Shown one piece after another: positions 1 to 64,000 of a DNA stretch of 64,000 nt; position 1 is the stretch's first letter; each line of letters begins with the position of its first letter. The stretch comes from Thermocoleostomius sinensis A174 (GTDB lineage: Bacteria; Cyanobacteriota; Cyanobacteriia; Elainellales; Elainellaceae). The stretch is taken from assembly GCF_026802175.1 (NCBI RefSeq), contig NZ_CP113797.1:2209026-2273025 (forward strand), written 5' to 3'. The translations under genes and the position numbers were made by a program. The notes under the pieces were generated by a model. The model was not told the origin of the DNA. It did no database searches and was given only the letters and a program-made list of their open reading frames with translations.

Positions 1-583
1 TGCTGAGTTGAACCGTATCAGTATTCAAGAACGGCGATCGCTTGAGCGTCAGCACAAAGTCATTGACATCATTAAACGATCGAGCATATCCCCGAATTCT
101 GACCCGCGATGGTGACGGCTCGGTCGCCGCAGACTGAAGGCCATTGTCGTCAGTTGGCGGAGGGGATTCTGCCTCTACTTGCAATTGCTCAATATTGCTG
201 ATTTGTACATTGCTTGGCACCCGCCCCCGAATATCTTGCAGCACCGCGGACCATGGCTTAATGCGATCGAACACGGTAGCCAAAGCTCGGTTTTCGGTGT
301 CAATGGCTTGAATTTGAGACTCAATAGTATTGATCACCTCTAACTGGGCATTCAGCGCCGTCAGTTGGCTATCCAGTTCAGCTTGTTGTTGCTCAAGCTG
401 GCGATTTTGGCTTTGCAACAGGAGCCACACCCCTCCGACCATTGCTGGCAAGGCAATAGCAACGGCAAGCCCAATATAGAAGGGCAGCGGACTCTCTCGT
501 TGACCCCGGCGAGGCCTGCTTACGCTTGCTTCAGTGGGGCGATCGTGGCGATCATTGAGAAAATTGATGTCTAAGCTATACAT
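1..583 (-). CDS. pilN: PilN-like type IV pilus assembly protein (partial, 3' end outside window)
   Basis: An open minus-strand frame starts at ATG 583-581 and runs off the left edge, giving at least 194 codons. The N-terminus (MYSLDINFLNDR) is followed by a basic stretch, one membrane segment at about residues 36-57, a Gln-rich coiled coil (about 60-85) and a periplasmic part containing VPSNVQISNIEQL. This is the PilN plan: a short cytoplasmic tail that binds PilM, one TM helix and a ferredoxin-like periplasmic domain in the pilus alignment complex. It begins 10 bases after the pilM stop, so the two are surely co-transcribed. pilO and pilQ would be expected beyond the edge. Confidence 0.85.
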   Translation of the reverse strand, partial: MYSLDINFLNDRHDRPTEASVSRPRRGQRESPLPFYIGLAVAIALPAMVGGVWLLLQSQNRQLEQQQAELDSQLTALNAQLEVINTIESQIQAIDTENRALATVFDRIKPWSAVLQDIRGRVPSNVQISNIEQLQVEAESPPPTDDNGLQSAATEPSPSRVRIRGYARSFNDVNDFVLTLKRSPFLNTDTVQLS

Positions 584-593
584 ATCCCGATCC

Positions 594-1718
594 TCATCCT
601 CCTCCTGCCTCGCGTAGCCCCAACCCCAGTACAACGCCCAATCCCACCCGTTGTGAAGATGGAATCTCTTGATCAATTTCCAGCGAAAGGGCTGAAACCG
701 GATCAATTTGGCTAGCCGGCAAACTAAGCCGCTGTGAGAAAAATTCGTCTAATTGACCGATTGCCCCACCCGGCCCAGCCAGCAACAGTTGAGCCACTTC
801 TGTATTGTCGCCCTGGTTGTGATAAAAATCGATCGATCGGCGCAGTTCATCGGATAATTCACCTAAAACCCGGAGCATGGCGGCGGTGCCAGGATTGGTT
901 GTTCCCGGCTTTGGCGTCGTTGCGCTCATACTATCCATTGGCACAACGGGCACAGTCATCCCTTGTAGCAGTTCGGTATTGCGAGACGGCGGCAAATTCA
1001 TGGCTCGACTGAGGGCACTTTGAATCTGATAGGTTCCGATTGGCACAGTGCGAGAAAATTGCGGCACTCCTTCTACCACGATCGAAATTTCAGTGCTCTC
1101 AAATTCAATATCTACGATCGCTGTGGCTTCCTGCGAGGTAAACTGCCGCAACTGTTGGCGAAGGGTGCGGATCAACGAAAAGCTGCTGATTTCTAGCACA
1201 TCCAGCAATAGCCCTGCCTGACGAAATGTATCAAGGTAGGTATCAGTGACTTCTTTACGGGTTGCGACCAACAACACCTGAACCTTTTCAATGCCGTCTT
1301 CATCGAGAAAAAACCCCAGCTTTTGATAATCCACGTCGGCTTCTTCGCGAGGAAACGGCAAATATAGTCCTGCTTCTTGATTTAGCACCATTTCCCGCAG
1401 TTCACGATCGTCCAACTCAGCCGGAACGGAAATAATGCGTGTCACGGTATCCCGACTGCCGGGAATCGCCGTGGCGACATGTTTCACCTTCAACTTGGCT
1501 TCTATTAAGACTGACTGAATAATTTCAGCCATCGCAGCCGAGTCGGTAATTTGTCCTTCCTGAAAAACACCTTCCGGCACTTCAGCCGAAGCCAAATTAA
1601 TCAACTGAAACCCTTGTCCTTTCCTTTTCAAACGGGCCACATTGACGCGATCGGGAGCCAATTCCACGCCAATTCCGTTTGGTTTTTTCGCAAATAGATT
1701 TTTAAGACCACTAGCCAC
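594..1718 (-). CDS. pilM: PilM, actin-like type IV pilus assembly ATPase
   Basis: This 374-residue protein has the FtsA/PilM actin-like fold. GIGVELAPDRVNVARLKR near residue 16 is the first phosphate loop, AIVDIEFESTEISIV (about 200-215) the second, and LLAGPGGAIGQL near residue 312 the adenosine loop. PilM is the cytoplasmic member of the PilMNOP alignment complex, which links the inner-membrane motor to the secretin for pilus extension and motility. Its length is normal and it lies directly upstream of pilN. The insert around residues 250-275, rich in Thr, Ser and Pro, looks like a flexible loop. Confidence 0.93.
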   Translation of the reverse strand: MASGLKNLFAKKPNGIGVELAPDRVNVARLKRKGQGFQLINLASAEVPEGVFQEGQITDSAAMAEIIQSVLIEAKLKVKHVATAIPGSRDTVTRIISVPAELDDRELREMVLNQEAGLYLPFPREEADVDYQKLGFFLDEDGIEKVQVLLVATRKEVTDTYLDTFRQAGLLLDVLEISSFSLIRTLRQQLRQFTSQEATAIVDIEFESTEISIVVEGVPQFSRTVPIGTYQIQSALSRAMNLPPSRNTELLQGMTVPVVPMDSMSATTPKPGTTNPGTAAMLRVLGELSDELRRSIDFYHNQGDNTEVAQLLLAGPGGAIGQLDEFFSQRLSLPASQIDPVSALSLEIDQEIPSSQRVGLGVVLGLGLREAGGG

Positions 1719-2435
1719 AGTTTTTGTCCGTTGATTCGGAAGTAGAAAAGAAGCTTATCTATGTGAGGTAGAGGCAAAAGTTACGAAAAGCCAAGATCGA
1801 CACAAATAAGCTCACCCATGAGTCTTCTGCTATTGATAATAGCTAATCCACCCATTCTTGAACCGATCGTCTTTGTTTGAGCAGAGACACCAATATTCTC
1901 GAAACCCTATCCTAAAACGCTAAATATCGCGCCTCCTTTTCTTTTCTATAGAAAAGAACCTTTAAAGAATTGGAACATCACCCAATTTCAAACGTGCGTG
2001 TATTTGTGCTCAATTTCTCCACTGTTTTGATTCCATCTTGAGATTGAATCACCATACAGCAACTTCTTCAAAAGGATAGTCAGACAAGCACAACGCCAAA
2101 ATAAGTGTGCTCAAGAGAAATTCTAGGCAAAATAAAGGCAAATGCTTGAGCGAAAATACGCAAATCACACTCATATAACTTAACACAAGAGCTGGAAAAC
2201 TACTACAGGTAGAGTGATACGGCAAAATACTACTCAATCTGTAGAGGTGCTATGATTGCAGGTGAATTAGTTTAAACACAGTAACTTTCTGTTTACTTCT
2301 CCATCATCATCGAGTTTGAGCAGTCTTCCGAGTAGACTTTTAGTTGCTCAACTTGTCACGCTTCGTCAAGCGTTGGTGACGTACCAATGTCAGGATTGCT
2401 GATGGATTGTGCTCAGATTGTTTAAGTTATTTGCG
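1719..2435. other. Gene-free spacer between pilM and the FIST gene
   Basis: About 700 bp without a convincing gene. It should hold the pilM promoter (right of 1718) and the 3' region of the FIST gene. A short inverted repeat (GTCAC at 2356 and GTGAC at 2377, with an inner CGCTT/AAGCG) could be an RNA hairpin but has no T-run. The only longer frame, 2049-2237 minus, needs a TTG start, has no ribosome site and was rejected. Confidence 0.5.
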
Positions 2436-3689
2436 CTATGTTTCATTCTGCGTTCGCGGACGACAAATACCGAAAACAGACGTGTAGCCATGCAAAAATG
2501 TTGTTCCTTCTACCGGACCAATTTCGCCGTTACAGAAGAAGCCGCTGAGGGGAACCGAAATGAATTGATTGAATAGTTGCGAATCAAAATCTGGCTCATT
2601 GTATAAGCCTTCACCACGTCCCAAGCAAGAAAACATCAGCGCACCCACCGGCGAAGTTGATAAGGACTGACTCTGATAGCGTTGCAACAGAGTTGTGAGA
2701 TCGGCTTCAGAGGCCTTGGCATCCCGCAAGTGAAATTGAATGCGCTGCCCCGGTCGCACTCGATCGCCAATGGCAATGGCTCCAGTTTTGGGATCGACCC
2801 CCAGCAAATTGCGAATCAGAAAATCTCCCTGTTCCAGATGCTGTTTAAAAGCGCTTTGGGCAACCCCCACAAAGAGCGCTCGTTGCGCTAGCAGTCGATC
2901 GTCTTCGCTGAGGGTTTGAAATAAGTTTTGCAAAACTTCGAGCGGTGTTTGGGGCAGTCCACAGGAAGACCCATCCTCATTGGACTGTTCCTCTAGCTGC
3001 GTCAAAATATTGCGTTCTCCTTCCACCACACGATAGGTATGCCCAATCGGCCGACACCCTTGAGCCACGATCGTCTCTAGCACAATATTGCCACTGAGGG
3101 CCACACCCACTACCCCATCACGCCGTTGTTGATAGTCGCAAAATAAACAGCCGTAGCGAGAGGCAGAATCCACGCTTGCGAGTCCACCAATTTTGGTAGA
3201 TCCTGGATAGGCATAATCTAATCCTTGCAGCACTTCATTAAGTCCCGACGCGGTGGGATCGCCCAACAAAATAAATTGTGGATTGTCTTGTGGTAAAACC
3301 CCAATGCGATCGATCCACGCATCGGGTGGCCCATCCAAATCTGGTAGGCGATCGGTAGACAGATGAAACGTCTGCACCGTAACGTCTGGTAGATATGCCA
3401 ATGTTAGCCCCAGGGCAGCCGTATCTTCTACCTCGCGTACATGCCCAGCCGAATTCACACCAATCACCCCGCCACCACTACAGCCAATCAAGGCAGGCAC
3501 CGACAACCGCTGTTGCAGTAGGGGCATTAATCGCGAAAACTCACTGGCAAAAGCCGACGAGATAAACACAAGTCCGAGATCGGGTGGAGCTTGAAGCAAC
3601 TGCTGTGCTTGAGTTGCAACTTCCTCAACAGCAGCTTCCAACGAGGGGCGGGTTGAGAGCGCACTGGCCCACTTCATAGCATTCATCAT
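2436..3689 (-). CDS. FIST N/C domain signal-transduction sensory protein
   Basis: The 417 residues match the FIST (F-box and intracellular signal transduction) architecture. FIST_N covers about residues 35-225 (ALIGCSGGGVIGVN, FILLGDPTASGLNEVLQGL) and FIST_C about 235-390 (PVGALMFSCLGRGEGLY, GFFCNGEIGPV). FIST proteins are proposed to bind small ligands, possibly amino acids, as input modules. Here the domain stands alone, with no kinase or cyclase attached, as is common in cyanobacteria. The start may be any of three nearby ATGs (residues 1, 2 or 5), and none has a clear ribosome site. The ligand is unknown. Confidence 0.85.
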   Translation of the reverse strand: MMNAMKWASALSTRPSLEAAVEEVATQAQQLLQAPPDLGLVFISSAFASEFSRLMPLLQQRLSVPALIGCSGGGVIGVNSAGHVREVEDTAALGLTLAYLPDVTVQTFHLSTDRLPDLDGPPDAWIDRIGVLPQDNPQFILLGDPTASGLNEVLQGLDYAYPGSTKIGGLASVDSASRYGCLFCDYQQRRDGVVGVALSGNIVLETIVAQGCRPIGHTYRVVEGERNILTQLEEQSNEDGSSCGLPQTPLEVLQNLFQTLSEDDRLLAQRALFVGVAQSAFKQHLEQGDFLIRNLLGVDPKTGAIAIGDRVRPGQRIQFHLRDAKASEADLTTLLQRYQSQSLSTSPVGALMFSCLGRGEGLYNEPDFDSQLFNQFISVPLSGFFCNGEIGPVEGTTFLHGYTSVFGICRPRTQNET

Positions 3690-4140
3690 GAATCTACCAA
3701 GCCAAGGTTATCTGGCGACTTCTTTTATCCGGCAACGTAATGGGCAATGAAATATTGGCAACGATATTTCAAAGGCTTTCCATAAAAATAATCAATCATA
3801 GTCTTATTATCCCTTGTTTGGCTACAGCCACAGCGGATACTGAATACCGAACTATGGCTTTCCGGTGTTCAGTAACAACGCTCACAGGCAGTTACCCGTA
3901 TCTAACTTTATGATGAAAAAGAGTGCCCCGAAAGCAATCGAGTGCTATGTCTGGGATATGTTGCCTGCTTTTGGCAGTGGCTAGCTTGGTTAGCGATCGC
4001 TCTAACCGTATATACTCATAGGTTAGAGGGTTGCCGATTAAGACCACCCAGAAGGATGACTTACGGAGGCTTCTCGTTGGGTTACTCTTACAATTAGTAA
4101 AGTTCTGTACTTTAGCAGAGTCGATAAAAACAGGAAGTCC
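3690..4140. promoter_or_regulatory. Spacer with the presumed cp12 control region; two inverted repeats
   Basis: About 450 bp between divergently transcribed genes (FIST minus, cp12 plus). Two inverted repeats precede cp12: CTCTAACC (4000-4007) with GGTTAGAG (4021-4028), separated by 13 bases, and TAAAG (4098-4102) with CTTTA (4110-4114). The first is a perfect 8-bp pair suited to a dimeric regulator. Which protein binds is unknown; CO2-responsive LysR regulators are a guess only. Confidence 0.35.
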
Positions 4141-4368
4141 ATGAGCAATATTCAAGATCAAATCGAGAAAGAGCGTACCGAAGCCCGTGAAGTTTGCGGC
4201 GTCAAAGGCGCAGAATCTGCAGAATGTGCAGCTGCTTGGGATGCTGTTGAAGAACTGCAAGCAGAGGCATCTCACCAAAAGCAAAAGGCCCAGCCAGAGA
4301 AAAACTCTTTTCAACAGTACTGTGATGCCAACCCCGATGCTGATGAATGCCGGGTATACGACAACTAG
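4141..4368 (+). CDS. cp12: CP12, redox regulator of the Calvin cycle
   Basis: A 75-residue acidic, mostly disordered protein with the CP12 hallmarks. The cysteine pairs are C19/C29 and C61/C70, and the core AAAWDAVEELQAE lies at residues 30-42. The C-terminal YCDANPDADECRVYDN binds GAPDH. Oxidised CP12 bridges glyceraldehyde-3-phosphate dehydrogenase and phosphoribulokinase into an inactive complex in the dark; thioredoxin releases them in the light. Both cysteine pairs are present, so this is a complete canonical form. CAGGAAG just before the ATG serves as ribosome site. It is probably monocistronic. Confidence 0.97.
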   Translation: MSNIQDQIEKERTEAREVCGVKGAESAECAAAWDAVEELQAEASHQKQKAQPEKNSFQQYCDANPDADECRVYDN

Positions 4369-4658
4369 CCTTCACTGCTCTGGCGATGTTTCTTGGTCCG
4401 CAGCACCAGCACGCTGACTTCATGGAAATGAATTCGATCGATTCATGGATTCAGGCAGGTTAAGCTGATGTAATTAATGCTACGGTAAAGTCACGTGGGG
4501 TATCCGTTCGGGTGCCCCCTTGTTGATCAACGGGGCTGGGACTGAAGCAATCAGCAACCTCGATGCCAACGGGTGATGCCAATGAGCGGTGCTGTGGAAA
4601 TCATTTGGCACACGTTCAAGTTGCTAACCTTGATAGTAGATAGGGGCAGAAATGGAGT

Positions 4659-5150
4659 ATGGTGCTACAGCAATGGCAGGTGAGACTGACTGATACGGCT
4701 GCTACCCATCAGTTAGGCATCCGCTTGGGGCAGTGGCTCAGTCCTGGTCAGGTGCTCTTGCTTCAAGGTGACCTTGGTAGCGGCAAAACCACCCTGGTGC
4801 AGGGAATAGGCACAGGATTGGGAATCCAAGATCCGATCGTCAGCCCAACATTCATCTTGCTCAATGAATACTTGGAAGGACGGATTCCACTCTATCATGT
4901 TGATCTGTATCGCCTTAGCCCTCCAGAAGTTGAAGCACTTCAGCTTGAAAGGTATTGGGACGGGGTTGAAGTGATACCAGGGATTATGGCGATCGAATGG
5001 CCAGAAAGGTTATCGTATAAGCCTTCTAGCTATTTGCATATTCACCTGTCTTATATAAACAACGGTCAACGACAAGCAACGATCGAATCAGTGGGAACCG
5101 ATTCTCCTGCATTGAATCAGCTAATATCCAGCATTGACACTACTAATTAA
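4659..5150 (+). CDS. tsaE: TsaE, tRNA threonylcarbamoyladenosine biosynthesis ATPase
   Basis: 163 residues with the P-loop GDLGSGKT at 37-44, the switch-like VSPTFILLNEY (about 60-70) and HVDLYRL (about 79-85) typical of the TsaE/YjeE family. TsaE drives the TsaB-TsaD complex that makes t6A37 on ANN-decoding tRNAs in the cytoplasm. Length is normal. The final codons and stop lie inside a 12-bp tandem duplication (5139-5162), so the last few residues may be recent. Confidence 0.93.
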   Translation: MVLQQWQVRLTDTAATHQLGIRLGQWLSPGQVLLLQGDLGSGKTTLVQGIGTGLGIQDPIVSPTFILLNEYLEGRIPLYHVDLYRLSPPEVEALQLERYWDGVEVIPGIMAIEWPERLSYKPSSYLHIHLSYINNGQRQATIESVGTDSPALNQLISSIDTTN

Positions 5151-5198
5151 ACTACTAATTAAACATTCAGTTAAACATTAGATCGGGCATCAGATCGG
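5139..5198. repeat. 12-bp tandem array at the tsaE stop codon
   Basis: Five consecutive 12-base units start at 5139, 5151, 5163, 5175 and 5187. The first two (actactaattaa) are identical. Unit 3 keeps the ttaa end, and units 4 and 5 share 9 of 12 bases with each other. The tsaE stop is the last three bases of unit 1, and unit 2 supplies a second in-frame stop. Confidence 0.75.
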
Positions 5199-5217
5199 GT
5201 TAGCTTTCGACAATGCA

Positions 5218-5913
5218 TTAAGCTCCTTCACCCAGCATGGCAGGTACATCGATCTCTTTGATGCAGGTGGCCCGCGATAGGGAAAGCACACAATCAATGA
5301 TACGGAGCAGATCGCTGAGAGGAATCGCCTCACCCCCTAACAAGTGATCGGCAGCCAGATCCGCTAGAACCTCCGGTGTGCCGACATTGCCGGGATTGAT
5401 CACTGTTACTCCAATCTGCTGCGATCGCAACTCTTCCCGCAAGGAATGCACCACCCCCCGCAACCCAAACTTCGAGGCAGTATTGGCTACTTCTCGGCCA
5501 GAGAAATTATCTCGCCCTGATAGGGAACCCATGAAGACAATTTTAGGATTGTCTGATCGCCGCAACGCAGGCAGCAATGCTTTTACTAAGCGAATAGGAG
5601 CCACTAGGTTGACGACAAGAACTCGCACAATATCTGCATCGGAACAGGCTTCAAAGCGGTATTGGCTCGTGAAGGCATGGGTTTCCCACGTGCCGCCCAT
5701 ATATAGCAACGCATCGAGGGGCGCTTGTCCGATCGCGCTTGCCACTGTTTCCACCCCAGCCAAGTCTGCCAAATCTGCCTGAATCCATTCCCCAATGGGT
5801 GATTTAGTGCGAGATACCGACAGTAAGCGATCGGTCTGGGGGGCTAGATGTTCTGCGACAGCAAGTCCAATGCCACGGCTGGCTCCAGCAACAAGAATGG
5901 TTTTGAATGACAT
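5218..5913 (-). CDS. SDR-family protein with altered active site
   Basis: 231 residues, a short-chain dehydrogenase/reductase fold. The dinucleotide loop GASRGIG is at residues 10-16, the fold Asn at N102 and a Ser at S130. The catalytic YxxxK reads NTASK at 144-148: Lys148 is kept but Asn144 replaces Tyr. The usual NNAG strand is also changed (YMGG, 71-74). Oxidoreductase activity is therefore doubtful; NAD(P) binding may remain. It follows the GNAT gene by 18 bases and is presumably under the same TetR-controlled promoter. Substrate unknown. Confidence 0.85.
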   Translation of the reverse strand: MSFKTILVAGASRGIGLAVAEHLAPQTDRLLSVSRTKSPIGEWIQADLADLAGVETVASAIGQAPLDALLYMGGTWETHAFTSQYRFEACSDADIVRVLVVNLVAPIRLVKALLPALRRSDNPKIVFMGSLSGRDNFSGREVANTASKFGLRGVVHSLREELRSQQIGVTVINPGNVGTPEVLADLAADHLLGGEAIPLSDLLRIIDCVLSLSRATCIKEIDVPAMLGEGA

Positions 5914-5931
5914 GACAGTTCTCTCAATTTA

Positions 5932-6612
5932 CTAAGATTGGGTTAGCCGAAGACCGAACTTCGTTACGCCTGGAAAATCACTATTGAATTGTTCGCTGAA
6001 GTACGCCGCATGGAAGGTTTGATAGGGCTTAAACCCGATCGCCTCATAGGTACGACGTGCTACCTCGTTGCCGTTGATGATCATGATTCCGGCATGAGAG
6101 TGCTGCTGCGATCGGCCTTCCTCCAATAAGGCTTTGAGTAATACCTTGCCTAGACCACGCCCTCGAGCCTCTGGCAACACAGCCACATTTTCAATAATCC
6201 AGGGGGCTTGTGGCGTCAGGAAAAACGGTCGGAGATCCCCGCCCCACAGTTGTAGATAGCGATCGCGAAAGGTCGTTGTTATCTCCTCAGACCAATTCAA
6301 CTCTTGGGCAACCTTGTTAAGACTAGACAGACGAAATGGACAGTAATCCTCTAAGTTGGGAATGTAGCCTGCGGCAGCAGCCACAGGGTTTCCCTGCTCT
6401 TCTAGGACTACGAAATCTGTTACGCCACCCCAATTCGATGCATCGGCTCTCAGCACTGCTTCAATAAATTGCATAGCTCTTATTCCAGTGCCTTGAAGCA
6501 AGTCTTCCCAAAAGCAACGATTCAGTGGCGGCAGGGAGACCTCATAGTCAATTCGGGCTAAGAATGGGATATCTGCGGTTGTGGCTTTGCGAGTCTTTAG
6601 GACGGCATCCAT
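5932..6612 (-). CDS. GNAT-family N-acetyltransferase
   Basis: 226 residues from the ATG at 6612, chosen because GAGGAGA lies just upstream and the longer frame (to 6693) would run through the promoter and operator. Acetyl-CoA motif A, VAVLPEARGRGLGKVLLKAL, sits near residues 145-164 with the R-G-R-G-L-G pyrophosphate loop. RRTYEAIGFKPY near 187-198 is motif B. The N-terminal half (LARIDYEVS, FWEDLLQGTG) is less conserved and probably sets substrate choice. First gene of a two-gene operon with the SDR protein and divergent from tetR, so the true inducer may be a substrate of this enzyme. Substrate unknown. Confidence 0.87.
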   Translation of the reverse strand: MDAVLKTRKATTADIPFLARIDYEVSLPPLNRCFWEDLLQGTGIRAMQFIEAVLRADASNWGGVTDFVVLEEQGNPVAAAAGYIPNLEDYCPFRLSSLNKVAQELNWSEEITTTFRDRYLQLWGGDLRPFFLTPQAPWIIENVAVLPEARGRGLGKVLLKALLEEGRSQQHSHAGIMIINGNEVARRTYEAIGFKPYQTFHAAYFSEQFNSDFPGVTKFGLRLTQS

Positions 6613-6644
6613 CACAGTCTCCTCGAAGAGAGTGTTTATAAAAG

Positions 6645-6657
6645 ATACAATCTGTAT
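6645..6657. promoter_or_regulatory. TetR-type operator, copy 1
   Basis: ATACAATCTGTAT, half-sites ATACA and TGTAT in inverted order. It lies downstream of the -10 box of the GNAT promoter, around the expected transcription start. It matches copy 2 (6695-6707) at 11 of 13 positions, and the centres are 50 bp apart. Confidence 0.65.
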
Positions 6658-6663
6658 GCATCT

Positions 6664-6693
6664 AAAATACAGGGGTTCAATTCTATTCGTCAA
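6664..6693 (-). promoter_or_regulatory. Promoter of the GNAT-SDR operon
   Basis: On the minus strand TTGACG (6693-6688) is followed after 18 bases by TATTTT (6669-6664), a good sigma-70 -35/-10 pair. Both operator copies flank it directly, which is the geometry expected of a repressed promoter. Confidence 0.6.
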
Positions 6694-6694
6694 G

Positions 6695-6707
6695 ATACAG
6701 ACTGTAT
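6695..6707. promoter_or_regulatory. TetR-type operator, copy 2
   Basis: ATACAGACTGTAT is a perfect palindrome around its central base (ATACAG, A, CTGTAT). It abuts the -35 box of the GNAT promoter and lies 58 bp before the tetR start, so it could also mediate autoregulation. Confidence 0.68.
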
Positions 6708-6765
6708 GAATGTTTATGCAAATGTTAGAAATGTTAGTGATATGCTCGATACGTACAAATAAGCT

Positions 6766-7371
6766 ATGCCTGCCAAATTAACCAAGGCGGAGCAAACCCT
6801 GCGTACCCGCCGTGCCATTCTTGATCGGGCCCGTCATTTGTTTGCAACAAATGGGTATACGGCCACCGGAACCGAGGAAATCATCAGCGAATTGGGGATT
6901 ACTCGAGGAGCGTTGTATCACCAATTCCACGACAAGCTGGGCGTGTTCAAAGCCGTAGTGTCTGAAGCCTATGATGAGATAGCCACCTACATCAGCAGCA
7001 AGGTACAGTCACTGGATGATCCGTGGGATCAGTTAGTGATTGGCTGTCAAGCGTTCTTGGAAGTTGCTCACCAAGAGGAATTACGACGACTAGTGTTCAT
7101 CGAAGCTCCAGCCGTGTTAGCAGCAGATACCTTAGTTGAGTTTGATCAGCATGGCTTTGGTCTATTGCATGAGGCAATTCAAACAGTCGTTGCGCAAGGA
7201 AAGCTGAACACAATCGATGCAGAGGGGTTTGCCCATTTAGTGAATGGTGCGCTGAATGAATTGGCGGCATGGATAGCGCAATCCAATGATCCCGATCGGT
7301 TAAAGACGGCTCAACAGTTAGTTGAAACCCTATTAATTCGGCATCAGAATAGTCCTGAGAACAGTGCTTGA
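6766..7371 (+). CDS. TetR-family transcriptional regulator
   Basis: 201 residues. The N-terminal helix-turn-helix spans about residues 15-60: RRAILDRARHLFATNGYTAT, then EEIISELGITRGALYHQFHD with the TetR recognition helix. The C-terminal ligand domain (65-195) resembles TetR members with FIEAPAVL. It is divergently transcribed from the GNAT-SDR operon; two copies of an ATACA-N3-TGTAT palindrome lie between them. A repressor of that operon, and perhaps of itself, is the simplest reading. The ligand is unknown. Confidence 0.93.
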   Translation: MPAKLTKAEQTLRTRRAILDRARHLFATNGYTATGTEEIISELGITRGALYHQFHDKLGVFKAVVSEAYDEIATYISSKVQSLDDPWDQLVIGCQAFLEVAHQEELRRLVFIEAPAVLAADTLVEFDQHGFGLLHEAIQTVVAQGKLNTIDAEGFAHLVNGALNELAAWIAQSNDPDRLKTAQQLVETLLIRHQNSPENSA

Positions 7372-7405
7372 CGTGGCTGAATAACGCGATGATGTTGAGA
7401 GGATG

Positions 7406-7422
7406 TCTAGATATGATCTAGA
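7406..7422. promoter_or_regulatory. 17-bp palindrome between tetR and the FAD oxidoreductase
   Basis: TCTAGAT (7406-7412) and ATCTAGA (7416-7422) form perfect 7-bp arms around a 3-base centre, 150 bp before the downstream start. It could be an operator for that gene. There is no T-run, so a terminator is unlikely. Confidence 0.35.
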
Positions 7423-7571
7423 GGATATTTAAGCATTCTACGCTAGCTTTCCCCCATGGCGGCAACCAGAAGCTCCCGTTCTCTTTTCTCGGAAAAAAGT
7501 TGGAACTAGGGCAAACCCTCCGGTTAAGCTCTAGGGTATCAGACACATACGATCGCCCAAAGTTCACCCCC

Positions 7572-9107
7572 ATGAACCAAACAGTCATTATCATTGGCAG
7601 CGGCATCGGTGGTTTAAGCTGTGCTGCCTTGTTAGCCCGTTATGGCTTTAACGTCACCGTTTGCGAAAGCCACTCGATCGCTGGAGGAGCCGCCCATGCC
7701 TTCGAGCGCCAGGGGTTTATCTTTGATTCTGGCCCATCTCTCTATTCTGGGTTGTCCTATCGCCCTTCACCCAATCCCCTACGGCACGTGTTAGACGCGA
7801 TCGGGGTTGATGTAAATTGGGTCACGTACGACACCTGGGGCTGTTTTTTGCCAGAAGGAGACTTTGAAACCTCTGTAGGAGCCGATCAGTTTTGCCAAGT
7901 ATTGTCTCAACTACGCGGTTCCACAGCAGTCTCCGAATGGCGTTACCTTCAACAGGTGATGGAACCGTTGGCCAACGCCGCCGTTGCTATGCCTCCAGCC
8001 GCCGTGCGGTTTGATTGGGGAGCCGCTTTGACGATCGCCCCGTTTGCGTGGTCATTAGCGAGCCACGCTCCCAATATTTTGAAACTGACTGGACCCTTTA
8101 GTCGGATCATGGACGGCATCATCCATGATCCGTTTTTGCGCAACTGGCTGGATCTGTTGAGTTTTCTGTTGTCGGGGTTACCTGCCAACGGTACAAGTGC
8201 GGCTGAAATGGCGTTTATGTTTGCCGACTGGTATCGCCCCGGTGTCAAGCTCGATTATCCGATCGGCGGCAGTGGAGCGTTGGTGAATGCGTTGGTGCAA
8301 GGCTTGGAAAAACACGGCGGCAGAGTGTTGCTGAATGCGCATGTTGAGCAGATTGTAGTCGAGGACGATCGGGCGGTAGGGGTGCGGTTGCGCACGGGGC
8401 AAACGCTGCGAGGGCGAGCGATTATTTCTAACGCTTCGGTGTGGGATACGCTGAAGCTATTGCCAGAGGGGGCTGTGCCTAAACAGTTCGTGGAAACGCG
8501 ACAAGCCACACCTGAATGCGACAGTTTTATGCATTTACATCTCGGCATTGATGCGACTGGACTATCCCCGGAGCTAGCGTGCCACCATATTATTGTTAAC
8601 GATTGGAGCCAGGGCGTTACGGCTCCTCAAAATGTGGTGCTGATTTCAATTCCCTCGTTGCTTGATCCCGCTCTTGCACCTCCCGGCAAACACACCATTC
8701 ATGTCTATACTCCTGGCAATGAACCCTATGATCTGTGGCAGGGGATGGATCGTCATCGTGAAGCGTATACCCAACAGAAACATGCCCGATCGCAGGTGAT
8801 GTGGCAAGCGCTGGAACGAGTGATCCCTGATATTCGATCGCGCTGTGAAGTTTCACTGGTGGGAACGCCTTTGACCCATGAACGCTACTTGCGTCGCCAT
8901 CGGGGATCATATGGCCCGGCCATTCGCGCTGGTGAAGGAATGTTTCCTGTCCCCACTACTCCCTTAGCAGGGTTACTATGCTGCGGGGATTCAACGTTCC
9001 CTGGTATTGGATTGCCAGCGGTAGCCGCTAGCGGCATGATTGCAGCGAATACGCTGGCTCCGGTTTCCAAACATTTGGACATGCTGAACGCGCTCGGCTA
9101 TCGGTGA
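7572..9107 (+). CDS. Phytoene desaturase/carotenoid isomerase-type FAD oxidoreductase
   Basis: 511 residues from ATG 7572; the frame opens 24 codons earlier, but the FAD strand starts right after this ATG. The dinucleotide loop GSGIGG is at residues 9-14, followed by FNVTVCESHSIAGGAAHAFE. The middle has GGSGALVNALVQGLEKHGG and RGRAIISNASVWD, the substrate-family signature. The C-terminal FAD motif reads GLLCCGDSTFPGIGLPAVAASG. This is the CrtI/CrtISO/retinol-saturase superfamily. It could act on carotenoids, but relatives vary in substrate, so no symbol is given. No other carotenoid gene is nearby. Confidence 0.88.
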   Translation: MNQTVIIIGSGIGGLSCAALLARYGFNVTVCESHSIAGGAAHAFERQGFIFDSGPSLYSGLSYRPSPNPLRHVLDAIGVDVNWVTYDTWGCFLPEGDFETSVGADQFCQVLSQLRGSTAVSEWRYLQQVMEPLANAAVAMPPAAVRFDWGAALTIAPFAWSLASHAPNILKLTGPFSRIMDGIIHDPFLRNWLDLLSFLLSGLPANGTSAAEMAFMFADWYRPGVKLDYPIGGSGALVNALVQGLEKHGGRVLLNAHVEQIVVEDDRAVGVRLRTGQTLRGRAIISNASVWDTLKLLPEGAVPKQFVETRQATPECDSFMHLHLGIDATGLSPELACHHIIVNDWSQGVTAPQNVVLISIPSLLDPALAPPGKHTIHVYTPGNEPYDLWQGMDRHREAYTQQKHARSQVMWQALERVIPDIRSRCEVSLVGTPLTHERYLRRHRGSYGPAIRAGEGMFPVPTTPLAGLLCCGDSTFPGIGLPAVAASGMIAANTLAPVSKHLDMLNALGYR

Positions 9108-9298
9108 TGTTTGCGGGGCGATCCACTGACTGAAATTGCTAGCCCCTTGCTTCAACAATTTTCGATCAAGTGGGGGCAATCTCGATCGAAATGCTATCGT
9201 GACAAGAGGCCCTGATTATCCTAGAATGAAAACCCTGTGTCTACCTGCGCTCAAAGGGGCGTGGTTTTGTACTGCTGTCTAAACTTCCTGTTTCTCCT

Positions 9299-10162
9299 AT
9301 GACTATTGATCCTATCCAAGCCTATCTCCGCTCCATCGGCAGAACGTCTCTACTCACTCCTGCCGAAGAACTGGAACTTGCGAAAGCGGTGCAAGCCATG
9401 TTGCCGTTGCTAACTCTGGAGTCGCCTACAGCCGAAGAATTAGCAATCATTCGTCGGGGCAAACGCGCCAAAGATCGCATGATCCAAGCCAATTTACGAT
9501 TAGTGGTGACGATCGCCAAAAAGTATCAAAACCGAGGACTTGACCTGCTAGATCTCATTCAAGAAGGCAGTCTTGGATTGGAACGAGCGGTTGAAAAATT
9601 TGATCCGACTAAAGGTTATAAGTTTTCCACCTATGCGTACTGGTGGATTCGTCAAGGTGTAACACGAGCACTGCAAACGGATGCCCGCACAATTCGTCTT
9701 CCAGTTCACATTCAAGAAAAGCTGAGTAAAATTAAGACCACCACCAAAGCCTTAGCCGCACAAACAGGACGAAAACCGACAGCCGACGAGCTAGCGGCTG
9801 CTCTGGATATTACCCTGGAAGAACTGCGCAGCCTATTAGCCCAACAACGTCGCTGTGCCTCGCTAGATGCGTTTGTAGGACAAGAACAGGAAACGCGATT
9901 GGGGGATCTGATTCCCGATGAACAACAGCAATACCAAATGGAAACGATGGCGCTGCAAGATCAGTGTCAGCAGTACTTAGCGTGCTTAACAGATAAAGAG
10001 CGTCAACTAATTTCACTACGCTTTGGACTAAAAGATGGCAAACGCCATAGCTTAGCCGAAGTCGGTGAGGTGTTTGGCTTCTCTAGAGAACGGGCCCGCC
10101 AAATCGAGGTGAAGGCTATGCGCAAACTACGGCAAACGGCTAATGCGTCTGCTTATGCTTGA
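9299..10162 (+). CDS. Group 2 sigma-70 family RNA polymerase sigma factor
   Basis: 287 residues. Region 1.2 is [16 protein letters not shown] (4-19). Region 2 carries [20 protein letters not shown] and the -10 recognition helix [17 protein letters not shown] (about 107-123). Region 3 follows, then region 4.2 with [20 protein letters not shown]. No region 1.1 is present and the size is small, as in the non-essential cyanobacterial SigB-E group that adjusts transcription to light, carbon, nitrogen and heat. Which paralogue this is cannot be settled here. No obvious ribosome site precedes the ATG. Confidence 0.93.
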
Positions 10163-10686
10163 TAGCGTGCTTTGAGCAGCATTCCTGAAGGAGGAAGTCG
10201 ATCGAAAGGTAGAACAGATAGTAAGGCAATCTTCTACTTTCGGAAAATGCTGGGTGTCCCGTGTAGTTACTATCATCGACTATATAGTAAAGCTCTATCA
10301 ACACTGCCCTCTGGTTCTGCTAGAGGGCTTATACCTTTTAAAGGGCCAAGACCGATTAATTGAGAAAAGGTTTCTGCTCTCACCCCACATTTCGTTTCCT
10401 GAGCAGTAAAGATGAGTAGTAAAGAAACGTTGAAACCCACTCGATCGTTTCGACTTCCCTTTGCCCCTCTCTGGAAGAAGTTGGAGGATGAGCAGTCAAA
10501 GATAAGCACTCAAAACAAAGCGTTAATCAATAGCAAATTTTTGAGGAATTGCCCACCGGCCAGCGACCTACAATGTTTAAGATTCGCCCCAAATTCAAGG
10601 GTAAACATCAAGGACGTGTTAGAAATCAGAGATATAGCCGATGTAGTAGTTTTTAGCATTCATAGCAAGATATAGGGCCTGTAGAT
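10163..10686. other. Gene-free spacer with a GC-rich hairpin
   Basis: About 520 bp. A perfect 7-bp inverted repeat, GCCCTCT (10306-10312) and AGAGGGC (10322-10328), could end the sigma-factor transcript, although no long T-run follows. Open frames at 10172-10363 and 10412-10675 have no recognisable sequence or ribosome site and were not called. Confidence 0.4.
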
Positions 10687-11262
10687 ATGAACCAACTGAC
10701 ACTGGAATGGCTAGAGGCAGGTCAGGTTAGAACCCATACAATTCAAGCTCAACAAGCAACGAAGCAACCAGGAAGTTTTCGCATTGGTCGTGATCCAAGC
10801 CAGTGTGATTTAGTCATTCAACATCCGACGGTTTCGAAACTGCATGTCGAAATCTTTTTTGCGCCTCAACAGCCTGGGTTCTTTTTGCGCAATCTGCGCG
10901 AACCAAATCCACCGTTGGTCGATCAAAAGCGGGTGATTCAAGGAATTGCTCAACTACATCAAGGTAGCCAAATTCGGTTGGGGGAACTGGATATAACGGT
11001 GCAGTCAGTTGAAGTGGCAGTGGTATTGCCAGCAACCGTGGTGGCTGTTCCCCAACCGCGATCGCCCCAACCTGTTCATGCCCATCGATCGCCCCAACCG
11101 CAACCCGACCCAGCACCTCAACCGGTCGTCAATCTCTCCTATGGGCTGCAATGTCCCAAGTGTCACCACGTATCCACCTATGACCGGTTGCAAGTAGGTT
11201 GTGCCTGGTGTGGAACATCTTTAGCTGCCGCTCCTAGTGTGCTACTAGCTCCGGGTAGTTAA
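10687..11262 (+). CDS. FHA-domain protein with C-terminal zinc ribbon
   Basis: 191 residues. The FHA domain spans about 10-105: FRIGRDPSQCDLVIQHPTVSKLHVEI gives the GR, S and H positions of phosphothreonine binding. A proline-rich linker (about 118-150) follows, then a zinc-ribbon-like element with C156/C159 and C172/C175 (CPKCHHV, CAWCGTSL). FHA domains read phosphothreonine marks made by Ser/Thr kinases. The zinc ribbon may bind a partner. The next gene also starts with an FHA domain, 59 bp on, so the two likely work in one pathway. Function otherwise unknown. Confidence 0.87.
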   Translation: MNQLTLEWLEAGQVRTHTIQAQQATKQPGSFRIGRDPSQCDLVIQHPTVSKLHVEIFFAPQQPGFFLRNLREPNPPLVDQKRVIQGIAQLHQGSQIRLGELDITVQSVEVAVVLPATVVAVPQPRSPQPVHAHRSPQPQPDPAPQPVVNLSYGLQCPKCHHVSTYDRLQVGCAWCGTSLAAAPSVLLAPGS

Positions 11263-11321
11263 GTGGCTCAACTCCCATCATTTTTTCTATTCACCACGCG
11301 CTTAACCGAAGGGATCGCATT

Positions 11322-13286
11322 ATGCAGATTCAATTGACCTGGGAAGATCCGGCTACCGGAGAGCGACGATCGCCAATACTATCGGTTCCTATCGCGTTGG
11401 GGCGCGAGTTTGCCCGTTTACCCGATACACTCAACCGTCAGCGGGTGGCACGCATTGTTCTAGAAAGTGGGCAGGTGTCTCGCTATCATGCCCTGATCGA
11501 GCAAGAAGGCACGGGGATTGTCATAACGGATCAAGGCAGTTCCAACGGTATTTTCATCAATGGCACTCGGCAGGGGCGCAGTTTTCTGTCTACAGGCGAT
11601 ATCGTGCAAATTGGGCCCTACCAAATTTCCATTGCCTTAGCGGGGGCCGCCACACCTCAACCTCGCAGTGGCTCTACGATTATTTTTCATCCCGAAACCG
11701 ATCTACCCGTTCCGGCTTCCCCTGCGCCGCCCGTGTCTCCCACAGCCCCCGCGTTCCCGCCACCGCTGTTCCAAGCACAACAGGTCTCGATTCAAGACCT
11801 GTTGCATATAGGCTTTCCCGTTCAAGAATTTGACTATGCTGCATTGGGGGCTGGGTTGGGCAGTTTCATCTGGGTCGATTTATTGCGAATTGGTGGCGTT
11901 CGTACTAGTCAAATTGTGGCGCTGGGTATTGAAAAGGTTCCGTATGCGCGCTATCAGCGGCTCTGTGTCAATTCTCAAATTCCGCCCCATGAACGCTTGC
12001 GATCGAATTCTGATTCCTGTCCTGACAATATTTGGGGTTGGCCCAGCTATGCTCTGCGTGAATCTTGGCATGATTTTTGGAAGGGTAACCTCGGAGAAGC
12101 GTTCAAGCATTTGTGGCAAGTATTCGGTGAACCCACGTTTGCTGAAACCTATACCCCCCGATCGGGCAATGTATTTGCCTCAATCGATCGAGAAGCCAAG
12201 CGCATTGGCTGGGATGAAATCTATCGCTATGGACGGATTCGGGGCATTCGCAAAACGGATGATGGTCGCTATGTCATTGCCTATTCGCAAGCCTCGGCGA
12301 ACCGTCGCGATTATGGCTTCATCGTGGCGCGGTATGTGCATTTAGCCACAGGCTATCCTGGCATTCAAGTTCTGCAAGATCTCCAGGATTACCGCGAACG
12401 GACAAAAGATTTCAAGACCGTTGTTAATGCTTACGAAGAACACGAACACGTTTACAAGCACCTAGAGCAACAAGGCGGTACGGTGATGATTCGCGGTCGG
12501 GGCATTGTGGCGTCGCGCATCGTGCAGCGAATTTATGAAGTTCGCAAAAACAATCCCACCGTCAATGTAGCGCTGCTGCACTTGTTGCGATCGGCAAAAC
12601 CACAGGGCAATCGCTTTGGCAAAGCTCAACGGGCGGTTAAAAATTACTATGAGCTACAGCCCTTTAATTGGCCCAAGGCCTGTTGGGGGGGGGATTTGCG
12701 CGTCATGTTGGAGTCGGCCAGCCCCGCAGAACGGCAGCGGCTTTTGGCAGACTGGGGCGGCACCACCACCGCCGATCGAGTGGACTGGCAAACCATTGCC
12801 CGGCAAGGTCTCGAGCAAGGATGGTATCAGATTGTATTTGGTGATGTGGAGAAGGTAGAACCTAACGGACAAGGGGGAACTATTACCTACATTAAGGAAA
12901 AAGAGTTTAAAGGCAAGCTGGAACTGAACGCTGACTTTATTATTGATGCGACGGGATTAGATGCCAAGGTGAAAACCAATCCACTGTTAGATGATTTAGT
13001 CAATCACTACCAATTACCCATTAATCCACTGGGACGGTTAGCTGTCTCGAATGACTTTGAGTTAACCGAGATGCGATCGGGGGGGCAAGGACGCATGTAC
13101 GCGGCTGGAGCGATGACATTGGGCGGACCCTATGCGGCTGTTGATAGTTTCCTAGGTCTGCAATTTGCAGCACTGCGATCGGTAGATGACCTCGCCAAAC
13201 ATCGCGCTCCGCGCCTGCATCGCACCAATGGCGTAGGGTCAGTGGTTCAGTGGTTGAAGTGGGTATTCAATCAGTCTCCAAATTGA
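11322..13286 (+). CDS. FHA domain fused to a flavin monooxygenase-like protein
   Basis: 654 residues. An FHA domain (about 1-110; VSRYHALIEQ, GSSNGIFINGTRQG) is joined by a Pro/Ala-rich linker (about 112-150) to a two-dinucleotide oxidoreductase. A GAGLGS loop near 172-177 fits FAD, and GRGIVASRIVQRIYEV near 393-408 fits NAD(P). ADFIIDATGLDAKV (about 539-552) and a late AAGAMTLGGPYAAVDSF (about 593-609) complete the fold. The enzyme part resembles FAD/NAD(P) proteins of the ornithine-monooxygenase type. The FHA domain suggests recruitment by or response to protein phosphorylation. Substrate unknown. Confidence 0.82.
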   Translation: MQIQLTWEDPATGERRSPILSVPIALGREFARLPDTLNRQRVARIVLESGQVSRYHALIEQEGTGIVITDQGSSNGIFINGTRQGRSFLSTGDIVQIGPYQISIALAGAATPQPRSGSTIIFHPETDLPVPASPAPPVSPTAPAFPPPLFQAQQVSIQDLLHIGFPVQEFDYAALGAGLGSFIWVDLLRIGGVRTSQIVALGIEKVPYARYQRLCVNSQIPPHERLRSNSDSCPDNIWGWPSYALRESWHDFWKGNLGEAFKHLWQVFGEPTFAETYTPRSGNVFASIDREAKRIGWDEIYRYGRIRGIRKTDDGRYVIAYSQASANRRDYGFIVARYVHLATGYPGIQVLQDLQDYRERTKDFKTVVNAYEEHEHVYKHLEQQGGTVMIRGRGIVASRIVQRIYEVRKNNPTVNVALLHLLRSAKPQGNRFGKAQRAVKNYYELQPFNWPKACWGGDLRVMLESASPAERQRLLADWGGTTTADRVDWQTIARQGLEQGWYQIVFGDVEKVEPNGQGGTITYIKEKEFKGKLELNADFIIDATGLDAKVKTNPLLDDLVNHYQLPINPLGRLAVSNDFELTEMRSGGQGRMYAAGAMTLGGPYAAVDSFLGLQFAALRSVDDLAKHRAPRLHRTNGVGSVVQWLKWVFNQSPN

Positions 13287-13374
13287 GTGGTTTGGTTCAA
13301 TTCACTCGTATCAGTAATTGTAGTGATTGATTTTGATATTGGTTCAATAATCCTATAGTGTTAATCTAGCTCTT

Positions 13375-13791
13375 ATGACTCCTACTCTCATCGGACGCTG
13401 GCAAACTCGGATTCTACTATTTGCGATCGTTGGTTCATTGGTGTCGCTACCTTTTTTTCTAATAACTGGTAACGATCCTATCTTTTTTATTATCTTGCTG
13501 TATATTGCTGGATTCGGTTTAGTTTGGGATGTTCTGTATAACTACTTGCAGCAGTTTCGCTGGGATCACGATTGGCCAGCCGCGTTACAGGTACTTGCGG
13601 CCCTTTGGGAGGGTATCTTTTTTGCAATTGTGTATAAGCTAGTGCCGCTACCTGGTGTAGAGCGGCAGGCTCCACTGTGGCTCTTTGCACTGCATTATGG
13701 TTTAGCGTGGTTGGCCATCTTCATTGCCTCTCAGAGTATTATGCGAGTCATTTTTCCACGCTGGCGCTTTCACGGTGGGCAGTGGCTCTGA
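13375..13791 (+). CDS. Conserved four-helix membrane protein
   Basis: 138 residues with about four hydrophobic segments: 13-33, 38-60, 72-92 and 102-126. The loops contain RFRWDHDWP-like charged residues (QFRWDHDWPAALQ near 59-71) and a final basic tail. I recognise the style of a cyanobacterial conserved inner-membrane protein but no named family. It follows the FHA-flavoprotein by 88 bp on the same strand and may share its transcript. Confidence 0.75.
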   Translation: MTPTLIGRWQTRILLFAIVGSLVSLPFFLITGNDPIFFIILLYIAGFGLVWDVLYNYLQQFRWDHDWPAALQVLAALWEGIFFAIVYKLVPLPGVERQAPLWLFALHYGLAWLAIFIASQSIMRVIFPRWRFHGGQWL

Positions 13792-13916
13792 ATGGGTGAC
13801 AAATAACGGGTAAAAGATGAGGAAGGGGGGGAGGATGGATGCGGCACAATCTTAATCAGAGCGTAGGAGCTAGAAAAAGTCGCATATTGCGTTAATCAGA
13901 GGCAACGTTCAAACCC

Positions 13917-13939
13917 AAAAAAGGGCGGTTTTCCGCCCC
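13917..13939 (-). terminator. Rho-independent terminator of glgP (first copy)
   Basis: Read on the minus strand, the arms GGGCGG and CCGCCC (6 bp, 4-base loop) are followed by TTTTTT. It lies about 50 bases after the phosphorylase stop. Confidence 0.8.
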
Positions 13940-13989
13940 TACATGTCTACATCTAGAGTATTTGAGCATAATTTGCTCGGTATTTTCTG

Positions 13990-16539
13990 CTAAACCACTT
14001 CAGACACCACTTTTTGCACCTTCAATCCGGCTCGCTCTTGCGAGTAATGTTCTAGCTCGATATGAACGGGTTCGACCTTCCAAATCTCGCGGCAGTACTG
14101 AGCGATCGTGCGGTCAGATGAAAACTTGCCCATTCGTGCCACATTCAAGATCGACATGCGAGTCCAGTTATCTTGATGGCGAAAAGCTTGGCTGACCTGT
14201 TCCTGACAGTCTACATAGGACTGGTAATCAGCCATCAACATGTACTGATCGTAGTTGAGCAAATCATCGACAATGCACATAAACAGGCTCGGTTCCTTGG
14301 GCGAGAAGAAGCCCGATGCCAACTGATCAATGACGCGCTTTAGTTCGGGGTTGGAGTTGTAATACTCCATTGGCTTGTAGCCCCTTGCTTTCAGATCCAT
14401 CACTTCTTGGGCCGTTAGACCGAAGAGGAAGAAGTTTTCTGCTCCTACTTCTTCGCGAATTTCTACATTCGCGCCGTCAAGTGTGCCGATCGTCAACGCT
14501 CCATTCAGGGCAAATTTCATATTGCCAGTGCCAGAGGCTTCCTTACCAGCCGTGGAAATCTGTTCCGATAAGTCGGCGGCCGGATAAGCAAACTGTCCTA
14601 ACGACACACTGTAATTCGCCAAAAATGCCACTTTGATGCGTCCAGCAACATCCGGATCGTTGTTGACGACATCTGCAACCGAATTAATCAACTTGATGGC
14701 CATTTTGGCCATGAAGTACCCTGGAGCCGCCTTACCGCCGAAGATGATGGTGCGTGGCACAATGTCTAAACTGGGGTTCGCTTTGATACGGTTGTACAGC
14801 GTAATCACATGTAAGGCATTGAGGATTTGCCGTTTATATTCATGAATTCGTTTGATCTGCACATCAAACATGGAATTGACATCCACGTCCAACCCATTGT
14901 GACGCAACAAGTATTCAGCCAACAGCTTCTTGCGATCGAGTTTAATTTGTCGCCAGCGTGCCCGGAAAGCGGCATCGTCTACAAAAGCTTCCAACTTGCG
15001 CAATTCGTCTAGATTTTTCAGCCACCCATCGCCAATTTTTTCGGTAATTAAATCAGACAGCGGCGGATTACTCATCAACAGCCAGCGACGAGGCGTAATG
15101 CCATTCGTTTTGTTTTGAAATTTGTGTGGCCACAGTTCGTAAAAATCGCGCATCAGTTCTTTTTGAATTAGCTCTGTATGCAACGCTGCTACCCCATTCA
15201 CTGTGTGACTACCCACACAAGCCAAATGGGCCATACGAATCTGTTTTTCCTCGCCTTCCTCAATCAACGACATCCGCGTCAGCTTACCCGCATCACCCGG
15301 ATAGCGGGACTGGATCTCGGTAAGGAAACTATGATTAATACTGTAGATAATTTCCAAATGGCGCGGCAACAGCCGTCCAAATAGCCCCACTGGCCAGCGT
15401 TCCAATGCTTCTGCTAACAGGGTGTGATTGGTGTAGGCAAAGGTACGGCGGGTAATATCCCAGGCTTTATCCCACTCCAATCCATATTCATCAATCAACA
15501 ACCGCATCAGTTCTGCCACCCCGATCGCCGGATGGGTATCATTCAACTGAATCGCCACCTTGTCGGGGAAAGCATCAAACGTATCATGTTGGCGCAGATA
15601 CAAGCGAATAATATCTTGCAGGGAACATGACACAAAGAAATATTGCTGTTGCAGGCGCAGTTCTTTGCCTTGAGGTGTATCGTCTTTGGGATACAGAACC
15701 TTCGAGATATTTTCAGCAAAAGTCTTGGCCGAAACAGCCTGGGTATAGTCTCCGGCGTTGAACACCTGGAAGTCAAAATCCTCGCTGGCTCTGGCCGCCC
15801 ATAACCGCAGTGTATTCACCGTATTGCAGCCATACCCCGGTACTGGTGTGTCATAGGGAGTACCATATACCGTCACGCGAGACACCCAGCGCGATCGATA
15901 CCGCCCTTCAGCATCAGTGTAAGACTCCGTATGACCACCAAATTTCACCTCGACCATATAATCAGGGCGGGCAATTTCCCAAGGATTGCCCCGGCGCAAC
16001 CAATTATCTGGGTGCTCAACTTGCCAACCGTCACGAATTTCTTGGTCAAAGATGCCAAACTCATAGCGAATACCATAGCCAACGGCTGGAATTTCGAGCG
16101 TGGCAAGAGAATCCATGAAGCAGGCGGCCAAACGCCCTAAACCGCCATTGCCTAGCCCTGGTTCTTCTTCACGCTCTAGGAGATCATCTAGATTTAAACC
16201 AGATTCTTTCAGTGCTTGATTAATTTGGTCATACAAACCCAGGTTGATTAAGTTGTTGATCAGCAGACGACCGATGAGAAATTCTGCTGAAAGATAATAA
16301 ACAACTTTGACATCACGATTGAAGTAGGTTTGGGCGGTTTTAATGCGACGATGCACCAGTCGATCGCGCACCGTATAAGCCAGTGCCATATAGTAATCGT
16401 AGAGCGTCGCAAAGTTCTCATCTTTCCCTTGAATGTAGTAGAGGTTGTCCGCAAGGGCGCGTTTCAACGTTTCTACCGTTGTCCCAGTGCGATCGTCCTC
16501 TACGTGGATATGAACATCATTAAATGGCTGGCTATTCAT
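13990..16539 (-). CDS. glgP: Glycogen phosphorylase, copy 1
   Basis: 849 residues, full length for bacterial glycogen phosphorylase. The PLP signature [13 protein letters not shown] is at 667-679 with Lys675 as the Schiff-base lysine. [20 protein letters not shown] (about 128-147) and the KRIHEYKRQ loop (about 560-570) are intact. The enzyme releases glucose-1-phosphate from alpha-1,4-glucan ends using phosphate, feeding dark respiration. A strong terminator follows. It is clearly paralogous to the copy at 32019-34550 on the same strand; the N- and C-terminal 20 residues differ most. Confidence 0.97.
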
Positions 16540-17139
16540 AAGCTCAGATTCACCAATACGTGGTAAAGAATCAATCTAACCTGTGTTCTGACAGTCTATG
16601 CACCTTACAATCTAAGCTAGCAAAGGGTCGCATTCAGCGATACAGTTAGCCTTAACCTTTGGAAAGACTTAAGCATTGCCGCGGGTTGCTGCCAGAACTC
16701 TAACCATGAGGAATCAGACAGACAAGCCAATCAACCTATCAACTCCGAATTGAACAAGAGCCGCATTGGGCTGCAAGGATCTGCACTAATTTGCCTAAAT
16801 TTTCGATTCAACGGCGACACCAGTACGGCAGCTTCACTGTTAATTCTCTAGTTCATAAAGAGTTGGTCTAGTCTAAACCTCAAGGTTCTAGTTCAATCTC
16901 GATCAGGCAGTTTCTTCAAACTAACACAGTAAATTGAATTCCCTTGGACTATTAACAATTGCTGAATAATGAACACAATTTTTAACTCCAATCGACGAAC
17001 TGTGACGCCGTTCTTGGAAAAGTTGTGAGGGAACCTGACTTAGAAGCAGGTTAAGGTTGAGAGAGTGACAGACAGAGCAACACTGCCATCGCCCATTAGC
17101 GATTACCCAAACCCAATCATCAATCGCATGACATTGAGC
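16540..17139. other. Spacer upstream of glgP copy 1
   Basis: 600 bp between two minus-strand genes, expected to hold the glgP promoter. An inverted repeat, AACCTG/CAGGTT (about 17033-17053), has no T-run. No gene, RNA or repeat could be supported. Confidence 0.4.
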
Positions 17140-17724
17140 TTAACCCAGCGACTCTGTGTTGCCAGCAGCATCAGGAGTCGCAATTAACGTGACATCTACC
17201 CGATTCTCATCGGGTGATCCTGATTGATGAAGCTCCACTCGTAAACCGGGTCCAAAAAAGCGCTCAATCTTTTCTCGTTTTTTCTGCCAATCTTCAAATT
17301 TGATCAGCGGGGACTCAAACTCTAGCACCAAGGCATAGGAACCATCGATCGCCTCTTCTCGAATGGATTGCAACACAGGGCGTTCTTCGTCGGATGGATC
17401 TAAGCCTAAGTACTTCAAAGAGCTATCGAGATGTGCTTCTTGTCCATAACGGTAGCGGGTCACATCTTTACGAATTTGATTTTGCGTGGAGGTGGCCTGT
17501 TGTTCTCGCAGGCTCAAAATCGCTTCTGGTGTCGGTTGCGAGAAGGGAACTGGCTTTAATTCCGCCGCTTTTAGGGCCAGCCCACCTAAAAGTAACGGGA
17601 TACCATAGAAGAAGCCAACCAGGTTGAGAGTGGCATTGTCGAGGAAGTAGGCCGTGAAGCCGACGATCGACAAACCACCCCCTACAACTAAACCCACTGA
17701 TCCAAGAGAGATTTGGCGTAACAT
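17140..17724 (-). CDS. DUF2854-type thylakoid-lineage membrane protein
   Basis: 194 residues. Two hydrophobic segments (about 8-28 and 34-53) are joined by a short turn and followed by a soluble domain containing RYGQEAHLDSSLKYLGL (about 93-109) and LEFESPLIKFEDWQKKREKI. I recognise this as the DUF2854 family shared by cyanobacteria and plastids; function unknown. It is read away from the small gene at 17782, sharing a 57-base divergent promoter gap. Confidence 0.75.
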   Translation of the reverse strand: MLRQISLGSVGLVVGGGLSIVGFTAYFLDNATLNLVGFFYGIPLLLGGLALKAAELKPVPFSQPTPEAILSLREQQATSTQNQIRKDVTRYRYGQEAHLDSSLKYLGLDPSDEERPVLQSIREEAIDGSYALVLEFESPLIKFEDWQKKREKIERFFGPGLRVELHQSGSPDENRVDVTLIATPDAAGNTESLG

Positions 17725-17781
17725 AGTCCTTGTGCCAAGACTGCTCTTTACAATTATTCACCATCTTGGGGAGTTTCGCTT

Positions 17782-17970
17782 ATGTCTGATACTCAGCTTG
17801 ACCTTGATAAATTGCGCGAGCGGATTAAGCTTGTCGAAAGCAAGCGAGAATCCCTACTACGGCTTCTTGAACAACCTGACCTAGGAACCTTACGCATTGA
17901 TGTGAATCAGGCTCTTGAAGAAATTGACGAATTGCTGGAAGAATTTAACCGCACGTTTCCCGAAGGCTAG
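17782..17970 (+). CDS. Small coiled-coil conserved cyanobacterial protein
   Basis: 62 residues, rich in Leu, Glu, Arg and Lys, with two predicted helices (about 6-30 and 36-56). No membrane part or cysteine is present. The conserved-looking centre reads LGTLRIDVNQALEEIDELLE. It probably folds as a helical hairpin that binds a partner. It begins a plus-strand run with the ferredoxin and the 77-residue gene. Function unknown. Confidence 0.65.
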   Translation: MSDTQLDLDKLRERIKLVESKRESLLRLLEQPDLGTLRIDVNQALEEIDELLEEFNRTFPEG

Positions 17971-18082
17971 ACGACGGAAGCAAGATAAATTCCTTGTGTT
18001 CGATCGTTTAGCGACTCTCAATCTGCTATAGGTAGAAAGTCGGGGATTACGTCTGCGAGAAAGTCCCGATCGCACGATTATT

Positions 18083-18421
18083 ATGTCAAATACCTATACT
18101 GTTGAAATTCATCATCAAGGCAACACGCACACCTTAACGGTTCCTGACACTCAAACCGTTCTATCGGCTGCTCAAGATGCCGGACTTGATTTGCCGTACT
18201 CGTGCAGCGCTGGAGTTTGTACCACCTGTGCTGCTCAGATTTTAGAAGGCTCGGTCGATCAAACCGACGGCATGGGTGTCAGTCCAGAACTGCAAGCCCA
18301 AGGGTATGCGTTGCTTTGTGTTGCCTATCCTCGATCGGATCTTAAAATCGAGACTGAGAAAGAAGATACTGTGTATCAACTTCAATTTGGTCAGTTTCAA
18401 GAAAGCAAAGGCAGAAAGTGA
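18083..18421 (+). CDS. 2Fe-2S plant-type ferredoxin with C-terminal extension
   Basis: 112 residues. The cluster ligands lie in CSAGVCTTC (C41, C46, C49) with a fourth Cys in ALLCVAYPRSD (about 79). PetF ends soon after the EELY-like segment. Here the chain continues for about 15 residues (YQLQFGQFQESKGRK), as in the extended FdC-type ferredoxins. It should transfer electrons from photosystem I or FNR to a specific partner rather than act as the bulk ferredoxin. A TCGGGG/CCCGA inverted repeat (18040-18069) precedes the start and might fold in the leader. Confidence 0.9.
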   Translation: MSNTYTVEIHHQGNTHTLTVPDTQTVLSAAQDAGLDLPYSCSAGVCTTCAAQILEGSVDQTDGMGVSPELQAQGYALLCVAYPRSDLKIETEKEDTVYQLQFGQFQESKGRK

Positions 18422-18528
18422 GAAGGATAAAGGAAAAACACAAAAACACAAAGGATAGAAGGATGAGAAACGCGAGTAGATGAACCACTGATCCCCTTAA
18501 TCCCACTCCCTACCCCCAACCCCCAGGT

Positions 18529-18762
18529 ATGGTGACGCACTTCATCACAATTGACGTTGATCTACCCTCCTCGGCTATGCCCTCTCGATCGGCGATAGAT
18601 ACCCTACATCGATCAATCTTGACTGAGCTTCAGCAGTGGGGAGAACCACTGCGGTGGGCAATTACAGACATTGACATGGAAAGGCAAAAAGCTCAGATTG
18701 AAGCCATTGTCACCACGACAACAGATCTACTCATTCCTGGTGCGACCGTTCGTACCGTTTAA
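18529..18762 (+). CDS. Small conserved hypothetical protein
   Basis: 77 residues, soluble, no cysteine. The pattern FITIDVDLP...LHRSILTELQQWGEPLRWAITDID...IEAIVTT suggests a small alpha/beta domain. It sits between the ferredoxin and the DUF3326 gene on the same strand, 38 bp before the latter. Presumed cyanobacterial gene; function unknown. Confidence 0.65.
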   Translation: MVTHFITIDVDLPSSAMPSRSAIDTLHRSILTELQQWGEPLRWAITDIDMERQKAQIEAIVTTTTDLLIPGATVRTV

Positions 18763-18800
18763 CGGTTTAACCTCAAGGTTTCCCAGTAGGGGGGCAACAT

Positions 18801-19916
18801 TTGCTTGCAAAAGGGGATTTGAACTCTTACAAGTCACAATACCTACTTCGTTTGAAATCCACTTTGAATCAACGTCCTTACACAGTTGTTTTAATTGTGC
18901 CCACGGGCATTGGAGCCGCGATCGGAGGCTATGCTGGAGATGCCTTACCCGTGGTGCGGGCAATGGCTCAGGTGTCTGATCGCTTAATTACCCATCCCAA
19001 TGTCATGAACGGTGCACAGCTTTACTGGCCGCTGCCCAATGCCTTGTATGTTGAGGGATACGGCTTAGATCAATTTGCCGCTGGTCAGTGGGGGCTGCGT
19101 CCAGTTCATCAAAATCGCGTTGGGCTAGTGTTGGATCAGGCGATCGAACCAGAGTTGCGCTGGCGACATTTACAGGCTGCCGATGCCGCTAGGGCAACCC
19201 TGGGGTTGAATTTAACCGAGTACATGGTCACCGATGCCCCGCTGGGTGTGGAACTGCGGACGGCTGCTTCTGGAGCCACGTGGGGCACAATCCAGAACCC
19301 CGACAGTTTGCTGAGAGCCGTTAAAACCCTGATTACCAATGCCGACGCCGAGGCGATCGCTGTTGTAGCTCGGTTTCCTGATGATTTGGGTAGCGAAGCT
19401 CTGTCTCGCTATCGCCACGGGCAGGGAGTCGATCCACTCGCGGGAGCCGAAGCAGTAATTAGCCATTTGATTGTGCGCACCTTTCAAATTCCCTGCGCCC
19501 ATGCTCCAGCGTTGTCTCCTCTACCGCTTGATCCTACCTTATCGCCCCGATCGGCGGCTGAAGAGTTGGGCTACACGTTTTTACCCTGTGTGCTAGTAGG
19601 GCTGAGTCGGGCCCCACAGTTTGTACTACAACGAACTAGCCTGGATGAAATTTGGGCCGATCAGGTCGATGCCGTGGTGATTCCAGCAACGGCCTGTGGC
19701 GGCAGTGCTGTATTAAGCTTTAGCCAAACTTCCACGCAGATTATTACCGTGAAGGACAATACAACCCGGTTGAATGTAACCGCAGCCCAGTTAGGACTTT
19801 CGGTGCAAGCAGCCAGTTCTTATTTGGAAGCATTGGGTATGTTGGTGGCTCATAAAGCTGGAATCCAAGCCGATGCCCTGCGTTCAGACATCGATCGGCT
19901 TTCGCTCTTCACATAA
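18801..19916 (+). CDS. DUF3326-type conserved protein, TTG start
   Basis: 371 residues. VLIVPTGIGAAIGGYAGDA opens the conserved domain, followed by LITHPNVMNGAQLYWPLPNA and ALYVEGYGLDQFAAG. VVIPATACGGSAVLSF near 295-310 supplies a conserved Cys. I recognise DUF3326, function unknown. No ATG or GTG exists between the upstream stop (18768) and the conserved domain. TTG 18801 is preceded by AGGGGGG at a 7-base spacing; TTG 18852 or 18864 are alternatives. The stop lies in a 14-bp tandem duplication (19913-19940). Confidence 0.82.
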   Translation: MLAKGDLNSYKSQYLLRLKSTLNQRPYTVVLIVPTGIGAAIGGYAGDALPVVRAMAQVSDRLITHPNVMNGAQLYWPLPNALYVEGYGLDQFAAGQWGLRPVHQNRVGLVLDQAIEPELRWRHLQAADAARATLGLNLTEYMVTDAPLGVELRTAASGATWGTIQNPDSLLRAVKTLITNADAEAIAVVARFPDDLGSEALSRYRHGQGVDPLAGAEAVISHLIVRTFQIPCAHAPALSPLPLDPTLSPRSAAEELGYTFLPCVLVGLSRAPQFVLQRTSLDEIWADQVDAVVIPATACGGSAVLSFSQTSTQIITVKDNTTRLNVTAAQLGLSVQAASSYLEALGMLVAHKAGIQADALRSDIDRLSLFT

Positions 19917-19940
19917 ACCACCTACTATAAACCACCTACT
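19913..19940. repeat. 14-bp exact tandem duplication at the DUF3326 stop
   Basis: ataaaccacctact occurs twice head to tail (19913-19926, 19927-19940). The gene's TAA is bases 2-4 of the first copy. Confidence 0.9.
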
Positions 19941-19951
19941 AGTATCATCGG

Positions 19952-20137
19952 TTAGCTATCATCCTCATCATCGTTATCATCCTCTTGGTCTTGTCTGTCG
20001 TCGTCCTCATCTTCAACAGGTTGCGTTTGGGTTGGTCCGTCGCTGTCTTCAATTTCATTACTTGCACCACCACCACACGCCGCTACGAGGGCTGTCAAAC
20101 CTAAAATCAACAGTAGAGAAATTGCTTTACGTTGCAT
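19952..20137 (-). CDS. Small acidic lipoprotein
   Basis: 61 residues from ATG 20137, which has AGAGG six bases upstream. A basic start (MQRK), hydrophobic core and lipobox LVAAC predict signal peptidase II processing, with Cys21 as the lipidated residue. After GGG the mature part is almost wholly acidic (EDEDDDRQDQEDDNDDEDDS). It may bind cations or be a disordered surface tether. No family recognised. It lies convergent to the DUF3326 gene. Confidence 0.65.
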   Translation of the reverse strand: MQRKAISLLLILGLTALVAACGGGASNEIEDSDGPTQTQPVEDEDDDRQDQEDDNDDEDDS

Positions 20138-20217
20138 GTCGAACCTCTGCTCAAATCGTTCCAAATTTCAAAATATCAGTGAAGTAGACCACGTGGAGTA
20201 GCTATTTCCCGTATTGC

Positions 20218-20727
20218 TCATGCTTTTGCCACGATCGCATCAATGAATCCTCGTTTACGCTCTGTATAGGCTTCTCGATCGGTGCGAAATTGCGTAGCTA
20301 GTTGACGTTTCAGCGCCTCATAATCTTGTTTGTCGGCAGGATGCGATCGTAAATAATCCCGAAACAGCAAGCGTCGCTGCCACAATTCGCTATTGACCTC
20401 AAAGACATGGATATGATGAGTTCGCCGCGCTCCATAGGGCGGCATTCCCTTCACGAAAAATAGCCGATCGCGGTGTGGATTCTCAGACCAGTACACATAG
20501 CCAAGTCCCTCTAGCAGTGGCACAAATGCCTGAGCCGCCTCAATGGAATGAACACCTACCATCACATCAATAATCGGTTTGGCCGCCAATCCGGGAATTG
20601 CTGTACTGCCAACATGCTCGATCGCTGCTATTCGATCGCGATCGAGTACTCCAAGAATTTTTGCGGCTTCTTGTTCATACTGCTCCGGCCAGGTTGGGTC
20701 ATAGTCAACAATTTCAATCTCGTCCAT
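20218..20727 (-). CDS. GrpB/UPF0157 family nucleotidyltransferase-like protein
   Basis: 169 residues. The family start VDYDPTWPEQYEQEA (7-21) is followed by IEHVGSTAIPGLAAKPIIDV (about 36-55), the G-S and D-x-D-like core of the GrpB group of nucleotidyltransferase folds. HHIHVFEVNSELW is also typical. Relatives occur as domains beside acetyltransferases or CoaE; the substrate is unknown. GAGGAG just before the ATG is a strong ribosome site. Confidence 0.9.
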   Translation of the reverse strand: MDEIEIVDYDPTWPEQYEQEAAKILGVLDRDRIAAIEHVGSTAIPGLAAKPIIDVMVGVHSIEAAQAFVPLLEGLGYVYWSENPHRDRLFFVKGMPPYGARRTHHIHVFEVNSELWQRRLLFRDYLRSHPADKQDYEALKRQLATQFRTDREAYTERKRGFIDAIVAKA

Positions 20728-20941
20728 GTTTTCTCCTCACGAGCAGATTGAGCAAAGTCAAAACCCGTCCTTTTTAGGGTAGTGCTTGATCTCTTACCTT
20801 GATTTCTCAAAAAGATTTCTAACTAAAAGCAGTGAAAAACCTGAAAACCGGGCAGCCTGACCTTCAGAGCCGATTACCATATCAGAAAGTAGCTCCCCTT
20901 CCGGTCGGTTATCTTGTCTTAGGTTATCTTCTCAGGTCATC

Positions 20942-22405
20942 ATGCCCAACTCCATCACCCAAGCGCAACCACCTCTCGAATTCATTCCACCTGCCTACAA
21001 CCCAGTCGTTAACCGAGTTGCCAAGTTGGTGTTGCCCAGTTGGACTCGTTGGCGCGTGCATCTCAGCGATATTCAAGTGAACCGAGCAGAAATACTCGTC
21101 GATCTCTATCAACAGTTTCAGGCGGGCAAGATTCGCTTCATAATGGCGTTTCGTCATGCCAGCGTCAACGATCCCTTCTGCATGTATCACTTGGTGTCTC
21201 GAGCGATCCCTAAGGCGGCCAGACAGCAAGGTGTGGCGTTAAAGCAACCCGTTCATGCCTACTTTATGTACGATCGCGGCATTCCGCTGTGGGCAGGGCG
21301 CTGGGTAGGCTGGTTTCTGTCACAAATGGGCGGTACTCCCATTCGGCGTGGCAAGCTAGATCTACAGGGATTGCGATCGGCGCGGGAGTTGTTTGTCAAT
21401 GGTCAGTTTCCGATGGCGGCGGCCCCCGAAGGTGCCACAAACGGACACAACGAAGTCGTTAGCCCGATCGAGCCAGGAGTTGCCCAACTCAGCTTTTGGT
21501 GTGTGGAGGATTTGCAAAAAGCTGACCGCAACGAGCAAGTTTTAATTGTGCCGATTGGGATTCAGTATTACTACATCACCCAAGATTGGCGACGCTTGGA
21601 AGAACTTTTGAGCCAGTTAGAGTCTGACGCGGGACTATCACCCTCTAAGCCCGATTGCAATGGGCGTGATGAAGACGTACCGCTTGACAATCAAACGCAA
21701 CTGCAATTGTATCAACGGTTAATTCGATTGAGCGAGTTCCTGTTATCTCGCATGGAAGAATTCTATAGCAAGTTCTATCACTACAATCGCGATCGTTGGA
21801 AAGACACACCGGCATCGACCTTAGATCCAGCCCTAAATCCAGCCCTGCCCTCTTCGCAACTCCCCGATAGCTTGGCCGTAAATCAACAACTTGCTCAACG
21901 CTTACATGCCCTGATGCATAAAGCCCTAATGGTGGCTGAAGACTATTTCAACCTTCAACCCAAGGGCAGCTTTACCGATCGCTGTCGGCGCTTAGAACAA
22001 GCAGGCTGGGACTGGATTTACCGTGAAGATTTGAAGCACTTGGAAACCTTGCCTCCTGTGGAACGAGGACTAGCCGATCGCATTGCCGAAGAAGCCGATT
22101 TGCGCTTGTGGCATATGCGCCTAGTCGAATCCTTCGTCAGCGTCACCGGATACTATGTAATTGAAAAACCCTCCTTTGAGCGGTTTGCAGAAACATTGCT
22201 TTTGCTTTGGGAAATGGTGACTCGGATTAAAGGGAAACCATCCTTCCAACGTCCCAGTTTAGGTACGCAATCGGTGCAAATTACGATCAGTCCGCCTTTG
22301 TCGGTTAGCGATCGGTGGGATGCCTATAAAGCTAATCGTCGCCAAGCTGTGGCGCAACTGACGCAAGAACTGCAACAGGCTCTAGAGAAAATGATCCTTT
22401 CCTGA
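20942..22405 (+). CDS. Large PlsC-like phospholipid/glycerol acyltransferase family protein
   Basis: 487 residues. The acyltransferase block I reads FRHASVNDP (about 68-76; H-x4-D). Block III is the AAPEGATNGHN segment (about 160-170). The C-terminal half (220-487) is a long, mainly helical region with TQLQLYQRLIRLSEFLL. It is about twice the size of plain PlsC proteins, so the C-terminal domain probably adds binding or regulation. It likely acts in glycerolipid synthesis at the membrane, but the acyl acceptor is unknown. Confidence 0.83.
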   Translation: MPNSITQAQPPLEFIPPAYNPVVNRVAKLVLPSWTRWRVHLSDIQVNRAEILVDLYQQFQAGKIRFIMAFRHASVNDPFCMYHLVSRAIPKAARQQGVALKQPVHAYFMYDRGIPLWAGRWVGWFLSQMGGTPIRRGKLDLQGLRSARELFVNGQFPMAAAPEGATNGHNEVVSPIEPGVAQLSFWCVEDLQKADRNEQVLIVPIGIQYYYITQDWRRLEELLSQLESDAGLSPSKPDCNGRDEDVPLDNQTQLQLYQRLIRLSEFLLSRMEEFYSKFYHYNRDRWKDTPASTLDPALNPALPSSQLPDSLAVNQQLAQRLHALMHKALMVAEDYFNLQPKGSFTDRCRRLEQAGWDWIYREDLKHLETLPPVERGLADRIAEEADLRLWHMRLVESFVSVTGYYVIEKPSFERFAETLLLLWEMVTRIKGKPSFQRPSLGTQSVQITISPPLSVSDRWDAYKANRRQAVAQLTQELQQALEKMILS

Positions 22406-22643
22406 AAAGGCGATCGAGTACCTAGCGAGGATAAGTGATTGACCAACGAATTACCGAGCGGTAAAGCTAGTTCTACCTCCTCCAATAGGGACATTATGGA
22501 TAACATATGGACAGTTATCTCGTGAATAGTACACACCATCAAAAGCTAGGGATCAAGCCAAAGCGTTTGTCTACAACCCCTAGCTTCCGTGCGCATAGAT
22601 CTGGATCATGTTCACTTGAACGGCTGGTCTAGATTCTACTTTC

Positions 22644-23915
22644 TCAGACTCCATTGAGTAGATCGCCCCGTACCCAGCCAACCGCACCCGTTTCTAGCTC
22701 GACCTGATACCAAAGATAGCCATCTTCGCCTTCAACAGTATCAATCACTTGGACTGAATCCCCCGCAAAGCCAATATCTTGAATGTCAGCGGCAGTGCTG
22801 GCATCATTGCGGACATTGATCCGGGCACCAGGATTTTCGCTCCGTAGCGTAGCATAGCTGCCAGCACCGATCGAGGCTTCTGCCGCATACTCATCTTCAG
22901 TAGAGGAGCGATCGGATTCTAGATCTGCATCAGTTGAGTAAGATGTGGTTGTCTCTTGTACAGACGTAGACGAGCGATCGGAAGCAGCATATCGATTGGT
23001 TTCCTCCGCTCTGGAAGCAGAGGAGTACGAATCGGCCGAATAGCTCGACGATGAATTACGGTTGCCATTATCGGTTACAGCCCCGGTGGGATAGCGCAGA
23101 TCTGATGAGGTGCTGCTGGAGTTCGACGATGGCGAGGAATTGGCGTTGGTATTAAAGGATGAGGACGTGCTAGAGGCAGTACTCGTCGTGCCAGTCCCAT
23201 TCGCCGCCGTTTGCCGTGACACAAAGTCACTGCGCACCCAACCTTCCGTTCCCGACTCCAGCACCACTTTGTACCATGTGCGTCCGTCTTCTCCTTGTTG
23301 TTGTTCCGAAATGCGCACCTGCTCACCCGCTCGCCCCGTCTGCCGAATACCAGCTGACGTACTTGCCCGTTCGCGGATGTTAATCAACGATCCAGGATCG
23401 GTCGCGGTTAGCGAAGCCATGTCAGTGGAAGCAGACGGATTTGTTTGAGCACTCGTGCTACCATTAACGCCAGTCGAGCTAGGTGAGGTTCGATCGACCA
23501 CAGTTGTTTCGACTTCACCCCCCACCGCCGTAGCCAGCTTCAATGCTTTGCCATAATCTGTGAGACTGGCAACTTGAACTGTCGGTGCACCTGTACCATC
23601 CCGCACGGTGCCGATCGCATCTCGGCAATATTCGCGACGGACTTCGTCTGGATTAGCTCCGTCAATGTACACCACGTACCACGTACCCCTTGGCTCGGTT
23701 GCTTGCTCGCCACAGGAAGTTAGCGGAAAATTGAATTCGGCCGCTAGCGCGGCTGGATCGGCGGTCTGAGCAGTTTGTGACTCAGATTCTGATCCAGATG
23801 AGTAGCCCAGATTGGAACAACTGGCCAACAGTGCCGATCCGACACCGACCAGAAAAAGCGATCGAACCGCGCGCCAACATTGAAAATGAGACATATTCAT
23901 TGAGATAGGTTCCAC
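22644..23915 (-). CDS. Lipoprotein with two bacterial SH3 domains
   Basis: 423 residues from GTG 23915, supported by GGAGG nine bases upstream. Lipobox LLASC (about 29-33) predicts a lipoprotein. SH3b domain 1 covers about 180-235 (INIRERASTSAGI, TWYKVVLESGTEGWVRSDFV), and domain 2 about 365-420 (INVRNDASTAADI, LWYQVELETGAVGWVRGDLL). A Ser-rich disordered linker of about 130 residues joins them, and another precedes domain 1. Such SH3b repeats often bind peptidoglycan. The protein is probably cell-wall facing. No catalytic domain was seen. Confidence 0.85.
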   Translation of the reverse strand: MEPISMNMSHFQCWRAVRSLFLVGVGSALLASCSNLGYSSGSESESQTAQTADPAALAAEFNFPLTSCGEQATEPRGTWYVVYIDGANPDEVRREYCRDAIGTVRDGTGAPTVQVASLTDYGKALKLATAVGGEVETTVVDRTSPSSTGVNGSTSAQTNPSASTDMASLTATDPGSLINIRERASTSAGIRQTGRAGEQVRISEQQQGEDGRTWYKVVLESGTEGWVRSDFVSRQTAANGTGTTSTASSTSSSFNTNANSSPSSNSSSTSSDLRYPTGAVTDNGNRNSSSSYSADSYSSASRAEETNRYAASDRSSTSVQETTTSYSTDADLESDRSSTEDEYAAEASIGAGSYATLRSENPGARINVRNDASTAADIQDIGFAGDSVQVIDTVEGEDGYLWYQVELETGAVGWVRGDLLNGV

Positions 23916-24131
23916 AGAGAGAAACCTCCACGGGAATGCAATGATGAATAAAAGATCGCTGCTGATTAACTACCTACGCTATCAGTAGCGTTGATAAGAG
24001 AATAATCTAGCGGATTTCTCTTACAATAGAGTAGAACATATGATCTATTCTGCTCTAGCTCCTAACAATATAGATCGCGAATGCTGATTCGACGCAAAAA
24101 TTTTCTTGACAAGTAGAATTTTGCGAATAAA

Positions 24132-24536
24132 TTAGGGACGCTGGGTTGCAATCGCCATGCGGACCCCTTCAATACTACGTAAGCGATCCATCACTGCCAC
24201 GACATTTCCATGGCTTACTGCTGCATCTGCGTTGATGACTACAAAGGGCTGTTGTCCAGTTAACGCCAATGCTCGGATTTGCGCCACCAGGGCCTCTAGT
24301 TGAATGGCTTCTCGATCTAAGGTAAGGCGGCCATCGCGATCGATTGTAACGACCAAGGGGCTTGGGGCGGCGGTTGGTTGAGATGTATTGGCTTGGGGTA
24401 GATCGACAGGCAACCCCTCAGAGCGGGACAGAAATAGCGTAGACAGAATGAAAAAGGCCAGGATCGCAAAAATCACATCGATCATCGGCACAATGTTGAT
24501 TTGAAACGGGCGATCAGAGTCATTGGGAAGACGCAT
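24132..24536 (-). CDS. exbD: ExbD/TolR-family biopolymer transport protein
   Basis: 134 residues from ATG 24536, preceded by AGAGG; a TTG six codons upstream is less likely. One TM helix follows INIVPMIDVIFAILAFFIL (about 13-31), with the conserved Asp of the proton path in MIDV. The periplasmic part has VVTIDRDGRLTLD and FVVINADAAVSHGNVVAVMD. It pairs with ExbB to use proton-motive force to power TonB or a Tol-like system. It overlaps exbB by 17 bases. Confidence 0.92.
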   Translation of the reverse strand: MRLPNDSDRPFQINIVPMIDVIFAILAFFILSTLFLSRSEGLPVDLPQANTSQPTAAPSPLVVTIDRDGRLTLDREAIQLEALVAQIRALALTGQQPFVVINADAAVSHGNVVAVMDRLRSIEGVRMAIATQRP

Positions 24537-25167
24537 GGCTGCCTCTGCGCTCAAAGCGACGACGATAAATCAACTCTAACTGACCGCCATACTCTTGAAT
24601 TAAGGCAATTTGCCGCTGATATAGCCCGCGAAACAGATTGGCAAACAACAGCGTCCCGATCGCCACCATCAAGCCCGCGGCGGTGGAAATCAACGCTTCA
24701 CCAATCCCGGCCGACACATTAGCTGTGTTGGTGCCACCCAAATCCCCAAGACGCAACGATGAGAACGAGCCAATCAGCCCCAAAATGGTTCCCAATAGCC
24801 CCAGTAACGGAGCCACGCTAATGATGGTCTCGAATACTGTGTTAAAGCGCTTCAGCACGGGAATTTCAGCTTGGGCTGCACTCTCTAGCGCTAGGCGAAA
24901 TTCCTCTGGCGTGGCCTGATCGAGTTCTAGAGCCGCCAAGAAAATGCGGGCGATCGGCAATTTGCTGTTCTGTTCCAGCTTATAGATAGCATCCTTAGCG
25001 CTGCGGCGATAGACCGACAAAACATCCCGCACTACTTTATCTTGGCGTTTTACTACCTGTGTCCAGAACAACATTCGTTCTAAAATGAGTGCCACTGCCA
25101 AAATTGAAAGCCCTAGTAGGGGCCACATGACGACCCCACCTAGGGCAAAGAGATTACCAGTTGGCAT
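24520..25167 (-). CDS. exbB: ExbB/TolQ-family proton channel protein
   Basis: 215 residues. TM1 is at about 11-30. The MotA/TolQ/ExbB core has TM2 and TM3: IISVAPLLGLLGTILGLIGS (about 114-133) and GIGEALISTAAGLMVAIGTL (about 151-170). These form the pentameric channel around ExbD. Size and topology are normal. No TonB or receptor gene is in the window. It could serve siderophore or vitamin uptake. Confidence 0.93.
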   Translation of the reverse strand: MPTGNLFALGGVVMWPLLGLSILAVALILERMLFWTQVVKRQDKVVRDVLSVYRRSAKDAIYKLEQNSKLPIARIFLAALELDQATPEEFRLALESAAQAEIPVLKRFNTVFETIISVAPLLGLLGTILGLIGSFSSLRLGDLGGTNTANVSAGIGEALISTAAGLMVAIGTLLFANLFRGLYQRQIALIQEYGGQLELIYRRRFERRGSHASSQ

Positions 25168-25327
25168 GGTTTCCGTTGGTTTGAGCCGTAGTTACAAAGA
25201 TTCCGCTATCAGCATAGCGAGATTTCGTCAGATGAGGCAGGTTTAGCCAAAGCTAATTGCTTTTATCAATCTATTCCCTCTATTCCTCACAAATCCTGGC
25301 GTTACACGAGGTTAACCACTTCTTTAG

Positions 25328-25372
25328 GTTCCTAAAAATTATGTTCCTGGAAATTATGTTCCTGGAAATCGT
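25328..25372. repeat. Three 15-bp tandem units at the 3' end of the DUF2993 gene
   Basis: gttcctggaaattat-type units begin at 25328, 25343 and 25358. Units 1 and 2 differ at two bases and units 2 and 3 at two bases. The gene's stop (TAA on minus, 25356-25354) falls inside unit 2, so the last residues are encoded by the repeat. Confidence 0.8.
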
Positions 25373-26145
25373 TCGATCTGAGCATAGCCGCTGAAGATTA
25401 GCTGAGTTCCCTGGGTTTCCAACCGATTAATTCGCATCATGACTCCATCAAGATCAAAGCGATCGAGATCTACCATGTTGTCCAAAACCTCAGCAAAGGC
25501 CTTAGAGAGTGACTCGGAAATTCCCTGAACATCAGGCGCAATCCCATCTGGTTGAAACTGTGGTTGTTTGAAACAGATACGGCGGCGTTTTTCTACCCCT
25601 AAGGTGGCTATTAATTGAATCGGAATGTGACTACGATTGGGCAAATCGGTTTCGGCTGAAATTTTGACTTGGTTATCTGGAAGCAGCCGCAGTTGTACAT
25701 GACGGAACGACACAGGTTCACCACCCGATAGGTTGGTTAACGCCTCTTGGTCAACGTTCTGTAAGCGTTTTTGCACCAACTCCGCTTCAAAGGCCCGGTT
25801 AATTGCATCTTCCGAGAGAATCACCTGAGCCACGGCTTGGGTAGGTTGTTTCAGGCGAAGCTTGCCGCCTAGGACGGAACTAAAGTCGATCGACACAGCG
25901 TCGGTTTCAAACGACATCTCCTCAACTTCAAACTGGCGACGAATCACCAACCCACGGCCGCTCATCTTAAAGCTATCAATACTGCCCTGCAACAACTTGC
26001 TTGAGGGATAGCAGCGCACATCCACTTCAACCACATCGCTCTTCGTAAACAAGTGGCGGATAGATTGCGCCGCAACTGCGTTGAGCATCTGCTCACCAAA
26101 GTCGGTGCCAGAAGGGCTTTTTGAACCTAAAAGACCACCAAACAT
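25354..26145 (-). CDS. DUF2993 (LmeA-like) phospholipid-binding protein
   Basis: 263 residues. The body is beta-rich with VVEVDVRCYPSSKLLQGSID (about 38-57) and GRGLVIRRQFEVEEMSFETD (about 63-82), then the ILSEDAINRAFEAEL segment typical of DUF2993. Related actinobacterial LmeA binds phospholipid in the periplasm. No signal peptide is visible, so a membrane-surface or cytoplasmic place is likely. The 3' end lies in 15-bp repeats. Function unproven. Confidence 0.82.
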   Translation of the reverse strand: MFGGLLGSKSPSGTDFGEQMLNAVAAQSIRHLFTKSDVVEVDVRCYPSSKLLQGSIDSFKMSGRGLVIRRQFEVEEMSFETDAVSIDFSSVLGGKLRLKQPTQAVAQVILSEDAINRAFEAELVQKRLQNVDQEALTNLSGGEPVSFRHVQLRLLPDNQVKISAETDLPNRSHIPIQLIATLGVEKRRRICFKQPQFQPDGIAPDVQGISESLSKAFAEVLDNMVDLDRFDLDGVMMRINRLETQGTQLIFSGYAQIERFPGT

Positions 26146-26453
26146 GCAGTCACTCGTTTACGTGTTCTTGTTCTTTGTAACAAAATATGAAAGTGGCGAC
26201 AACCCACATAAATTTTTATTAACTTGATTCAAGTTTTGCAAATCAATCAACCATCTCGATTAAAAGCAGTAGTTCTTCAGTTTTAAGTGTATGTCCTCAA
26301 GGATGCCGTCATTCTTCAATTGATTTCCTGCCAAGCAACTGTTCAAAGCAGACCTGATGGCCCTAATCTAGATAGGGAGTGGCGCGGAGGATTCGTTGCT
26401 GGTTTGCTCCTTCCATTCGCTTGTTGTTTCAGTCTTTAGGATTCGGATTGAGT
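26146..26453. other. Divergent spacer between the DUF2993 gene and nadK
   Basis: 308 bp holding the promoters of both divergent genes. The left part is AT-rich. No inverted repeat of note. Confidence 0.35.
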
Positions 26454-27371
26454 GTGCCCAAAGCTGGCATTATCTACAACGATATCAAGCCTGTTGCTTG
26501 CCGTGTAGCGAGAGAATTACAAGAGAAGCTAACGGATCACGGTTGGGAAGTGTGCCTAGCCACGGGTATTGGCGGCATTTTGGGCTATTCTCAGCCTGAC
26601 CGTCCTGTTTGTCATACCCCCATTACCCAGTTGGCTCCTCCCAATTTTGATGCTGAGATGGTTTTTGCGATCGTCTTAGGTGGCGATGGCACAGTGCTAT
26701 CAGCCTTTCGGCAAGTGGCTCCACTAGGTATTCCGCTGCTCACGGTTAATACGGGACATATGGGGTTTTTAACCGAAACCTACCTCAACTACCTACCCCA
26801 AGCGATTGATGCCCTATTGTCCCAAACCTTTGAAATTGAAGAACGTGCCATGCTGTCGGTGCAAATGTGGCGACAATCCGCTTTGATTTGGGAGGCGCTG
26901 TGCCTCAACGAGATGGTGATTCATCGCGAACCCTTGACCAGCATGTGCCATTTTGAAATTGAAATTGGGCACCATGCCCCTGTAGACATTGCGGCGGATG
27001 GTGTCATCATCTCGACACCTACCGGATCAACCGCCTACTCCCTCTCTGCTGGCGGACCCGTGATTGCCCCCAGTGTGCCGGTCTTACAGCTTGTTCCCAT
27101 CTGTCCCCATTCTCTTGCCTCCCGTGCCTTGGTCTTTGCTGACACCGAACCCGTCGTTATTTCCCCAGCCAACCACCATCCCCTAGTCATGGTTGTCGAT
27201 GGTAATGCGGGCTGTTGCGTCCTGCCTGACGATCAGGTGCGCGTAGTGCGATCGCCCTACTCGGCTCGCTTTATCCGGTTGCGAACGAATGAATTCTTCC
27301 AGATTCTGCGCGAAAAACTTGGCTGGGGGTTGCCCCACGTGGCTAAACCTACCTCTGTCGAACTACCGTAG
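26454..27371 (+). CDS. nadK: NAD kinase
   Basis: 305 residues from GTG 26454, chosen because the family N-terminus ([12 protein letters not shown]) starts there; the frame itself opens at 26379. [14 protein letters not shown] (about 80-93) is the GGDGT motif, and [20 protein letters not shown] (about 189-208) the second substrate motif. It phosphorylates NAD to NADP. An NblR-like regulator follows on the same strand, 175 bp away. Cyanobacteria usually carry two NAD kinases, and this looks like the one with the short N-terminus. Confidence 0.94.
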
Positions 27372-27530
27372 GAAGGCAGAAGGGTGGATGAGATGGAGAA
27401 GATCGAGGAAGATGAGAAAGATAGAGAAGCAATTGAAACCGCTTTGAACTCCCCTCTATCGCCTCTAACTTCCCAATCCTCATCCTATCATCCCCATCTT
27501 GCCGCTTCCTTGCTACAACAGAGTAGTAAT
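27372..27530. repeat. Long imperfect inverted repeat, purine-rich then pyrimidine-rich
   Basis: A purine-rich half (27372-27440, GGATGAGATGGAGAAGATCG-like) faces a pyrimidine-rich half (27451-27512, CTCTATCGCC to CCCATCTTGCC). Their complements align with several mismatches, so the RNA could fold as a long imperfect hairpin between nadK and the next gene. Confidence 0.45.
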
Positions 27531-27546
27531 ACCTATCTAGCTTTTT

Positions 27547-28236
27547 ATGCATACTACTGATCACAGCCCTCGCGTCTTGGTGATCGAAACTGACGAAGCG
27601 TTGGCTCAGCATGTGAGTTCAGACTTGAAAGAGGCAGGTTATGAAACAGCGATCGCGCTGGATGCAATCAGCGGACTTCGCCAGGCGAAAGAGTTTCAGC
27701 CGTCCTTAGTTGTGGTCGATCGCATGTTAGCTGGCGAATCAGGATTGTCGCTGTGTACGCATCTGCGCTCGGCAGGGGCCCGCATGCCAGTCCTACTACT
27801 GATGGCCCGCGATGCGGTCGAAGATCGGGTTGCTTGCCTACAAGCAGGAGCCGATGACTATTTTCTCAAGCCTTACCGAACCGACGAGTTTCTGAAACTG
27901 GTGCGGCTCTATCTTCAATCGGATGCACCTAGTAATGAGCAACTGCGGTTTGGCGATCTGGTGCTAGATTTGTCCACTCGCCGGGCAATTCGCCACGATC
28001 GAATCATTGATTTGACCATGAAGGAATTTGAGTTATTAAAATATCTGATGGAACACCCGCGTGAAGTGCTGACTCGCGAACAAATTTTAGAAAACGTATG
28101 GGGTTATGACTTCATGGGCGAATCTAATGTAATTGAAGTCTATATTCGCTATCTGCGTCTCAAAATCGAAGATGAAGGCGAAAAACGGCTGATTCAAACG
28201 GTGCGAGGTGTTGGTTACGTGCTGCGAGAATCTTAA
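27547..28236 (+). CDS. nblR: NblR-like OmpR-family response regulator with atypical receiver
   Basis: 229 residues. Receiver about 8-122, winged-helix DNA-binding domain about 130-227 (LTMKEFELLKYLMEHPREVL, IRYLRLKIEDEG, QTVRGVGYVL). The phospho-acceptor position is D58 and Lys108 is present. The acidic pair is E14-T15 and the conserved Thr/Ser is Met86, so the phosphorylation pocket is incomplete, as reported for NblR. NblR controls phycobilisome degradation and survival in starvation. The nblR name rests on this and on the nadK neighbour, not on a search. The DNA-binding part is intact. Confidence 0.72.
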   Translation: MHTTDHSPRVLVIETDEALAQHVSSDLKEAGYETAIALDAISGLRQAKEFQPSLVVVDRMLAGESGLSLCTHLRSAGARMPVLLLMARDAVEDRVACLQAGADDYFLKPYRTDEFLKLVRLYLQSDAPSNEQLRFGDLVLDLSTRRAIRHDRIIDLTMKEFELLKYLMEHPREVLTREQILENVWGYDFMGESNVIEVYIRYLRLKIEDEGEKRLIQTVRGVGYVLRES

Positions 28237-28333
28237 ACCATTAGAGATGAGCTACTGGGATACAACCGGGAATGTCTACGTCTACTGATTAACAGTTTTT
28301 ACTATCAGCCGCCTTTATCGGACAGATGCAGTC

Positions 28334-28960
28334 GTGAAGAACGCTATGAACTTTCGACAAACTTTGAGGCAATCGCTGGCACAGCTTAGCATGATGGCGA
28401 TCGGAGCGAGTTTACTATTGGGTTGTACATCGCCTGTAGTTTCATCAGCCGATGCAAACTCGCCAGAGGCGACCCGTGCCCCAAACACCAACTCCTCTAG
28501 GTCAACCAAAGTTGTTGAATCCGATCGCGCTCAGACGGAAGGGGAATCTGTGCCAACGCTGCGCACCAACGGTCAATATTTGCCCATTTCAGCCGCAACC
28601 GAGATCGGAGGACAACGCATTCAACTAGAAGTGGCTCGAACTCCGCAAGAACAATCTAAGGGGCTAATGCATCGTCCTCCGTTGCCAGACGATCGCGGCA
28701 TGTTATTTGTCTTTGATCCACCGCGCCCGGTGCAGTTTTGGATGAAAAATACTCCTTCTCCGCTGGACATGGTATTCCTTCGCAATGGCGAGGTGCAGGC
28801 AATTGTTGAAAACGCCTTACCTTGCGAAGCCGATCCTTGCCCCACCTATGGCCCGGATCGCTCGGTTGTGATTGATCACGTGATTGAGCTACGCAGCGGT
28901 CGGGCTGCCGAGTTGGGACTCACGACTGGCGATCGGATTGTCATTGAGTTTCTGGAATAA
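28334..28960 (+). CDS. DUF192-domain lipoprotein
   Basis: 208 residues from GTG 28334; ATG 28346 is equally possible. Lipobox LLLGC (about 27-31) predicts lipidation. A disordered stretch (about 34-75) precedes the DUF192 domain (95-207): LEVARTPQEQSKGLMHRPPL, GMLFVFDPPRPVQFWMKNTP, then DHVIELRSGRAAELGL. DUF192 proteins are small periplasmic or extracellular proteins of unknown function. A Cys pair, CEADPC, in the middle may form a disulphide. Confidence 0.88.
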   Translation: MKNAMNFRQTLRQSLAQLSMMAIGASLLLGCTSPVVSSADANSPEATRAPNTNSSRSTKVVESDRAQTEGESVPTLRTNGQYLPISAATEIGGQRIQLEVARTPQEQSKGLMHRPPLPDDRGMLFVFDPPRPVQFWMKNTPSPLDMVFLRNGEVQAIVENALPCEADPCPTYGPDRSVVIDHVIELRSGRAAELGLTTGDRIVIEFLE

Positions 28961-29676
28961 TTCAGTGTTTGACGTGACTTCATGACTTCAATTAATGAAC
29001 AACGTTCACAGTAAGATCAGATTCACAAAAATTATTGACTTTATCAAAGAAATTTAGTGCGTTTGATCTGTATTAGAATATCGCTGATCTGCTATCATGC
29101 TCCTCCTAGAACCAGCAAAAATAGGAGGCTATTAATAGCGCAAACACGGAAGCAACTCTGGATTAAAAAGAACGGCTTGTGGGAAATCTACGGGAGTATC
29201 TACGGAAATTGCATTGACGAAGAACTAAAAATGGGTGAATTCTTTTCAAAAGAGTCAGTTCAATTTTTGAAATTTCATCTATCCTTGATACTGTCCTTGG
29301 CAAGTCCGTTTGCTCTCAAGGCAACAGATTAATTGAGTTCCAAGGGAGTTCAGCCGAAAGTGAGCGGGGTTAACAGAACTACACCAGAAAGAAACATTAC
29401 TTTTTGTTTCTGGGTATGGCACTTGAGCGTTTAGGCAGGTGCCTCTGCTAACCCAAGTTTGGAGGTAGTTCGAGAAATCGCCCTTGCAGCGCTAGATAAG
29501 GTTTGTTGGATAGAGATAAAGCGAAAGTTGGGAGCCGTCGTCGCGGCTTCAGCGCACGATCGCCATCGCTCCAACGGTTTAACGTCCGGATTCTACGCTC
29601 TAACATGATTTTGATCAAAATAACTCGATAGCACTATGAAGAAGTTATTGATAGACCCAAGGAGGTGAAGATTGAT
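28961..29676. other. Spacer after the DUF192 gene
   Basis: About 700 bp. An 8-bp tandem (tgacttca twice, near 28976-28992) sits at the left. The frame 29057-29332 has no recognised domain and was not called. The DUF2949 promoter must be in the right part. Confidence 0.4.
29659..29666 (+). promoter_or_regulatory. Strong ribosome binding site deciding the DUF2949 start
   Basis: AAGGAGGT, complementary to the 16S 3' end, lies 11 bases before ATG 29677. It overlaps an upstream in-frame GTG (29665), which therefore cannot be the start. Confidence 0.8.
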
Positions 29677-29877
29677 ATGACGCCTGCAACCTATTCTCGA
29701 TTCATTCGGTTTTTACAAGAAGATTTGGCTTTATCGTCCTCATCGATCGCCATTGCACTACGCTACCGTGAGCAAGATCCGGGACCATTGCCGATGATTC
29801 TTTGGCAGTACGGATTAGTAACGCTCGATCAACTCGATCGGATTTTTGATTGGTTGGAAACGGCCCAGTCTACTTAA
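29677..29877 (+). CDS. DUF2949 small conserved cyanobacterial protein
   Basis: 66 residues from ATG 29677. TYSRFIRFLQEDLALSSSSI and REQDPGPLPMILWQYGLVTL are the family signature, ending with LDQLDRIFDWLE. Mostly helical and soluble. The stop is inside an 11-bp tandem duplication (29869-29890). A strong terminator lies 230 bases on. Function unknown. Confidence 0.85.
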   Translation: MTPATYSRFIRFLQEDLALSSSSIAIALRYREQDPGPLPMILWQYGLVTLDQLDRIFDWLETAQST

Positions 29878-29890
29878 GCTCTACTTAAGC
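29869..29890. repeat. 11-bp exact tandem duplication at the DUF2949 stop
   Basis: tctacttaagc occurs twice head to tail (29869-29879, 29880-29890). The gene's TAA (29875-29877) is inside the first copy. Confidence 0.88.
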
Positions 29891-30010
29891 TATGTACAGT
29901 TCAGGAGTAGCCTACAGATGTTGACCGTTCAACCAAGTGCGCTTGATAATCTGAAGGACATTAACAGCAGTTGTTATCATAGTCAGTCACTATCTCAACA
30001 ACATTTTATT

Positions 30011-30034
30011 GATTCAATATTAGATTCAATATTA
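30011..30034. repeat. 12-bp exact tandem duplication in a spacer
   Basis: gattcaatatta occurs twice head to tail. It lies in an AT-rich spacer (29891-30252) before plsC. A 74-codon frame (29919-30140) spans it but runs into the terminator stem and shows no domain. Confidence 0.88.
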
Positions 30035-30108
30035 TTAGTCTCTTCACACCTATTTGTATTGTTCTTTGTATTATCTCGAAACCTATTGGTTAATACAGGC
30101 AGCAGCAG

Positions 30109-30136
30109 GGCGAGTCGATGCAAGACTCGCCTTTTT
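30109..30136 (+). terminator. Rho-independent terminator
   Basis: GGCGAGTC (30109-30116) and GACTCGCC (30124-30131) pair over 8 bp with a 7-base loop, followed by TTTTT. It probably ends the DUF2949 transcript before plsC. Confidence 0.85.
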
Positions 30137-30252
30137 AATTAGATTAGGTAAGAAAAAGAGGTCGTCTGCGTTCATTTGCAGGCATACTCTAAAGTGTGTA
30201 TTTTATCCCCAACCCTCGTTTTGCAGCATCGTTTACAACGAGTTTCCTAGCA

Positions 30253-30915
30253 ATGAGCCGCGATAGTCAGTACTCCATCGATCGCCAGCGCGAACCCGCC
30301 ATTAGTCTTGCCCTCTACCATCTCTTCAAATGGTCGGTGGTTAGTCCCATGCTGCATACTTATTTTCGGGGGCGAATTTATGGCGCAGACCATGTACCAC
30401 CCACAGGTCCGCTAATTGTGGTGGCTAACCATGCCAGTGACTTTGACCCGCCGATCGTCTCGAACTGTGTGCGGCGTCCAGTTTCCTACATGGCCAAAGA
30501 AGAATTGTTTAATGTGCCTGGGCTGGGTCGCGCAATTCGACTGTATGGAGCCTATCCAGTGAAGCGAGGATCGGCCGATCGCAGTGCCATTCGTGCTGCA
30601 CTGGCGCAATTGTCGAACGGGTGGGCCGTTGGGGTGTTTTTAGAAGGAACCCGCACCGCCGATGCTCGGATTCATCATCCCAAACTGGGAGCTGCCATGA
30701 TTGCCGCTAAGGTGCAAGCGCCGTTGTTACCCGTTAGTCTGTGGGGAACTCAAGCCATTATTGCCAAAGGAAGCAAACTGCCGCGCCCAGTCCCTGTAAC
30801 CGTCCGCATTGGTGAACCGATCGCCCCCCCTAAATCAGGCGATCGAGCGGAATTGGAAGCGATTACGCAGCAGTGCGTTGACATGATTCATGCCATGCAC
30901 GATCTAGGACGATGA
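30253..30915 (+). CDS. plsC: 1-acyl-sn-glycerol-3-phosphate acyltransferase
   Basis: 220 residues from ATG 30253; the frame opens upstream at 30196 without family sequence. Block I is VVANHASDFDP (NHxxxxD, about 55-65). Block II is AYPVKRGSADRSAI (about 97-110), block III FLEGTRTADAR (about 127-137) and block IV APLLPVSLWGTQ. It makes phosphatidic acid from lysophosphatidate at the inner membrane. A normal-size PlsC, unlike the longer one at 20942. Confidence 0.92.
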   Translation: MSRDSQYSIDRQREPAISLALYHLFKWSVVSPMLHTYFRGRIYGADHVPPTGPLIVVANHASDFDPPIVSNCVRRPVSYMAKEELFNVPGLGRAIRLYGAYPVKRGSADRSAIRAALAQLSNGWAVGVFLEGTRTADARIHHPKLGAAMIAAKVQAPLLPVSLWGTQAIIAKGSKLPRPVPVTVRIGEPIAPPKSGDRAELEAITQQCVDMIHAMHDLGR

Positions 30916-31060
30916 TTGCAGATAGAATGGGGTGATCCTTCCACATTGGTTTCAACTACAACCGACCTGATTGACTACGATGTACCTAAAATCTGCGCGA
31001 GTTTGCCTTCTGTGCTATGGTAACGAAGCTGACTTCTAACTCGACATAACAACAGAACTC

Positions 31061-31354
31061 ATGCAGAATTTACACACCGAACTGGCGGCCATGGTTGATG
31101 AAGCGGAATGGGAATGGCTCATGCCCCATGCTCAGCGGGATGCCGTTGTGATGGTGACTTCAGAGTTGGATCTTGTGGATGTGGGGGTTGCCATTGCCAG
31201 CGACAACGTACCAGCCGTCCAGCGGTGGATTAGCGAACAACTGATTTACAAACCGTCTTCGGAGCAATTGTCCGATTGGGCCAGCAATCGAACTCGCCGC
31301 TTTAATGCTTTAATTGTGCAACCCTATGTGTTGGTGCAAGATTTGGCTGCCTAG
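31061..31354 (+). CDS. DUF2288 conserved protein
   Basis: 97 residues. AAMVDEAEWEWLMPHAQRDAVVMV (start of family pattern) and NVPAVQRWISEQLIYKPSSEQ identify DUF2288. Soluble, helical, no cysteine. Function unknown. It is 145 bp after plsC on the same strand and may share regulation. Confidence 0.88.
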   Translation: MQNLHTELAAMVDEAEWEWLMPHAQRDAVVMVTSELDLVDVGVAIASDNVPAVQRWISEQLIYKPSSEQLSDWASNRTRRFNALIVQPYVLVQDLAA

Positions 31355-31418
31355 GTGCTACTCTTCCCTTGGGCTAAAGCTCTAAAGCAATATCTAACAA
31401 AACACCCAAGACTTGAGG

Positions 31419-31598
31419 TTATTCCATTGTGGCGATGCCCAGAAACCCAAGAACTGGCACACCAACAACAAACGACAGCAATGTCAAGATGAGATTTGAG
31501 TTCTCAGAGTCGAGTTCAGAAGTCAGCAACCAGCAGAATAAGCAAGTTGAGATTAGCAACACTCCGAACAGTTTGACAATTCTTAGAATTTCTTCCAC
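31419..31598 (-). CDS. Small two-helix membrane protein
   Basis: 59 residues read from GTG 31598 to TAA 31421-31419; too short for many gene finders. Two hydrophobic helices: IVKLFGVLLISTCLFCWLL (6-24) and ILTLLSFVVGVPVLGFLGIA (37-56), with an acidic loop SELDSENSN between. GGGAGGG lies 4-5 bases before the GTG, a very good ribosome site. No family recognised. A plus-strand frame (31429-31644) overlaps it, but its content is unlike a protein. Convergent with the DUF2288 gene. Confidence 0.7.
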   Translation of the reverse strand: MEEILRIVKLFGVLLISTCLFCWLLTSELDSENSNLILTLLSFVVGVPVLGFLGIATME

Positions 31599-32018
31599 TT
31601 TTCCCTCCCGCTATGTGGAGTCGGGTAATCTAGATCTACGGTAGCGCCGCTCCTGTCTATGTACCTTCGCCACATTGGTTCATCAGTCCAGATGATCTTG
31701 GATGATTTTTAATAATGAAATTTAACTCAAGTCAACAAAAGTTATATTCAACCATGGATTATTAAATAGTGTAGGCCATTTTACAGCAGAAGCAAGGGCG
31801 ACCCGTGAAAAAGTTCGTAGGAAACAGTTTACGATCGCCCTATGTCAACGGATTAACCCGATTTCTGTTTAATTTTTTCGACTCATTGCACTAGTACGCA
31901 GAGCAGCCGTGGAGCGAACCGAGTCCGCCCGCACAGCCGCCTATTAGAACAGGCTGAAACCCGATCGAACCAACAAATCGAACCAACAAAAACAACAAGT
32001 AGATAACCAGTAATCTAG
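31599..32018. other. Spacer between small membrane protein and glgP copy 2
   Basis: 420 bp. It holds the promoter of the small membrane protein and the 3' region of glgP, including a 13-bp tandem duplication (31964-31989). No gene supported. Confidence 0.4.
31964..31989. repeat. 13-bp exact tandem duplication downstream of glgP copy 2
   Basis: atcgaaccaacaa occurs twice head to tail, 30 bases after the glgP stop; a degenerate third copy (aaacaacaa) follows. Confidence 0.87.
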
Positions 32019-34550
32019 CTATGGCGTCAGTTGACCGATTGCCTCCTGTACATATTCCTTCAAGCCAATCTCAACCGATTCCACATGCCACACGTCTTGG
32101 CAGTAATCTCGGATAGAGCGATCGGAGGAGAATTTACCCATCCGCGCCACATTCAAAATTGCCATGCGCGTCCAATTTTCAGAGTCGCGATAGGCCTGGC
32201 TAACCTGATCTTGGCAGTCAATGTAGGATTGATAATCTGCCAACAGCAGGTAGGGATCGTCATAGAGCAAGTTATCGACGATCGGCTTGAACAAATCACA
32301 GTCGCCGCCGCAGAAAAACCCAGAGGCAATGCGATCAATTACGCGCTTCAACTCAGGATTGCTGTGATAGTACTCCATCGGGTGATAGCCCGCTGCCTTC
32401 TTGGCATAGACTTCTTCGGTGGTGAGTCCAAACAGGAAAAAGTTTTCTGCCCCCACTTCTTGACGAATTTCTACATTGGCTCCGTCGAGCGTGCCGATTG
32501 TCAAGGCTCCGTTCATGGCAAATTTCATATTGCCTGTGCCTGAGGCTTCTTTACCAGCCGTGGAAATCTGTTCCGACAAGTCGGCGGCCGGATAGACTCG
32601 CTGGGCAAACTTAACATTATAGTCCTCTAGCCACACCACTTTGAGGCGATCGCGCACATCCGGATCGCGATTGACCACATCGCCAATGGAGTTGACCAAC
32701 TTAATGATCAACTTAGCCATGTAATAGCCAGGAGCCGCCTTGCCGCCAAATAAGAAAGTGCGTGGGGTAATGTCAATGTCTGGGTTAGCTTTAATGCGGT
32801 TGTACAGGGTCACAATGTGCAAGGCGTTGAGGTGTTGCCGCTTATACTCGTGGATACGTTTGGATTGAATGTCAAATAGCGAGTTGGGATCGACCTCAAT
32901 ATTCGTCTTGGATTTGATGTAACCTGCCAAATCTTGCTTGATGGCGTGCTTGATTTGCCGAAATTCCTGACGAAAAGCTGGATCATCAGCCAGGGGTTCC
33001 AGTTTGTGCAATTCGTCTAAATTCTTAATCCAACTGTCACCAATGCGGCGCGTAATCAACTGGGTTAAGCGGGGATTGCTTAACACCATAAAACGGCGCG
33101 GCGTAACACCATTGGTTTTGTTGTTGAATTTCTCTGGATATAGCTCGTAGAAATCGCGCAGCACATCACGCTTGAGTAATTCGGTATGCAACGCTGCCAC
33201 TCCATTGATAGCAAAACTACCGACACAGGCCAGATTGGCCATGCGCACATACCGCTCGCCGCTTTCATCAATCAACGACAGACGACGGAGGCGATCGACA
33301 TCATCGGGATATTTCAGGCGTACGTCGTTTAAGAAGCGACGGTTGATTTCAAATACAATTTCCAGATGGCGCGGCAACAATTCACCAAACAGACGTAAGG
33401 GCCAGCGTTCAAGGGCTTCTGGTAAAAGGGTGTGGTTGGTGTAGGCAAAGGCGTGGGTGGTGATGTGCCAAGCCTGCTCCCAGTCTAGATAGTGCTCATC
33501 CAACAACAATCGCATCAGTTCAGCCACAGCGATCGAGGGATGAGTATCGTTCAACTGGATTGTGAACTTTTCGTGGAAGCGCTCTAGCGGCAAGCCCTGT
33601 CTCAGCAAAATTCGGATCATGTCTTGCAATGAACAGGAGACAAAGAAAATCTGCTGTGCTAGCCGCAGTTGCTTGCCCTGAGAGATGTTGTCGTTGGGAT
33701 AAAGCACCTTCGATAGGTTTTCCGACATCATCTTTTGCTGAACTGCCCCGATATAATCTCCAGCGTTGAAGGCGTCAAAGTCAAACGATTCGGGAGCTTG
33801 TGCCGACCATAGCCTCAGCGTATTGCAGGTGTTCACCTTATAACCAGAAATGGGGGTGTCGTAGGGGATGCCTTTCACCACTTGGAACGGAACCCAGCGT
33901 ACACGATATTGCCCTTGCTCATCGGTATAGGATTCGGTGTGACCGCCCAGTTTCACTTCTACTTCCCATTCGGGCCGAATTACTTCCCAGGGATTGCCAT
34001 AGCGTAGCCATTTGTCGGTGATTTCTACCTGCCATCCATCTTGAATGCGTTGGTCAAAAATACCAAACTCGTAGCGAATGCCATAGCCCATTGCCGGCAC
34101 TTCAAGGGTGGCCATAGAGTCGAGGTAGCACGCGGCTAGCCGTCCCAAACCGCCATTGCCTAAACCGGGTTCCTCTTCCTGCTCTAGCAATTCTTCTAGG
34201 TTGAGTCCCATTTCTTCGATCGCCTGCTTCACCTGATCGTAAATGCCCAAATTAATCAGGTTATTGCCCAAATGTGGGCCCATCAGAAATTCGGCAGAAA
34301 GATAGCAGACAGTGCGAGCAGCCTGCTGGGAATAGGTCTCGGCCGTTGCCAACCACCGCTGAAACAGCCGATCGCGCACAGTATAGGCTAAGGCGTTGTA
34401 GTAATCATTTTTGGTAGCAATCGCAGGAAATTTGCCCTGAATATAGAATAAATTGTCTAGAAAAGCGCGTTTTAAGGTTTCGATGCTTAACCCTGTGCGA
34501 TCGTCTTCTACCCGAATAGCTTCCTGCCTTGGATTAGGGATCGTTTGCAT
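32019..34550 (-). CDS. glgP: Glycogen phosphorylase, copy 2
   Basis: 843 residues, full length. [13 protein letters not shown] at 668-680 holds the PLP lysine (Lys676), and [29 protein letters not shown] and [13 protein letters not shown] are intact. It catalyses alpha-glucan phosphorolysis like copy 1 at 13990-16539. The two are similar across their length, so they are paralogues from a gene duplication with time to diverge; cyanobacteria often use two GlgPs under different conditions. The gene stands alone, not in a glycogen operon. Confidence 0.97.
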   Translation of the reverse strand: MQTIPNPRQEAIRVEDDRTGLSIETLKRAFLDNLFYIQGKFPAIATKNDYYNALAYTVRDRLFQRWLATAETYSQQAARTVCYLSAEFLMGPHLGNNLINLGIYDQVKQAIEEMGLNLEELLEQEEEPGLGNGGLGRLAACYLDSMATLEVPAMGYGIRYEFGIFDQRIQDGWQVEITDKWLRYGNPWEVIRPEWEVEVKLGGHTESYTDEQGQYRVRWVPFQVVKGIPYDTPISGYKVNTCNTLRLWSAQAPESFDFDAFNAGDYIGAVQQKMMSENLSKVLYPNDNISQGKQLRLAQQIFFVSCSLQDMIRILLRQGLPLERFHEKFTIQLNDTHPSIAVAELMRLLLDEHYLDWEQAWHITTHAFAYTNHTLLPEALERWPLRLFGELLPRHLEIVFEINRRFLNDVRLKYPDDVDRLRRLSLIDESGERYVRMANLACVGSFAINGVAALHTELLKRDVLRDFYELYPEKFNNKTNGVTPRRFMVLSNPRLTQLITRRIGDSWIKNLDELHKLEPLADDPAFRQEFRQIKHAIKQDLAGYIKSKTNIEVDPNSLFDIQSKRIHEYKRQHLNALHIVTLYNRIKANPDIDITPRTFLFGGKAAPGYYMAKLIIKLVNSIGDVVNRDPDVRDRLKVVWLEDYNVKFAQRVYPAADLSEQISTAGKEASGTGNMKFAMNGALTIGTLDGANVEIRQEVGAENFFLFGLTTEEVYAKKAAGYHPMEYYHSNPELKRVIDRIASGFFCGGDCDLFKPIVDNLLYDDPYLLLADYQSYIDCQDQVSQAYRDSENWTRMAILNVARMGKFSSDRSIRDYCQDVWHVESVEIGLKEYVQEAIGQLTP

Positions 34551-34980
34551 GAGTATAACTCCTAAGATTGTGGCTGCTTGAGCAGCTTGAGCAGATGAAA
34601 AATGGTTGATTGGTTCTAATGCAGACTATTCCTGGTTCACAGCCAATAGATACCGGTGTTCTAACTGCTGGTTGTCAATCTTATGTGGCTTAAAACTGGC
34701 TGAAATTCATGGTTTGGGAGACCCAGTCACCCAGCAGACGTGCAGCTAAGTAGTCTGGCATGTTCTCATGCTAGTCATCCGCCATGCCTGATACAAACAG
34801 TCCTCGATACAAACATTGTTAAATTCAACCTTAAGATTCAAAATTCAACGTTAAATTCTTCCAACTCAAAAACTTTGTTAGAAACTCATCTTCACCCTCC
34901 CCCAAAGCTTGGCTCACTCTCTAGAGTAGAGATAGAGACCGTGAAGATTGAAAAACGATGACAGTAGAGGAGCGGGGGTT
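34551..34980. other. Divergent spacer between glgP copy 2 and a proline-rich gene
   Basis: 430 bp carrying both promoters. AT-rich near 34820-34870 with imperfect direct repeats (attcaac around 34832 and 34846). No gene supported. Confidence 0.35.
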
Positions 34981-35601
34981 GTGACGAACGATTTAAAGCT
35001 AAAAATATACCCTGCGGTGATTGGTATTTTGGGGCTATGTTTGATTGCATCGCTGTTTGCCAATGTTGAAATTCAAGTAGCACGCAATGCCCCAACCGAT
35101 CGTAGGCAACCGGCCAAACCAGACGAATCGCCGATCGCGTCGCCTGTACCCGCGCCAACCCAAGTTCCGACCCCAGTCCCGACCCCAATTCCATCCCCCA
35201 TTGTCAGCGCCACGCCTCTTTCTCCCGACGTTTTGGCTACGGCCCAGGGCAGTTTGCGCGTCAGCAATCAAACTGAATATCCGCTGCGAGTGGCTCTGTT
35301 GCAACCTGTGCCTGTGGAATCGGAACCGGAAGCAGGCGCAGAGGCAGCCGAACCGAGCGAAACAGACCCAATAGAGCCAAACCAACCCGTTCATTGGGAT
35401 TTTGCCCCCCGCGAAGGCAGCAATCGAGGGTTAATTTTGTCATTGCCTAATCAAACCTTGCAACTTCAGCCGGGGGATGTGCTGGTGGCGTTCGCTCAAG
35501 ATGGATCGCGTCGCTATTGGGGGCCCTACATTGTGGGTCAATCCCCTTTTCCAACCTGGAATGCCGAAGCCAAGGAATGGCAGCTAACCCTACAGCCCTG
35601 A
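34981..35601 (+). CDS. Anchored proline-rich periplasmic protein
   Basis: 206 residues from GTG 34981, which has GAGGAG-like bases upstream. One N-terminal membrane helix (about 9-27, VIGILGLCLIASLFANV), then a Pro/Thr-rich linker (PVPAPTQVPTPVPTPIPSP, about 56-74), then a C-terminal domain with LRVSNQTEYPLRVALLQPV and RGLILSLPNQTLQLQPGDVL. The last part resembles a small beta domain. It precedes nusB-ftsY by 54 bp and could share a transcript. No family recognised. Confidence 0.72.
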   Translation: MTNDLKLKIYPAVIGILGLCLIASLFANVEIQVARNAPTDRRQPAKPDESPIASPVPAPTQVPTPVPTPIPSPIVSATPLSPDVLATAQGSLRVSNQTEYPLRVALLQPVPVESEPEAGAEAAEPSETDPIEPNQPVHWDFAPREGSNRGLILSLPNQTLQLQPGDVLVAFAQDGSRRYWGPYIVGQSPFPTWNAEAKEWQLTLQP

Positions 35602-35655
35602 TGTTACAATAACCAAGCTTTGAACCTTGTCAATGAATCCGCCCTGTAATCCGCC

Positions 35656-36285
35656 ATGCAAGCTCGTCGAATTGCCCGTGAACTGGCTCTCCTCAGTATT
35701 GCCCAACTGCCTGCCAAGCCAGACCGTCTTCAAGCGCAACAGCTACAAGATGTTGTGCTGGCAGCTATCCGCACCCTCACCACCGAAGTGCACGACACCT
35801 TGGAAACGGCGGCAGCAGAACTGAATCGCAGCAGCGATCGACTGCTCAGCAGCGAGACTCGAACTACCGATGTGCAAAGTGCGAAAGCGATGATTCGCGA
35901 GGCGATGGATCTGACGCAAACAGCAGTGAATCGGTTGGGGTCTGCACTGGAATTACCTGAATTCATTCAACTGGCCAATCAGAAAGAAGTACGCGCCTAC
36001 ACTATAGAGTTATTAACTCAAGTAAAAGCGCATCAAGCTGAGGTGGATCGGACGATCGAACAAGCCATGGTTGATTGGCAACTGCGGCGACTGGCCCGCA
36101 TCGATCAAGATATTTTGCGGATTGCTGTCACTGAAATGAGTTTTTTGGGTGTACCGCAACAGGTGGCGATCAACGAGGCAGTCGAATTGGCAAAACGATA
36201 TAGCGGTGAGGATGGCTACCGCTTTATCAACGGAGTCTTGCGGCGAGTTGTAGAACAATACAAGTCTGAATCCTCAGTGACTTAA
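35656..36285 (+). CDS. nusB: NusB transcription antitermination factor
   Basis: 209 residues. The conserved core is C-terminal: DRTIEQAMVDWQLRRLARIDQDILRIAV-type, then VAINEAVELAKRYSGEDGYRFINGVL (about 172-197). With NusE (S10) it binds the boxA RNA of rRNA leaders. The N-terminal half is longer than in E. coli NusB (about 140 residues), as known in cyanobacteria. It is followed by ftsY, a common cyanobacterial order. Confidence 0.93.
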   Translation: MQARRIARELALLSIAQLPAKPDRLQAQQLQDVVLAAIRTLTTEVHDTLETAAAELNRSSDRLLSSETRTTDVQSAKAMIREAMDLTQTAVNRLGSALELPEFIQLANQKEVRAYTIELLTQVKAHQAEVDRTIEQAMVDWQLRRLARIDQDILRIAVTEMSFLGVPQQVAINEAVELAKRYSGEDGYRFINGVLRRVVEQYKSESSVT

Positions 36286-36424
36286 TGAAACTGAGAATGA
36301 GAAGGACAAACCAGCCGTTGCAAACTAGTGCAAGTTCGATGATCTGGATAGCTAGGATTCTGAAATAGCTAGATTCTAGAATAACTAGGTGTGAGTGTCA
36401 TATTGGATAGCGGGTTCAGGTGTT

Positions 36425-37978
36425 ATGGCTCCTTTTAACTGGTTCAATCGTCAACACAGCGATCAACCCTCCGCCGAGGAGGAAACTGTCTCAAGCGCAT
36501 CCTCTCCTGAAGCAACAGCACCAGCGGTTACAGAGCCAGTATCTGAAGCTGCTCCTCCTGCCGTTGCCCAAGATCAATTAGCATGGGCTAAAGCTGCTTA
36601 CGAAAATATTCGCAAGCGCAAACAGGCAGAACAAGCAGACGCTTCGAGTGAACCTGCAATCGAGTCGTCTTCCGAAGCAGCAGAATCAAGCAAGGATACA
36701 CCCGATTCTGCACCCGTGGAGGTGGTTGAACCTGCTGCCATTGAAGCCACGGAACCAACAGTTGGCGAGCTAGACCCTCAACTAGACCCTCAACTAGACC
36801 CGATCGCAGATGTTGCTTCGAGTCAACTTCCTTTTTGGGCCAAGGCTGAGGCCGATCGTTTAGAACGTCTGGAACGACTGCGCACAGAAGCAATCGCCGC
36901 CGAACCAGAACCATCTGCCACGACTGAATCCCCTACGGCTGCGGCCGAGGTAGAACCGATTCCTGATTTTGTTCTCGACGAAGCCTTTCTGTGGAGTACA
37001 GAAGTGTTGGCTGCTCAAGGCCGCCGCCCCGACGATGTCTCGATTGAAGAAATCACCTGGCTGAAACGCTTGCGGCAAGGATTGGACAAAACTCGGCGCA
37101 ATTTGGTGAATCAATTGCGGGCGATCGTCGGGCAAGGGCCGCTCAATCAAGATGCGGTGCTGGAAATTGAGTCCTTGTTGCTGCAAGCGGATGTGGGCAT
37201 TGAAGCTACCGATCACATTATTGAATCGCTGCAATCGAGACTGCGCCAAGAAGCCCTGCCTCCTGCCGAAGCGATCGCCTATCTAAAGCAAATTCTGCGA
37301 GATATGCTCGATCGGCCACTGGGAGGGTCTCACACGCTATCCTTCGTGCCAGAGAAAGACAAGCTCAATATTTGGTTGATTACAGGAGTTAACGGAGCCG
37401 GCAAGACCACAACGATCGGCAAATTGGCACACATTGCCAACAAATCTGGCTACCGTTGTTTGATTGCGGCAGCCGACACCTTTCGAGCAGCGGCCGTACA
37501 GCAGGTGAAAGTGTGGGGCGATCGTAGCCAAGTAGAAGTCATTGCCAATCCTGGCAAAAATACCGATCCAGCAGCGGTTGTGTTCGATGGCATTGCCGCT
37601 GCCCAATCGAGGAACACCGAATTGCTACTAGTAGATACAGCAGGTCGATTGCAGAACAAAAAGAACCTGATGGAAGAGTTGAGCAAAATCCGTCGTATTA
37701 TTGACAAAAAGGCTCCCGATGCCAACGTAGAGTCGCTGCTGGTTCTGGATGCCACGCTGGGTCAAAATGGGTTGCGCCAAGCTGAGGTGTTTTCGGAGGT
37801 GGCAAAACTCAGTGGCGTGGTGTTGACCAAACTGGATGGTACAGCCAAAGGGGGAATTGCGCTGGCAGTGGTGCAACAGCTTGGTCTGCCCATTCGCTTC
37901 ATTGGTGCTGGAGAAGGCATCGAGGATTTACGGCCGTTTTCGAGTTATGAGTTTGTAGAAGCGCTATTGAGTGGTTAA
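36425..37978 (+). CDS. ftsY: FtsY, signal recognition particle receptor
   Basis: 517 residues from ATG 36425. The N-terminal A domain (about 1-190) is acidic, Ala/Pro/Glu-rich and includes a three-copy LDPQ-like repeat (about 118-128). The NG domain follows. The P-loop GVNGAGKTTT is at 321-330, DTFRAAAVQQ, DTAGRLQNKKN and TKLDGTAKGG are the other G motifs. It docks SRP-ribosome complexes at the membrane for co-translational insertion. The P-loop and DTAGR are complete, so it should be active. Confidence 0.97.
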   Translation: MAPFNWFNRQHSDQPSAEEETVSSASSPEATAPAVTEPVSEAAPPAVAQDQLAWAKAAYENIRKRKQAEQADASSEPAIESSSEAAESSKDTPDSAPVEVVEPAAIEATEPTVGELDPQLDPQLDPIADVASSQLPFWAKAEADRLERLERLRTEAIAAEPEPSATTESPTAAAEVEPIPDFVLDEAFLWSTEVLAAQGRRPDDVSIEEITWLKRLRQGLDKTRRNLVNQLRAIVGQGPLNQDAVLEIESLLLQADVGIEATDHIIESLQSRLRQEALPPAEAIAYLKQILRDMLDRPLGGSHTLSFVPEKDKLNIWLITGVNGAGKTTTIGKLAHIANKSGYRCLIAAADTFRAAAVQQVKVWGDRSQVEVIANPGKNTDPAAVVFDGIAAAQSRNTELLLVDTAGRLQNKKNLMEELSKIRRIIDKKAPDANVESLLVLDATLGQNGLRQAEVFSEVAKLSGVVLTKLDGTAKGGIALAVVQQLGLPIRFIGAGEGIEDLRPFSSYEFVEALLSG

Positions 37979-38053
37979 GAATAAGACGATAATCGTGTCC
38001 TTGGGAAGAAGAAAACTTGCCGGGTATGATTGACTGAACACCGAGGGCAGAGG

Positions 38054-38101
38054 GTAGATGGATCGGTCTGATCTTCTAATCCGATGCATCCACCCATCTA
38101 C
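38054..38101. terminator. Possible shared terminator between ftsY and the EF-hand-like gene
   Basis: The arms gtagatggatcgg (38054-38066) and ccgatgcatcc to catctac (38081-38101) pair with an 8-base bulge. The genes are convergent here, so a bidirectional terminator is plausible, but there is no T-run. Confidence 0.35.
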
Positions 38102-38103
38102 TT

Positions 38104-38775
38104 CTACCAGAGGGCCGGAACCGGAGGAGCCGGAGCCGGGGCTGGAGCTGGTTGCACTTGCGGGACTGGCGCCGGAGCCGGAGCCGGGGTTGGGATTGGA
38201 GCCGGAGCCGGAGCCGGAGTTGGGATGACTTGCTGTTCAATCACCGTCACACGCGATCGTTCAATTTCTTCTAGAAGCGCCAGGGCCTCTGCCTCAGATA
38301 CCTCTACCAAATTGATGAGGTTACCATTGGTGACAACTCCGGCTCCACTGATCGCAATGACATAATTGCCGGGAGTAAGTTGCCGTGCCGAGGGAATATT
38401 GATGATATCAACTGCCAACCATTCATCCTCGTCAAAGTCTCCATCATCATCGTAATCTGTCCGAGTGAGCACATCGATTTCTGCAAAGTCCTCATTCTTA
38501 ACGAGGCGCTCTAACCGGGCAGGCGTACAGAACCGCTCAACACGACCATCCCCATCGGGGTCTGCATCTGCACCGTCTACCGTAATGATGCGACCGTCAT
38601 TGGTCAAAATAGCACAGTTATTAGCTTCTAGCAGATCCACAACGACATCATCGTCAATGGTGTCTACAGAAGTAGTTTGCGCCAAAAGTGGAGCAGCTAC
38701 TATCGCGGCGATCAAATTCACTCCAACTGCCGTAGCAAACACAGTACTAGCCAATACTCTGATCTGTAATGACAT
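38104..38775 (-). CDS. Secreted protein with EF-hand-like calcium loops and Pro-Ala tail
   Basis: 223 residues. A signal peptide (about 1-32, cut after LLAQ) leads to a mature domain. DADPDGDGRVE (about 71-81) and DYDDDGDFDEDEW (about 108-120) have the DxDxDG spacing of EF-hand or dockerin-like calcium loops. NYVIAISGAGVVTNGNLINLVEV follows. The last 45 residues are Pro-Ala repeats (PAPAP, PTPAP), probably a cell-wall-spanning tail. No family recognised. The GC-rich repeats in the 3' end are coding. Confidence 0.7.
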   Translation of the reverse strand: MSLQIRVLASTVFATAVGVNLIAAIVAAPLLAQTTSVDTIDDDVVVDLLEANNCAILTNDGRIITVDGADADPDGDGRVERFCTPARLERLVKNEDFAEIDVLTRTDYDDDGDFDEDEWLAVDIINIPSARQLTPGNYVIAISGAGVVTNGNLINLVEVSEAEALALLEEIERSRVTVIEQQVIPTPAPAPAPIPTPAPAPAPVPQVQPAPAPAPAPPVPALW

Positions 38776-39182
38776 AATTAACTTCCTGTTTAAGGATTTT
38801 GTGAAGGTTTTCTAGCACTTCAGACGTTGCTAGAGGCTGTTCTAGACATTACTTTTCTAGAATGCTTGCTGAACTCAGTTTTGCAAGCACTGAACGAAGT
38901 ACCAACAGGAACCAGCTTTTTAAATCAATAAAGAAACCAACTAACAATCATAGTATATGATGTGAAATCGACGCAAAGTTAAGAAAAAACGAGGGTTCTT
39001 CGCGCTATATGGTCTTTTTTTGGATGGCGATCGTCAAAAATTTCAGTGAAGCAAGCGATGAATCACTGAATGACCAAACTATAGAAATATTAAACCAAGA
39101 AACTCACCACTTGTGTTTAACGGTTTGTACTTATCCTGATAATCAATCTACTGGCGCAGCATATAGATTAACGAACCGGAAA
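38776..39182. other. Spacer with the promoter of the EF-hand-like gene
   Basis: About 400 bp. AT-rich between 38930 and 39000. A 66-codon plus-strand frame (39009-39209) overlaps the next gene end and has no recognised sequence. Confidence 0.35.
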
Positions 39183-39947
39183 TTAACCACGCAGTTCCCC
39201 AACAATTAGATGTAGTTGATCGAACGCTATAACCATTAGTCCCATCATGCCAGCAACGATTGCAGTTCCCCACAATTCCATCCTGAGTGATAGTGATGAT
39301 GTACGATGCGCTGGCTGTAACCAAAAGTTGAGCGAATGAATTACCAGCGGCATGATGAGCCAGGTCAAAATGCAAGTTGTAATCAGGTTATTCACAAACA
39401 TCGCGCTGGCAGGCGACCACGAGTGCATTATGCCCAACTGATCAAACACCAACGATTGCAGCATGACGATCGGATATAAACCTAGCACTATCGATAAAAT
39501 TTGTTTCCAAGATGGTGGGCCTAGACTGGCGAGTTCTGAACCAGCCTCACGGGAAAACCATCCTTCCAGCCCAGTCGTTAAGGACTTAAATTTGTAGCTT
39601 TCAAAAATTTGCTGTCCTCGCTCTATTAAAGCTTCTCGTTCTGCCGAGGCTAACCAATCGTTCAGATGCTCTGGCGTGTCAAAGTGAATAATAGAGTACC
39701 ACTTCAATACTCCATTTTTGCACTCTAAGGGGCGACAACGGTCGGCTCGGACAAACCCCTCAAACTGTTTAGTCGCAGACAATAACTCGGCATACCATTG
39801 CTTAAACGCATAGCCCTTGCCCTTCGGCACAATATGCTCAATTACAACACTAGAGTAGAAAACTTGATCAGCATCAGCATCAGCATCAAGCTGCATCCAG
39901 TCGCTAGAAGCATTGCGAATATGGCGAATTACTGGCTCTAAAATCAT
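39183..39947 (-). CDS. ABM-like domain fused to a membrane domain, paralogue A
   Basis: 254 residues. The N-terminal antibiotic-biosynthesis-monooxygenase-like fold (about 30-135) contains [38 protein letters not shown] and a conserved [13 protein letters not shown]. Three hydrophobic helices follow (about 153-173, 184-207, 224-246). The N-terminus carries a DADADAD run from a hexanucleotide repeat (39866-39890), absent from paralogue B. ABM folds oxidise or bind aromatic substrates, but no catalytic assignment is possible here. The membrane part may anchor it. Confidence 0.72.
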
Positions 39948-40090
39948 AGTTAGATAAGGTTAATAGAAAGCAATACGCAACGTTTACGAGGATCTGTTGA
40001 GCATTAAGCCCAAAGACCCGTATAGAACCCGCTGAACGGCTGCTTACTATCATTCTTCGTTAAATTCGCCGCCTTTAACACTATCAAAGG

Positions 40091-40107
40091 TTGTATTCTG
40101 TATACAA
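40091..40107. promoter_or_regulatory. 17-bp palindromic motif upstream of paralogue A
   Basis: TTGTAT (40091-40096) and ATACAA (40102-40107) around TCTGT. It matches 40851-40867 upstream of paralogue B at 14 of 17 positions. It lies about 145 bases before the paralogue A start. Confidence 0.5.
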
Positions 40108-40150
40108 AAATGCGGTTTTATCATTTCTAAAGTTTTCTCCAGTGTTATCG

Positions 40151-40831
40151 TCAATGCTGCCAGTAGTTGAACAGTGACGCCATCAGTACCAATGCCATCA
40201 GCACAATTGCCGCTCCCATCGCATCGGTTTGCAGTGTCGAAAGTCGATAGGCAGGGCGTAACCAAAACCGTAAGCAGCGTGTTACAACTGGCATCACCAG
40301 CCACGTCAGCACCGAAGACGTGATGAGATTGTTGATGACCATGGCACTCGCTGGTGGCCACGATTGCATCACACCAAGGGTAGTGAAGATCATGCTTTGC
40401 ACCATCAGCGTTGGGTATAGCCCCAACACCACAGCTAATACCTGCTTCCAGGCAGGTGGCCCAAGTCCTGCTTGCTCTTCAGAACCTGCGGCACGTGAAA
40501 ACCAACCCTCTAAACCAGTGGTAAAGGATTTAAACCGATAGGCCTCTAAAATCTCTTGCCCTGCCTCTAAAAACTGTTGGCGATCGTCTGACTTCACCCA
40601 CTGCTCCAGATGCTCTGGTGTGTCAAAGTGCATGATGGAGTACCACTTGACCACATGATTAGCACAGCGCAGTGGTGGGCCCAAATCAGTGCGCACATAG
40701 CCGTCATAGCGTTTGGCTACCCGAATCAAATTGGCATACCACTGTTTGAAAGCTTGGTCTTTGCCGTTTGGAACAATGTGCTCGATCACGACACTAGAGT
40801 AAAACAACTGATCCTCGTGAGGACTAGACAT
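40151..40831 (-). CDS. ABM-like domain fused to a membrane domain, paralogue B
   Basis: 226 residues, closely similar to paralogue [58 protein letters not shown] and the three C-terminal helices recur. The ABM-like part is about 10-115. It lies 203 bp upstream of A on the same strand, a tandem duplication. The shared 17-bp motif ahead of each suggests joint control. Function unknown; a membrane-anchored small-molecule enzyme or sensor is possible. Confidence 0.72.
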
Positions 40832-40850
40832 GGGAGTGCCTGGTTAGTTT

Positions 40851-40867
40851 TTGCATTCAGTATACAG
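40851..40867. promoter_or_regulatory. 17-bp motif upstream of paralogue B
   Basis: TTGCATTCAGTATACAG, related to 40091-40107 (14 of 17 bases). It lies 20 bp before the paralogue B start and covers a minus-strand TATACT -10-like box. ATACAGTCT (40862-40870) also matches nine bases of the TetR operators at 6645-6707. Confidence 0.5.
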
Positions 40868-41124
40868 TCTAAGAATCTGCTACAATCAAACAGTGACTAC
40901 AAAACAGTGATGTAGGCATGGAAAAAGATTCGGACATGCAGCTTGCGTTGAGTCACTGGGTAGGGACTTGGTGATGCGAGTTGAGCAATAGCTAGAAACT
41001 CTATTTCTCTATCTCGCAACTCATTCAGCCAAGTATCAACTAATACAAGTGTCAACTTAAGAGCGAAACTGCATGGTGACAGGTTTGGACGTGCCTCCCA
41101 GATAATTGATTGTGGAGGTTAGTA

Positions 41125-41415
41125 GTGAAATATTCAAGTGATTCAGTTTTAAGCTATTCGGTCAATGGCGATGCTCTATGCCATGCTCACCAGCAGTTAA
41201 CCTCATCCTCTGATTCAGTACAACAGTTTCGTTCTAACATTGCTAGCAAACTGTGGAGTGCGAGTTTTTTAAAGCGATCGGTACTTATCTTGCTGCTTAA
41301 CGAATTAGACAGCGGGCAGCAAATTGCTTACTTAGAGCGGTGTTGGACAGCCGATTCATCAAAAACAGCCAAGCCTGCCAGTTTCTGGCGATCTGTCTGG
41401 CGGCTGTTGCGGTAA
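41125..41415 (+). CDS. Hypothetical protein
   Basis: 96 residues from GTG 41125. TGGAGG ends six bases before it, an excellent ribosome site; an upstream TTG at 41110 would bury that site. No domain recognised. A hydrophobic SVLILLLNELDSG (about 51-63) and a C-terminal FWRSVWRLLR amphipathic basic tail are the visible features. Convergent to the amidohydrolase. Coding is supported mainly by the ribosome site. Confidence 0.5.
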   Translation: MKYSSDSVLSYSVNGDALCHAHQQLTSSSDSVQQFRSNIASKLWSASFLKRSVLILLLNELDSGQQIAYLERCWTADSSKTAKPASFWRSVWRLLR

Positions 41416-41459
41416 TCAAACGCAGGAGAGGGGGAATGGGTAATTGGGTTAATCTCTCC

Positions 41460-42830
41460 CTATTCTCTGTTCCCATTCACCAATTCATACGCCATTCGAT
41501 TCGTTTGTTCAATCAATCGATCGAGGTCTACCGTGATCAAGTGCCCTTGATCAACGACACGCCTGCCATTGATAAAACTGTAGTCTACGCGATCGACATG
41601 GCAGAAAATTAAAGCTGCCACCGGATCATGCCAAGCGCCGGCAAACTGGGGGCGATCGAGGTTAATTGCAATAAAATCAGCCGACATACCGGGTGCGATC
41701 GCTCCAATATCATCCCGCCCCAAGACTCGCGCTCCTCCTAGCGTGGCGATGTCCAGAATTTGCCGGGCCGTCATGGCTGACGCATCGCACTCACGCACCC
41801 GCGCTAACAGAAACGCTAAGCGAGCTTCCTGAAACAAATTGCCCGTGTCATTCGAGGCCGATCCATCGACGCCCAGCCCCACGGGCACACCCTGATTCAG
41901 CATCTTACGAATGGGAGCAATGCCGCTGGCCAACCTCGTGTTGCTGCATGGGCAATGGGCTACCCCTGTTCCCGTTTTGCCAAACTTAGCAATGGCAGCT
42001 TCATCGAGTTGTACACAGTGGGCGTGCCAAACATCGGTGCCTAGCCACCCCACCGACTCGGCATATGCTCCGGGCAATAAACCAAATGTTGCCAAACTAT
42101 AGTCCACATCGGATTGATTTTCAGCTAAGTGCGTATGTAATCGCACTCCCGGATACGATCGCGCCAAGGCTGCCGATTGCCGCATCAAATCCGGCGAGAC
42201 AGAGAAAGGGGAGCAGGGCGCTAGGGTGATTCGCAGCATCGAGTGGCGAGTATTGTCGTGATACTGCTCAATCAGACGTTGCGAGTCGTCGAGGATTTTG
42301 GCCTCTGATTCGACAAGAGTGTCTGGTGGTAACCCTCCCTGACGTTCACCCACACTCATGCTGCCTCGACTGGCATGAAACCGTAGCCCGATCGCGGCAA
42401 TGGCATGAATTTCATCATCTAATGTGCAATCGTTCGGAAAAATATATAGATGATCGCTAGCTGTGGTGCAACCAGAGAGCATTAACTCAGCAGCGGCCAT
42501 TTGCGCACTGACTGCAATGGCTTTGGGTGTCAGGTTTTGCCAAATTGGGTAGAGGGTTTTCAGCCAGGTAAATAATGTACCATCTTGGGCAGCTGGCATC
42601 ACCCGTGTCAGACATTGGTAGAAGTGATGATGAGTGTTGACCAAGCCTGGCAGTACAAGGTGGCGATCGTGCAAATCCAACACTTCATCGGCCGTGGCAG
42701 GTAGCTCTGCGGTGGTTCCCACTTGCTCGATCACCTGATCACGCACCCAGATCGCCCCATGACGAATTTCGCGGCGCTGGGCATCTTGTGTCACCAGAGT
42801 ATGAATATTTTTAACCAGAAGCGTAGGCAT
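41460..42830 (-). CDS. 8-oxoguanine deaminase-type amidohydrolase
   Basis: 456 residues. The metal ligands NTHHHFYQ (about 64-71; H-x-H), LHTHLAEN (about 231-238), WHAHCV and GVDGSASND are all present. LTRVMPAAQDGTLFTWL and the SDHLYIFP region match 8-oxoguanine deaminases of the AtzA/TrzN-type superfamily. The enzyme removes the amino group of 8-oxoguanine, giving urate, in purine salvage or oxidative repair. The exact substrate is inferred from motif resemblance only. Confidence 0.85.
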   Translation of the reverse strand: MPTLLVKNIHTLVTQDAQRREIRHGAIWVRDQVIEQVGTTAELPATADEVLDLHDRHLVLPGLVNTHHHFYQCLTRVMPAAQDGTLFTWLKTLYPIWQNLTPKAIAVSAQMAAAELMLSGCTTASDHLYIFPNDCTLDDEIHAIAAIGLRFHASRGSMSVGERQGGLPPDTLVESEAKILDDSQRLIEQYHDNTRHSMLRITLAPCSPFSVSPDLMRQSAALARSYPGVRLHTHLAENQSDVDYSLATFGLLPGAYAESVGWLGTDVWHAHCVQLDEAAIAKFGKTGTGVAHCPCSNTRLASGIAPIRKMLNQGVPVGLGVDGSASNDTGNLFQEARLAFLLARVRECDASAMTARQILDIATLGGARVLGRDDIGAIAPGMSADFIAINLDRPQFAGAWHDPVAALIFCHVDRVDYSFINGRRVVDQGHLITVDLDRLIEQTNRMAYELVNGNRE

Positions 42831-43062
42831 TAGCGATAGAATCTAAAGTTTGATGAAGAGGCTGAAAGGCTTGGATGATTGAAAACTTGATTGGCGCCTG
42901 AAAAACTAACCAAACAAAGTCAAACGCTGCCAGACTTTTATTGCACAACTGTTATCGGCAAACGGTAGCTTAAACTACGTAAAAATCGGCACTCAATCTA
43001 AAACAACTAACTGATGCATTATTCGATTGATTGTGAACAAAGATCAAACTAAATTATGAACC

Positions 43063-43497
43063 ATGAAGGTAAAGCGTTTGAATACACAGGTGAATCAGCA
43101 ATTGCCCATCATTGGAATTACGACGTATCACCGCAACGAACTAGGGGATTTCCACTTACCAGGAGCTTACATTGAAGCTGTCGAGCATGCTAATGGTATT
43201 CCTGTGTTATTACCACCCACTTCAGGAGATTTGCGATCCTTGCTCGATCGCTTGGATAGTTTGATCTTCTCTGGTGGCGGTGACATTGATCCCGCACTTT
43301 ACAACAGTCCTGGACATCCCAGTATTTATTTAGTTGATCCGGAACGAGATAGATTTGAACTGGCGCTGGCAAGGGTAGCACTTACGCTGGACCTTCCCAT
43401 ACTTGGCATCTGTCGCGGCATGCAACTGCTCAATGTTGCCACAGGAGGAGATTTAATTTCTCATGTGCCTGAGCAGTATGGCGATCGCCAATTTTAG
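43063..43497 (+). pseudogene. C26 gamma-glutamyl hydrolase (PuuD-like), C-terminally truncated
   Basis: 144 residues against about 240 for the family. IIGITTYHRNELGDFHLPGAYIEAV, FSGGGDIDP and the nucleophile loop GICRGMQLLN (Cys117) are intact. The frame stops soon after YGDRQF, losing the part that supplies the catalytic His and Glu. The 168 bases after the stop before bicA are too short for the missing domain and contain no matching sequence. It is therefore probably inactive, or a real short form. It lies before a strong bidirectional terminator. Confidence 0.75.
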
Positions 43498-43592
43498 GTG
43501 TACAAATCCTGAATCAGGCAAAGAACAAAAAAGTAATGGAAAGCAATAAATTGCATTGACTAACAGATATCACGGAAAGGAATAATTAAGAC

Positions 43593-43662
43593 AAAAGGCG
43601 ATCGGTTTCTCTAGCTTCTCTAGGGATGAGCTTGTTCCATAACGATGAACCGATCGCCTTTT
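43593..43662. terminator. Bidirectional terminator with 15-bp perfect stem
   Basis: AAAAGGCGATCGGTT (43593-43607) and AACCGATCGCCTTTT (43648-43662) are perfect complements around a 40-base loop. T-runs occur at both ends, so it can serve the convergent C26 remnant and bicA. Confidence 0.72.
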
Positions 43663-43665
43663 GAT

Positions 43666-45351
43666 TTAAGGAAGTGTGATAAATTCGCTAGCACTGGTTG
43701 ATACAGATCCACGAACCAGCGCTGTAGCGGCTTGTAAAGCTGCCAACCGCTCGTCCATTACCCGCTCAGGTGGAACCAGATCCAACACCTTGAGTTGCTT
43801 CAAGCGCTTCTGGGTTTGACCGGGAGCACAGACAATAAATACTGGACGCTCTTTGCTAACTGCCTCTTTCACCACATTTTCAACCGCTAGGGAGGCGGTC
43901 ACACCCAGCAGTGGTACATCTGTGAGATCGACAATCAAGACATCTGAGTCTTTCATCGCCGATTGTTCGCGAGCGATCGCTTTGGCGACTCCAAAAATCA
44001 TTGGTCCGCTGAGGTGGAACAACAGCACTCGACCATTGGCTTCATCAAGCAACAGTTTTTCTTCACTGCTCAGTTGAATTTTGTCGTCCACATCCGTGAT
44101 CGTTTTGACCGATTGGGATTGCAGTTTAGACAACCGCTCGATTGTAAGAATGTTGGCAATGAAGACACCCACACCCACCGCAACAATCAAGTCCACTAGA
44201 ACCGTCAACAGCATAACGCCGTACATGATCAACGTGCCCTTGAGGGAAACATGGTGAGCACGTTTGAGGAAACTCCAGTCGAGAATATCAATCCCCACCT
44301 TGAGGGCAATTCCAGCTAACACTGCCATTGGAATCGATTGCGTTAGCGGAGCCGCCCACAATACAACCACTAATAAAATGAGCGCGCGCGTTAATCCTGA
44401 CAGAGCCGACTTCGCACCCGTTTGAATATTGACCACCGTTCCCATTGTGGCTCCGGCTCCGGGCAATCCACCACAGAGACCCGAAACCAAGTTGCCAATC
44501 CCCTGTCCAATTAACTCTTTATCAGACTGGTGTTGTGTGCGCGTTAAACTATCAGCAATAACGGCTGTTAACAATGTATCAATACAGCCCAACAAGCCCA
44601 GCATTGCCCCATCAATCAGCATTCGTGTCATTTCCGACGCTGTAAACACAGGTAGCTGAATCGTGGGCAACCCCATGGGAATCTCACCGATCCGACGAAT
44701 CTCAACATTAGAGAATAGGGTCAGCGACACAATCGTTCCCACAATCAGCGCCAAAAGTTGAGGCGGTATCAAGCGCTTGAACTTGGACGGCATTAAGAAA
44801 ATAATGGCAAGCGTCAACACGCCCAGAGACGTTTCCACTGGATTCATGTTGGCGACTAATTGGGGCAGCGCTTGCAGAGTGCCCAACACACCGCCCTTAG
44901 GAGCCGCTTGTCCCAGAAATGGCGCAATTTGCAGGATAATTAGAATGATACCGATGCCCGACATGAAGCCCGAAATGACACTGTAGGGCATCAGGGTAAT
45001 GTATTTACCCAGTCGGAACACCCCAAACAAAATCTGAAAAACTCCCGCTAACATGACCACAGTAAAAGCCATAGCTAGCCCATGGTCTTGATTGGCAGCC
45101 GTCAAACTGGCGACCACGGCTGTCATCACCACGGTCATCGGACCGGTGGGTTCAGAGATTAATGTGGGGGTCCCACCAAACAGGGCCGCAAAAAATCCAA
45201 CACAAACGGCTCCGTACAGTCCAGCCACAGGGCCAGCACCCGAAGCCACACCAAAAGCTAGAGCGAGGGGTAAAGAGACGATCGCCGCTGTAATCCCTCC
45301 AAATAAGTCACCTTGTAGATTTCTAAAATGAATGCGATTGGTTAGTTGCAT
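43666..45351 (-). CDS. bicA: BicA-type Na+-dependent bicarbonate transporter (SulP family)
   Basis: 561 residues. The N-terminus MQLTNRIHFRNLQGDLFGGI and FFAALFGGTPTLISEPTGPM match the BicA group. About twelve to fourteen membrane helices cover residues 15-400, and a cytoplasmic STAS domain covers about 430-545 (VLLFHLSGPMIFGVAKAIAR). It pumps HCO3- into the cell with Na+ for the carbon-concentrating mechanism. AATCTA-type repeats lie just upstream (45414-45475). A terminator follows. Confidence 0.9.
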   Translation of the reverse strand: MQLTNRIHFRNLQGDLFGGITAAIVSLPLALAFGVASGAGPVAGLYGAVCVGFFAALFGGTPTLISEPTGPMTVVMTAVVASLTAANQDHGLAMAFTVVMLAGVFQILFGVFRLGKYITLMPYSVISGFMSGIGIILIILQIAPFLGQAAPKGGVLGTLQALPQLVANMNPVETSLGVLTLAIIFLMPSKFKRLIPPQLLALIVGTIVSLTLFSNVEIRRIGEIPMGLPTIQLPVFTASEMTRMLIDGAMLGLLGCIDTLLTAVIADSLTRTQHQSDKELIGQGIGNLVSGLCGGLPGAGATMGTVVNIQTGAKSALSGLTRALILLVVVLWAAPLTQSIPMAVLAGIALKVGIDILDWSFLKRAHHVSLKGTLIMYGVMLLTVLVDLIVAVGVGVFIANILTIERLSKLQSQSVKTITDVDDKIQLSSEEKLLLDEANGRVLLFHLSGPMIFGVAKAIAREQSAMKDSDVLIVDLTDVPLLGVTASLAVENVVKEAVSKERPVFIVCAPGQTQKRLKQLKVLDLVPPERVMDERLAALQAATALVRGSVSTSASEFITLP

Positions 45352-45673
45352 GATTCGGTGAATGAGCTATGAAAGCAAATAAAGGAAGCGATTATGTAAT
45401 AAAGTGGGTTTCTATAGATTTTAATCTATTAATACTCAAATTAAAATCTAGAAAAATCTATGATTAAGATTAAAATAACATAAACCTTGTGATAAAACTC
45501 GATTAATTGATTAGCAATTCCAATGACTTTCTGTGCAATTTGCTTATGGATAACTGAGTGAAATGGAACCAAAGGCACAACGCCGTATCTTGGCAAGTAG
45601 AATAGCGAGCCATCAGCTTATCGATGACGAGTCAAATGCTTGCACTACGAATTTCCGTTGAAGGTAGTTACGG
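45352..45673. promoter_or_regulatory. bicA upstream region with clustered AATCTA motifs
   Basis: ATAGATT-TT-AATCTAT (45414-45429) is an inverted repeat with 7-bp arms. AAAATCTA recurs at 45443-45450 and 45453-45460, with AGATTAAAAT near 45468. The AT-rich cluster, 60-130 bp before the start, is a likely regulator site. nblS ends at 45674 in the same direction. Confidence 0.45.
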
Positions 45674-47701
45674 TTAACTGTCGGGCAGACCTTGGCTTAA
45701 AACCAGATGATCGGGGGCTAGATCGGTTGCGGGAGGTGCAACCGCATCATCAGCAGGCAGGGGGATTTCAGCCAGCACAGGCGCGTTTTCCTGATAGATC
45801 GCCAAGTCAAACCAGAAGGTTGTGCCGACCCCTACCTCACTGACCAGATGAACTTCGCTGTGATGCTTTTCGATAATATTGCGTACGATCGACAATCCTA
45901 GTCCCGTTCCTTCCAGCGTATGCACACGGTTTTCGACTCGGAAAAAGCGATCGAAAATGGCCTGTTGATCTTCAGGATCAATGCCAATGCCAGTATCAGC
46001 AACTTCAATGCGCACATGGGTGACGGGTTGATGATAGCCAGCAGGGTCAAGCAAGTAGGCACGAATGGCAACTCGACCGCCCGCAGGCGTAAACTTCAAG
46101 CCATTGCCCACCAAATTAGAAAACACTTGCAGTAGCAGATCATAGTTACCCAACACTGGCGGTAAGTCTGGTTCAATATCTTGAATCAGTTCAATGCCTT
46201 TGTCACGAGCGTTGAGTTGATGAGTGCGCAACGTTTGCTCGATCGGCTGAACAATTTCAACTGCTTCAAAATGATAGCGCTTGTTCGACTCTAACCGAGA
46301 TAAATCTAAGACATCATTCACCAATCGCGTGAGGCGATCGGTTTCACGATTGGCTGTTTCCAAGAACTCGCGCCGTTCTAGTTCACTCAGGCTATCACCA
46401 TATTCATGTAACGTTTCAATAAATGATTTGATATTGAACAGAGGTGTTCGCAATTCGTGCGACACGTTACTGATAAATTGACTCTTGGCTTCGTTCAGTT
46501 CTACTTCGCGGGTAATATCTTGAACGGTAATCGCAATGCCCCGTACATTTTCCCGATGTTGGTCTAAGACTGTGTTCAGTAGCAGTCGAACAGTTCGGTT
46601 ACTGGGATCAGGGAGAGTCAAGCGAAATTCAGCCCCTTCGCGCAGTTCTGCAGGCGGATCGCCAGACGCAAGCTGATACAACGGCCGTGTTAATTCCACC
46701 TTGACACTATCTGGCAAGTGATGCAGTACATTTTCGCCTAACAGGTGCTCGTTTTCGTCCCAAGCAAAAATCCGTTGTGCGGTGGGGTTCACCAAGATTA
46801 CCCGCATATGTGTGTCTAGTAACACCGCTCCATCGGCGATCGTTGAAACTAGAGTTTCCAGCTTGGCTTTTTCGGCCGTCAATTCTTCAATATTTTGTTC
46901 TTCATAGCGTTCCAATCGCTCGGCCATTTCGTTGAAATTGAGAATTAACTCGCCCAATTCACCCCGCACGGGGAGATCAATGCGCTGCTTGAAGTTACCG
47001 GCTGCAATATTTTTGACGCCTTGCAACAATTCCTTGATGGGTTTGGTGATGATTAGGGCATTAAACACGGCTCCCAGAATTACCATGACCCAAATTGAGA
47101 TGAACACAGCGATCGTCACGTCTCGCGTGAGGTGGGACGATGTTACTACCGTTGGATTTGGGTTAATGCCCAACGCTAACACGCCCAAATGTTCCCCATT
47201 GTAAATCAGGGGGATGAACACATCGGTGACTTCTCCATCCGGCGTAATATGTTGCCGCACCATGGGTTCTTCTTGGTTCTCGGCATAGTTCTCGGGAAGT
47301 TGCATCCGCCGCCGAATTGTCAACGAATTCTGTACTTCGGACTCTGAGAAAGGGATGCCAAAGAAAATTTCTCCATCGTTGTCGGCATAGAGCATGTAGC
47401 GAACGCTGGAGGTGCTGCTGTAGAAACTGTGGGAAAACCGAGCCAGTTCAGTGCGATTGTTTTCTCCTACCAACGGAGCTACATTGGCTGCCAACAGCAA
47501 GCCCAAATCGCGACCGAAGCGTGTATCATTAAGGCGAGCATCTTGCTGAATGGTATTCACTGCCCAGAAGGTGAGACCACTCATCAGCAATGAGACAACC
47601 AGAGTGGCGGCTGCCATCAAGCGGGTCTGGAGAGTGAACTCTGACCACCATCGGGCAATGATGTCTCTAATTTGGTTCAGCAAGTTTAACAAAGCAACCA
47701 A
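45674..47701 (-). CDS. nblS: NblS/Hik33 (DspA)-type sensor histidine kinase
   Basis: 675 residues. TM1 about 28-48 and TM2 about 193-215 flank a periplasmic domain. HAMP follows (about 217-270), then a PAS domain (about 280-395), then HisKA with SNVSHELRTPLFNIK and the HATPase with NLVGNGLKFTP, DTGIGI and GTGLGLSIV. This is the conserved cyanobacterial kinase that answers high light, cold and nutrient stress and controls hli and phycobilisome genes. purD lies upstream on the same strand, 315 bp away. Confidence 0.93.
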   Translation of the reverse strand: MVALLNLLNQIRDIIARWWSEFTLQTRLMAAATLVVSLLMSGLTFWAVNTIQQDARLNDTRFGRDLGLLLAANVAPLVGENNRTELARFSHSFYSSTSSVRYMLYADNDGEIFFGIPFSESEVQNSLTIRRRMQLPENYAENQEEPMVRQHITPDGEVTDVFIPLIYNGEHLGVLALGINPNPTVVTSSHLTRDVTIAVFISIWVMVILGAVFNALIITKPIKELLQGVKNIAAGNFKQRIDLPVRGELGELILNFNEMAERLERYEEQNIEELTAEKAKLETLVSTIADGAVLLDTHMRVILVNPTAQRIFAWDENEHLLGENVLHHLPDSVKVELTRPLYQLASGDPPAELREGAEFRLTLPDPSNRTVRLLLNTVLDQHRENVRGIAITVQDITREVELNEAKSQFISNVSHELRTPLFNIKSFIETLHEYGDSLSELERREFLETANRETDRLTRLVNDVLDLSRLESNKRYHFEAVEIVQPIEQTLRTHQLNARDKGIELIQDIEPDLPPVLGNYDLLLQVFSNLVGNGLKFTPAGGRVAIRAYLLDPAGYHQPVTHVRIEVADTGIGIDPEDQQAIFDRFFRVENRVHTLEGTGLGLSIVRNIIEKHHSEVHLVSEVGVGTTFWFDLAIYQENAPVLAEIPLPADDAVAPPATDLAPDHLVLSQGLPDS

Positions 47702-48016
47702 GCACCTAAGAATTAAATGGCTTTAACAACTTTCGTTGAACACAGTTCCACTAAATCTCTCTATTTTACAATTCGAGTCTAAGTATTTACTACTGCTCTC
47801 GATCGCAACCTTGGATTTATTCTATCGGTATTGCGGCATTGACGCCTCGTGAAAGATTCCCAGATCTCCACTTCAAGGCTTGGTCCGCTGAGTGAACCAA
47901 GCTCAACCCTGCTCTAATGTCTCTTCAGCCATTCAATAGATAGAGTGGTACGCAATCTAGTTCTAAGGGAAACAATAACAATTCAGTTTAGTTACCAGCA
48001 GGATTGTAACCCTACC
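47702..48016. other. Spacer between purD and nblS
   Basis: 315 bp, same-strand neighbours. Should carry an nblS promoter or purD readthrough. Nothing else supported. Confidence 0.4.
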
Positions 48017-49291
48017 CTATTCGATCGCTCGATGCCCAATATCTCGACGGTAATACATGCCCTCAAATTCAATGGTTTCCACCGCTGCATAAGCTTGAGC
48101 AATCGCTGCCTTAAAGTCTTCGCCCACAGCCGTTACATTGAGAACTCGCCCCCCATCGGTGACCAACTGGTTTTGCTTGAGCTTTGTACCCGCATGAAAC
48201 ACGATCGCTCCAGTTGCTTCAGCTTGGGCAATACCTCGCAGTGGCAAGCCTTTCTGATATTTTTCCGGATAGCCCTTAGCCGCAATCACCACACAAGCCG
48301 CAACGCCCGGTTTCCAACTTAACGGTGGAAATTCATCCAATCGTTGCTGCACACAGGCCAGCATTAGCGCATCCAGTGGTGTGTCAAGCAAGGGAAGCAC
48401 AGCCTGAGTTTCAGGATCACCAAACCGGCAGTTAAATTCGATCACCTTCGGATCACCCGCGGGTGTAATCATCAATCCGGCATAGAGCACTCCGCGATAA
48501 TCAATTTCCTGCTGCCGGAGTGCGGCGATCGTCGGCTCCAAGATCTCTTGCTGAATCCGCGCCATTAGGGCAGGGGTCACAATGGGAGCAGGTGCATACG
48601 CTCCCATACCGCCTGTGTTGGGGCCGGTATCACCATCGCCAATCCGCTTGTGATCCTGAGCGGGCAGCAGCGGTCGAATGGTTTTACCATCTGTGACGGC
48701 CAAAATCGACGCTTCTTGTCCGCTGAGGTATTCTTCTACAACCACCGTATAGCCTGCTTCACCAAATTGCCCTGCAAAGGACGCTTCGATGGCCGCAATG
48801 GCGTCAGACTCAGTTTCAGCGACGGTGACACCCTTACCCGCCGCTAAGCCGTCTGCCTTGACAACGATCGGCGCTCCCTGCGCTTTTACATACGCGATGG
48901 CCGCCGCTGCATCTGTAAATACCGCTGCTGCCGCCGTTGGAATGTTGGCTTGCTTCATCAACGCTTTAGACCAGGCCTTACTAGCTTCAACTTGCGCACC
49001 AGCTTGGCTGGGGCCAAACACCATCAACCCCTGTTGCTGTAGATAGTCTGTGATACCAGCCGCTAGGGGCACTTCTGGTCCGATAACAATCAACGCCACA
49101 TTGTTGACCAAGGCAAACCGACCAATGCCCTCAAAGTCGCTAACGTTCAATGCCAAATTCCGACACCGCTCTAGCCTAGCTGTTCCACCATTGCCAGGAA
49201 TACAGAAGACTTCTTGTACTCGTGGAGACTGTAGCAGTTTCCAGGCAAGGGCATGTTCGCGCCCTCCACTGCCGACAACCAAAACTTTCAC
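48017..49291 (-). CDS. purD: PurD, phosphoribosylamine-glycine ligase
   Basis: 424 residues, full length. The N-terminal VLVVGSGGREHALAWKL, ATP-grasp body (VVKADGLAAGKGV near 147-159; GPNTGGMGAYAPAP) and C-terminal IEFNCRFGDPETQ (metal and substrate site) are intact. It joins glycine to phosphoribosylamine, the second step of de novo purine synthesis. It sits upstream of nblS. Confidence 0.97.
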   Translation of the reverse strand: MKVLVVGSGGREHALAWKLLQSPRVQEVFCIPGNGGTARLERCRNLALNVSDFEGIGRFALVNNVALIVIGPEVPLAAGITDYLQQQGLMVFGPSQAGAQVEASKAWSKALMKQANIPTAAAAVFTDAAAAIAYVKAQGAPIVVKADGLAAGKGVTVAETESDAIAAIEASFAGQFGEAGYTVVVEEYLSGQEASILAVTDGKTIRPLLPAQDHKRIGDGDTGPNTGGMGAYAPAPIVTPALMARIQQEILEPTIAALRQQEIDYRGVLYAGLMITPAGDPKVIEFNCRFGDPETQAVLPLLDTPLDALMLACVQQRLDEFPPLSWKPGVAACVVIAAKGYPEKYQKGLPLRGIAQAEATGAIVFHAGTKLKQNQLVTDGGRVLNVTAVGEDFKAAIAQAYAAVETIEFEGMYYRRDIGHRAIE

Positions 49292-49763
49292 GCTTTACTC
49301 ACCCTTGGATAACGTTCTAATTGCTTAACGAAAGTTCAACTCATTATGTCATACCACTGTCAAAGCCTTGTGCCTCTGTCAAAGTTTTACTCCGCTTTTG
49401 GTAGGAACGTTTTTGTATTTTTCGACTCATTCATTTATGGGGTTAAGTCTAGGCGAGCAGCCCCTTGGCAGCCGTATTCTAGCGGTTAAACTGTAGAAGG
49501 CAAATTTGCCCGATCGCCTGACAACTGGCAACCTATGACAAAGAAAAATTCGTCAAGAACCAAGATTTAATCTGTAGCTTGTTACTCCCTATTTCTCATA
49601 CCAACTCTTTGTCATGCTGCATCGCATTCACCCAACGCCTGCGCCTCCTCTCCTTGTTAAGGGGAGGTTAGGAGGGGTCAGTATACGGTGCAACCAGATA
49701 GAGCATGGGTATCAGCACCTTTCTATTTCTACTTCCATTCAAGAACTGTCAAGACATTGAGCT
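49292..49763. other. Divergent spacer between purD and the TPR gene
   Basis: 470 bp with both promoters and one palindromic repeat (49644-49675). No gene or RNA supported. Confidence 0.4.
49644..49675. repeat. GC-rich palindromic intergenic element
   Basis: CCTCCTCTCCTT faces AAGGGGAGG then TTAGGAGG with a GTT centre. Similar cctcc/ggagg palindromes are scattered in cyanobacterial spacers; here only one copy is seen. Confidence 0.4.
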
Positions 49764-51077
49764 ATGAGCTTCTCCATACATGAGTCAAAAAAATACTCCC
49801 TGCCGTTTCCAATTTTATTTTTAGCTGTTTTACCGATTTTTCTACCCATCTTCCTCGTGTTTCCAGCAGTGGCTCAAGGAGAGAGTGCTACCGAGGAGCC
49901 AGCGGCCATACCCGAATTGCCAACCGTACCATCTACCTTTCCCGAACCGCCCTCGGAGGCAGACATTGAGGCAGGAGCCACGGTCAACCCGTTGGAGTTG
50001 AATCAACCTGATCCGCTGTTACCAACCCTAGCCGTCGATCGCCCCTTGAGTCCGCAAGAACGCAGCATTCTAGATACGTCCTTGGATGAGTTGAATCGCC
50101 AAGCTCAAGCGCAGCTTCAGTCGGGAGATTTAGCAGGGGCCTTGCAAACCTGGACACGAGAACTGCGGCTACGGCGCTTTTTGGGTCCAGCCGAGGAGGT
50201 GGAGTCGCTGAGCCGGGTGGGAGAAGTGGCCTGGCGCGAAAATCAAGTCACAGAAGTCCGGTTCATTACCCAGCGGTTGCAGGAGATTGAGCAAGAGATC
50301 GAGACCCGATCGCCTGTTGACTATGATTTACTGCTGCAAATTGCTCAGGCCTATCAAACGCTGCGGGCACGGGATCAAGCCGTGGAATTATATACGCAAC
50401 TGTTGCAGCAAGCTAGGCAAGAGCAAAACGTCGATCGCGAGCAACAAATTTTGGTAGCACTGGGCAGCATTCACCTCGCTTGGTTTGACTTTGCCAATGC
50501 GGCCACTGCTTACGAGCAACTGCTGACGCTGGCCCAATCTCGCAATGATGCCGCTACCACCATCGAAGCGCTGACTCAGCTATCGCGCATCTATCAAGAT
50601 AACAATCAGCCTGAGCAGGCGATCGCGGTGCAGCAACAGTTGGTGGAAATCTACCAGCGGCAGCAGCGGTACGATCGCATTACCGAATTGAAGCAATCGA
50701 TTGGTGATAACTATGTCGCCCTCAACCGCCCAGATTTAGCCGCCCCCAATTATCAGGAAGCCTTTGCTGTAGCGCGATCGGCACAGCAGTACGCTTATGC
50801 TGGAGATGCTTTGCAACGGTTGGCAAATCTCTACGTGACCTTAGAGCGGTTTCAAGATGCCTTAACGGTCTATCAACTGCTGCTGGATGTGCGACAACAG
50901 TCCTATGACACCCTCGGCATGATGAACACCTATGACCAAATTGGGCAACTACACCAAACGATGGGTAACGAGGCACAGGCGATCGCGGCGTTTCAACAGG
51001 GTTTACAGCTAGCTCAGCAGTTAAATTACAAAGTGAGTTACTTCAATACGCGCCTTCAAGAACTGGGGAGGCAGTAA
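49764..51077 (+). CDS. Secreted TPR-repeat protein
   Basis: 437 residues. A hydrophobic N-terminus (about 13-38, ending VAQ) is a signal peptide. A Pro/Glu-rich stretch follows. From about 120 to the end, some eight TPR-like helix pairs recur, such as AQAYQTLRARDQAVELYTQL and LANLYVTLERFQDALTVYQL. TPRs mediate protein binding. The protein should be periplasmic. It is Gln-rich, as many cyanobacterial TPR proteins are. Partner unknown. Confidence 0.85.
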   Translation: MSFSIHESKKYSLPFPILFLAVLPIFLPIFLVFPAVAQGESATEEPAAIPELPTVPSTFPEPPSEADIEAGATVNPLELNQPDPLLPTLAVDRPLSPQERSILDTSLDELNRQAQAQLQSGDLAGALQTWTRELRLRRFLGPAEEVESLSRVGEVAWRENQVTEVRFITQRLQEIEQEIETRSPVDYDLLLQIAQAYQTLRARDQAVELYTQLLQQARQEQNVDREQQILVALGSIHLAWFDFANAATAYEQLLTLAQSRNDAATTIEALTQLSRIYQDNNQPEQAIAVQQQLVEIYQRQQRYDRITELKQSIGDNYVALNRPDLAAPNYQEAFAVARSAQQYAYAGDALQRLANLYVTLERFQDALTVYQLLLDVRQQSYDTLGMMNTYDQIGQLHQTMGNEAQAIAAFQQGLQLAQQLNYKVSYFNTRLQELGRQ

Positions 51078-51119
51078 TAGCACCTATCCGCGCCACATTC
51101 TTCGCCCCAAATTTTGAGG

Positions 51120-51296
51120 CTACGGCTTCGTCCCGATCAACTTCACCCACTGAGGCAGCCGTTTTACCTGATTTGGCAGCGATGGATGAAGCATCGTAGC
51201 TTCAGATGAAGTGCGAGCAGTCGTTAACAGTTTCAAATTCACAATTAAATATAGGCATACAGTAATTGTGATGGCTTGGCTCAGCTTAGTCAGCAT
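51120..51296 (-). CDS. Possible small hydrophobic-N-terminus peptide
   Basis: 58 residues from ATG 51296. Residues 7-25 are hydrophobic (QAITITVCLYLIVNLKLLT) and the rest is basic. GAGGATGAG precedes the ATG. A longer frame starts at 51446 but has no family features upstream. No homologue recognised; may be spurious. Confidence 0.3.
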   Translation of the reverse strand: MLTKLSQAITITVCLYLIVNLKLLTTARTSSEATMLHPSLPNQVKRLPQWVKLIGTKP

Positions 51297-51540
51297 TTTT
51301 CTCATCCTCACGCATAACGCTATTGTGAGGAACACCCTACTTGATGGCATCCGAAATTTATCGAGACTCATTCGCTGAAGTCGGCGATCCGCTCTCAGGT
51401 TTTTTACGCAATTCATCCCATTGCTGAACCAATCCAGCCAACCCAAATCGCCCTTGCAGGATTGAGCATCCCTCGATACCTTGAAAGAAAGCCAAATTAA
51501 AAGAGCTATTTTCTAATTGTTTTTTTAGCGTCGCTATTCT

Positions 51541-51909
51541 ATGCTTTCTATGCCTGATTACGGTTTAAATTCATCGATCGCCCCTATCAGTGTTGAGGAG
51601 CTAGCTAACCGTTTGGCTGATTCCTCAGCACCGCTACAGTTAATTGACGTGCGCGAACCCGCAGAACTGGCGATCGCCAAAATCGAAGGATTTATTAATC
51701 TACCCTTGAGTCAATATAAACACTGGGCTGAGCAAGTTCCTATGCAGTTTGATCTGCATACAGAAACGATCGTCCTTTGCCATCATGGCGTTCGATCAGC
51801 CCATATGTGCGATTGGCTACAGCAGCAAGGATTTACGCACGTAAAGAATGTAATGGGAGGCATCGAAGCCTATGCCATCAAGGTTGACCCTACGATCCCG
51901 CGCTACTAA
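51541..51909 (+). CDS. Rhodanese-domain protein
   Basis: 122 residues, a single rhodanese fold. LIDVREPAELAIAKI (34-48) and the active-site loop LCHHGVRS with Cys80 are intact. It likely moves sulfane sulfur or acts as a cysteine-based carrier. A single-domain size is normal. It is independent of the genes on either side; substrate unknown. Confidence 0.92.
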   Translation: MLSMPDYGLNSSIAPISVEELANRLADSSAPLQLIDVREPAELAIAKIEGFINLPLSQYKHWAEQVPMQFDLHTETIVLCHHGVRSAHMCDWLQQQGFTHVKNVMGGIEAYAIKVDPTIPRY

Positions 51910-52004
51910 TTTTTTAGATGTCTAGTTAATTTAGTTGAAAAAGTAACGGGTCAGATTGAGACAGCCTGATTAAGTTATCGTTATATTACAGTTAACTTGA
52001 CCTC

Positions 52005-52028
52005 GATTGATCTGGTGATTGATCTGGC
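52005..52028. repeat. 12-bp tandem duplication upstream of hrcA
   Basis: gattgatctgg(t/c) occurs twice (52005-52016, 52017-52028; 11 of 12 bases identical). Confidence 0.8.
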
Positions 52029-52060
52029 GGGTTGATTGATCAGCCTTCTTCTCCATACCT

Positions 52061-52086
52061 TATAACGTCAATCTATAACGTCAATC
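52061..52086. repeat. 13-bp exact tandem duplication upstream of hrcA
   Basis: tataacgtcaatc occurs twice head to tail, ending 35 bp before the hrcA start. Confidence 0.88.
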
Positions 52087-52121
52087 GTTTAGCCAAGCAG
52101 TTCAGCCTAACTATTTGCGCC

Positions 52122-53213
52122 ATGTCCATCCGAGTGAAGCTCAGTCCGCGACAGCAACAGGTTCTGGGAGCGACGGTTCGCCACTACATTGCAACGGCTA
52201 GGCCAGTAGGGTCTGAGGCGCTGGTCGATGAATTTTACCCCCGCGTTAGCTCTGCTACGATTCGCAATGCCATGGGATATTTGGAAAAAGCGGGGCTTTT
52301 GTATCAACCACACACCTCGGCAGGGCGAGTTCCGTCTGATTCAGGTTATCGAGTGTATGTTGATCACCTAATCACACCCTCGGAATCGCTTTCTCGACAG
52401 GTCGATCAACTGCTATCTACTCAGTTGAATCCAGAAGAACTCCGTATTGAAGCCCTATTGCGCGGAGCGGCTCAGATTCTGTCTACCCTCAGTGGCTATA
52501 TTGCCCTAGTGACGATGCCACAAACGGGAGCGGCGCAACTTCGCCATCTTCAACTTGTACAAATTGATTCGGCTCAAGCCATGCTGATTGTGGTGCTGGA
52601 TTCCTATGAAACCCAGTCTACGTTGATGGCCTTGCCTACTGGTCAAGATGGAACAACAGACCCAGAGCACCTCGATCGGGAACTGCAAATTCTTACTAAT
52701 TTTCTCAATGCTCAATTGCGAGGTCGATCGCTTCAAGAAATTGCCTCGTTGGATTGGAGCGAACTTGGACGAACGTTCGATCGCTATAGTAATTTAGTGC
52801 GTGCGTCCCTTGCCGAATTGAACCGTCGCAGTCAACTGGCTATCTCAACTCAAATCTTGATTAACGGTGTCGCCGAAGTGTTGCGCCGTCAGCCGGAATT
52901 TTCAGAAATTCAGCAGGTTCAAACAATTCTCCAACTGTTGGAATCAGAACAAGATCAACTGTGGTCATTGATCTTTGAATCGGCTGAGTTGGACAACACA
53001 GGCAAGCGCGTTACGGTTCGCATTGGCGCAGAAAATCCCCTCGAACCGATTCGCAGTTGTGCATTGGTGACAGCAACCTATCAGCGAGGGTCGGTGGCAG
53101 TAGGCAGTGTGGGTATTTTGGGGCCAACACGCATGGTGTATGAAGATGCGATCGCAATGGTAGAAGCGGCAGCGAACTACTTGTCGGATGCCATGAATCA
53201 ATCGCTAAATTAA
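52122..53213 (+). CDS. hrcA: HrcA heat-shock transcription repressor
   Basis: 363 residues from ATG 52122; the frame opens at 52032, but the winged helix begins right after this [36 protein letters not shown] and [22 protein letters not shown] are the HrcA N-terminal signature. The C-terminal part carries the GAF-like regulatory fold. It represses groESL at CIRCE sites with GroEL as co-factor. No CIRCE is seen near its own gene. It has tandem duplications on both sides. Confidence 0.95.
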
Positions 53214-53232
53214 ATAATCGCTAAATTAAATA
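53201..53232. repeat. 16-bp exact tandem duplication at the hrcA stop
   Basis: atcgctaaattaaata occurs twice head to tail (53201-53216, 53217-53232). The TAA stop of hrcA (53211-53213) is inside the first copy. Confidence 0.92.
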
Positions 53233-53280
53233 AAGATAGACGCCTTCTAGTACACCCTTTTGTAGAGGTCACATTCACGC

Positions 53281-54216
53281 ATGGATATCAGTGCAGCCTT
53301 GCCCACCTTTGTGGTCACGCTTCGCGAAGGAGTTGAAGCGGCGTTAGTGGTTGGCATTGTCTTGGCTTACCTCAACAAAGCAGAGCAAACTCGGCTTAAT
53401 CCTTGGGTGTATGGAGGAATTGCAGTCGGTGTTGCAACCAGTGTGCTTGTCGGTATTGTGTTTAACGGCGTACTGTTGGCCCTGGAAACCTCCGATCGCC
53501 CGTATGCGCCTGTGATTAAGCAGTTCATGGAAGCGGGATTTGGGGGAGTGGCGATTCTGCTGCTCAGTTGGATGCTGGTTTGGATGACACAGCAAGCCCG
53601 ATCGATGAAGGCAACCGTAGAAGGCGCAATCACAGTTGCGCTCAATCAATCGACTCGGGCCGGCTGGGCAGTGTTTGGACTAGTGACAATCGCAGTATTA
53701 CGAGAAGGGTTTGAAACGGTAGTCTTTATTGCCGCCCAAATTCAGCAAGGGTGGATTCCGGCGATCGGTGCACTGGCAGGTTTAGTGGGCGCAGTCATCA
53801 TTGGCGTATTACTCTTTCGCTTAGGCGTCAAAATCAATCTGCGCCGTTTCTTTCAAGTCATGGGTATATTGCTGTTGTTAATTGTTTCAGGTTTGGTCGT
53901 CGGCGCTTTGCGGTATTTGGATCATGGCGTTGCCCTGCTATCTCAAATTAATCCAAACTATGCCGCACTTTGTCCCAGCACTGACTCCTGCATCTTAGGT
54001 CCCTTAGTCTGGGATACCAGTGGTATTTTGCCCGATCGTCAGTTTCCTGGTGTTTTGCTCAAAGCCTTGTTCGGATACACCCAGCGATTGTATTTAGTGC
54101 AGGCGATCGGCTATCTCATCTTTTTGCTAACGGTGGGCGGGCTATATGTTCAGACCCTCACAGGTTGGAACCTGTCACCCTCACGCCCAGACGGGTTCCC
54201 CCAACCAGACAAGTAG
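53281..54216 (+). CDS. FTR1-family iron permease
   Basis: 311 residues, seven or so membrane helices. The two REGxE motifs are R15-E16-G17-V18-E19 and R141-E142-G143-F144-E145, the iron ligands of FTR1. It takes up iron at the cytoplasmic membrane, probably as Fe(III) or after oxidation. A large outside loop (about 220-260) carries a CPSTDSC pair. It lies 67 bp after hrcA. No multicopper oxidase or EfeO partner is seen here. Confidence 0.92.
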   Translation: MDISAALPTFVVTLREGVEAALVVGIVLAYLNKAEQTRLNPWVYGGIAVGVATSVLVGIVFNGVLLALETSDRPYAPVIKQFMEAGFGGVAILLLSWMLVWMTQQARSMKATVEGAITVALNQSTRAGWAVFGLVTIAVLREGFETVVFIAAQIQQGWIPAIGALAGLVGAVIIGVLLFRLGVKINLRRFFQVMGILLLLIVSGLVVGALRYLDHGVALLSQINPNYAALCPSTDSCILGPLVWDTSGILPDRQFPGVLLKALFGYTQRLYLVQAIGYLIFLLTVGGLYVQTLTGWNLSPSRPDGFPQPDK

Positions 54217-54298
54217 AAACAGGCAAAGGTGCAGCGCAAGTTAAAGACTAGATATTTTATTTATAAACACAAGATCAAGATCAACTAACTACCCAATA

Positions 54299-54328
54299 CA
54301 AATGGGCGAGATGCTGTCCCGCCCGTTG
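54299..54328. terminator. Possible terminator between FTR1 and cysC
   Basis: CAAATGGGCG and CGCCCGTTG form a stem with one mismatch region around an 11-base loop between two convergent genes. There is no clear T-run. Confidence 0.35.
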
Positions 54329-54378
54329 TTGTAATCCTGAGTAAAGATGCGGTAGAAATGCAGTGAATCAGCCGTCGT

Positions 54379-54939
54379 CTAAACTTTACTAACGGTAGAA
54401 TTACTGGGCAAGTATCCTAATTCTCTGAGCGCACTAATCACCTTTGTCGTGCTTTCTTCTAGCGTTTCAAGATCTGTTCGGCATTCCACTTCTGGAGTGA
54501 GGGGCGGCTCATATGGATCATCAATACCGGTAAATTGCTTGATTTCTCCGGCCCGTGCCTTTTTATATAATCCTTTTACATCTCGTTCTTCACAGACAGA
54601 CAGAGGCGCGTTCACATAGACTTCAACAAAATCGCCAATGCGGGCGCGGACCTCGTCACGAATATCGCGATAGGGAGAAATAGCAGAGACCAACACAATC
54701 ACTTCATTGCGGGTTAGCAGATGAGCGACAAACCCGATGCGACGAATGTTTTCGTCCCGATCGGCCTTGCTGAATCCTAAGCCTTTCGTCAAGTTTTCTC
54801 GCACCACATCTCCGTCTAGAACTTCCAACTTATATCCTTGGGCGCGTAATTCTTGTTCGACTGCCATTCTGATCGTGGTTTTGCCAGCACCGCTTAAACC
54901 TGTGAACCATACGGTTACGCCACGTTGCGTTTTGTTCAT
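54379..54939 (-). CDS. cysC: CysC, adenylylsulfate kinase
   Basis: 186 residues from ATG 54939, which starts the P-loop strand; the longer frame has no family sequence. GLSGAGKT is at 14-21, DGDVVRENL near 44-52 and VSAISPYR holds the phospho-serine loop. FTGIDDPYEPPLTPEV is typical for APS kinase. It makes PAPS from adenylylsulfate and ATP for sulfate assimilation. It stands alone here, with no other sulfate gene near. Confidence 0.95.
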   Translation of the reverse strand: MNKTQRGVTVWFTGLSGAGKTTIRMAVEQELRAQGYKLEVLDGDVVRENLTKGLGFSKADRDENIRRIGFVAHLLTRNEVIVLVSAISPYRDIRDEVRARIGDFVEVYVNAPLSVCEERDVKGLYKKARAGEIKQFTGIDDPYEPPLTPEVECRTDLETLEESTTKVISALRELGYLPSNSTVSKV

Positions 54940-55324
54940 AGTTGCTCTCTGCGTACTTATAAATTGGGACAACGAAAATAAGGACAACGAAGGAGTTATA
55001 AACTGTGGATGCTTGCCAAAAACCTCCTCAAGTTGTTCCAAATCAACTAGACTCGCAAAGAATCAAGACCCTATCAGTTCTGAAAGGGTAGCTGAATTAG
55101 ACCTCACTTTGGAGTTCGGGCCGCTCCAGACCTATTATGGAAGTATCCGGAGAATTGTTGCTCACTCTATCAAAGTTTCAACAGCCCGACCGGTTGGATT
55201 GAAGTCACTTTATCAAAGTTTTAAGACTATTGCGAAGATTTACGGAGAAAAAACAAGAAATTTACACCCACCGAACTCAAGCAGACCCAGTAGACCATAG
55301 GCTTTGCAGCGCAGAGAGGTTGCC
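54940..55324. other. Divergent spacer between cysC and the coiled-coil gene
   Basis: About 385 bp. Two near-tandem GGACAACGAA copies (about 54967 and 54982) lie in the cysC leader. Holds both promoters. Nothing else supported. Confidence 0.4.
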
Positions 55325-56176
55325 ATGACCAAACGACGATCGACCAATTTAAACACAGCGAATCAAAAATCCGCAGACGCTACTGAAACAGGGCAACCGG
55401 GGAATAGCCCGCAAGCATCCAGCAAAGCATCTAAACCCGTCGTAGAACGACTTGCCAAGGAGCAACCGAACCCAATCGCCACGGAACCGATCGATGTTTC
55501 GAGTTCACCCATAGAAGACGAAATAGATTCGTCAAAACTTCACACATCAAAACTTCAACCATCGGCTGCATCCAAGGCGAACAATAAGATGGAAATGAAG
55601 CTCGAGAAAAAATCAGACCTTCAGTTAGAATCCCAGCCAGAGAAACAAACGGATGCGAAGTCGGACACCCCCACGACGGAGCTAGAAGTGACGATCGCTG
55701 AATTAAAAGCGCACTTGATCAGCGTGCAACAAACCGCCGCTCGACGAGAAACCGAACTGCAAGAACAAGTCGCTCGACTGCAAGCAGACTTGCAAACCAA
55801 ACAAACGCAAATCAGCCAGCTTCAAGCGGAGTTAGACCAAACCCACCACCTCAAAGCAGAATTGGAAGACGCCAAGAAAATGATTTTGCAACTTTCGCAA
55901 ATGAATGCTCAACCAGCTCCACCAGTTCCGTTACCCAAAAAACAACCCGCTGAACCTGAATTTTCTACAACGTCTCAGCCTGTCCGCTCTCAGCCTCTAT
56001 CTTCAACCGCACCTCCTGCTAGGGAGTCGCGTCCTGCTTATCCTCTCGTAACGCGGCAGCCGGAACGGCCAGCTATTGCGCGGGGAAGCCTACCAGCCAT
56101 GTCGTCTGAGCCACCAGAGACCCCATCTGGTCAAGGTAGCAAACTCTCAGATATGGATTTAGGGTGGGTTGATTAA
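55325..56176 (+). CDS. Low-complexity coiled-coil protein
   Basis: 283 residues from ATG 55325, which has AGAGG upstream. The first 110 residues are polar and disordered. A coiled coil runs from about 120 to 200 (ELEVTIAELKAHLISVQQTA, ELQEQVARLQADLQTKQTQI). A Pro/Ser-rich tail ends in SKLSDMDLGWVD. The short acidic-hydrophobic end looks like a conserved docking peptide. No family recognised; perhaps a structural or scaffolding protein. Confidence 0.75.
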   Translation: MTKRRSTNLNTANQKSADATETGQPGNSPQASSKASKPVVERLAKEQPNPIATEPIDVSSSPIEDEIDSSKLHTSKLQPSAASKANNKMEMKLEKKSDLQLESQPEKQTDAKSDTPTTELEVTIAELKAHLISVQQTAARRETELQEQVARLQADLQTKQTQISQLQAELDQTHHLKAELEDAKKMILQLSQMNAQPAPPVPLPKKQPAEPEFSTTSQPVRSQPLSSTAPPARESRPAYPLVTRQPERPAIARGSLPAMSSEPPETPSGQGSKLSDMDLGWVD

Positions 56177-56256
56177 GTTGAGAATCATGGCGATCGGCGG
56201 CTGACAGGATTAAGATAGATGAAGAATTAAGCGGTTAATTAATAAAATCTATTTAC

Positions 56257-57570
56257 ATGCCCTCAATCTTCACTCCCCTGTCTTCCCGCCGGAATGCTCC
56301 AACGATTCATCGCCTTGCTAACGGATTGACCATTGTTGCTGAACAAATTCCCGTTGAAGCCGTTAATTTAAATCTGTGGCTTGGAGTTGGTTCTGCGATT
56401 GAAACCGATGACATTAACGGCATGGCTCACTTTCTCGAGCACATGATCTTCAAAGGCACTGCCCGCCTCACCAGTGGTGAATTTGAACAGCGCATCGAAC
56501 AACGGGGAGCCATTACCAACGCCGCCACTAGCCAAGACTATACCCACTACTACATCACAACCGCGCCTCAAGATTTTGCCGAGCTAGCACCACTACAGAT
56601 GGAAGTGGTTCTCAACGCTGCGATTCCAGATGCGGCGTTTGAGCGAGAGCGGCTGGTTGTCTTAGAAGAAATTCGCCGTTCTGAGGATAATCCTAGACGC
56701 CGAACATTCTATCGATCGATGGAAGCAGCGTTCGATCGGCTGCCCTATCGTCGCCGGGTGTTGGGTCCCGCTTCCGTAATCGAGCATCTTCGCCCCCAAC
56801 AAATGCGCGACTTTCATGCTACTTGGTACCGCCCTCAGTCCATCACAGCAGCAGTCGTGGGTAACTTGCCCGTTGAACAGATGATTGACATTGTGGCTGA
56901 AAGCATGATTTCGTCTCCAGAAAGCGTCGTCAAATCTAGCGATGCTTATTCGCCAGCGTTCCCAGATTCCAATCCAGAACAACCCTTCACCACCATTCAA
57001 CGTTACACCTATGGCGACCCCAGCTTACAGCAAGCCCGATTAGTCATGCTATGGCGAGTGCCGGGCATGGCAGATTTGCCCCAAACCTATGCACTGGATG
57101 CATTGGCAGCTGTTTTGTCTCAAGGGCGTACTTCTCGATTGGTGCGAGATTTGCGAGAAGAACGGGGACTGGTGTCGGGAATTTCTGTCAGCAACATGAC
57201 TTACATCCACCAGGGTCTGTTCTATATTTCAGCCCAACTTCCCAGCGAAAATTTGGACGCGGTGGAAGCTGCGATCGTTCAGCACATTCAATCTCTGCAA
57301 ACTACACCCATCCATGAAGCAGAGCTACGACGGGTACAAACGCTGGTTGCCAATCGATACATTTTTGGAAACGAAACGCCTAGCGATCGAGCCAATCTCT
57401 ATGGCTACTACCAAGCTGTCATGGGAGATTTAACTCCCGCCTTTGACTATCCCGATCGAATTCAACAATTGACGGTAACGGATTTACAAGCCGCTGCACA
57501 GTCCTATCTACCCACGACAGCTTATCGCATCATTACGACTAAACCTGAAGCATCCGACAATTGCCATTGA
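56257..57570 (+). CDS. M16-family zinc metallopeptidase
   Basis: 437 residues, one full M16 unit pair. The inverted zinc motif is H58-F-L-E61-H62, with a distal Glu in LVVLEEIRRSED (E137 or E138). The second half, with RTSRLVRDLREERGLVSGIS, is the inactive-type M16 C-terminal domain. Single-chain M16 enzymes of this size act as homodimers and cut peptides such as cleaved signal or transit peptides. It is intact and probably active. Confidence 0.93.
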   Translation: MPSIFTPLSSRRNAPTIHRLANGLTIVAEQIPVEAVNLNLWLGVGSAIETDDINGMAHFLEHMIFKGTARLTSGEFEQRIEQRGAITNAATSQDYTHYYITTAPQDFAELAPLQMEVVLNAAIPDAAFERERLVVLEEIRRSEDNPRRRTFYRSMEAAFDRLPYRRRVLGPASVIEHLRPQQMRDFHATWYRPQSITAAVVGNLPVEQMIDIVAESMISSPESVVKSSDAYSPAFPDSNPEQPFTTIQRYTYGDPSLQQARLVMLWRVPGMADLPQTYALDALAAVLSQGRTSRLVRDLREERGLVSGISVSNMTYIHQGLFYISAQLPSENLDAVEAAIVQHIQSLQTTPIHEAELRRVQTLVANRYIFGNETPSDRANLYGYYQAVMGDLTPAFDYPDRIQQLTVTDLQAAAQSYLPTTAYRIITTKPEASDNCH

Positions 57571-57657
57571 GATGACTGATTGATAAAGACAATCAATTCA
57601 GATTGGTCAATATCAATTCAAATCAGGTTCGATCGAATCCAGTTATCCATCTCCTGC

Positions 57658-58017
57658 TTAGGCTGATTCATTTTGGGTTAGTTCATAGCAAGGCAATTGC
57701 GCTGGTCTATCCAAGGTCAGTCGTTCGGAAGAAAAAGACAACTGAGTTGGTTGCAGACCGTCATCCGATCGCTGGTCATCTAGCAACAAACTTTCTGATT
57801 GGTGGTTTGCAGGTCGCTGTCCCTCAAAGGCTGGAAGCGTCACCAGTCGCTCTAACTGATGCCAGCTCGAAGCAAACGGCGGAGATGCAAGAGAACAAAC
57901 CTTCCACCTGCCCTGAACAGACACTCCCAATTGCCGACAGTGCCCGCCCCGTCGTCCCTGCATTTCATAAAATACACAGTGACGACAAGAGGAAATAGTG
58001 TGTTTTACATGGCTCAT
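57658..58017 (-). CDS. Small Cys-rich conserved cyanobacterial protein
   Basis: 119 residues from ATG 58017. The N-terminal 45 residues carry CRHCVFYEMQGRRGGHCRQL and WKVCSLASPPFASSW: four Cys with C-x2-C, a spaced Cys and a later Cys, suggesting metal or redox binding. I recall this pattern from cyanobacterial proteins of unknown function. The C-terminal half looks disordered. It is convergent with the M16 peptidase, and plus-strand frames over it were rejected. Confidence 0.6.
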   Translation of the reverse strand: MSHVKHTISSCRHCVFYEMQGRRGGHCRQLGVSVQGRWKVCSLASPPFASSWHQLERLVTLPAFEGQRPANHQSESLLLDDQRSDDGLQPTQLSFSSERLTLDRPAQLPCYELTQNESA

Positions 58018-58576
58018 AGCAGGTGGAATTTCCAAAAGCGTTCTTCATCTTTATTCTCATCTGCGGTTTATTAGCAATGATTGGATAAAAATTGCCATCA
58101 AATGGTTTACAGCATTGGGTTTTAGCGATCCCAAAGAGAAAAGAATCATTTAGATTCTTTTTATACTCTTGTTAAATTGTGGATACATTTTTGAGAAACA
58201 TTGTGGATCGACACTATGGCGAATAAACAAGTGATCTTCGCCTAAAACCCAGTGGGGATCAACCGAAAAACTAAGCGATTGCTAGGCCTTTAAAAAAATT
58301 GGCTTCCACAGAAATCCGTAAATTTCAAGTTGTAATATCCGTATATTGTTGCTAACTATCCGTGGAATTGCCGATGAGAACTGCACGAGAAATATGAAGA
58401 TACATGACAAAACATTATGATTCAACATTAAAAATTTACTAATTGAAATTCTGCATTTTTCCCAAAGAAATCCCAAAGAAATAGATAAATCGCAACAGTG
58501 GGTGGTAGTTTCAAGCTGAAAACTGACTTTTCAACCATGATCTCAGTCCTCTTTGCTCTGAACGTACTAGTCCTTC
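58018..58576. other. AT-rich spacer
   Basis: About 560 bp, AT-rich, divergent between the Cys-rich gene and the DUF1824 gene. One exact 11-bp tandem (58461-58482). The frame 58282-58476 minus is not supported. Confidence 0.4.
58461..58482. repeat. 11-bp exact tandem duplication in a spacer
   Basis: cccaaagaaat occurs twice head to tail. Confidence 0.85.
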
Positions 58577-59017
58577 ATGAACAAGACATCGCACAAACCA
58601 TCACACTATTCCCAGTCCATCGAGGAAGCTCGTCAGTTACTTAGACAATTTGACTGTCTGAATTCAGGTTTACCTTCAACCACACCAGCATCAATCGATC
58701 GACAGCAGCTTCGACAGGCACTTTTACAAGTAGCGTGCCAATCTGAGTATCAATTATTGGGAATTTGCGCAAACAACTTTGCCGAGGCACAACAAGCCCT
58801 AGTCAGCTATGCCACGGCACTTGGCTATGTCCTCAATGCAGAGTTAGTGGCGATCGACGGTCCGGTTTATATTAAATTCAATCCTAAATCAGGCGGATGC
58901 TATGTTGCCCCCTATGTAGGTAGCCATCGCGGCGTCTTAGTCTCTTGCCAATCAGCCTATGAAACCGATCTCAATGAGATGTACGGCCATTTGCCGTTGG
59001 ACTTGTTTTTGGACTAA
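58577..59017 (+). CDS. DUF1824 conserved cyanobacterial protein
   Basis: 146 residues. LLGICANNFAEAQQALVSYA, DGPVYIKFNPKSGGCYV and SHRGVLVSCQSAYETDLNEM give the DUF1824 pattern, ending YGHLPLDLFLD. Soluble, with conserved Cys in CYV and SCQS. Function unknown. It is followed by the nuclease gene after 27 bp and may be co-transcribed. Confidence 0.9.
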   Translation: MNKTSHKPSHYSQSIEEARQLLRQFDCLNSGLPSTTPASIDRQQLRQALLQVACQSEYQLLGICANNFAEAQQALVSYATALGYVLNAELVAIDGPVYIKFNPKSGGCYVAPYVGSHRGVLVSCQSAYETDLNEMYGHLPLDLFLD

Positions 59018-59044
59018 GCTGATCTGGTATCTAGATTCCGAACC

Positions 59045-59599
59045 ATGAAACGCTGGGTAATCATATCGCTGAAAATCTTACCGCCATTACTCAGCGCGAT
59101 CGTTTTGTTAGGTTGTCAATCGTGCAGTTGGTGGTCGCAGCCTTCAAAACCATCTTTACCGGCGGCCATTGAGGCGCAAGTGGTCAGTGTTCATGATGGT
59201 GACACAATGCGCGTTTTGCTCAATGGTGAAGAGGAACGAATTCGCCTTTGTGGGATTGATGCCCCAGAACTAAAGCAACGGCTTGGAGAAGCTAGCCGAG
59301 ACCATCTTCGATCGCTTGTTAATACTGCCAATCAGCACGTTATAGTAACCATTGTTGACATTGATCGCTATGGTCGTAAAGTAGCAGAAGTTTCCCAGCA
59401 CAACGGCAAGATTTTGAATGTAGAACAGATTAAAAGTGGAAACGCTTACCTTTATCGGCAATACGCTTCCCGCTGTCCTCACAACCTGCAAATGGAGCAA
59501 GCAGAATTCAGTGCTCAACGTTCCCGAATTGGAGTCTGGAAATATCCAAACGCCCTTAAACCTTGGGAGTATCGCAAAAAACAGCGATCGATTGTCTGA
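59045..59599 (+). CDS. Thermonuclease-family lipoprotein
   Basis: 184 residues. Lipobox VLLGC (about 20-24) predicts lipidation. The staphylococcal-nuclease fold follows: VVSVHDGDTMRVLL (about 47-60), RIRLCGIDAPELKQ with the catalytic Arg and Asp, and VTIVDIDRYGRKVAEV. Extra Cys pairs (CQSC, CPH) may form disulphides. It would cut DNA or RNA outside the cytoplasm. Catalytic residues look complete. Confidence 0.9.
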   Translation: MKRWVIISLKILPPLLSAIVLLGCQSCSWWSQPSKPSLPAAIEAQVVSVHDGDTMRVLLNGEEERIRLCGIDAPELKQRLGEASRDHLRSLVNTANQHVIVTIVDIDRYGRKVAEVSQHNGKILNVEQIKSGNAYLYRQYASRCPHNLQMEQAEFSAQRSRIGVWKYPNALKPWEYRKKQRSIV

Positions 59600-59693
59600 A
59601 CGCAGCGCTCCATCCAGTTTTCTCAGGTTTTCTATCCCACAGCATTCATCCAAATTCCCGACTTCCTATTCTCTATTTCCTCCCCCTGACTTC

Positions 59694-60569
59694 CTATCTC
59701 TGCCGTTCCATCCAGTTCAAACATTGCTGCATCTGCTGTTGCATTATCGTGCGATCGGCATGATAACGTCGTCCATGACCAGGTAGTACCCACTCAAAGG
59801 AATAGTTGGCTAACTTATACATCGATTTAATCAGTTCGCTCCAAGAATACCAACAGGCCCGCCGAAAGGCATACAGATGCTGCAATGAATCTGACCAAGC
59901 CAGGTGATCTCCCGTGAATAGAAACGTGTTGTTATAAAGCAACACCGTATGACCTTTTGTGTGACCTGGAACTGGAATAATGAGTAGATCTGTTTCTAGC
60001 TGCATCGGTTCCAGTCCAAATAATTGAATTTCCACACCCTGAGTATCATAACTGATCTCATCTTGGTGCAAAATTCGATCGCAACCAAAGTGCTGATGAA
60101 ATCTAGCGTGATCGGCTACATCATCACGATGCGTTAAGTATAGGTAACGAATTCCACCTAATTGTTCAAGGCGTTTGACCAAAGGTGGCGTAAAACGAGG
60201 GGAATCGACTAACACATTTCCGTCTGGGCGTTGGATTAAATAACTGGCAGCCCCAAACGAATCTTCGGAGTGGTAGCCACAGTGGTACACCGTTTCAGCG
60301 ATCGGAATCGGAAAACTGGCCTGCGCTTGCCGAATGTCGGTTGGTTTTTCTACCGTGCCGATTGAAGCAGTAGGACAAGATAAAAGAGCTTGCATGGCTC
60401 GCAGACGCGCTTGTTCGTCGTTGGGTTGCTGATAAACGGCTGATTGACTGCCCACCCGTGAATAGATGTCTGGAGCCATCCAACGGCAAGTATCACAATC
60501 AATACAAGTTGAATCTACATAAAAGTTGCCGCTTGCATTTTCTAATCGTCGTCGATTTAAAGTTGCCAT
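59694..60569 (-). CDS. Ferredoxin-like domain fused to a metallo-beta-lactamase fold hydrolase
   Basis: 291 residues from ATG 60569. The N-terminal domain has C22-x2-C25-x2-C28 and C65-P, a single [4Fe-4S] ferredoxin pattern (TCIDCDTCRWMAPDIY). The MBL domain follows from about 90: LYLTHRDDVADHARF (HxxDxxxDH-like), PVPGHTKGHT, FTGDHL and VLPGHGRR are the metal-site blocks. The cluster may sense or tune the hydrolase. The substrate is unknown; glyoxalase-II-like or thiol-linked activity is possible. It stands alone. Confidence 0.85.
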   Translation of the reverse strand: MATLNRRRLENASGNFYVDSTCIDCDTCRWMAPDIYSRVGSQSAVYQQPNDEQARLRAMQALLSCPTASIGTVEKPTDIRQAQASFPIPIAETVYHCGYHSEDSFGAASYLIQRPDGNVLVDSPRFTPPLVKRLEQLGGIRYLYLTHRDDVADHARFHQHFGCDRILHQDEISYDTQGVEIQLFGLEPMQLETDLLIIPVPGHTKGHTVLLYNNTFLFTGDHLAWSDSLQHLYAFRRACWYSWSELIKSMYKLANYSFEWVLPGHGRRYHADRTIMQQQMQQCLNWMERQR

Positions 60570-60762
60570 CGATCGTCCTCTAATCAAGTTTTTCAATATC
60601 GTAATGACTACGACTTACTTCTCCATTGTGACGTTGTCAGGCGTGAATGGGGAGAAACAGCCATCTGGAAGTTTGATTGCGGGTAATGAATAGCTAGTCA
60701 ATGATGAAGAATGCTTAAGCCTCTAGACGGTTCTCATCATTCAATTTGGAAGCTCGTTTGAG

Positions 60763-61317
60763 ATGAAACAAATGGAGCGGTTGCATCAACTTCAGCAGCC
60801 TGAAACGGGGCATAAGTCTGTCGCCGATCGCACCGTCGATAGCGTTATTTATGCGATCGAGCCAGTACAAATTCAAGGAAAAACGCAAGGTATATTCATG
60901 GTTGCCTACATCACAGCCGATGAACGCTGTTGCAACTGTGTGCTAGAGCATAAATCCTTTGGGATCGTTCGTATCGATCGCCAACGCATCACACAAGCAG
61001 TCATCAATTTGGTAGATAATACTAACAAGCACACCCCAATTCATGGAGTTATTGCCTTGGGTTCCGGATTAACCCATGACTCTGTTCGGTTCTGGGTGCG
61101 CGACACAGGGAAGGGGATTGATCCAACCGATCAAGAGCGGATTTTTGAACGGTTTGCCCAGGCTACCAAAGGACTCTATCGCTCGGAAGGAACTGGCTTG
61201 GGGTTGGACATTGTGCAAGCAATCGTCACGGCGGCTGGCGGCAAGGTACAGCTTGAGAGCCAACTGGGTTGTGGCTCTACCTTTTCGCTGGTACTACCAA
61301 GAGTCTTGCCCCAATGA
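60763..61317 (+). pseudogene. Histidine kinase remnant with internal deletion
   Basis: 184 residues, far short of an intact kinase. The front (VIYAIEPVQIQGKTQGIFMV, 28-47) looks like the end of a sensor domain. The back from about residue 67 is a HATPase: DRQRITQAVINLVDN, DTGKGIDPTDQERIFERF and GTGLGLDIVQAI. The joining stretch ADERCCNCVLEHK (52-64) lacks TM2, HAMP and HisKA with its His. An in-frame deletion fusing the two ends is the simplest reading. It cannot autophosphorylate as it stands. Confidence 0.68.
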
Positions 61318-61421
61318 GGACTTCATCGCGATCGATGTTGGTGAGAAAGCTGCGATTCACGCCGATCTATTAAGATGACAACGGTCACCTACAATCTATC
61401 ATCCAGTTATCGGGGGGCAAA

Positions 61422-61976
61422 ATGGCTAAGGTGTTTGATTGCATCACCGATGAATTGCAACAATTTATTGCCAAACAACACATGTTCTTTGTGGCAACGG
61501 CTCCGCTGAGTGCAGCCGGACACGTAAACCTTTCACCCAAAGGATTGGATAGTTTTCGGATTCTTTCCCCTAACCGAGTTGCTTACCTTGATTTGACCGG
61601 TAGCGGCAATGAAACATCCGCTCACTTGCATGAAAATGGGCGAATTACGTTTATGTTTTGTGCCTTTCAGGGCAAACCTTTGATTTTGCGACTGTATGGG
61701 AAAGGCCAAACGATTCTATCGACCTCCCCCGCGTGGGAAGTGCTGCTGTCACACTTCTCAGATATGCCCGGTATTCGACAACTGGTGGTAGCAGACATCG
61801 ATCGCGTGCAAACGTCCTGTGGTTCAGGGGTGCCACTCTACGATTATCAAGCTCAGCGCCAAGCCTTGCTGAAATGGGCAGAAACTAAAGGACCTGACGG
61901 ATTGCAGCAATACCATCAACAGAAGAATTTGATCAGTATTGATGGACTACCAACACCGTTGGGAATGGAAGGTTAG
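61422..61976 (+). CDS. Pyridoxamine 5'-phosphate oxidase-family protein
   Basis: 184 residues with a split-barrel flavin fold. FFVATAPLSAAGHVNLSPKG (about 22-41) and VAYLDLTGSGNETSAHLHEN (about 52-71) are the core, followed by RITFMFCAFQGKPLILRLYG. GGGGGG precedes the ATG by five bases. It may bind FMN or F420 and reduce or oxidise a small molecule. Not PdxH itself, whose motifs are missing. Substrate unknown. Confidence 0.85.
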   Translation: MAKVFDCITDELQQFIAKQHMFFVATAPLSAAGHVNLSPKGLDSFRILSPNRVAYLDLTGSGNETSAHLHENGRITFMFCAFQGKPLILRLYGKGQTILSTSPAWEVLLSHFSDMPGIRQLVVADIDRVQTSCGSGVPLYDYQAQRQALLKWAETKGPDGLQQYHQQKNLISIDGLPTPLGMEG

Positions 61977-61999
61977 GGAGTAAGAATTGAAGTTATGAG

Positions 62000-62182
62000 T
62001 TATTTCTCTTGTCTGGGTGAAATTTTAAGGATAGGCAATCGATCGCCTCGAAATATCTCTTCAGACGTCTGTCCCATTTCTTGAAGCCAATGGGCAATGG
62101 TTCGACTGCTGATTAGTATCAACAACAGAGGAGCCGTGCTCAAACTTAACAAAATTCTAGTGGGCATCTGTACGGGTGACAT
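62000..62182 (-). CDS. Small single-helix membrane protein
   Basis: 60 residues from ATG 62182 (ATG 62167 also possible). One membrane helix (about 8-25, ILLSLSTAPLLLILISSR) and then QEMGQTSEEIFRGDRLPILK, a tail I recall from small cyanobacterial proteins. The SEEIFRGDRLP stretch may bind a partner. Neither start has a clear ribosome site. Convergent with the PPOX gene. Function unknown. Confidence 0.5.
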   Translation of the reverse strand: MSPVQMPTRILLSLSTAPLLLILISSRTIAHWLQEMGQTSEEIFRGDRLPILKISPRQEK

Positions 62183-62621
62183 GAGTTTAATGGCAGAATA
62201 ATGCAAATAGGTGTATAAAATTGGGTTGTGTGCTGTTTGAACACTAGAGCTACTACTCAAGATTATAAAGACTCTGGATGGTTAAAGGCTTTGGACATCT
62301 AAACGGAATTAACTGTTTGACGTGCCATTGTAGGTGATATTTGGGGTGCTATTTAGGATACAGAACAGGTCAACGAATTTTTGTATCGCTCAGTTTAGTG
62401 TGTTCAATTTTGGTATCTTTACCGAATTTTCAGTGACCCTGTACGGATAGTGACGAGGCTAGACGAAAAGTATTGTTGTTGCGGTGATTGAAGAATCGTT
62501 AAGCAAAAGGGCATATACATCGTTACAATGGCATGGGCCATTTCCTCAAAGTGCGAGTATGCTAGGTGCTCAGAAGTTGGGCGTGCCTGAAACCTTAGCG
62601 AAACGAACGCCGGGGTACTGA
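62183..62621. other. Spacer before the large partial gene
   Basis: About 440 bp of divergent promoter region. The frame 62419-62628 minus has no recognised sequence. No repeat or RNA supported. Confidence 0.35.
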
Positions 62622-64000
62622 ATGACAAATCCTGTGGAAAAATATCCTCCTTCCAGTTCTGAATCTACCCTACGTCAATGGCTGCATCAAGCGGTTGGCT
62701 TGGATGGCTTGCGGTTCAAACTTCAAGTACGTGGCAACAATCTGCATCTTTTGTGTGAAGCCGACCCCAGTCCCGATCGATCGACTGTTCTTCATCGATT
62801 GCTGCCTGCACTTCAGCAAACCGATCTAAATTCGTTGCTTCCTGACAATGCCGCATCAATCTATCAAGTACAGGTGTATGGTGGGCAGGCGGGGAATCTT
62901 CACCCGGACTGGGCCTTTACGATTTACTTGAATCAGTTAGATGAGCACATCACCCAGCTTCAGCAAGAGCAGCCTGCTATGGCGTCCTCTGTTCCGGCAA
63001 CGGCTCACTCTTCTGGCCCTGTAATACCTCCTGAAATCACGGGGCTGGCGGTGTCGAATCGCAGCTTGGCTAAACAAGGCAATGAAATGGCGATCGCATC
63101 CTACCTAAGCGAGACGCTGAGTGATTTGGGCATTGCGGTGCGAGTCAGTGTCAAGAGCATTGCTTGTCCAATTAATTCCAACGTCTATTCCACAGATATT
63201 ATCCGTACCGTCTCCACGTCTAAGCGGCTGTGGATTGCTTGCCAGGCTTCCTACAAGCCCGACCCGTCGCTAGTGTGCGACTCTGTGACTCAAAAACTGC
63301 GCGACCTTGAAATCGAAGGCTATCGTGATGCTGTCATTCTGTTTCAGGTGGCAGGTGAAACTCAACCCGATTGGCTTTTGCGCGTAGACCTGACGCCACC
63401 GAATGAAATGTTGCGCGACTGGGGACGTTGGGGGGATGTAGAAGCGATACAACGGCTGATTAACCAAGCGATCGCCCCCTTTGGCGCTTACGTTTCCACC
63501 GCATCGTTAAAGGAATCCAGTCTTCACCTGGTTTGTGCCGTTATTCCCCGTACTCCTGCCGACATCAATCCGGTTCCCGATCGCCAATCCATTCAGCAAC
63601 AAGTCTTGCCCTTACTAGACTTGCTAGCCCCCCAAGGCATTCATACCGCTACCCTCTATGGACAAGTTCCTTACCAAGCTGCTCCGGCTTGGGTTGATTG
63701 GATTGAACTGCCGGCCGCCTCACATCCCGCGTTGGCTGATTCTCCGTTAACGCTAGCTCTTCAGGAAGATTGGAGTGCTGTTGCGTTTTTACTGCACCGC
63801 TTGCTAAATCCAGATCTAGATCAGTACCTCCTGACTGGAGGCATTCGGCTGCAACTGCTGCCCAAGCAGGATCTGCTGCACATCATGAGCGAATCAGTAA
63901 GGTGCCCAGAGCAACGCTATGTCAGCCAAACGATCGTGCGGTTCTTGAAGCAATTGAAGCTGCCAGATTTGGCAGGGGTGCGCATCTACGGACGCCGCGC
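62622..64000 (+). CDS. Large conserved cyanobacterial protein, DUF1574-like (partial)
   Basis: An open frame from ATG 62622, directly after an in-frame stop (62619-62621), runs off the right edge with at least 459 residues. LRQWLHQAVGLDGLRFKLQV (17-36), VSNRSLAKQGNEMAIASYLS, RLWIACQASYKPDPSLV and LRVDLTPPNEMLRDWGRWGD repeat a family style I associate with cyanobacterial DUF1574-type proteins. A linker rich in Ala, Ser and Pro lies near 118-138. The C-terminal domain is outside the window. Function unknown. Confidence 0.7.
   Translation, partial: MTNPVEKYPPSSSESTLRQWLHQAVGLDGLRFKLQVRGNNLHLLCEADPSPDRSTVLHRLLPALQQTDLNSLLPDNAASIYQVQVYGGQAGNLHPDWAFTIYLNQLDEHITQLQQEQPAMASSVPATAHSSGPVIPPEITGLAVSNRSLAKQGNEMAIASYLSETLSDLGIAVRVSVKSIACPINSNVYSTDIIRTVSTSKRLWIACQASYKPDPSLVCDSVTQKLRDLEIEGYRDAVILFQVAGETQPDWLLRVDLTPPNEMLRDWGRWGDVEAIQRLINQAIAPFGAYVSTASLKESSLHLVCAVIPRTPADINPVPDRQSIQQQVLPLLDLLAPQGIHTATLYGQVPYQAAPAWVDWIELPAASHPALADSPLTLALQEDWSAVAFLLHRLLNPDLDQYLLTGGIRLQLLPKQDLLHIMSESVRCPEQRYVSQTIVRFLKQLKLPDLAGVRIYGRR

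Follow-up and report, generated by a model that had tools for sequence, protein, structure and literature searches.

A flavoprotein and a four-helix membrane protein encoded side by side in the cyanobacterium Thermocoleostomius sinensis A174 are co-inherited, with near-perfect pairing. The locus lies in a 64,000-nucleotide stretch of DNA (the window, analysed here at its full length). Its flavoprotein is fused to an FHA domain, a second FHA protein is encoded immediately upstream, and the gene cluster is suggestive of a membrane-associated redox device under protein kinase control. With slightly more belief than doubt, we read the fusion as a membrane-docked NAD(P)H/FAD protein controlled by kinase/FHA signalling through phosphothreonine recognition.

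A three-gene unit on one strand

The initial annotation had reported two adjacent FHA open reading frames separated by 59 bp, and both are present exactly as described. As a delineation of the unit, those two genes are real, whereas a third, at 13375-13791, was omitted and belongs to it too. The features of the locus are as follows.

10687..11262, + strand: FHA and zinc-ribbon protein, ORF of 191 aa; adaptor candidate
10780..10983, + strand: FHA domain of this first protein (residues 32-99), Pfam FHA E 7e-13
11152..11211, + strand: zinc ribbon CxxC-x12-CxxC (residues 156-175; C156, C159, C172 and C175), read from the sequence
11322..13286, + strand: FHA-flavoprotein fusion, ORF of 654 aa, with homologues
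11436..11615, + strand: FHA domain of the fusion (residues 39-98), Pfam FHA E 8.4e-14
11685..11699, + strand: linker motif F-H-P-E-T (residues 122-126), pattern F[NHD]PxT, from conservation; candidate phosphothreonine or docking site
11814..13229, + strand: flavoprotein domain with two dinucleotide-binding parts (residues 165-636), from AlphaFold2, Foldseek and VIA-align
11847..11864, + strand: FAD-type Rossmann motif GAGLGS (residues 176-181), 51-row alignment
12495..12515, + strand: NAD(P)-type Rossmann motif GRGIVAS (residues 392-398), 51-row alignment
13230..13265, + strand: C-terminal Trp-rich helix (residues 637-648), AlphaFold2; candidate membrane or partner contact
13375..13791, + strand: four-helix membrane protein, ORF of 138 aa, AlphaFold2; steady partner

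The flavoprotein and the membrane protein occur together

A genome survey for the fusion, as the initial annotation had proposed, identified the flavin domain in 61 of 386 genomes of the window's phylum (matches with E ≤ 1.6e-173), each time with FHA and flavin domain in one open frame. The window's genome carries five psbA genes over the NCBIfam cut-off, a family matched in Synechococcus alone among 14 control genomes, and the surveyed genomes are called cyanobacterial on this basis. The raw tally was 136 genomes, 75 of which match the FHA end alone among the matches listed. The joint was recovered as a single alignment in 52 genomes and as two pieces with equal open-frame length in nine; the recurrence of the same open frame in 61 genomes argues that the fusion is neither a chance event nor an assembly joint. 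The membrane protein was likewise found in 61 of the 386 genomes, and the two proteins occurred together in 60 (Fisher p 2.5e-68, a guide only, as the genomes are related). The two discordant genomes are G278, in which the flavoprotein is present and no membrane gene was found, and G385, which holds a membrane gene alone, in two pieces and broken by stops. With up to three candidates scored per genome, two flavoproteins were detected in G000, G174, G255 and G284; leaving G385 aside, the same four genomes carry two membrane genes. In the window's own genome the complete set occurs a second time (L034).

Examination of 31 cyanobacterial loci (30 fetched and the window) revealed the flavoprotein in all of them and, by profile search in all frames, the membrane gene in 27; in the other four it is absent from the fetched DNA, yet lies elsewhere in those genomes. 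Of 25 placed membrane genes, 23 are downstream on the same strand with a gap of -4 to 2357 bp, and the others lie on the opposite strand (L044) or upstream (L058). One of the 27 is part of a single long frame at L055, the second copy of G255, where the flavoprotein matches the window protein to residue 518 and then continues into the membrane protein; we cannot tell whether this is a real fusion or a decayed gene, and L055 was excluded from the 30-row alignments.

Maximum-likelihood trees were built from 54 flavin-domain rows and from 41 membrane-protein rows. In each, the split between the window's phylum and Actinomycetota is fully supported, and each recovers the same 11-row cyanobacterial lineage, with moderate support for the flavin domain (83/89) and support of 100/99 for the membrane protein. 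The window copy falls outside this lineage and the L034 copy inside it, which suggests an early duplication of the whole set.

The unit recurs in Actinomycetota with unfused FHA proteins

A genome scan returned 401 relatives, the best 80 of which were read; all 80 are Actinomycetota by record title, and they include Nonomuraea, Actinomadura, Nocardia, Gordonia, Frankia relatives and Micromonosporaceae. Among these best 80 of 401, the membrane gene stands just after the flavoprotein in 79 loci, with a median gap of 13 bp in the 37 actinobacterial loci measured; at the sole exception, L078, the sequence ends 11 bases past the flavoprotein match. No FHA domain fused to the flavin domain was found in the 80. 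Instead, 54 of the best 80 encode a separate protein that has a zinc ribbon and an FHA domain in its C-terminal part. A zinc-ribbon and FHA combination is thus common to Cyanobacteriota and Actinomycetota, with the order of the two parts reversed. The remaining 26 loci comprise ten with cut flanks and 16 with full flanks.

Soluble Ser/Thr kinases belonging to a single family are encoded in 22 of the best 80 of 401 loci (Pfam Pkinase E 6.3e-36 for the kinase at L100); the other 58 show none of this family. At L065-L075 (Nonomuraea and kin), where the flanks are full, the zinc-ribbon/FHA gene, the kinase and a cation/proton exchanger found at other loci are all missing. The module is patchy around Nocardia: among 296 genomes sampled widely about one Nocardia genome, nine gave strong matches, that genome included, and three more matches were weak (E ≥ 3.2e-5). 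A PLSDB search returned one flavin-domain relative, carried by an 11.9 Mb Nonomuraea record that bears the label plasmid I.

The flavin domain has a predicted two-dinucleotide-binding fold

Using an alignment of 51 rows (the window protein and 50 actinobacterial relatives), AlphaFold2 modelled residues 151-654 with block pLDDT values mostly between 75 and 97, apart from 431-460, which scored under 60. The predicted fold contains a flavin-type core, in agreement with the initial annotation. Its description as an FAD/NAD(P) enzyme is thus right as to the fold, from which cofactor content and enzyme activity would follow only indirectly. A Foldseek search against the PDB yielded 453 matches at E ≤ 0.001, headed by SidA (E 3.8e-17, TM 0.70 by target) and followed by PvdA and DfoA; their fold is common to other flavoproteins in the same match list. 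In a second look at these matches with VIA-align over model residues 167-637, PvdA (Z 24.4, 387 residues aligned, 3.9 A) and DfoA (Z 24.3, 396 residues, 3.6 A) ranked below YpdA (Z 26.1, 316 residues, 2.8 A). The model points to a flavoprotein fold with two dinucleotide-binding domains, which would presumably hold the bound cofactors.

The glycines and serine of the first Rossmann motif (G176, G178, G180 and S181; GxGxGS) are present in 51 of 51 rows and thus in both phyla, as are G392, G394, I395, V396 and S398 of the second (GxGIVxS). D542, T544, G545 and L546, also found in every row, resemble what we take to be the ATG motif of N-hydroxylating monooxygenases. Many further invariant columns are spread across the whole flavin domain, and in the C-terminal helix (637-648) S640, Q643, W644 and W647 are invariant; our guess is that this Trp-rich helix contacts the membrane or the partner.

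Family libraries do not recognize the domain. The flavin part of the window protein had no Pfam match up to E 1, and NCBIfam contained no model for it. An N-hydroxylating monooxygenase family was matched neither by any of the 51 members in Pfam, with E values as high as 1 admitted, nor by the window protein and three relatives in NCBIfam. Weak Pfam matches to Trp_halogenase in six of the 51 members (best 1.2e-4) were taken as general flavoprotein similarity. A PDB sequence search gave credible matches to the FHA part alone, the few others being weaker than E 1.

Two FHA domains retain phosphothreonine-contact residues

The two FHA domains of the window score 49.2 and 52.2 bits in Pfam, against a curated cut-off of 20.7. 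We assume the phosphothreonine-contact signature of FHA domains to consist of GR, SxxH and NG elements, and accordingly take R35, S50 and H53 of the zinc-ribbon protein and R28, S53, H56 and N75 of the fusion to be contact residues. All 26 homologues of the zinc-ribbon protein keep R35, S50, H53, N69 and N74; in this protein N74-P75 stands where NG would be expected. In the fusion, S53 and H56 are found in all 30 cyanobacterial homologues and R28 and N75 in 29 of 30. The contact residues are therefore retained among homologues of both proteins, in line with the phosphothreonine-reading role that the initial annotation had ascribed to these domains.

The zinc-ribbon protein is present in 26 of the 31 loci. 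In 26 of the 30 loci of the cyanobacterial set, a homologue is encoded upstream in the same orientation, and the four of this 30-row set that lack it (L050, L051, L052 and L056) all fall inside the 11-row lineage. Within the ribbon, C156 and C172 are invariant across the 26 aligned homologues and C175 occurs in 25, whereas C159 is not universal.

In the fusion, a Pro-rich linker separates the FHA domain from the flavin part of about 490 residues. The pattern F[NHD]PxT occurs in 23 of 29 linkers and is missing from six, compared with a mean of 0.17 and a maximum of 3 in 2000 rounds of shuffling; L048, whose linker is very short, was excluded. Because related sequences share ancestry, this enrichment shows retention and not function, and T126 is a candidate phosphosite at the level of a guess from the sequence. 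The strict motif ST[ILV][IVL]F was found in just seven of 30 cyanobacterial rows, and a phospho-motif search of the actinobacterial linkers gave scattered matches, of which no use was made. AlphaFold2 modelled the FHA part poorly (block pLDDT 36-53), since no other row of the alignment had an FHA domain.

The membrane partner probably exposes its conserved stretches to one side

Four long helices are predicted for the membrane protein (AlphaFold2 mean pLDDT 87.1), which had no PDB fold match (best E 4.4) and no Pfam match up to E 1. Its conserved stretches are GRWQTR, WDHDWP and RWRxxGG. Lys/Arg-bearing ends of membrane proteins face the cytosol under the positive-inside rule. The N-terminal stretch has two Lys/Arg residues and the C-terminal stretch three; both ends should thus be cytosolic, and the parity of the helices would place the WDHDWP loop on that side as well. 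These presumed cytosolic stretches hold most of the invariant residues. A bis-histidine haem protein was set aside, no histidine being invariant in the 38 rows of the membrane protein.

Kinase genes adjoin the unit in a minority of loci

An all-frame search identified five kinase genes in the 31 cyanobacterial loci, all over the Pfam cut-off and each the immediate neighbour of a unit gene (L042, L048, L049, L057 and L058); the same search found none in the other 26. Kinases account for five of 71 flanking genes, with about 0.5 expected (P 1e-4 to 3e-4), a count made post hoc against an expectation drawn from the 35 kinases of the window's genome and a gene number assumed to be 4500-5500. In architecture the five are unlike one another, with TPR, WD40, DUF4189 and RDD parts, and they are not of the actinobacterial kind. 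The presence of kinase genes beside the unit in both phyla makes phosphorylation-steered redox chemistry more likely, and we infer that the redox chemistry is steered by Ser/Thr phosphorylation.

A model for the unit and its alternatives

In the model that we propose, the three genes would encode one device whose working core is the pair of flavoprotein and membrane protein. The flavoprotein would use NAD(P)H and FAD and dock on the cytosolic face of the four-helix protein, probably via its Trp-rich C-terminal helix and the GRWQTR, WDHDWP and RWRxxGG stretches. A Ser/Thr kinase would phosphorylate a threonine in the flavoprotein linker or in a partner, and the FHA domains, both the flavoprotein's own and that of the zinc-ribbon protein, would read the phosphothreonine and switch assembly or activity. 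FHA proteins and kinase would thus form a control layer, encoded by separate genes in Actinomycetota and partly fused in cyanobacteria. Against this model weigh the many loci of both phyla at which no kinase was seen, both copies in the window's genome among them, and the linkers and loci that lack F[NHD]PxT or a zinc-ribbon/FHA gene. As to the reaction, oxygenation or NAD(P)H oxidation is more likely than disulfide reduction.

A different and unlikely reading is that the flavoprotein is a redox sensor and not an enzyme, its FAD reporting the NAD(P)H or oxygen state to the membrane protein and, where a cation/proton exchanger is encoded nearby, to that protein too, with FHA and kinase supplying a second input. 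Exchanger homologues occur in 21 of the best 80 of 401 actinobacterial loci, in 19 of them alongside the kinase (the one checked, at L113, is Pfam PF00999), and the fetched DNA of L038 and L062, two of the 31 loci from cyanobacteria, encodes Na+/H+ exchangers, pieces of which also occur at L057. Together with E79, an invariant residue that the membrane protein carries inside one of its predicted helices, this distribution fits a sensor. Most loci, however, have no exchanger, and invariant columns across the whole flavin domain fit an enzyme at least equally well.

The FHA domain might also act as a constitutive scaffold that holds a fixed partner, phosphorylation having no regulatory role, so that the flavoprotein would be a membrane-held oxygenase or reductase of lipids or quinones. 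This is improbable in our estimation: two distinct FHA proteins each keep the phosphothreonine-contact residues almost without exception, and kinase genes adjoin the unit at some loci of both phyla. It would nevertheless account for the absence of a fused FHA domain from the actinobacterial homologues and for the window's own genome, in which none of the 35 kinase matches over the cut-off adjoins either copy of the unit, the nearest lying about 37 kb away.

We consider a disulfide reductase of the YpdA/thioredoxin-reductase kind very unlikely, even with YpdA as the top VIA-align row. No cysteine is conserved across both phyla (the best column of the 51-row alignment has 44 of 51 and is Ala in the window protein), which makes disulfide reduction less likely; the window's Cys 215, 233 and 454 occur in one, two and one of the 51 rows, respectively. 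C233 is invariant in 30 cyanobacterial rows and, judging from this conservation, may have a lineage-specific function.

An anti-phage defence module is scarcely credible: the actinobacterial kinase was matched by PADLOC kinases of defence systems, but these matches look generic, the other five proteins scanned had no PADLOC match (for the three proteins of the window, no family at an E limit of 0.01), IMG/VR yielded no relative, and the trees show co-inherited lineages.

Relation to known systems

FHA domains, flavoproteins of this type and kinase-FHA switches are each already known. The flavoprotein is new at the family level, in that the Pfam and NCBIfam libraries searched contain no model for it. 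A literature search covering titles and the starts of abstracts, with few subscription journals, returned no description of the flavoprotein or the cluster, and the portions available of PMC6213207 and PMC7291507 hold nothing that bears on either. The pair is unmatched by curated family models, yet its two members have remained associated in both phyla and, within one phylum, in two lineages. We tentatively suggest, granting this somewhat less than an even chance, that the unit is a new signalling-redox module common to Cyanobacteriota and Actinomycetota, in which the flavoprotein acts only in complex with the membrane protein, passing electrons or oxygenating a membrane substrate under kinase/FHA control, and in which the reader became fused to the enzyme in cyanobacteria. 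If true, this would connect signalling by Ser/Thr kinases directly with a membrane-associated flavin redox protein, and would offer one concrete candidate output for the many cyanobacterial Ser/Thr kinases, such as the 35 matched in the window's genome. The locus provides a defined gene set for deletion and purification.

Among characterized proteins, the class B N-hydroxylating monooxygenases (SidA, PvdA, DfoA and DesB) are alike in fold over about 390 aligned residues and share both Rossmann motifs with the window flavoprotein. Identity to them is only 10-16%, with no family-model match, and, unlike them, the window protein has an FHA fusion and a membrane partner. YpdA/Bdr and thioredoxin-reductase-like flavoproteins are alike in core fold (Z 20-26); compared with them, the window domain is larger, includes a low-confidence stretch (432-454) and lacks a cross-phylum cysteine. 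GarA and OdhI are FHA switch proteins. The fusion's FHA domain matches their sequences, and both arrangements place a flexible segment with a conserved threonine beside the FHA domain; here, however, the domain is fused to a flavoprotein and the candidate linker motif is C-terminal to it. The Rv1747-type system, as presented in the accessible part of PMC3908365, is an FHA-bearing membrane machine with an adjacent Ser/Thr kinase gene, the FHA part being named in the title of a reference of PMC6213207. That machine is an ABC transporter, whereas the system in the window is built on a flavoprotein.

Genes near the FHA-flavoprotein unit

Across the 31 cyanobacterial loci searched, Ser/Thr kinase genes directly adjoin the unit of zinc-ribbon/FHA, flavoprotein and membrane-protein genes in five, and their architectures are unlike one another (DUF4189, RDD, TPR, TPR plus PDZ, and WD40).

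Ser/Thr kinases adjoining the unit, by locus
L042 4514-6124
L048 3205-4452
L049 9051-11207
L057 10261-12657
L058 4366-6147

In 11 of the 31 loci, the region upstream of the zinc-ribbon gene and near the unit holds members of one gene family with a length of about 220-260 codons (for example, locus L063, 4463-5209), for which endonuclease V is a candidate identity. Positions 7500-9107 of the window encode a divergent carotenoid-isomerase-like flavoprotein, whose TIGR02730 match of 305 bits lies far under the cut-off of 586.9, and clustering of neighbouring genes found no homologue cluster spanning at least three other loci. Four loci (L050, L051, L055 and L056), all of which lack the zinc-ribbon gene, share a small protein of secreted appearance encoded downstream of the unit; the similarity of the L056 copy to the YHS domain is weak and below the cut-off (E 0.0089).

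Variant and stand-alone forms

The actinobacterial zinc-ribbon/FHA protein begins with a stretch of at least about 150 aa, for which Pfam scans of the L112 and L117 proteins returned no match and a PDB sequence search with the L117 protein no credible one.

Actinobacterial zinc-ribbon/FHA proteins, by locus
L112 8793-10013
L117 8029-9327
L100 4501-6171

Among the matches listed from the 386 sampled genomes were stand-alone FHA proteins of ~200 codons with 45-48% identity to the FHA domain of the flavoprotein, some of them from genomes without the flavoprotein (G027, G213 and G360).

Examples of stand-alone FHA proteins
G019:C14:38041-38361
G042:C1:4968466-4968780
G027:C1:3279938-3280264

Two further copies were irregular.

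L055 5179-7386, second flavoprotein copy of genome G255, running into the membrane protein in one 735-codon frame
G385:C1:3657581-3658011, membrane-protein gene in two pieces with internal stops

In the former, flavoprotein similarity stops at approximately residue 518 and membrane-protein sequence then continues in the same frame, which may represent a genuine fusion or else a decayed gene. The search of the 386 genomes detected no flavoprotein in G385, and its broken gene looks like decay once the partner flavoprotein was lost.
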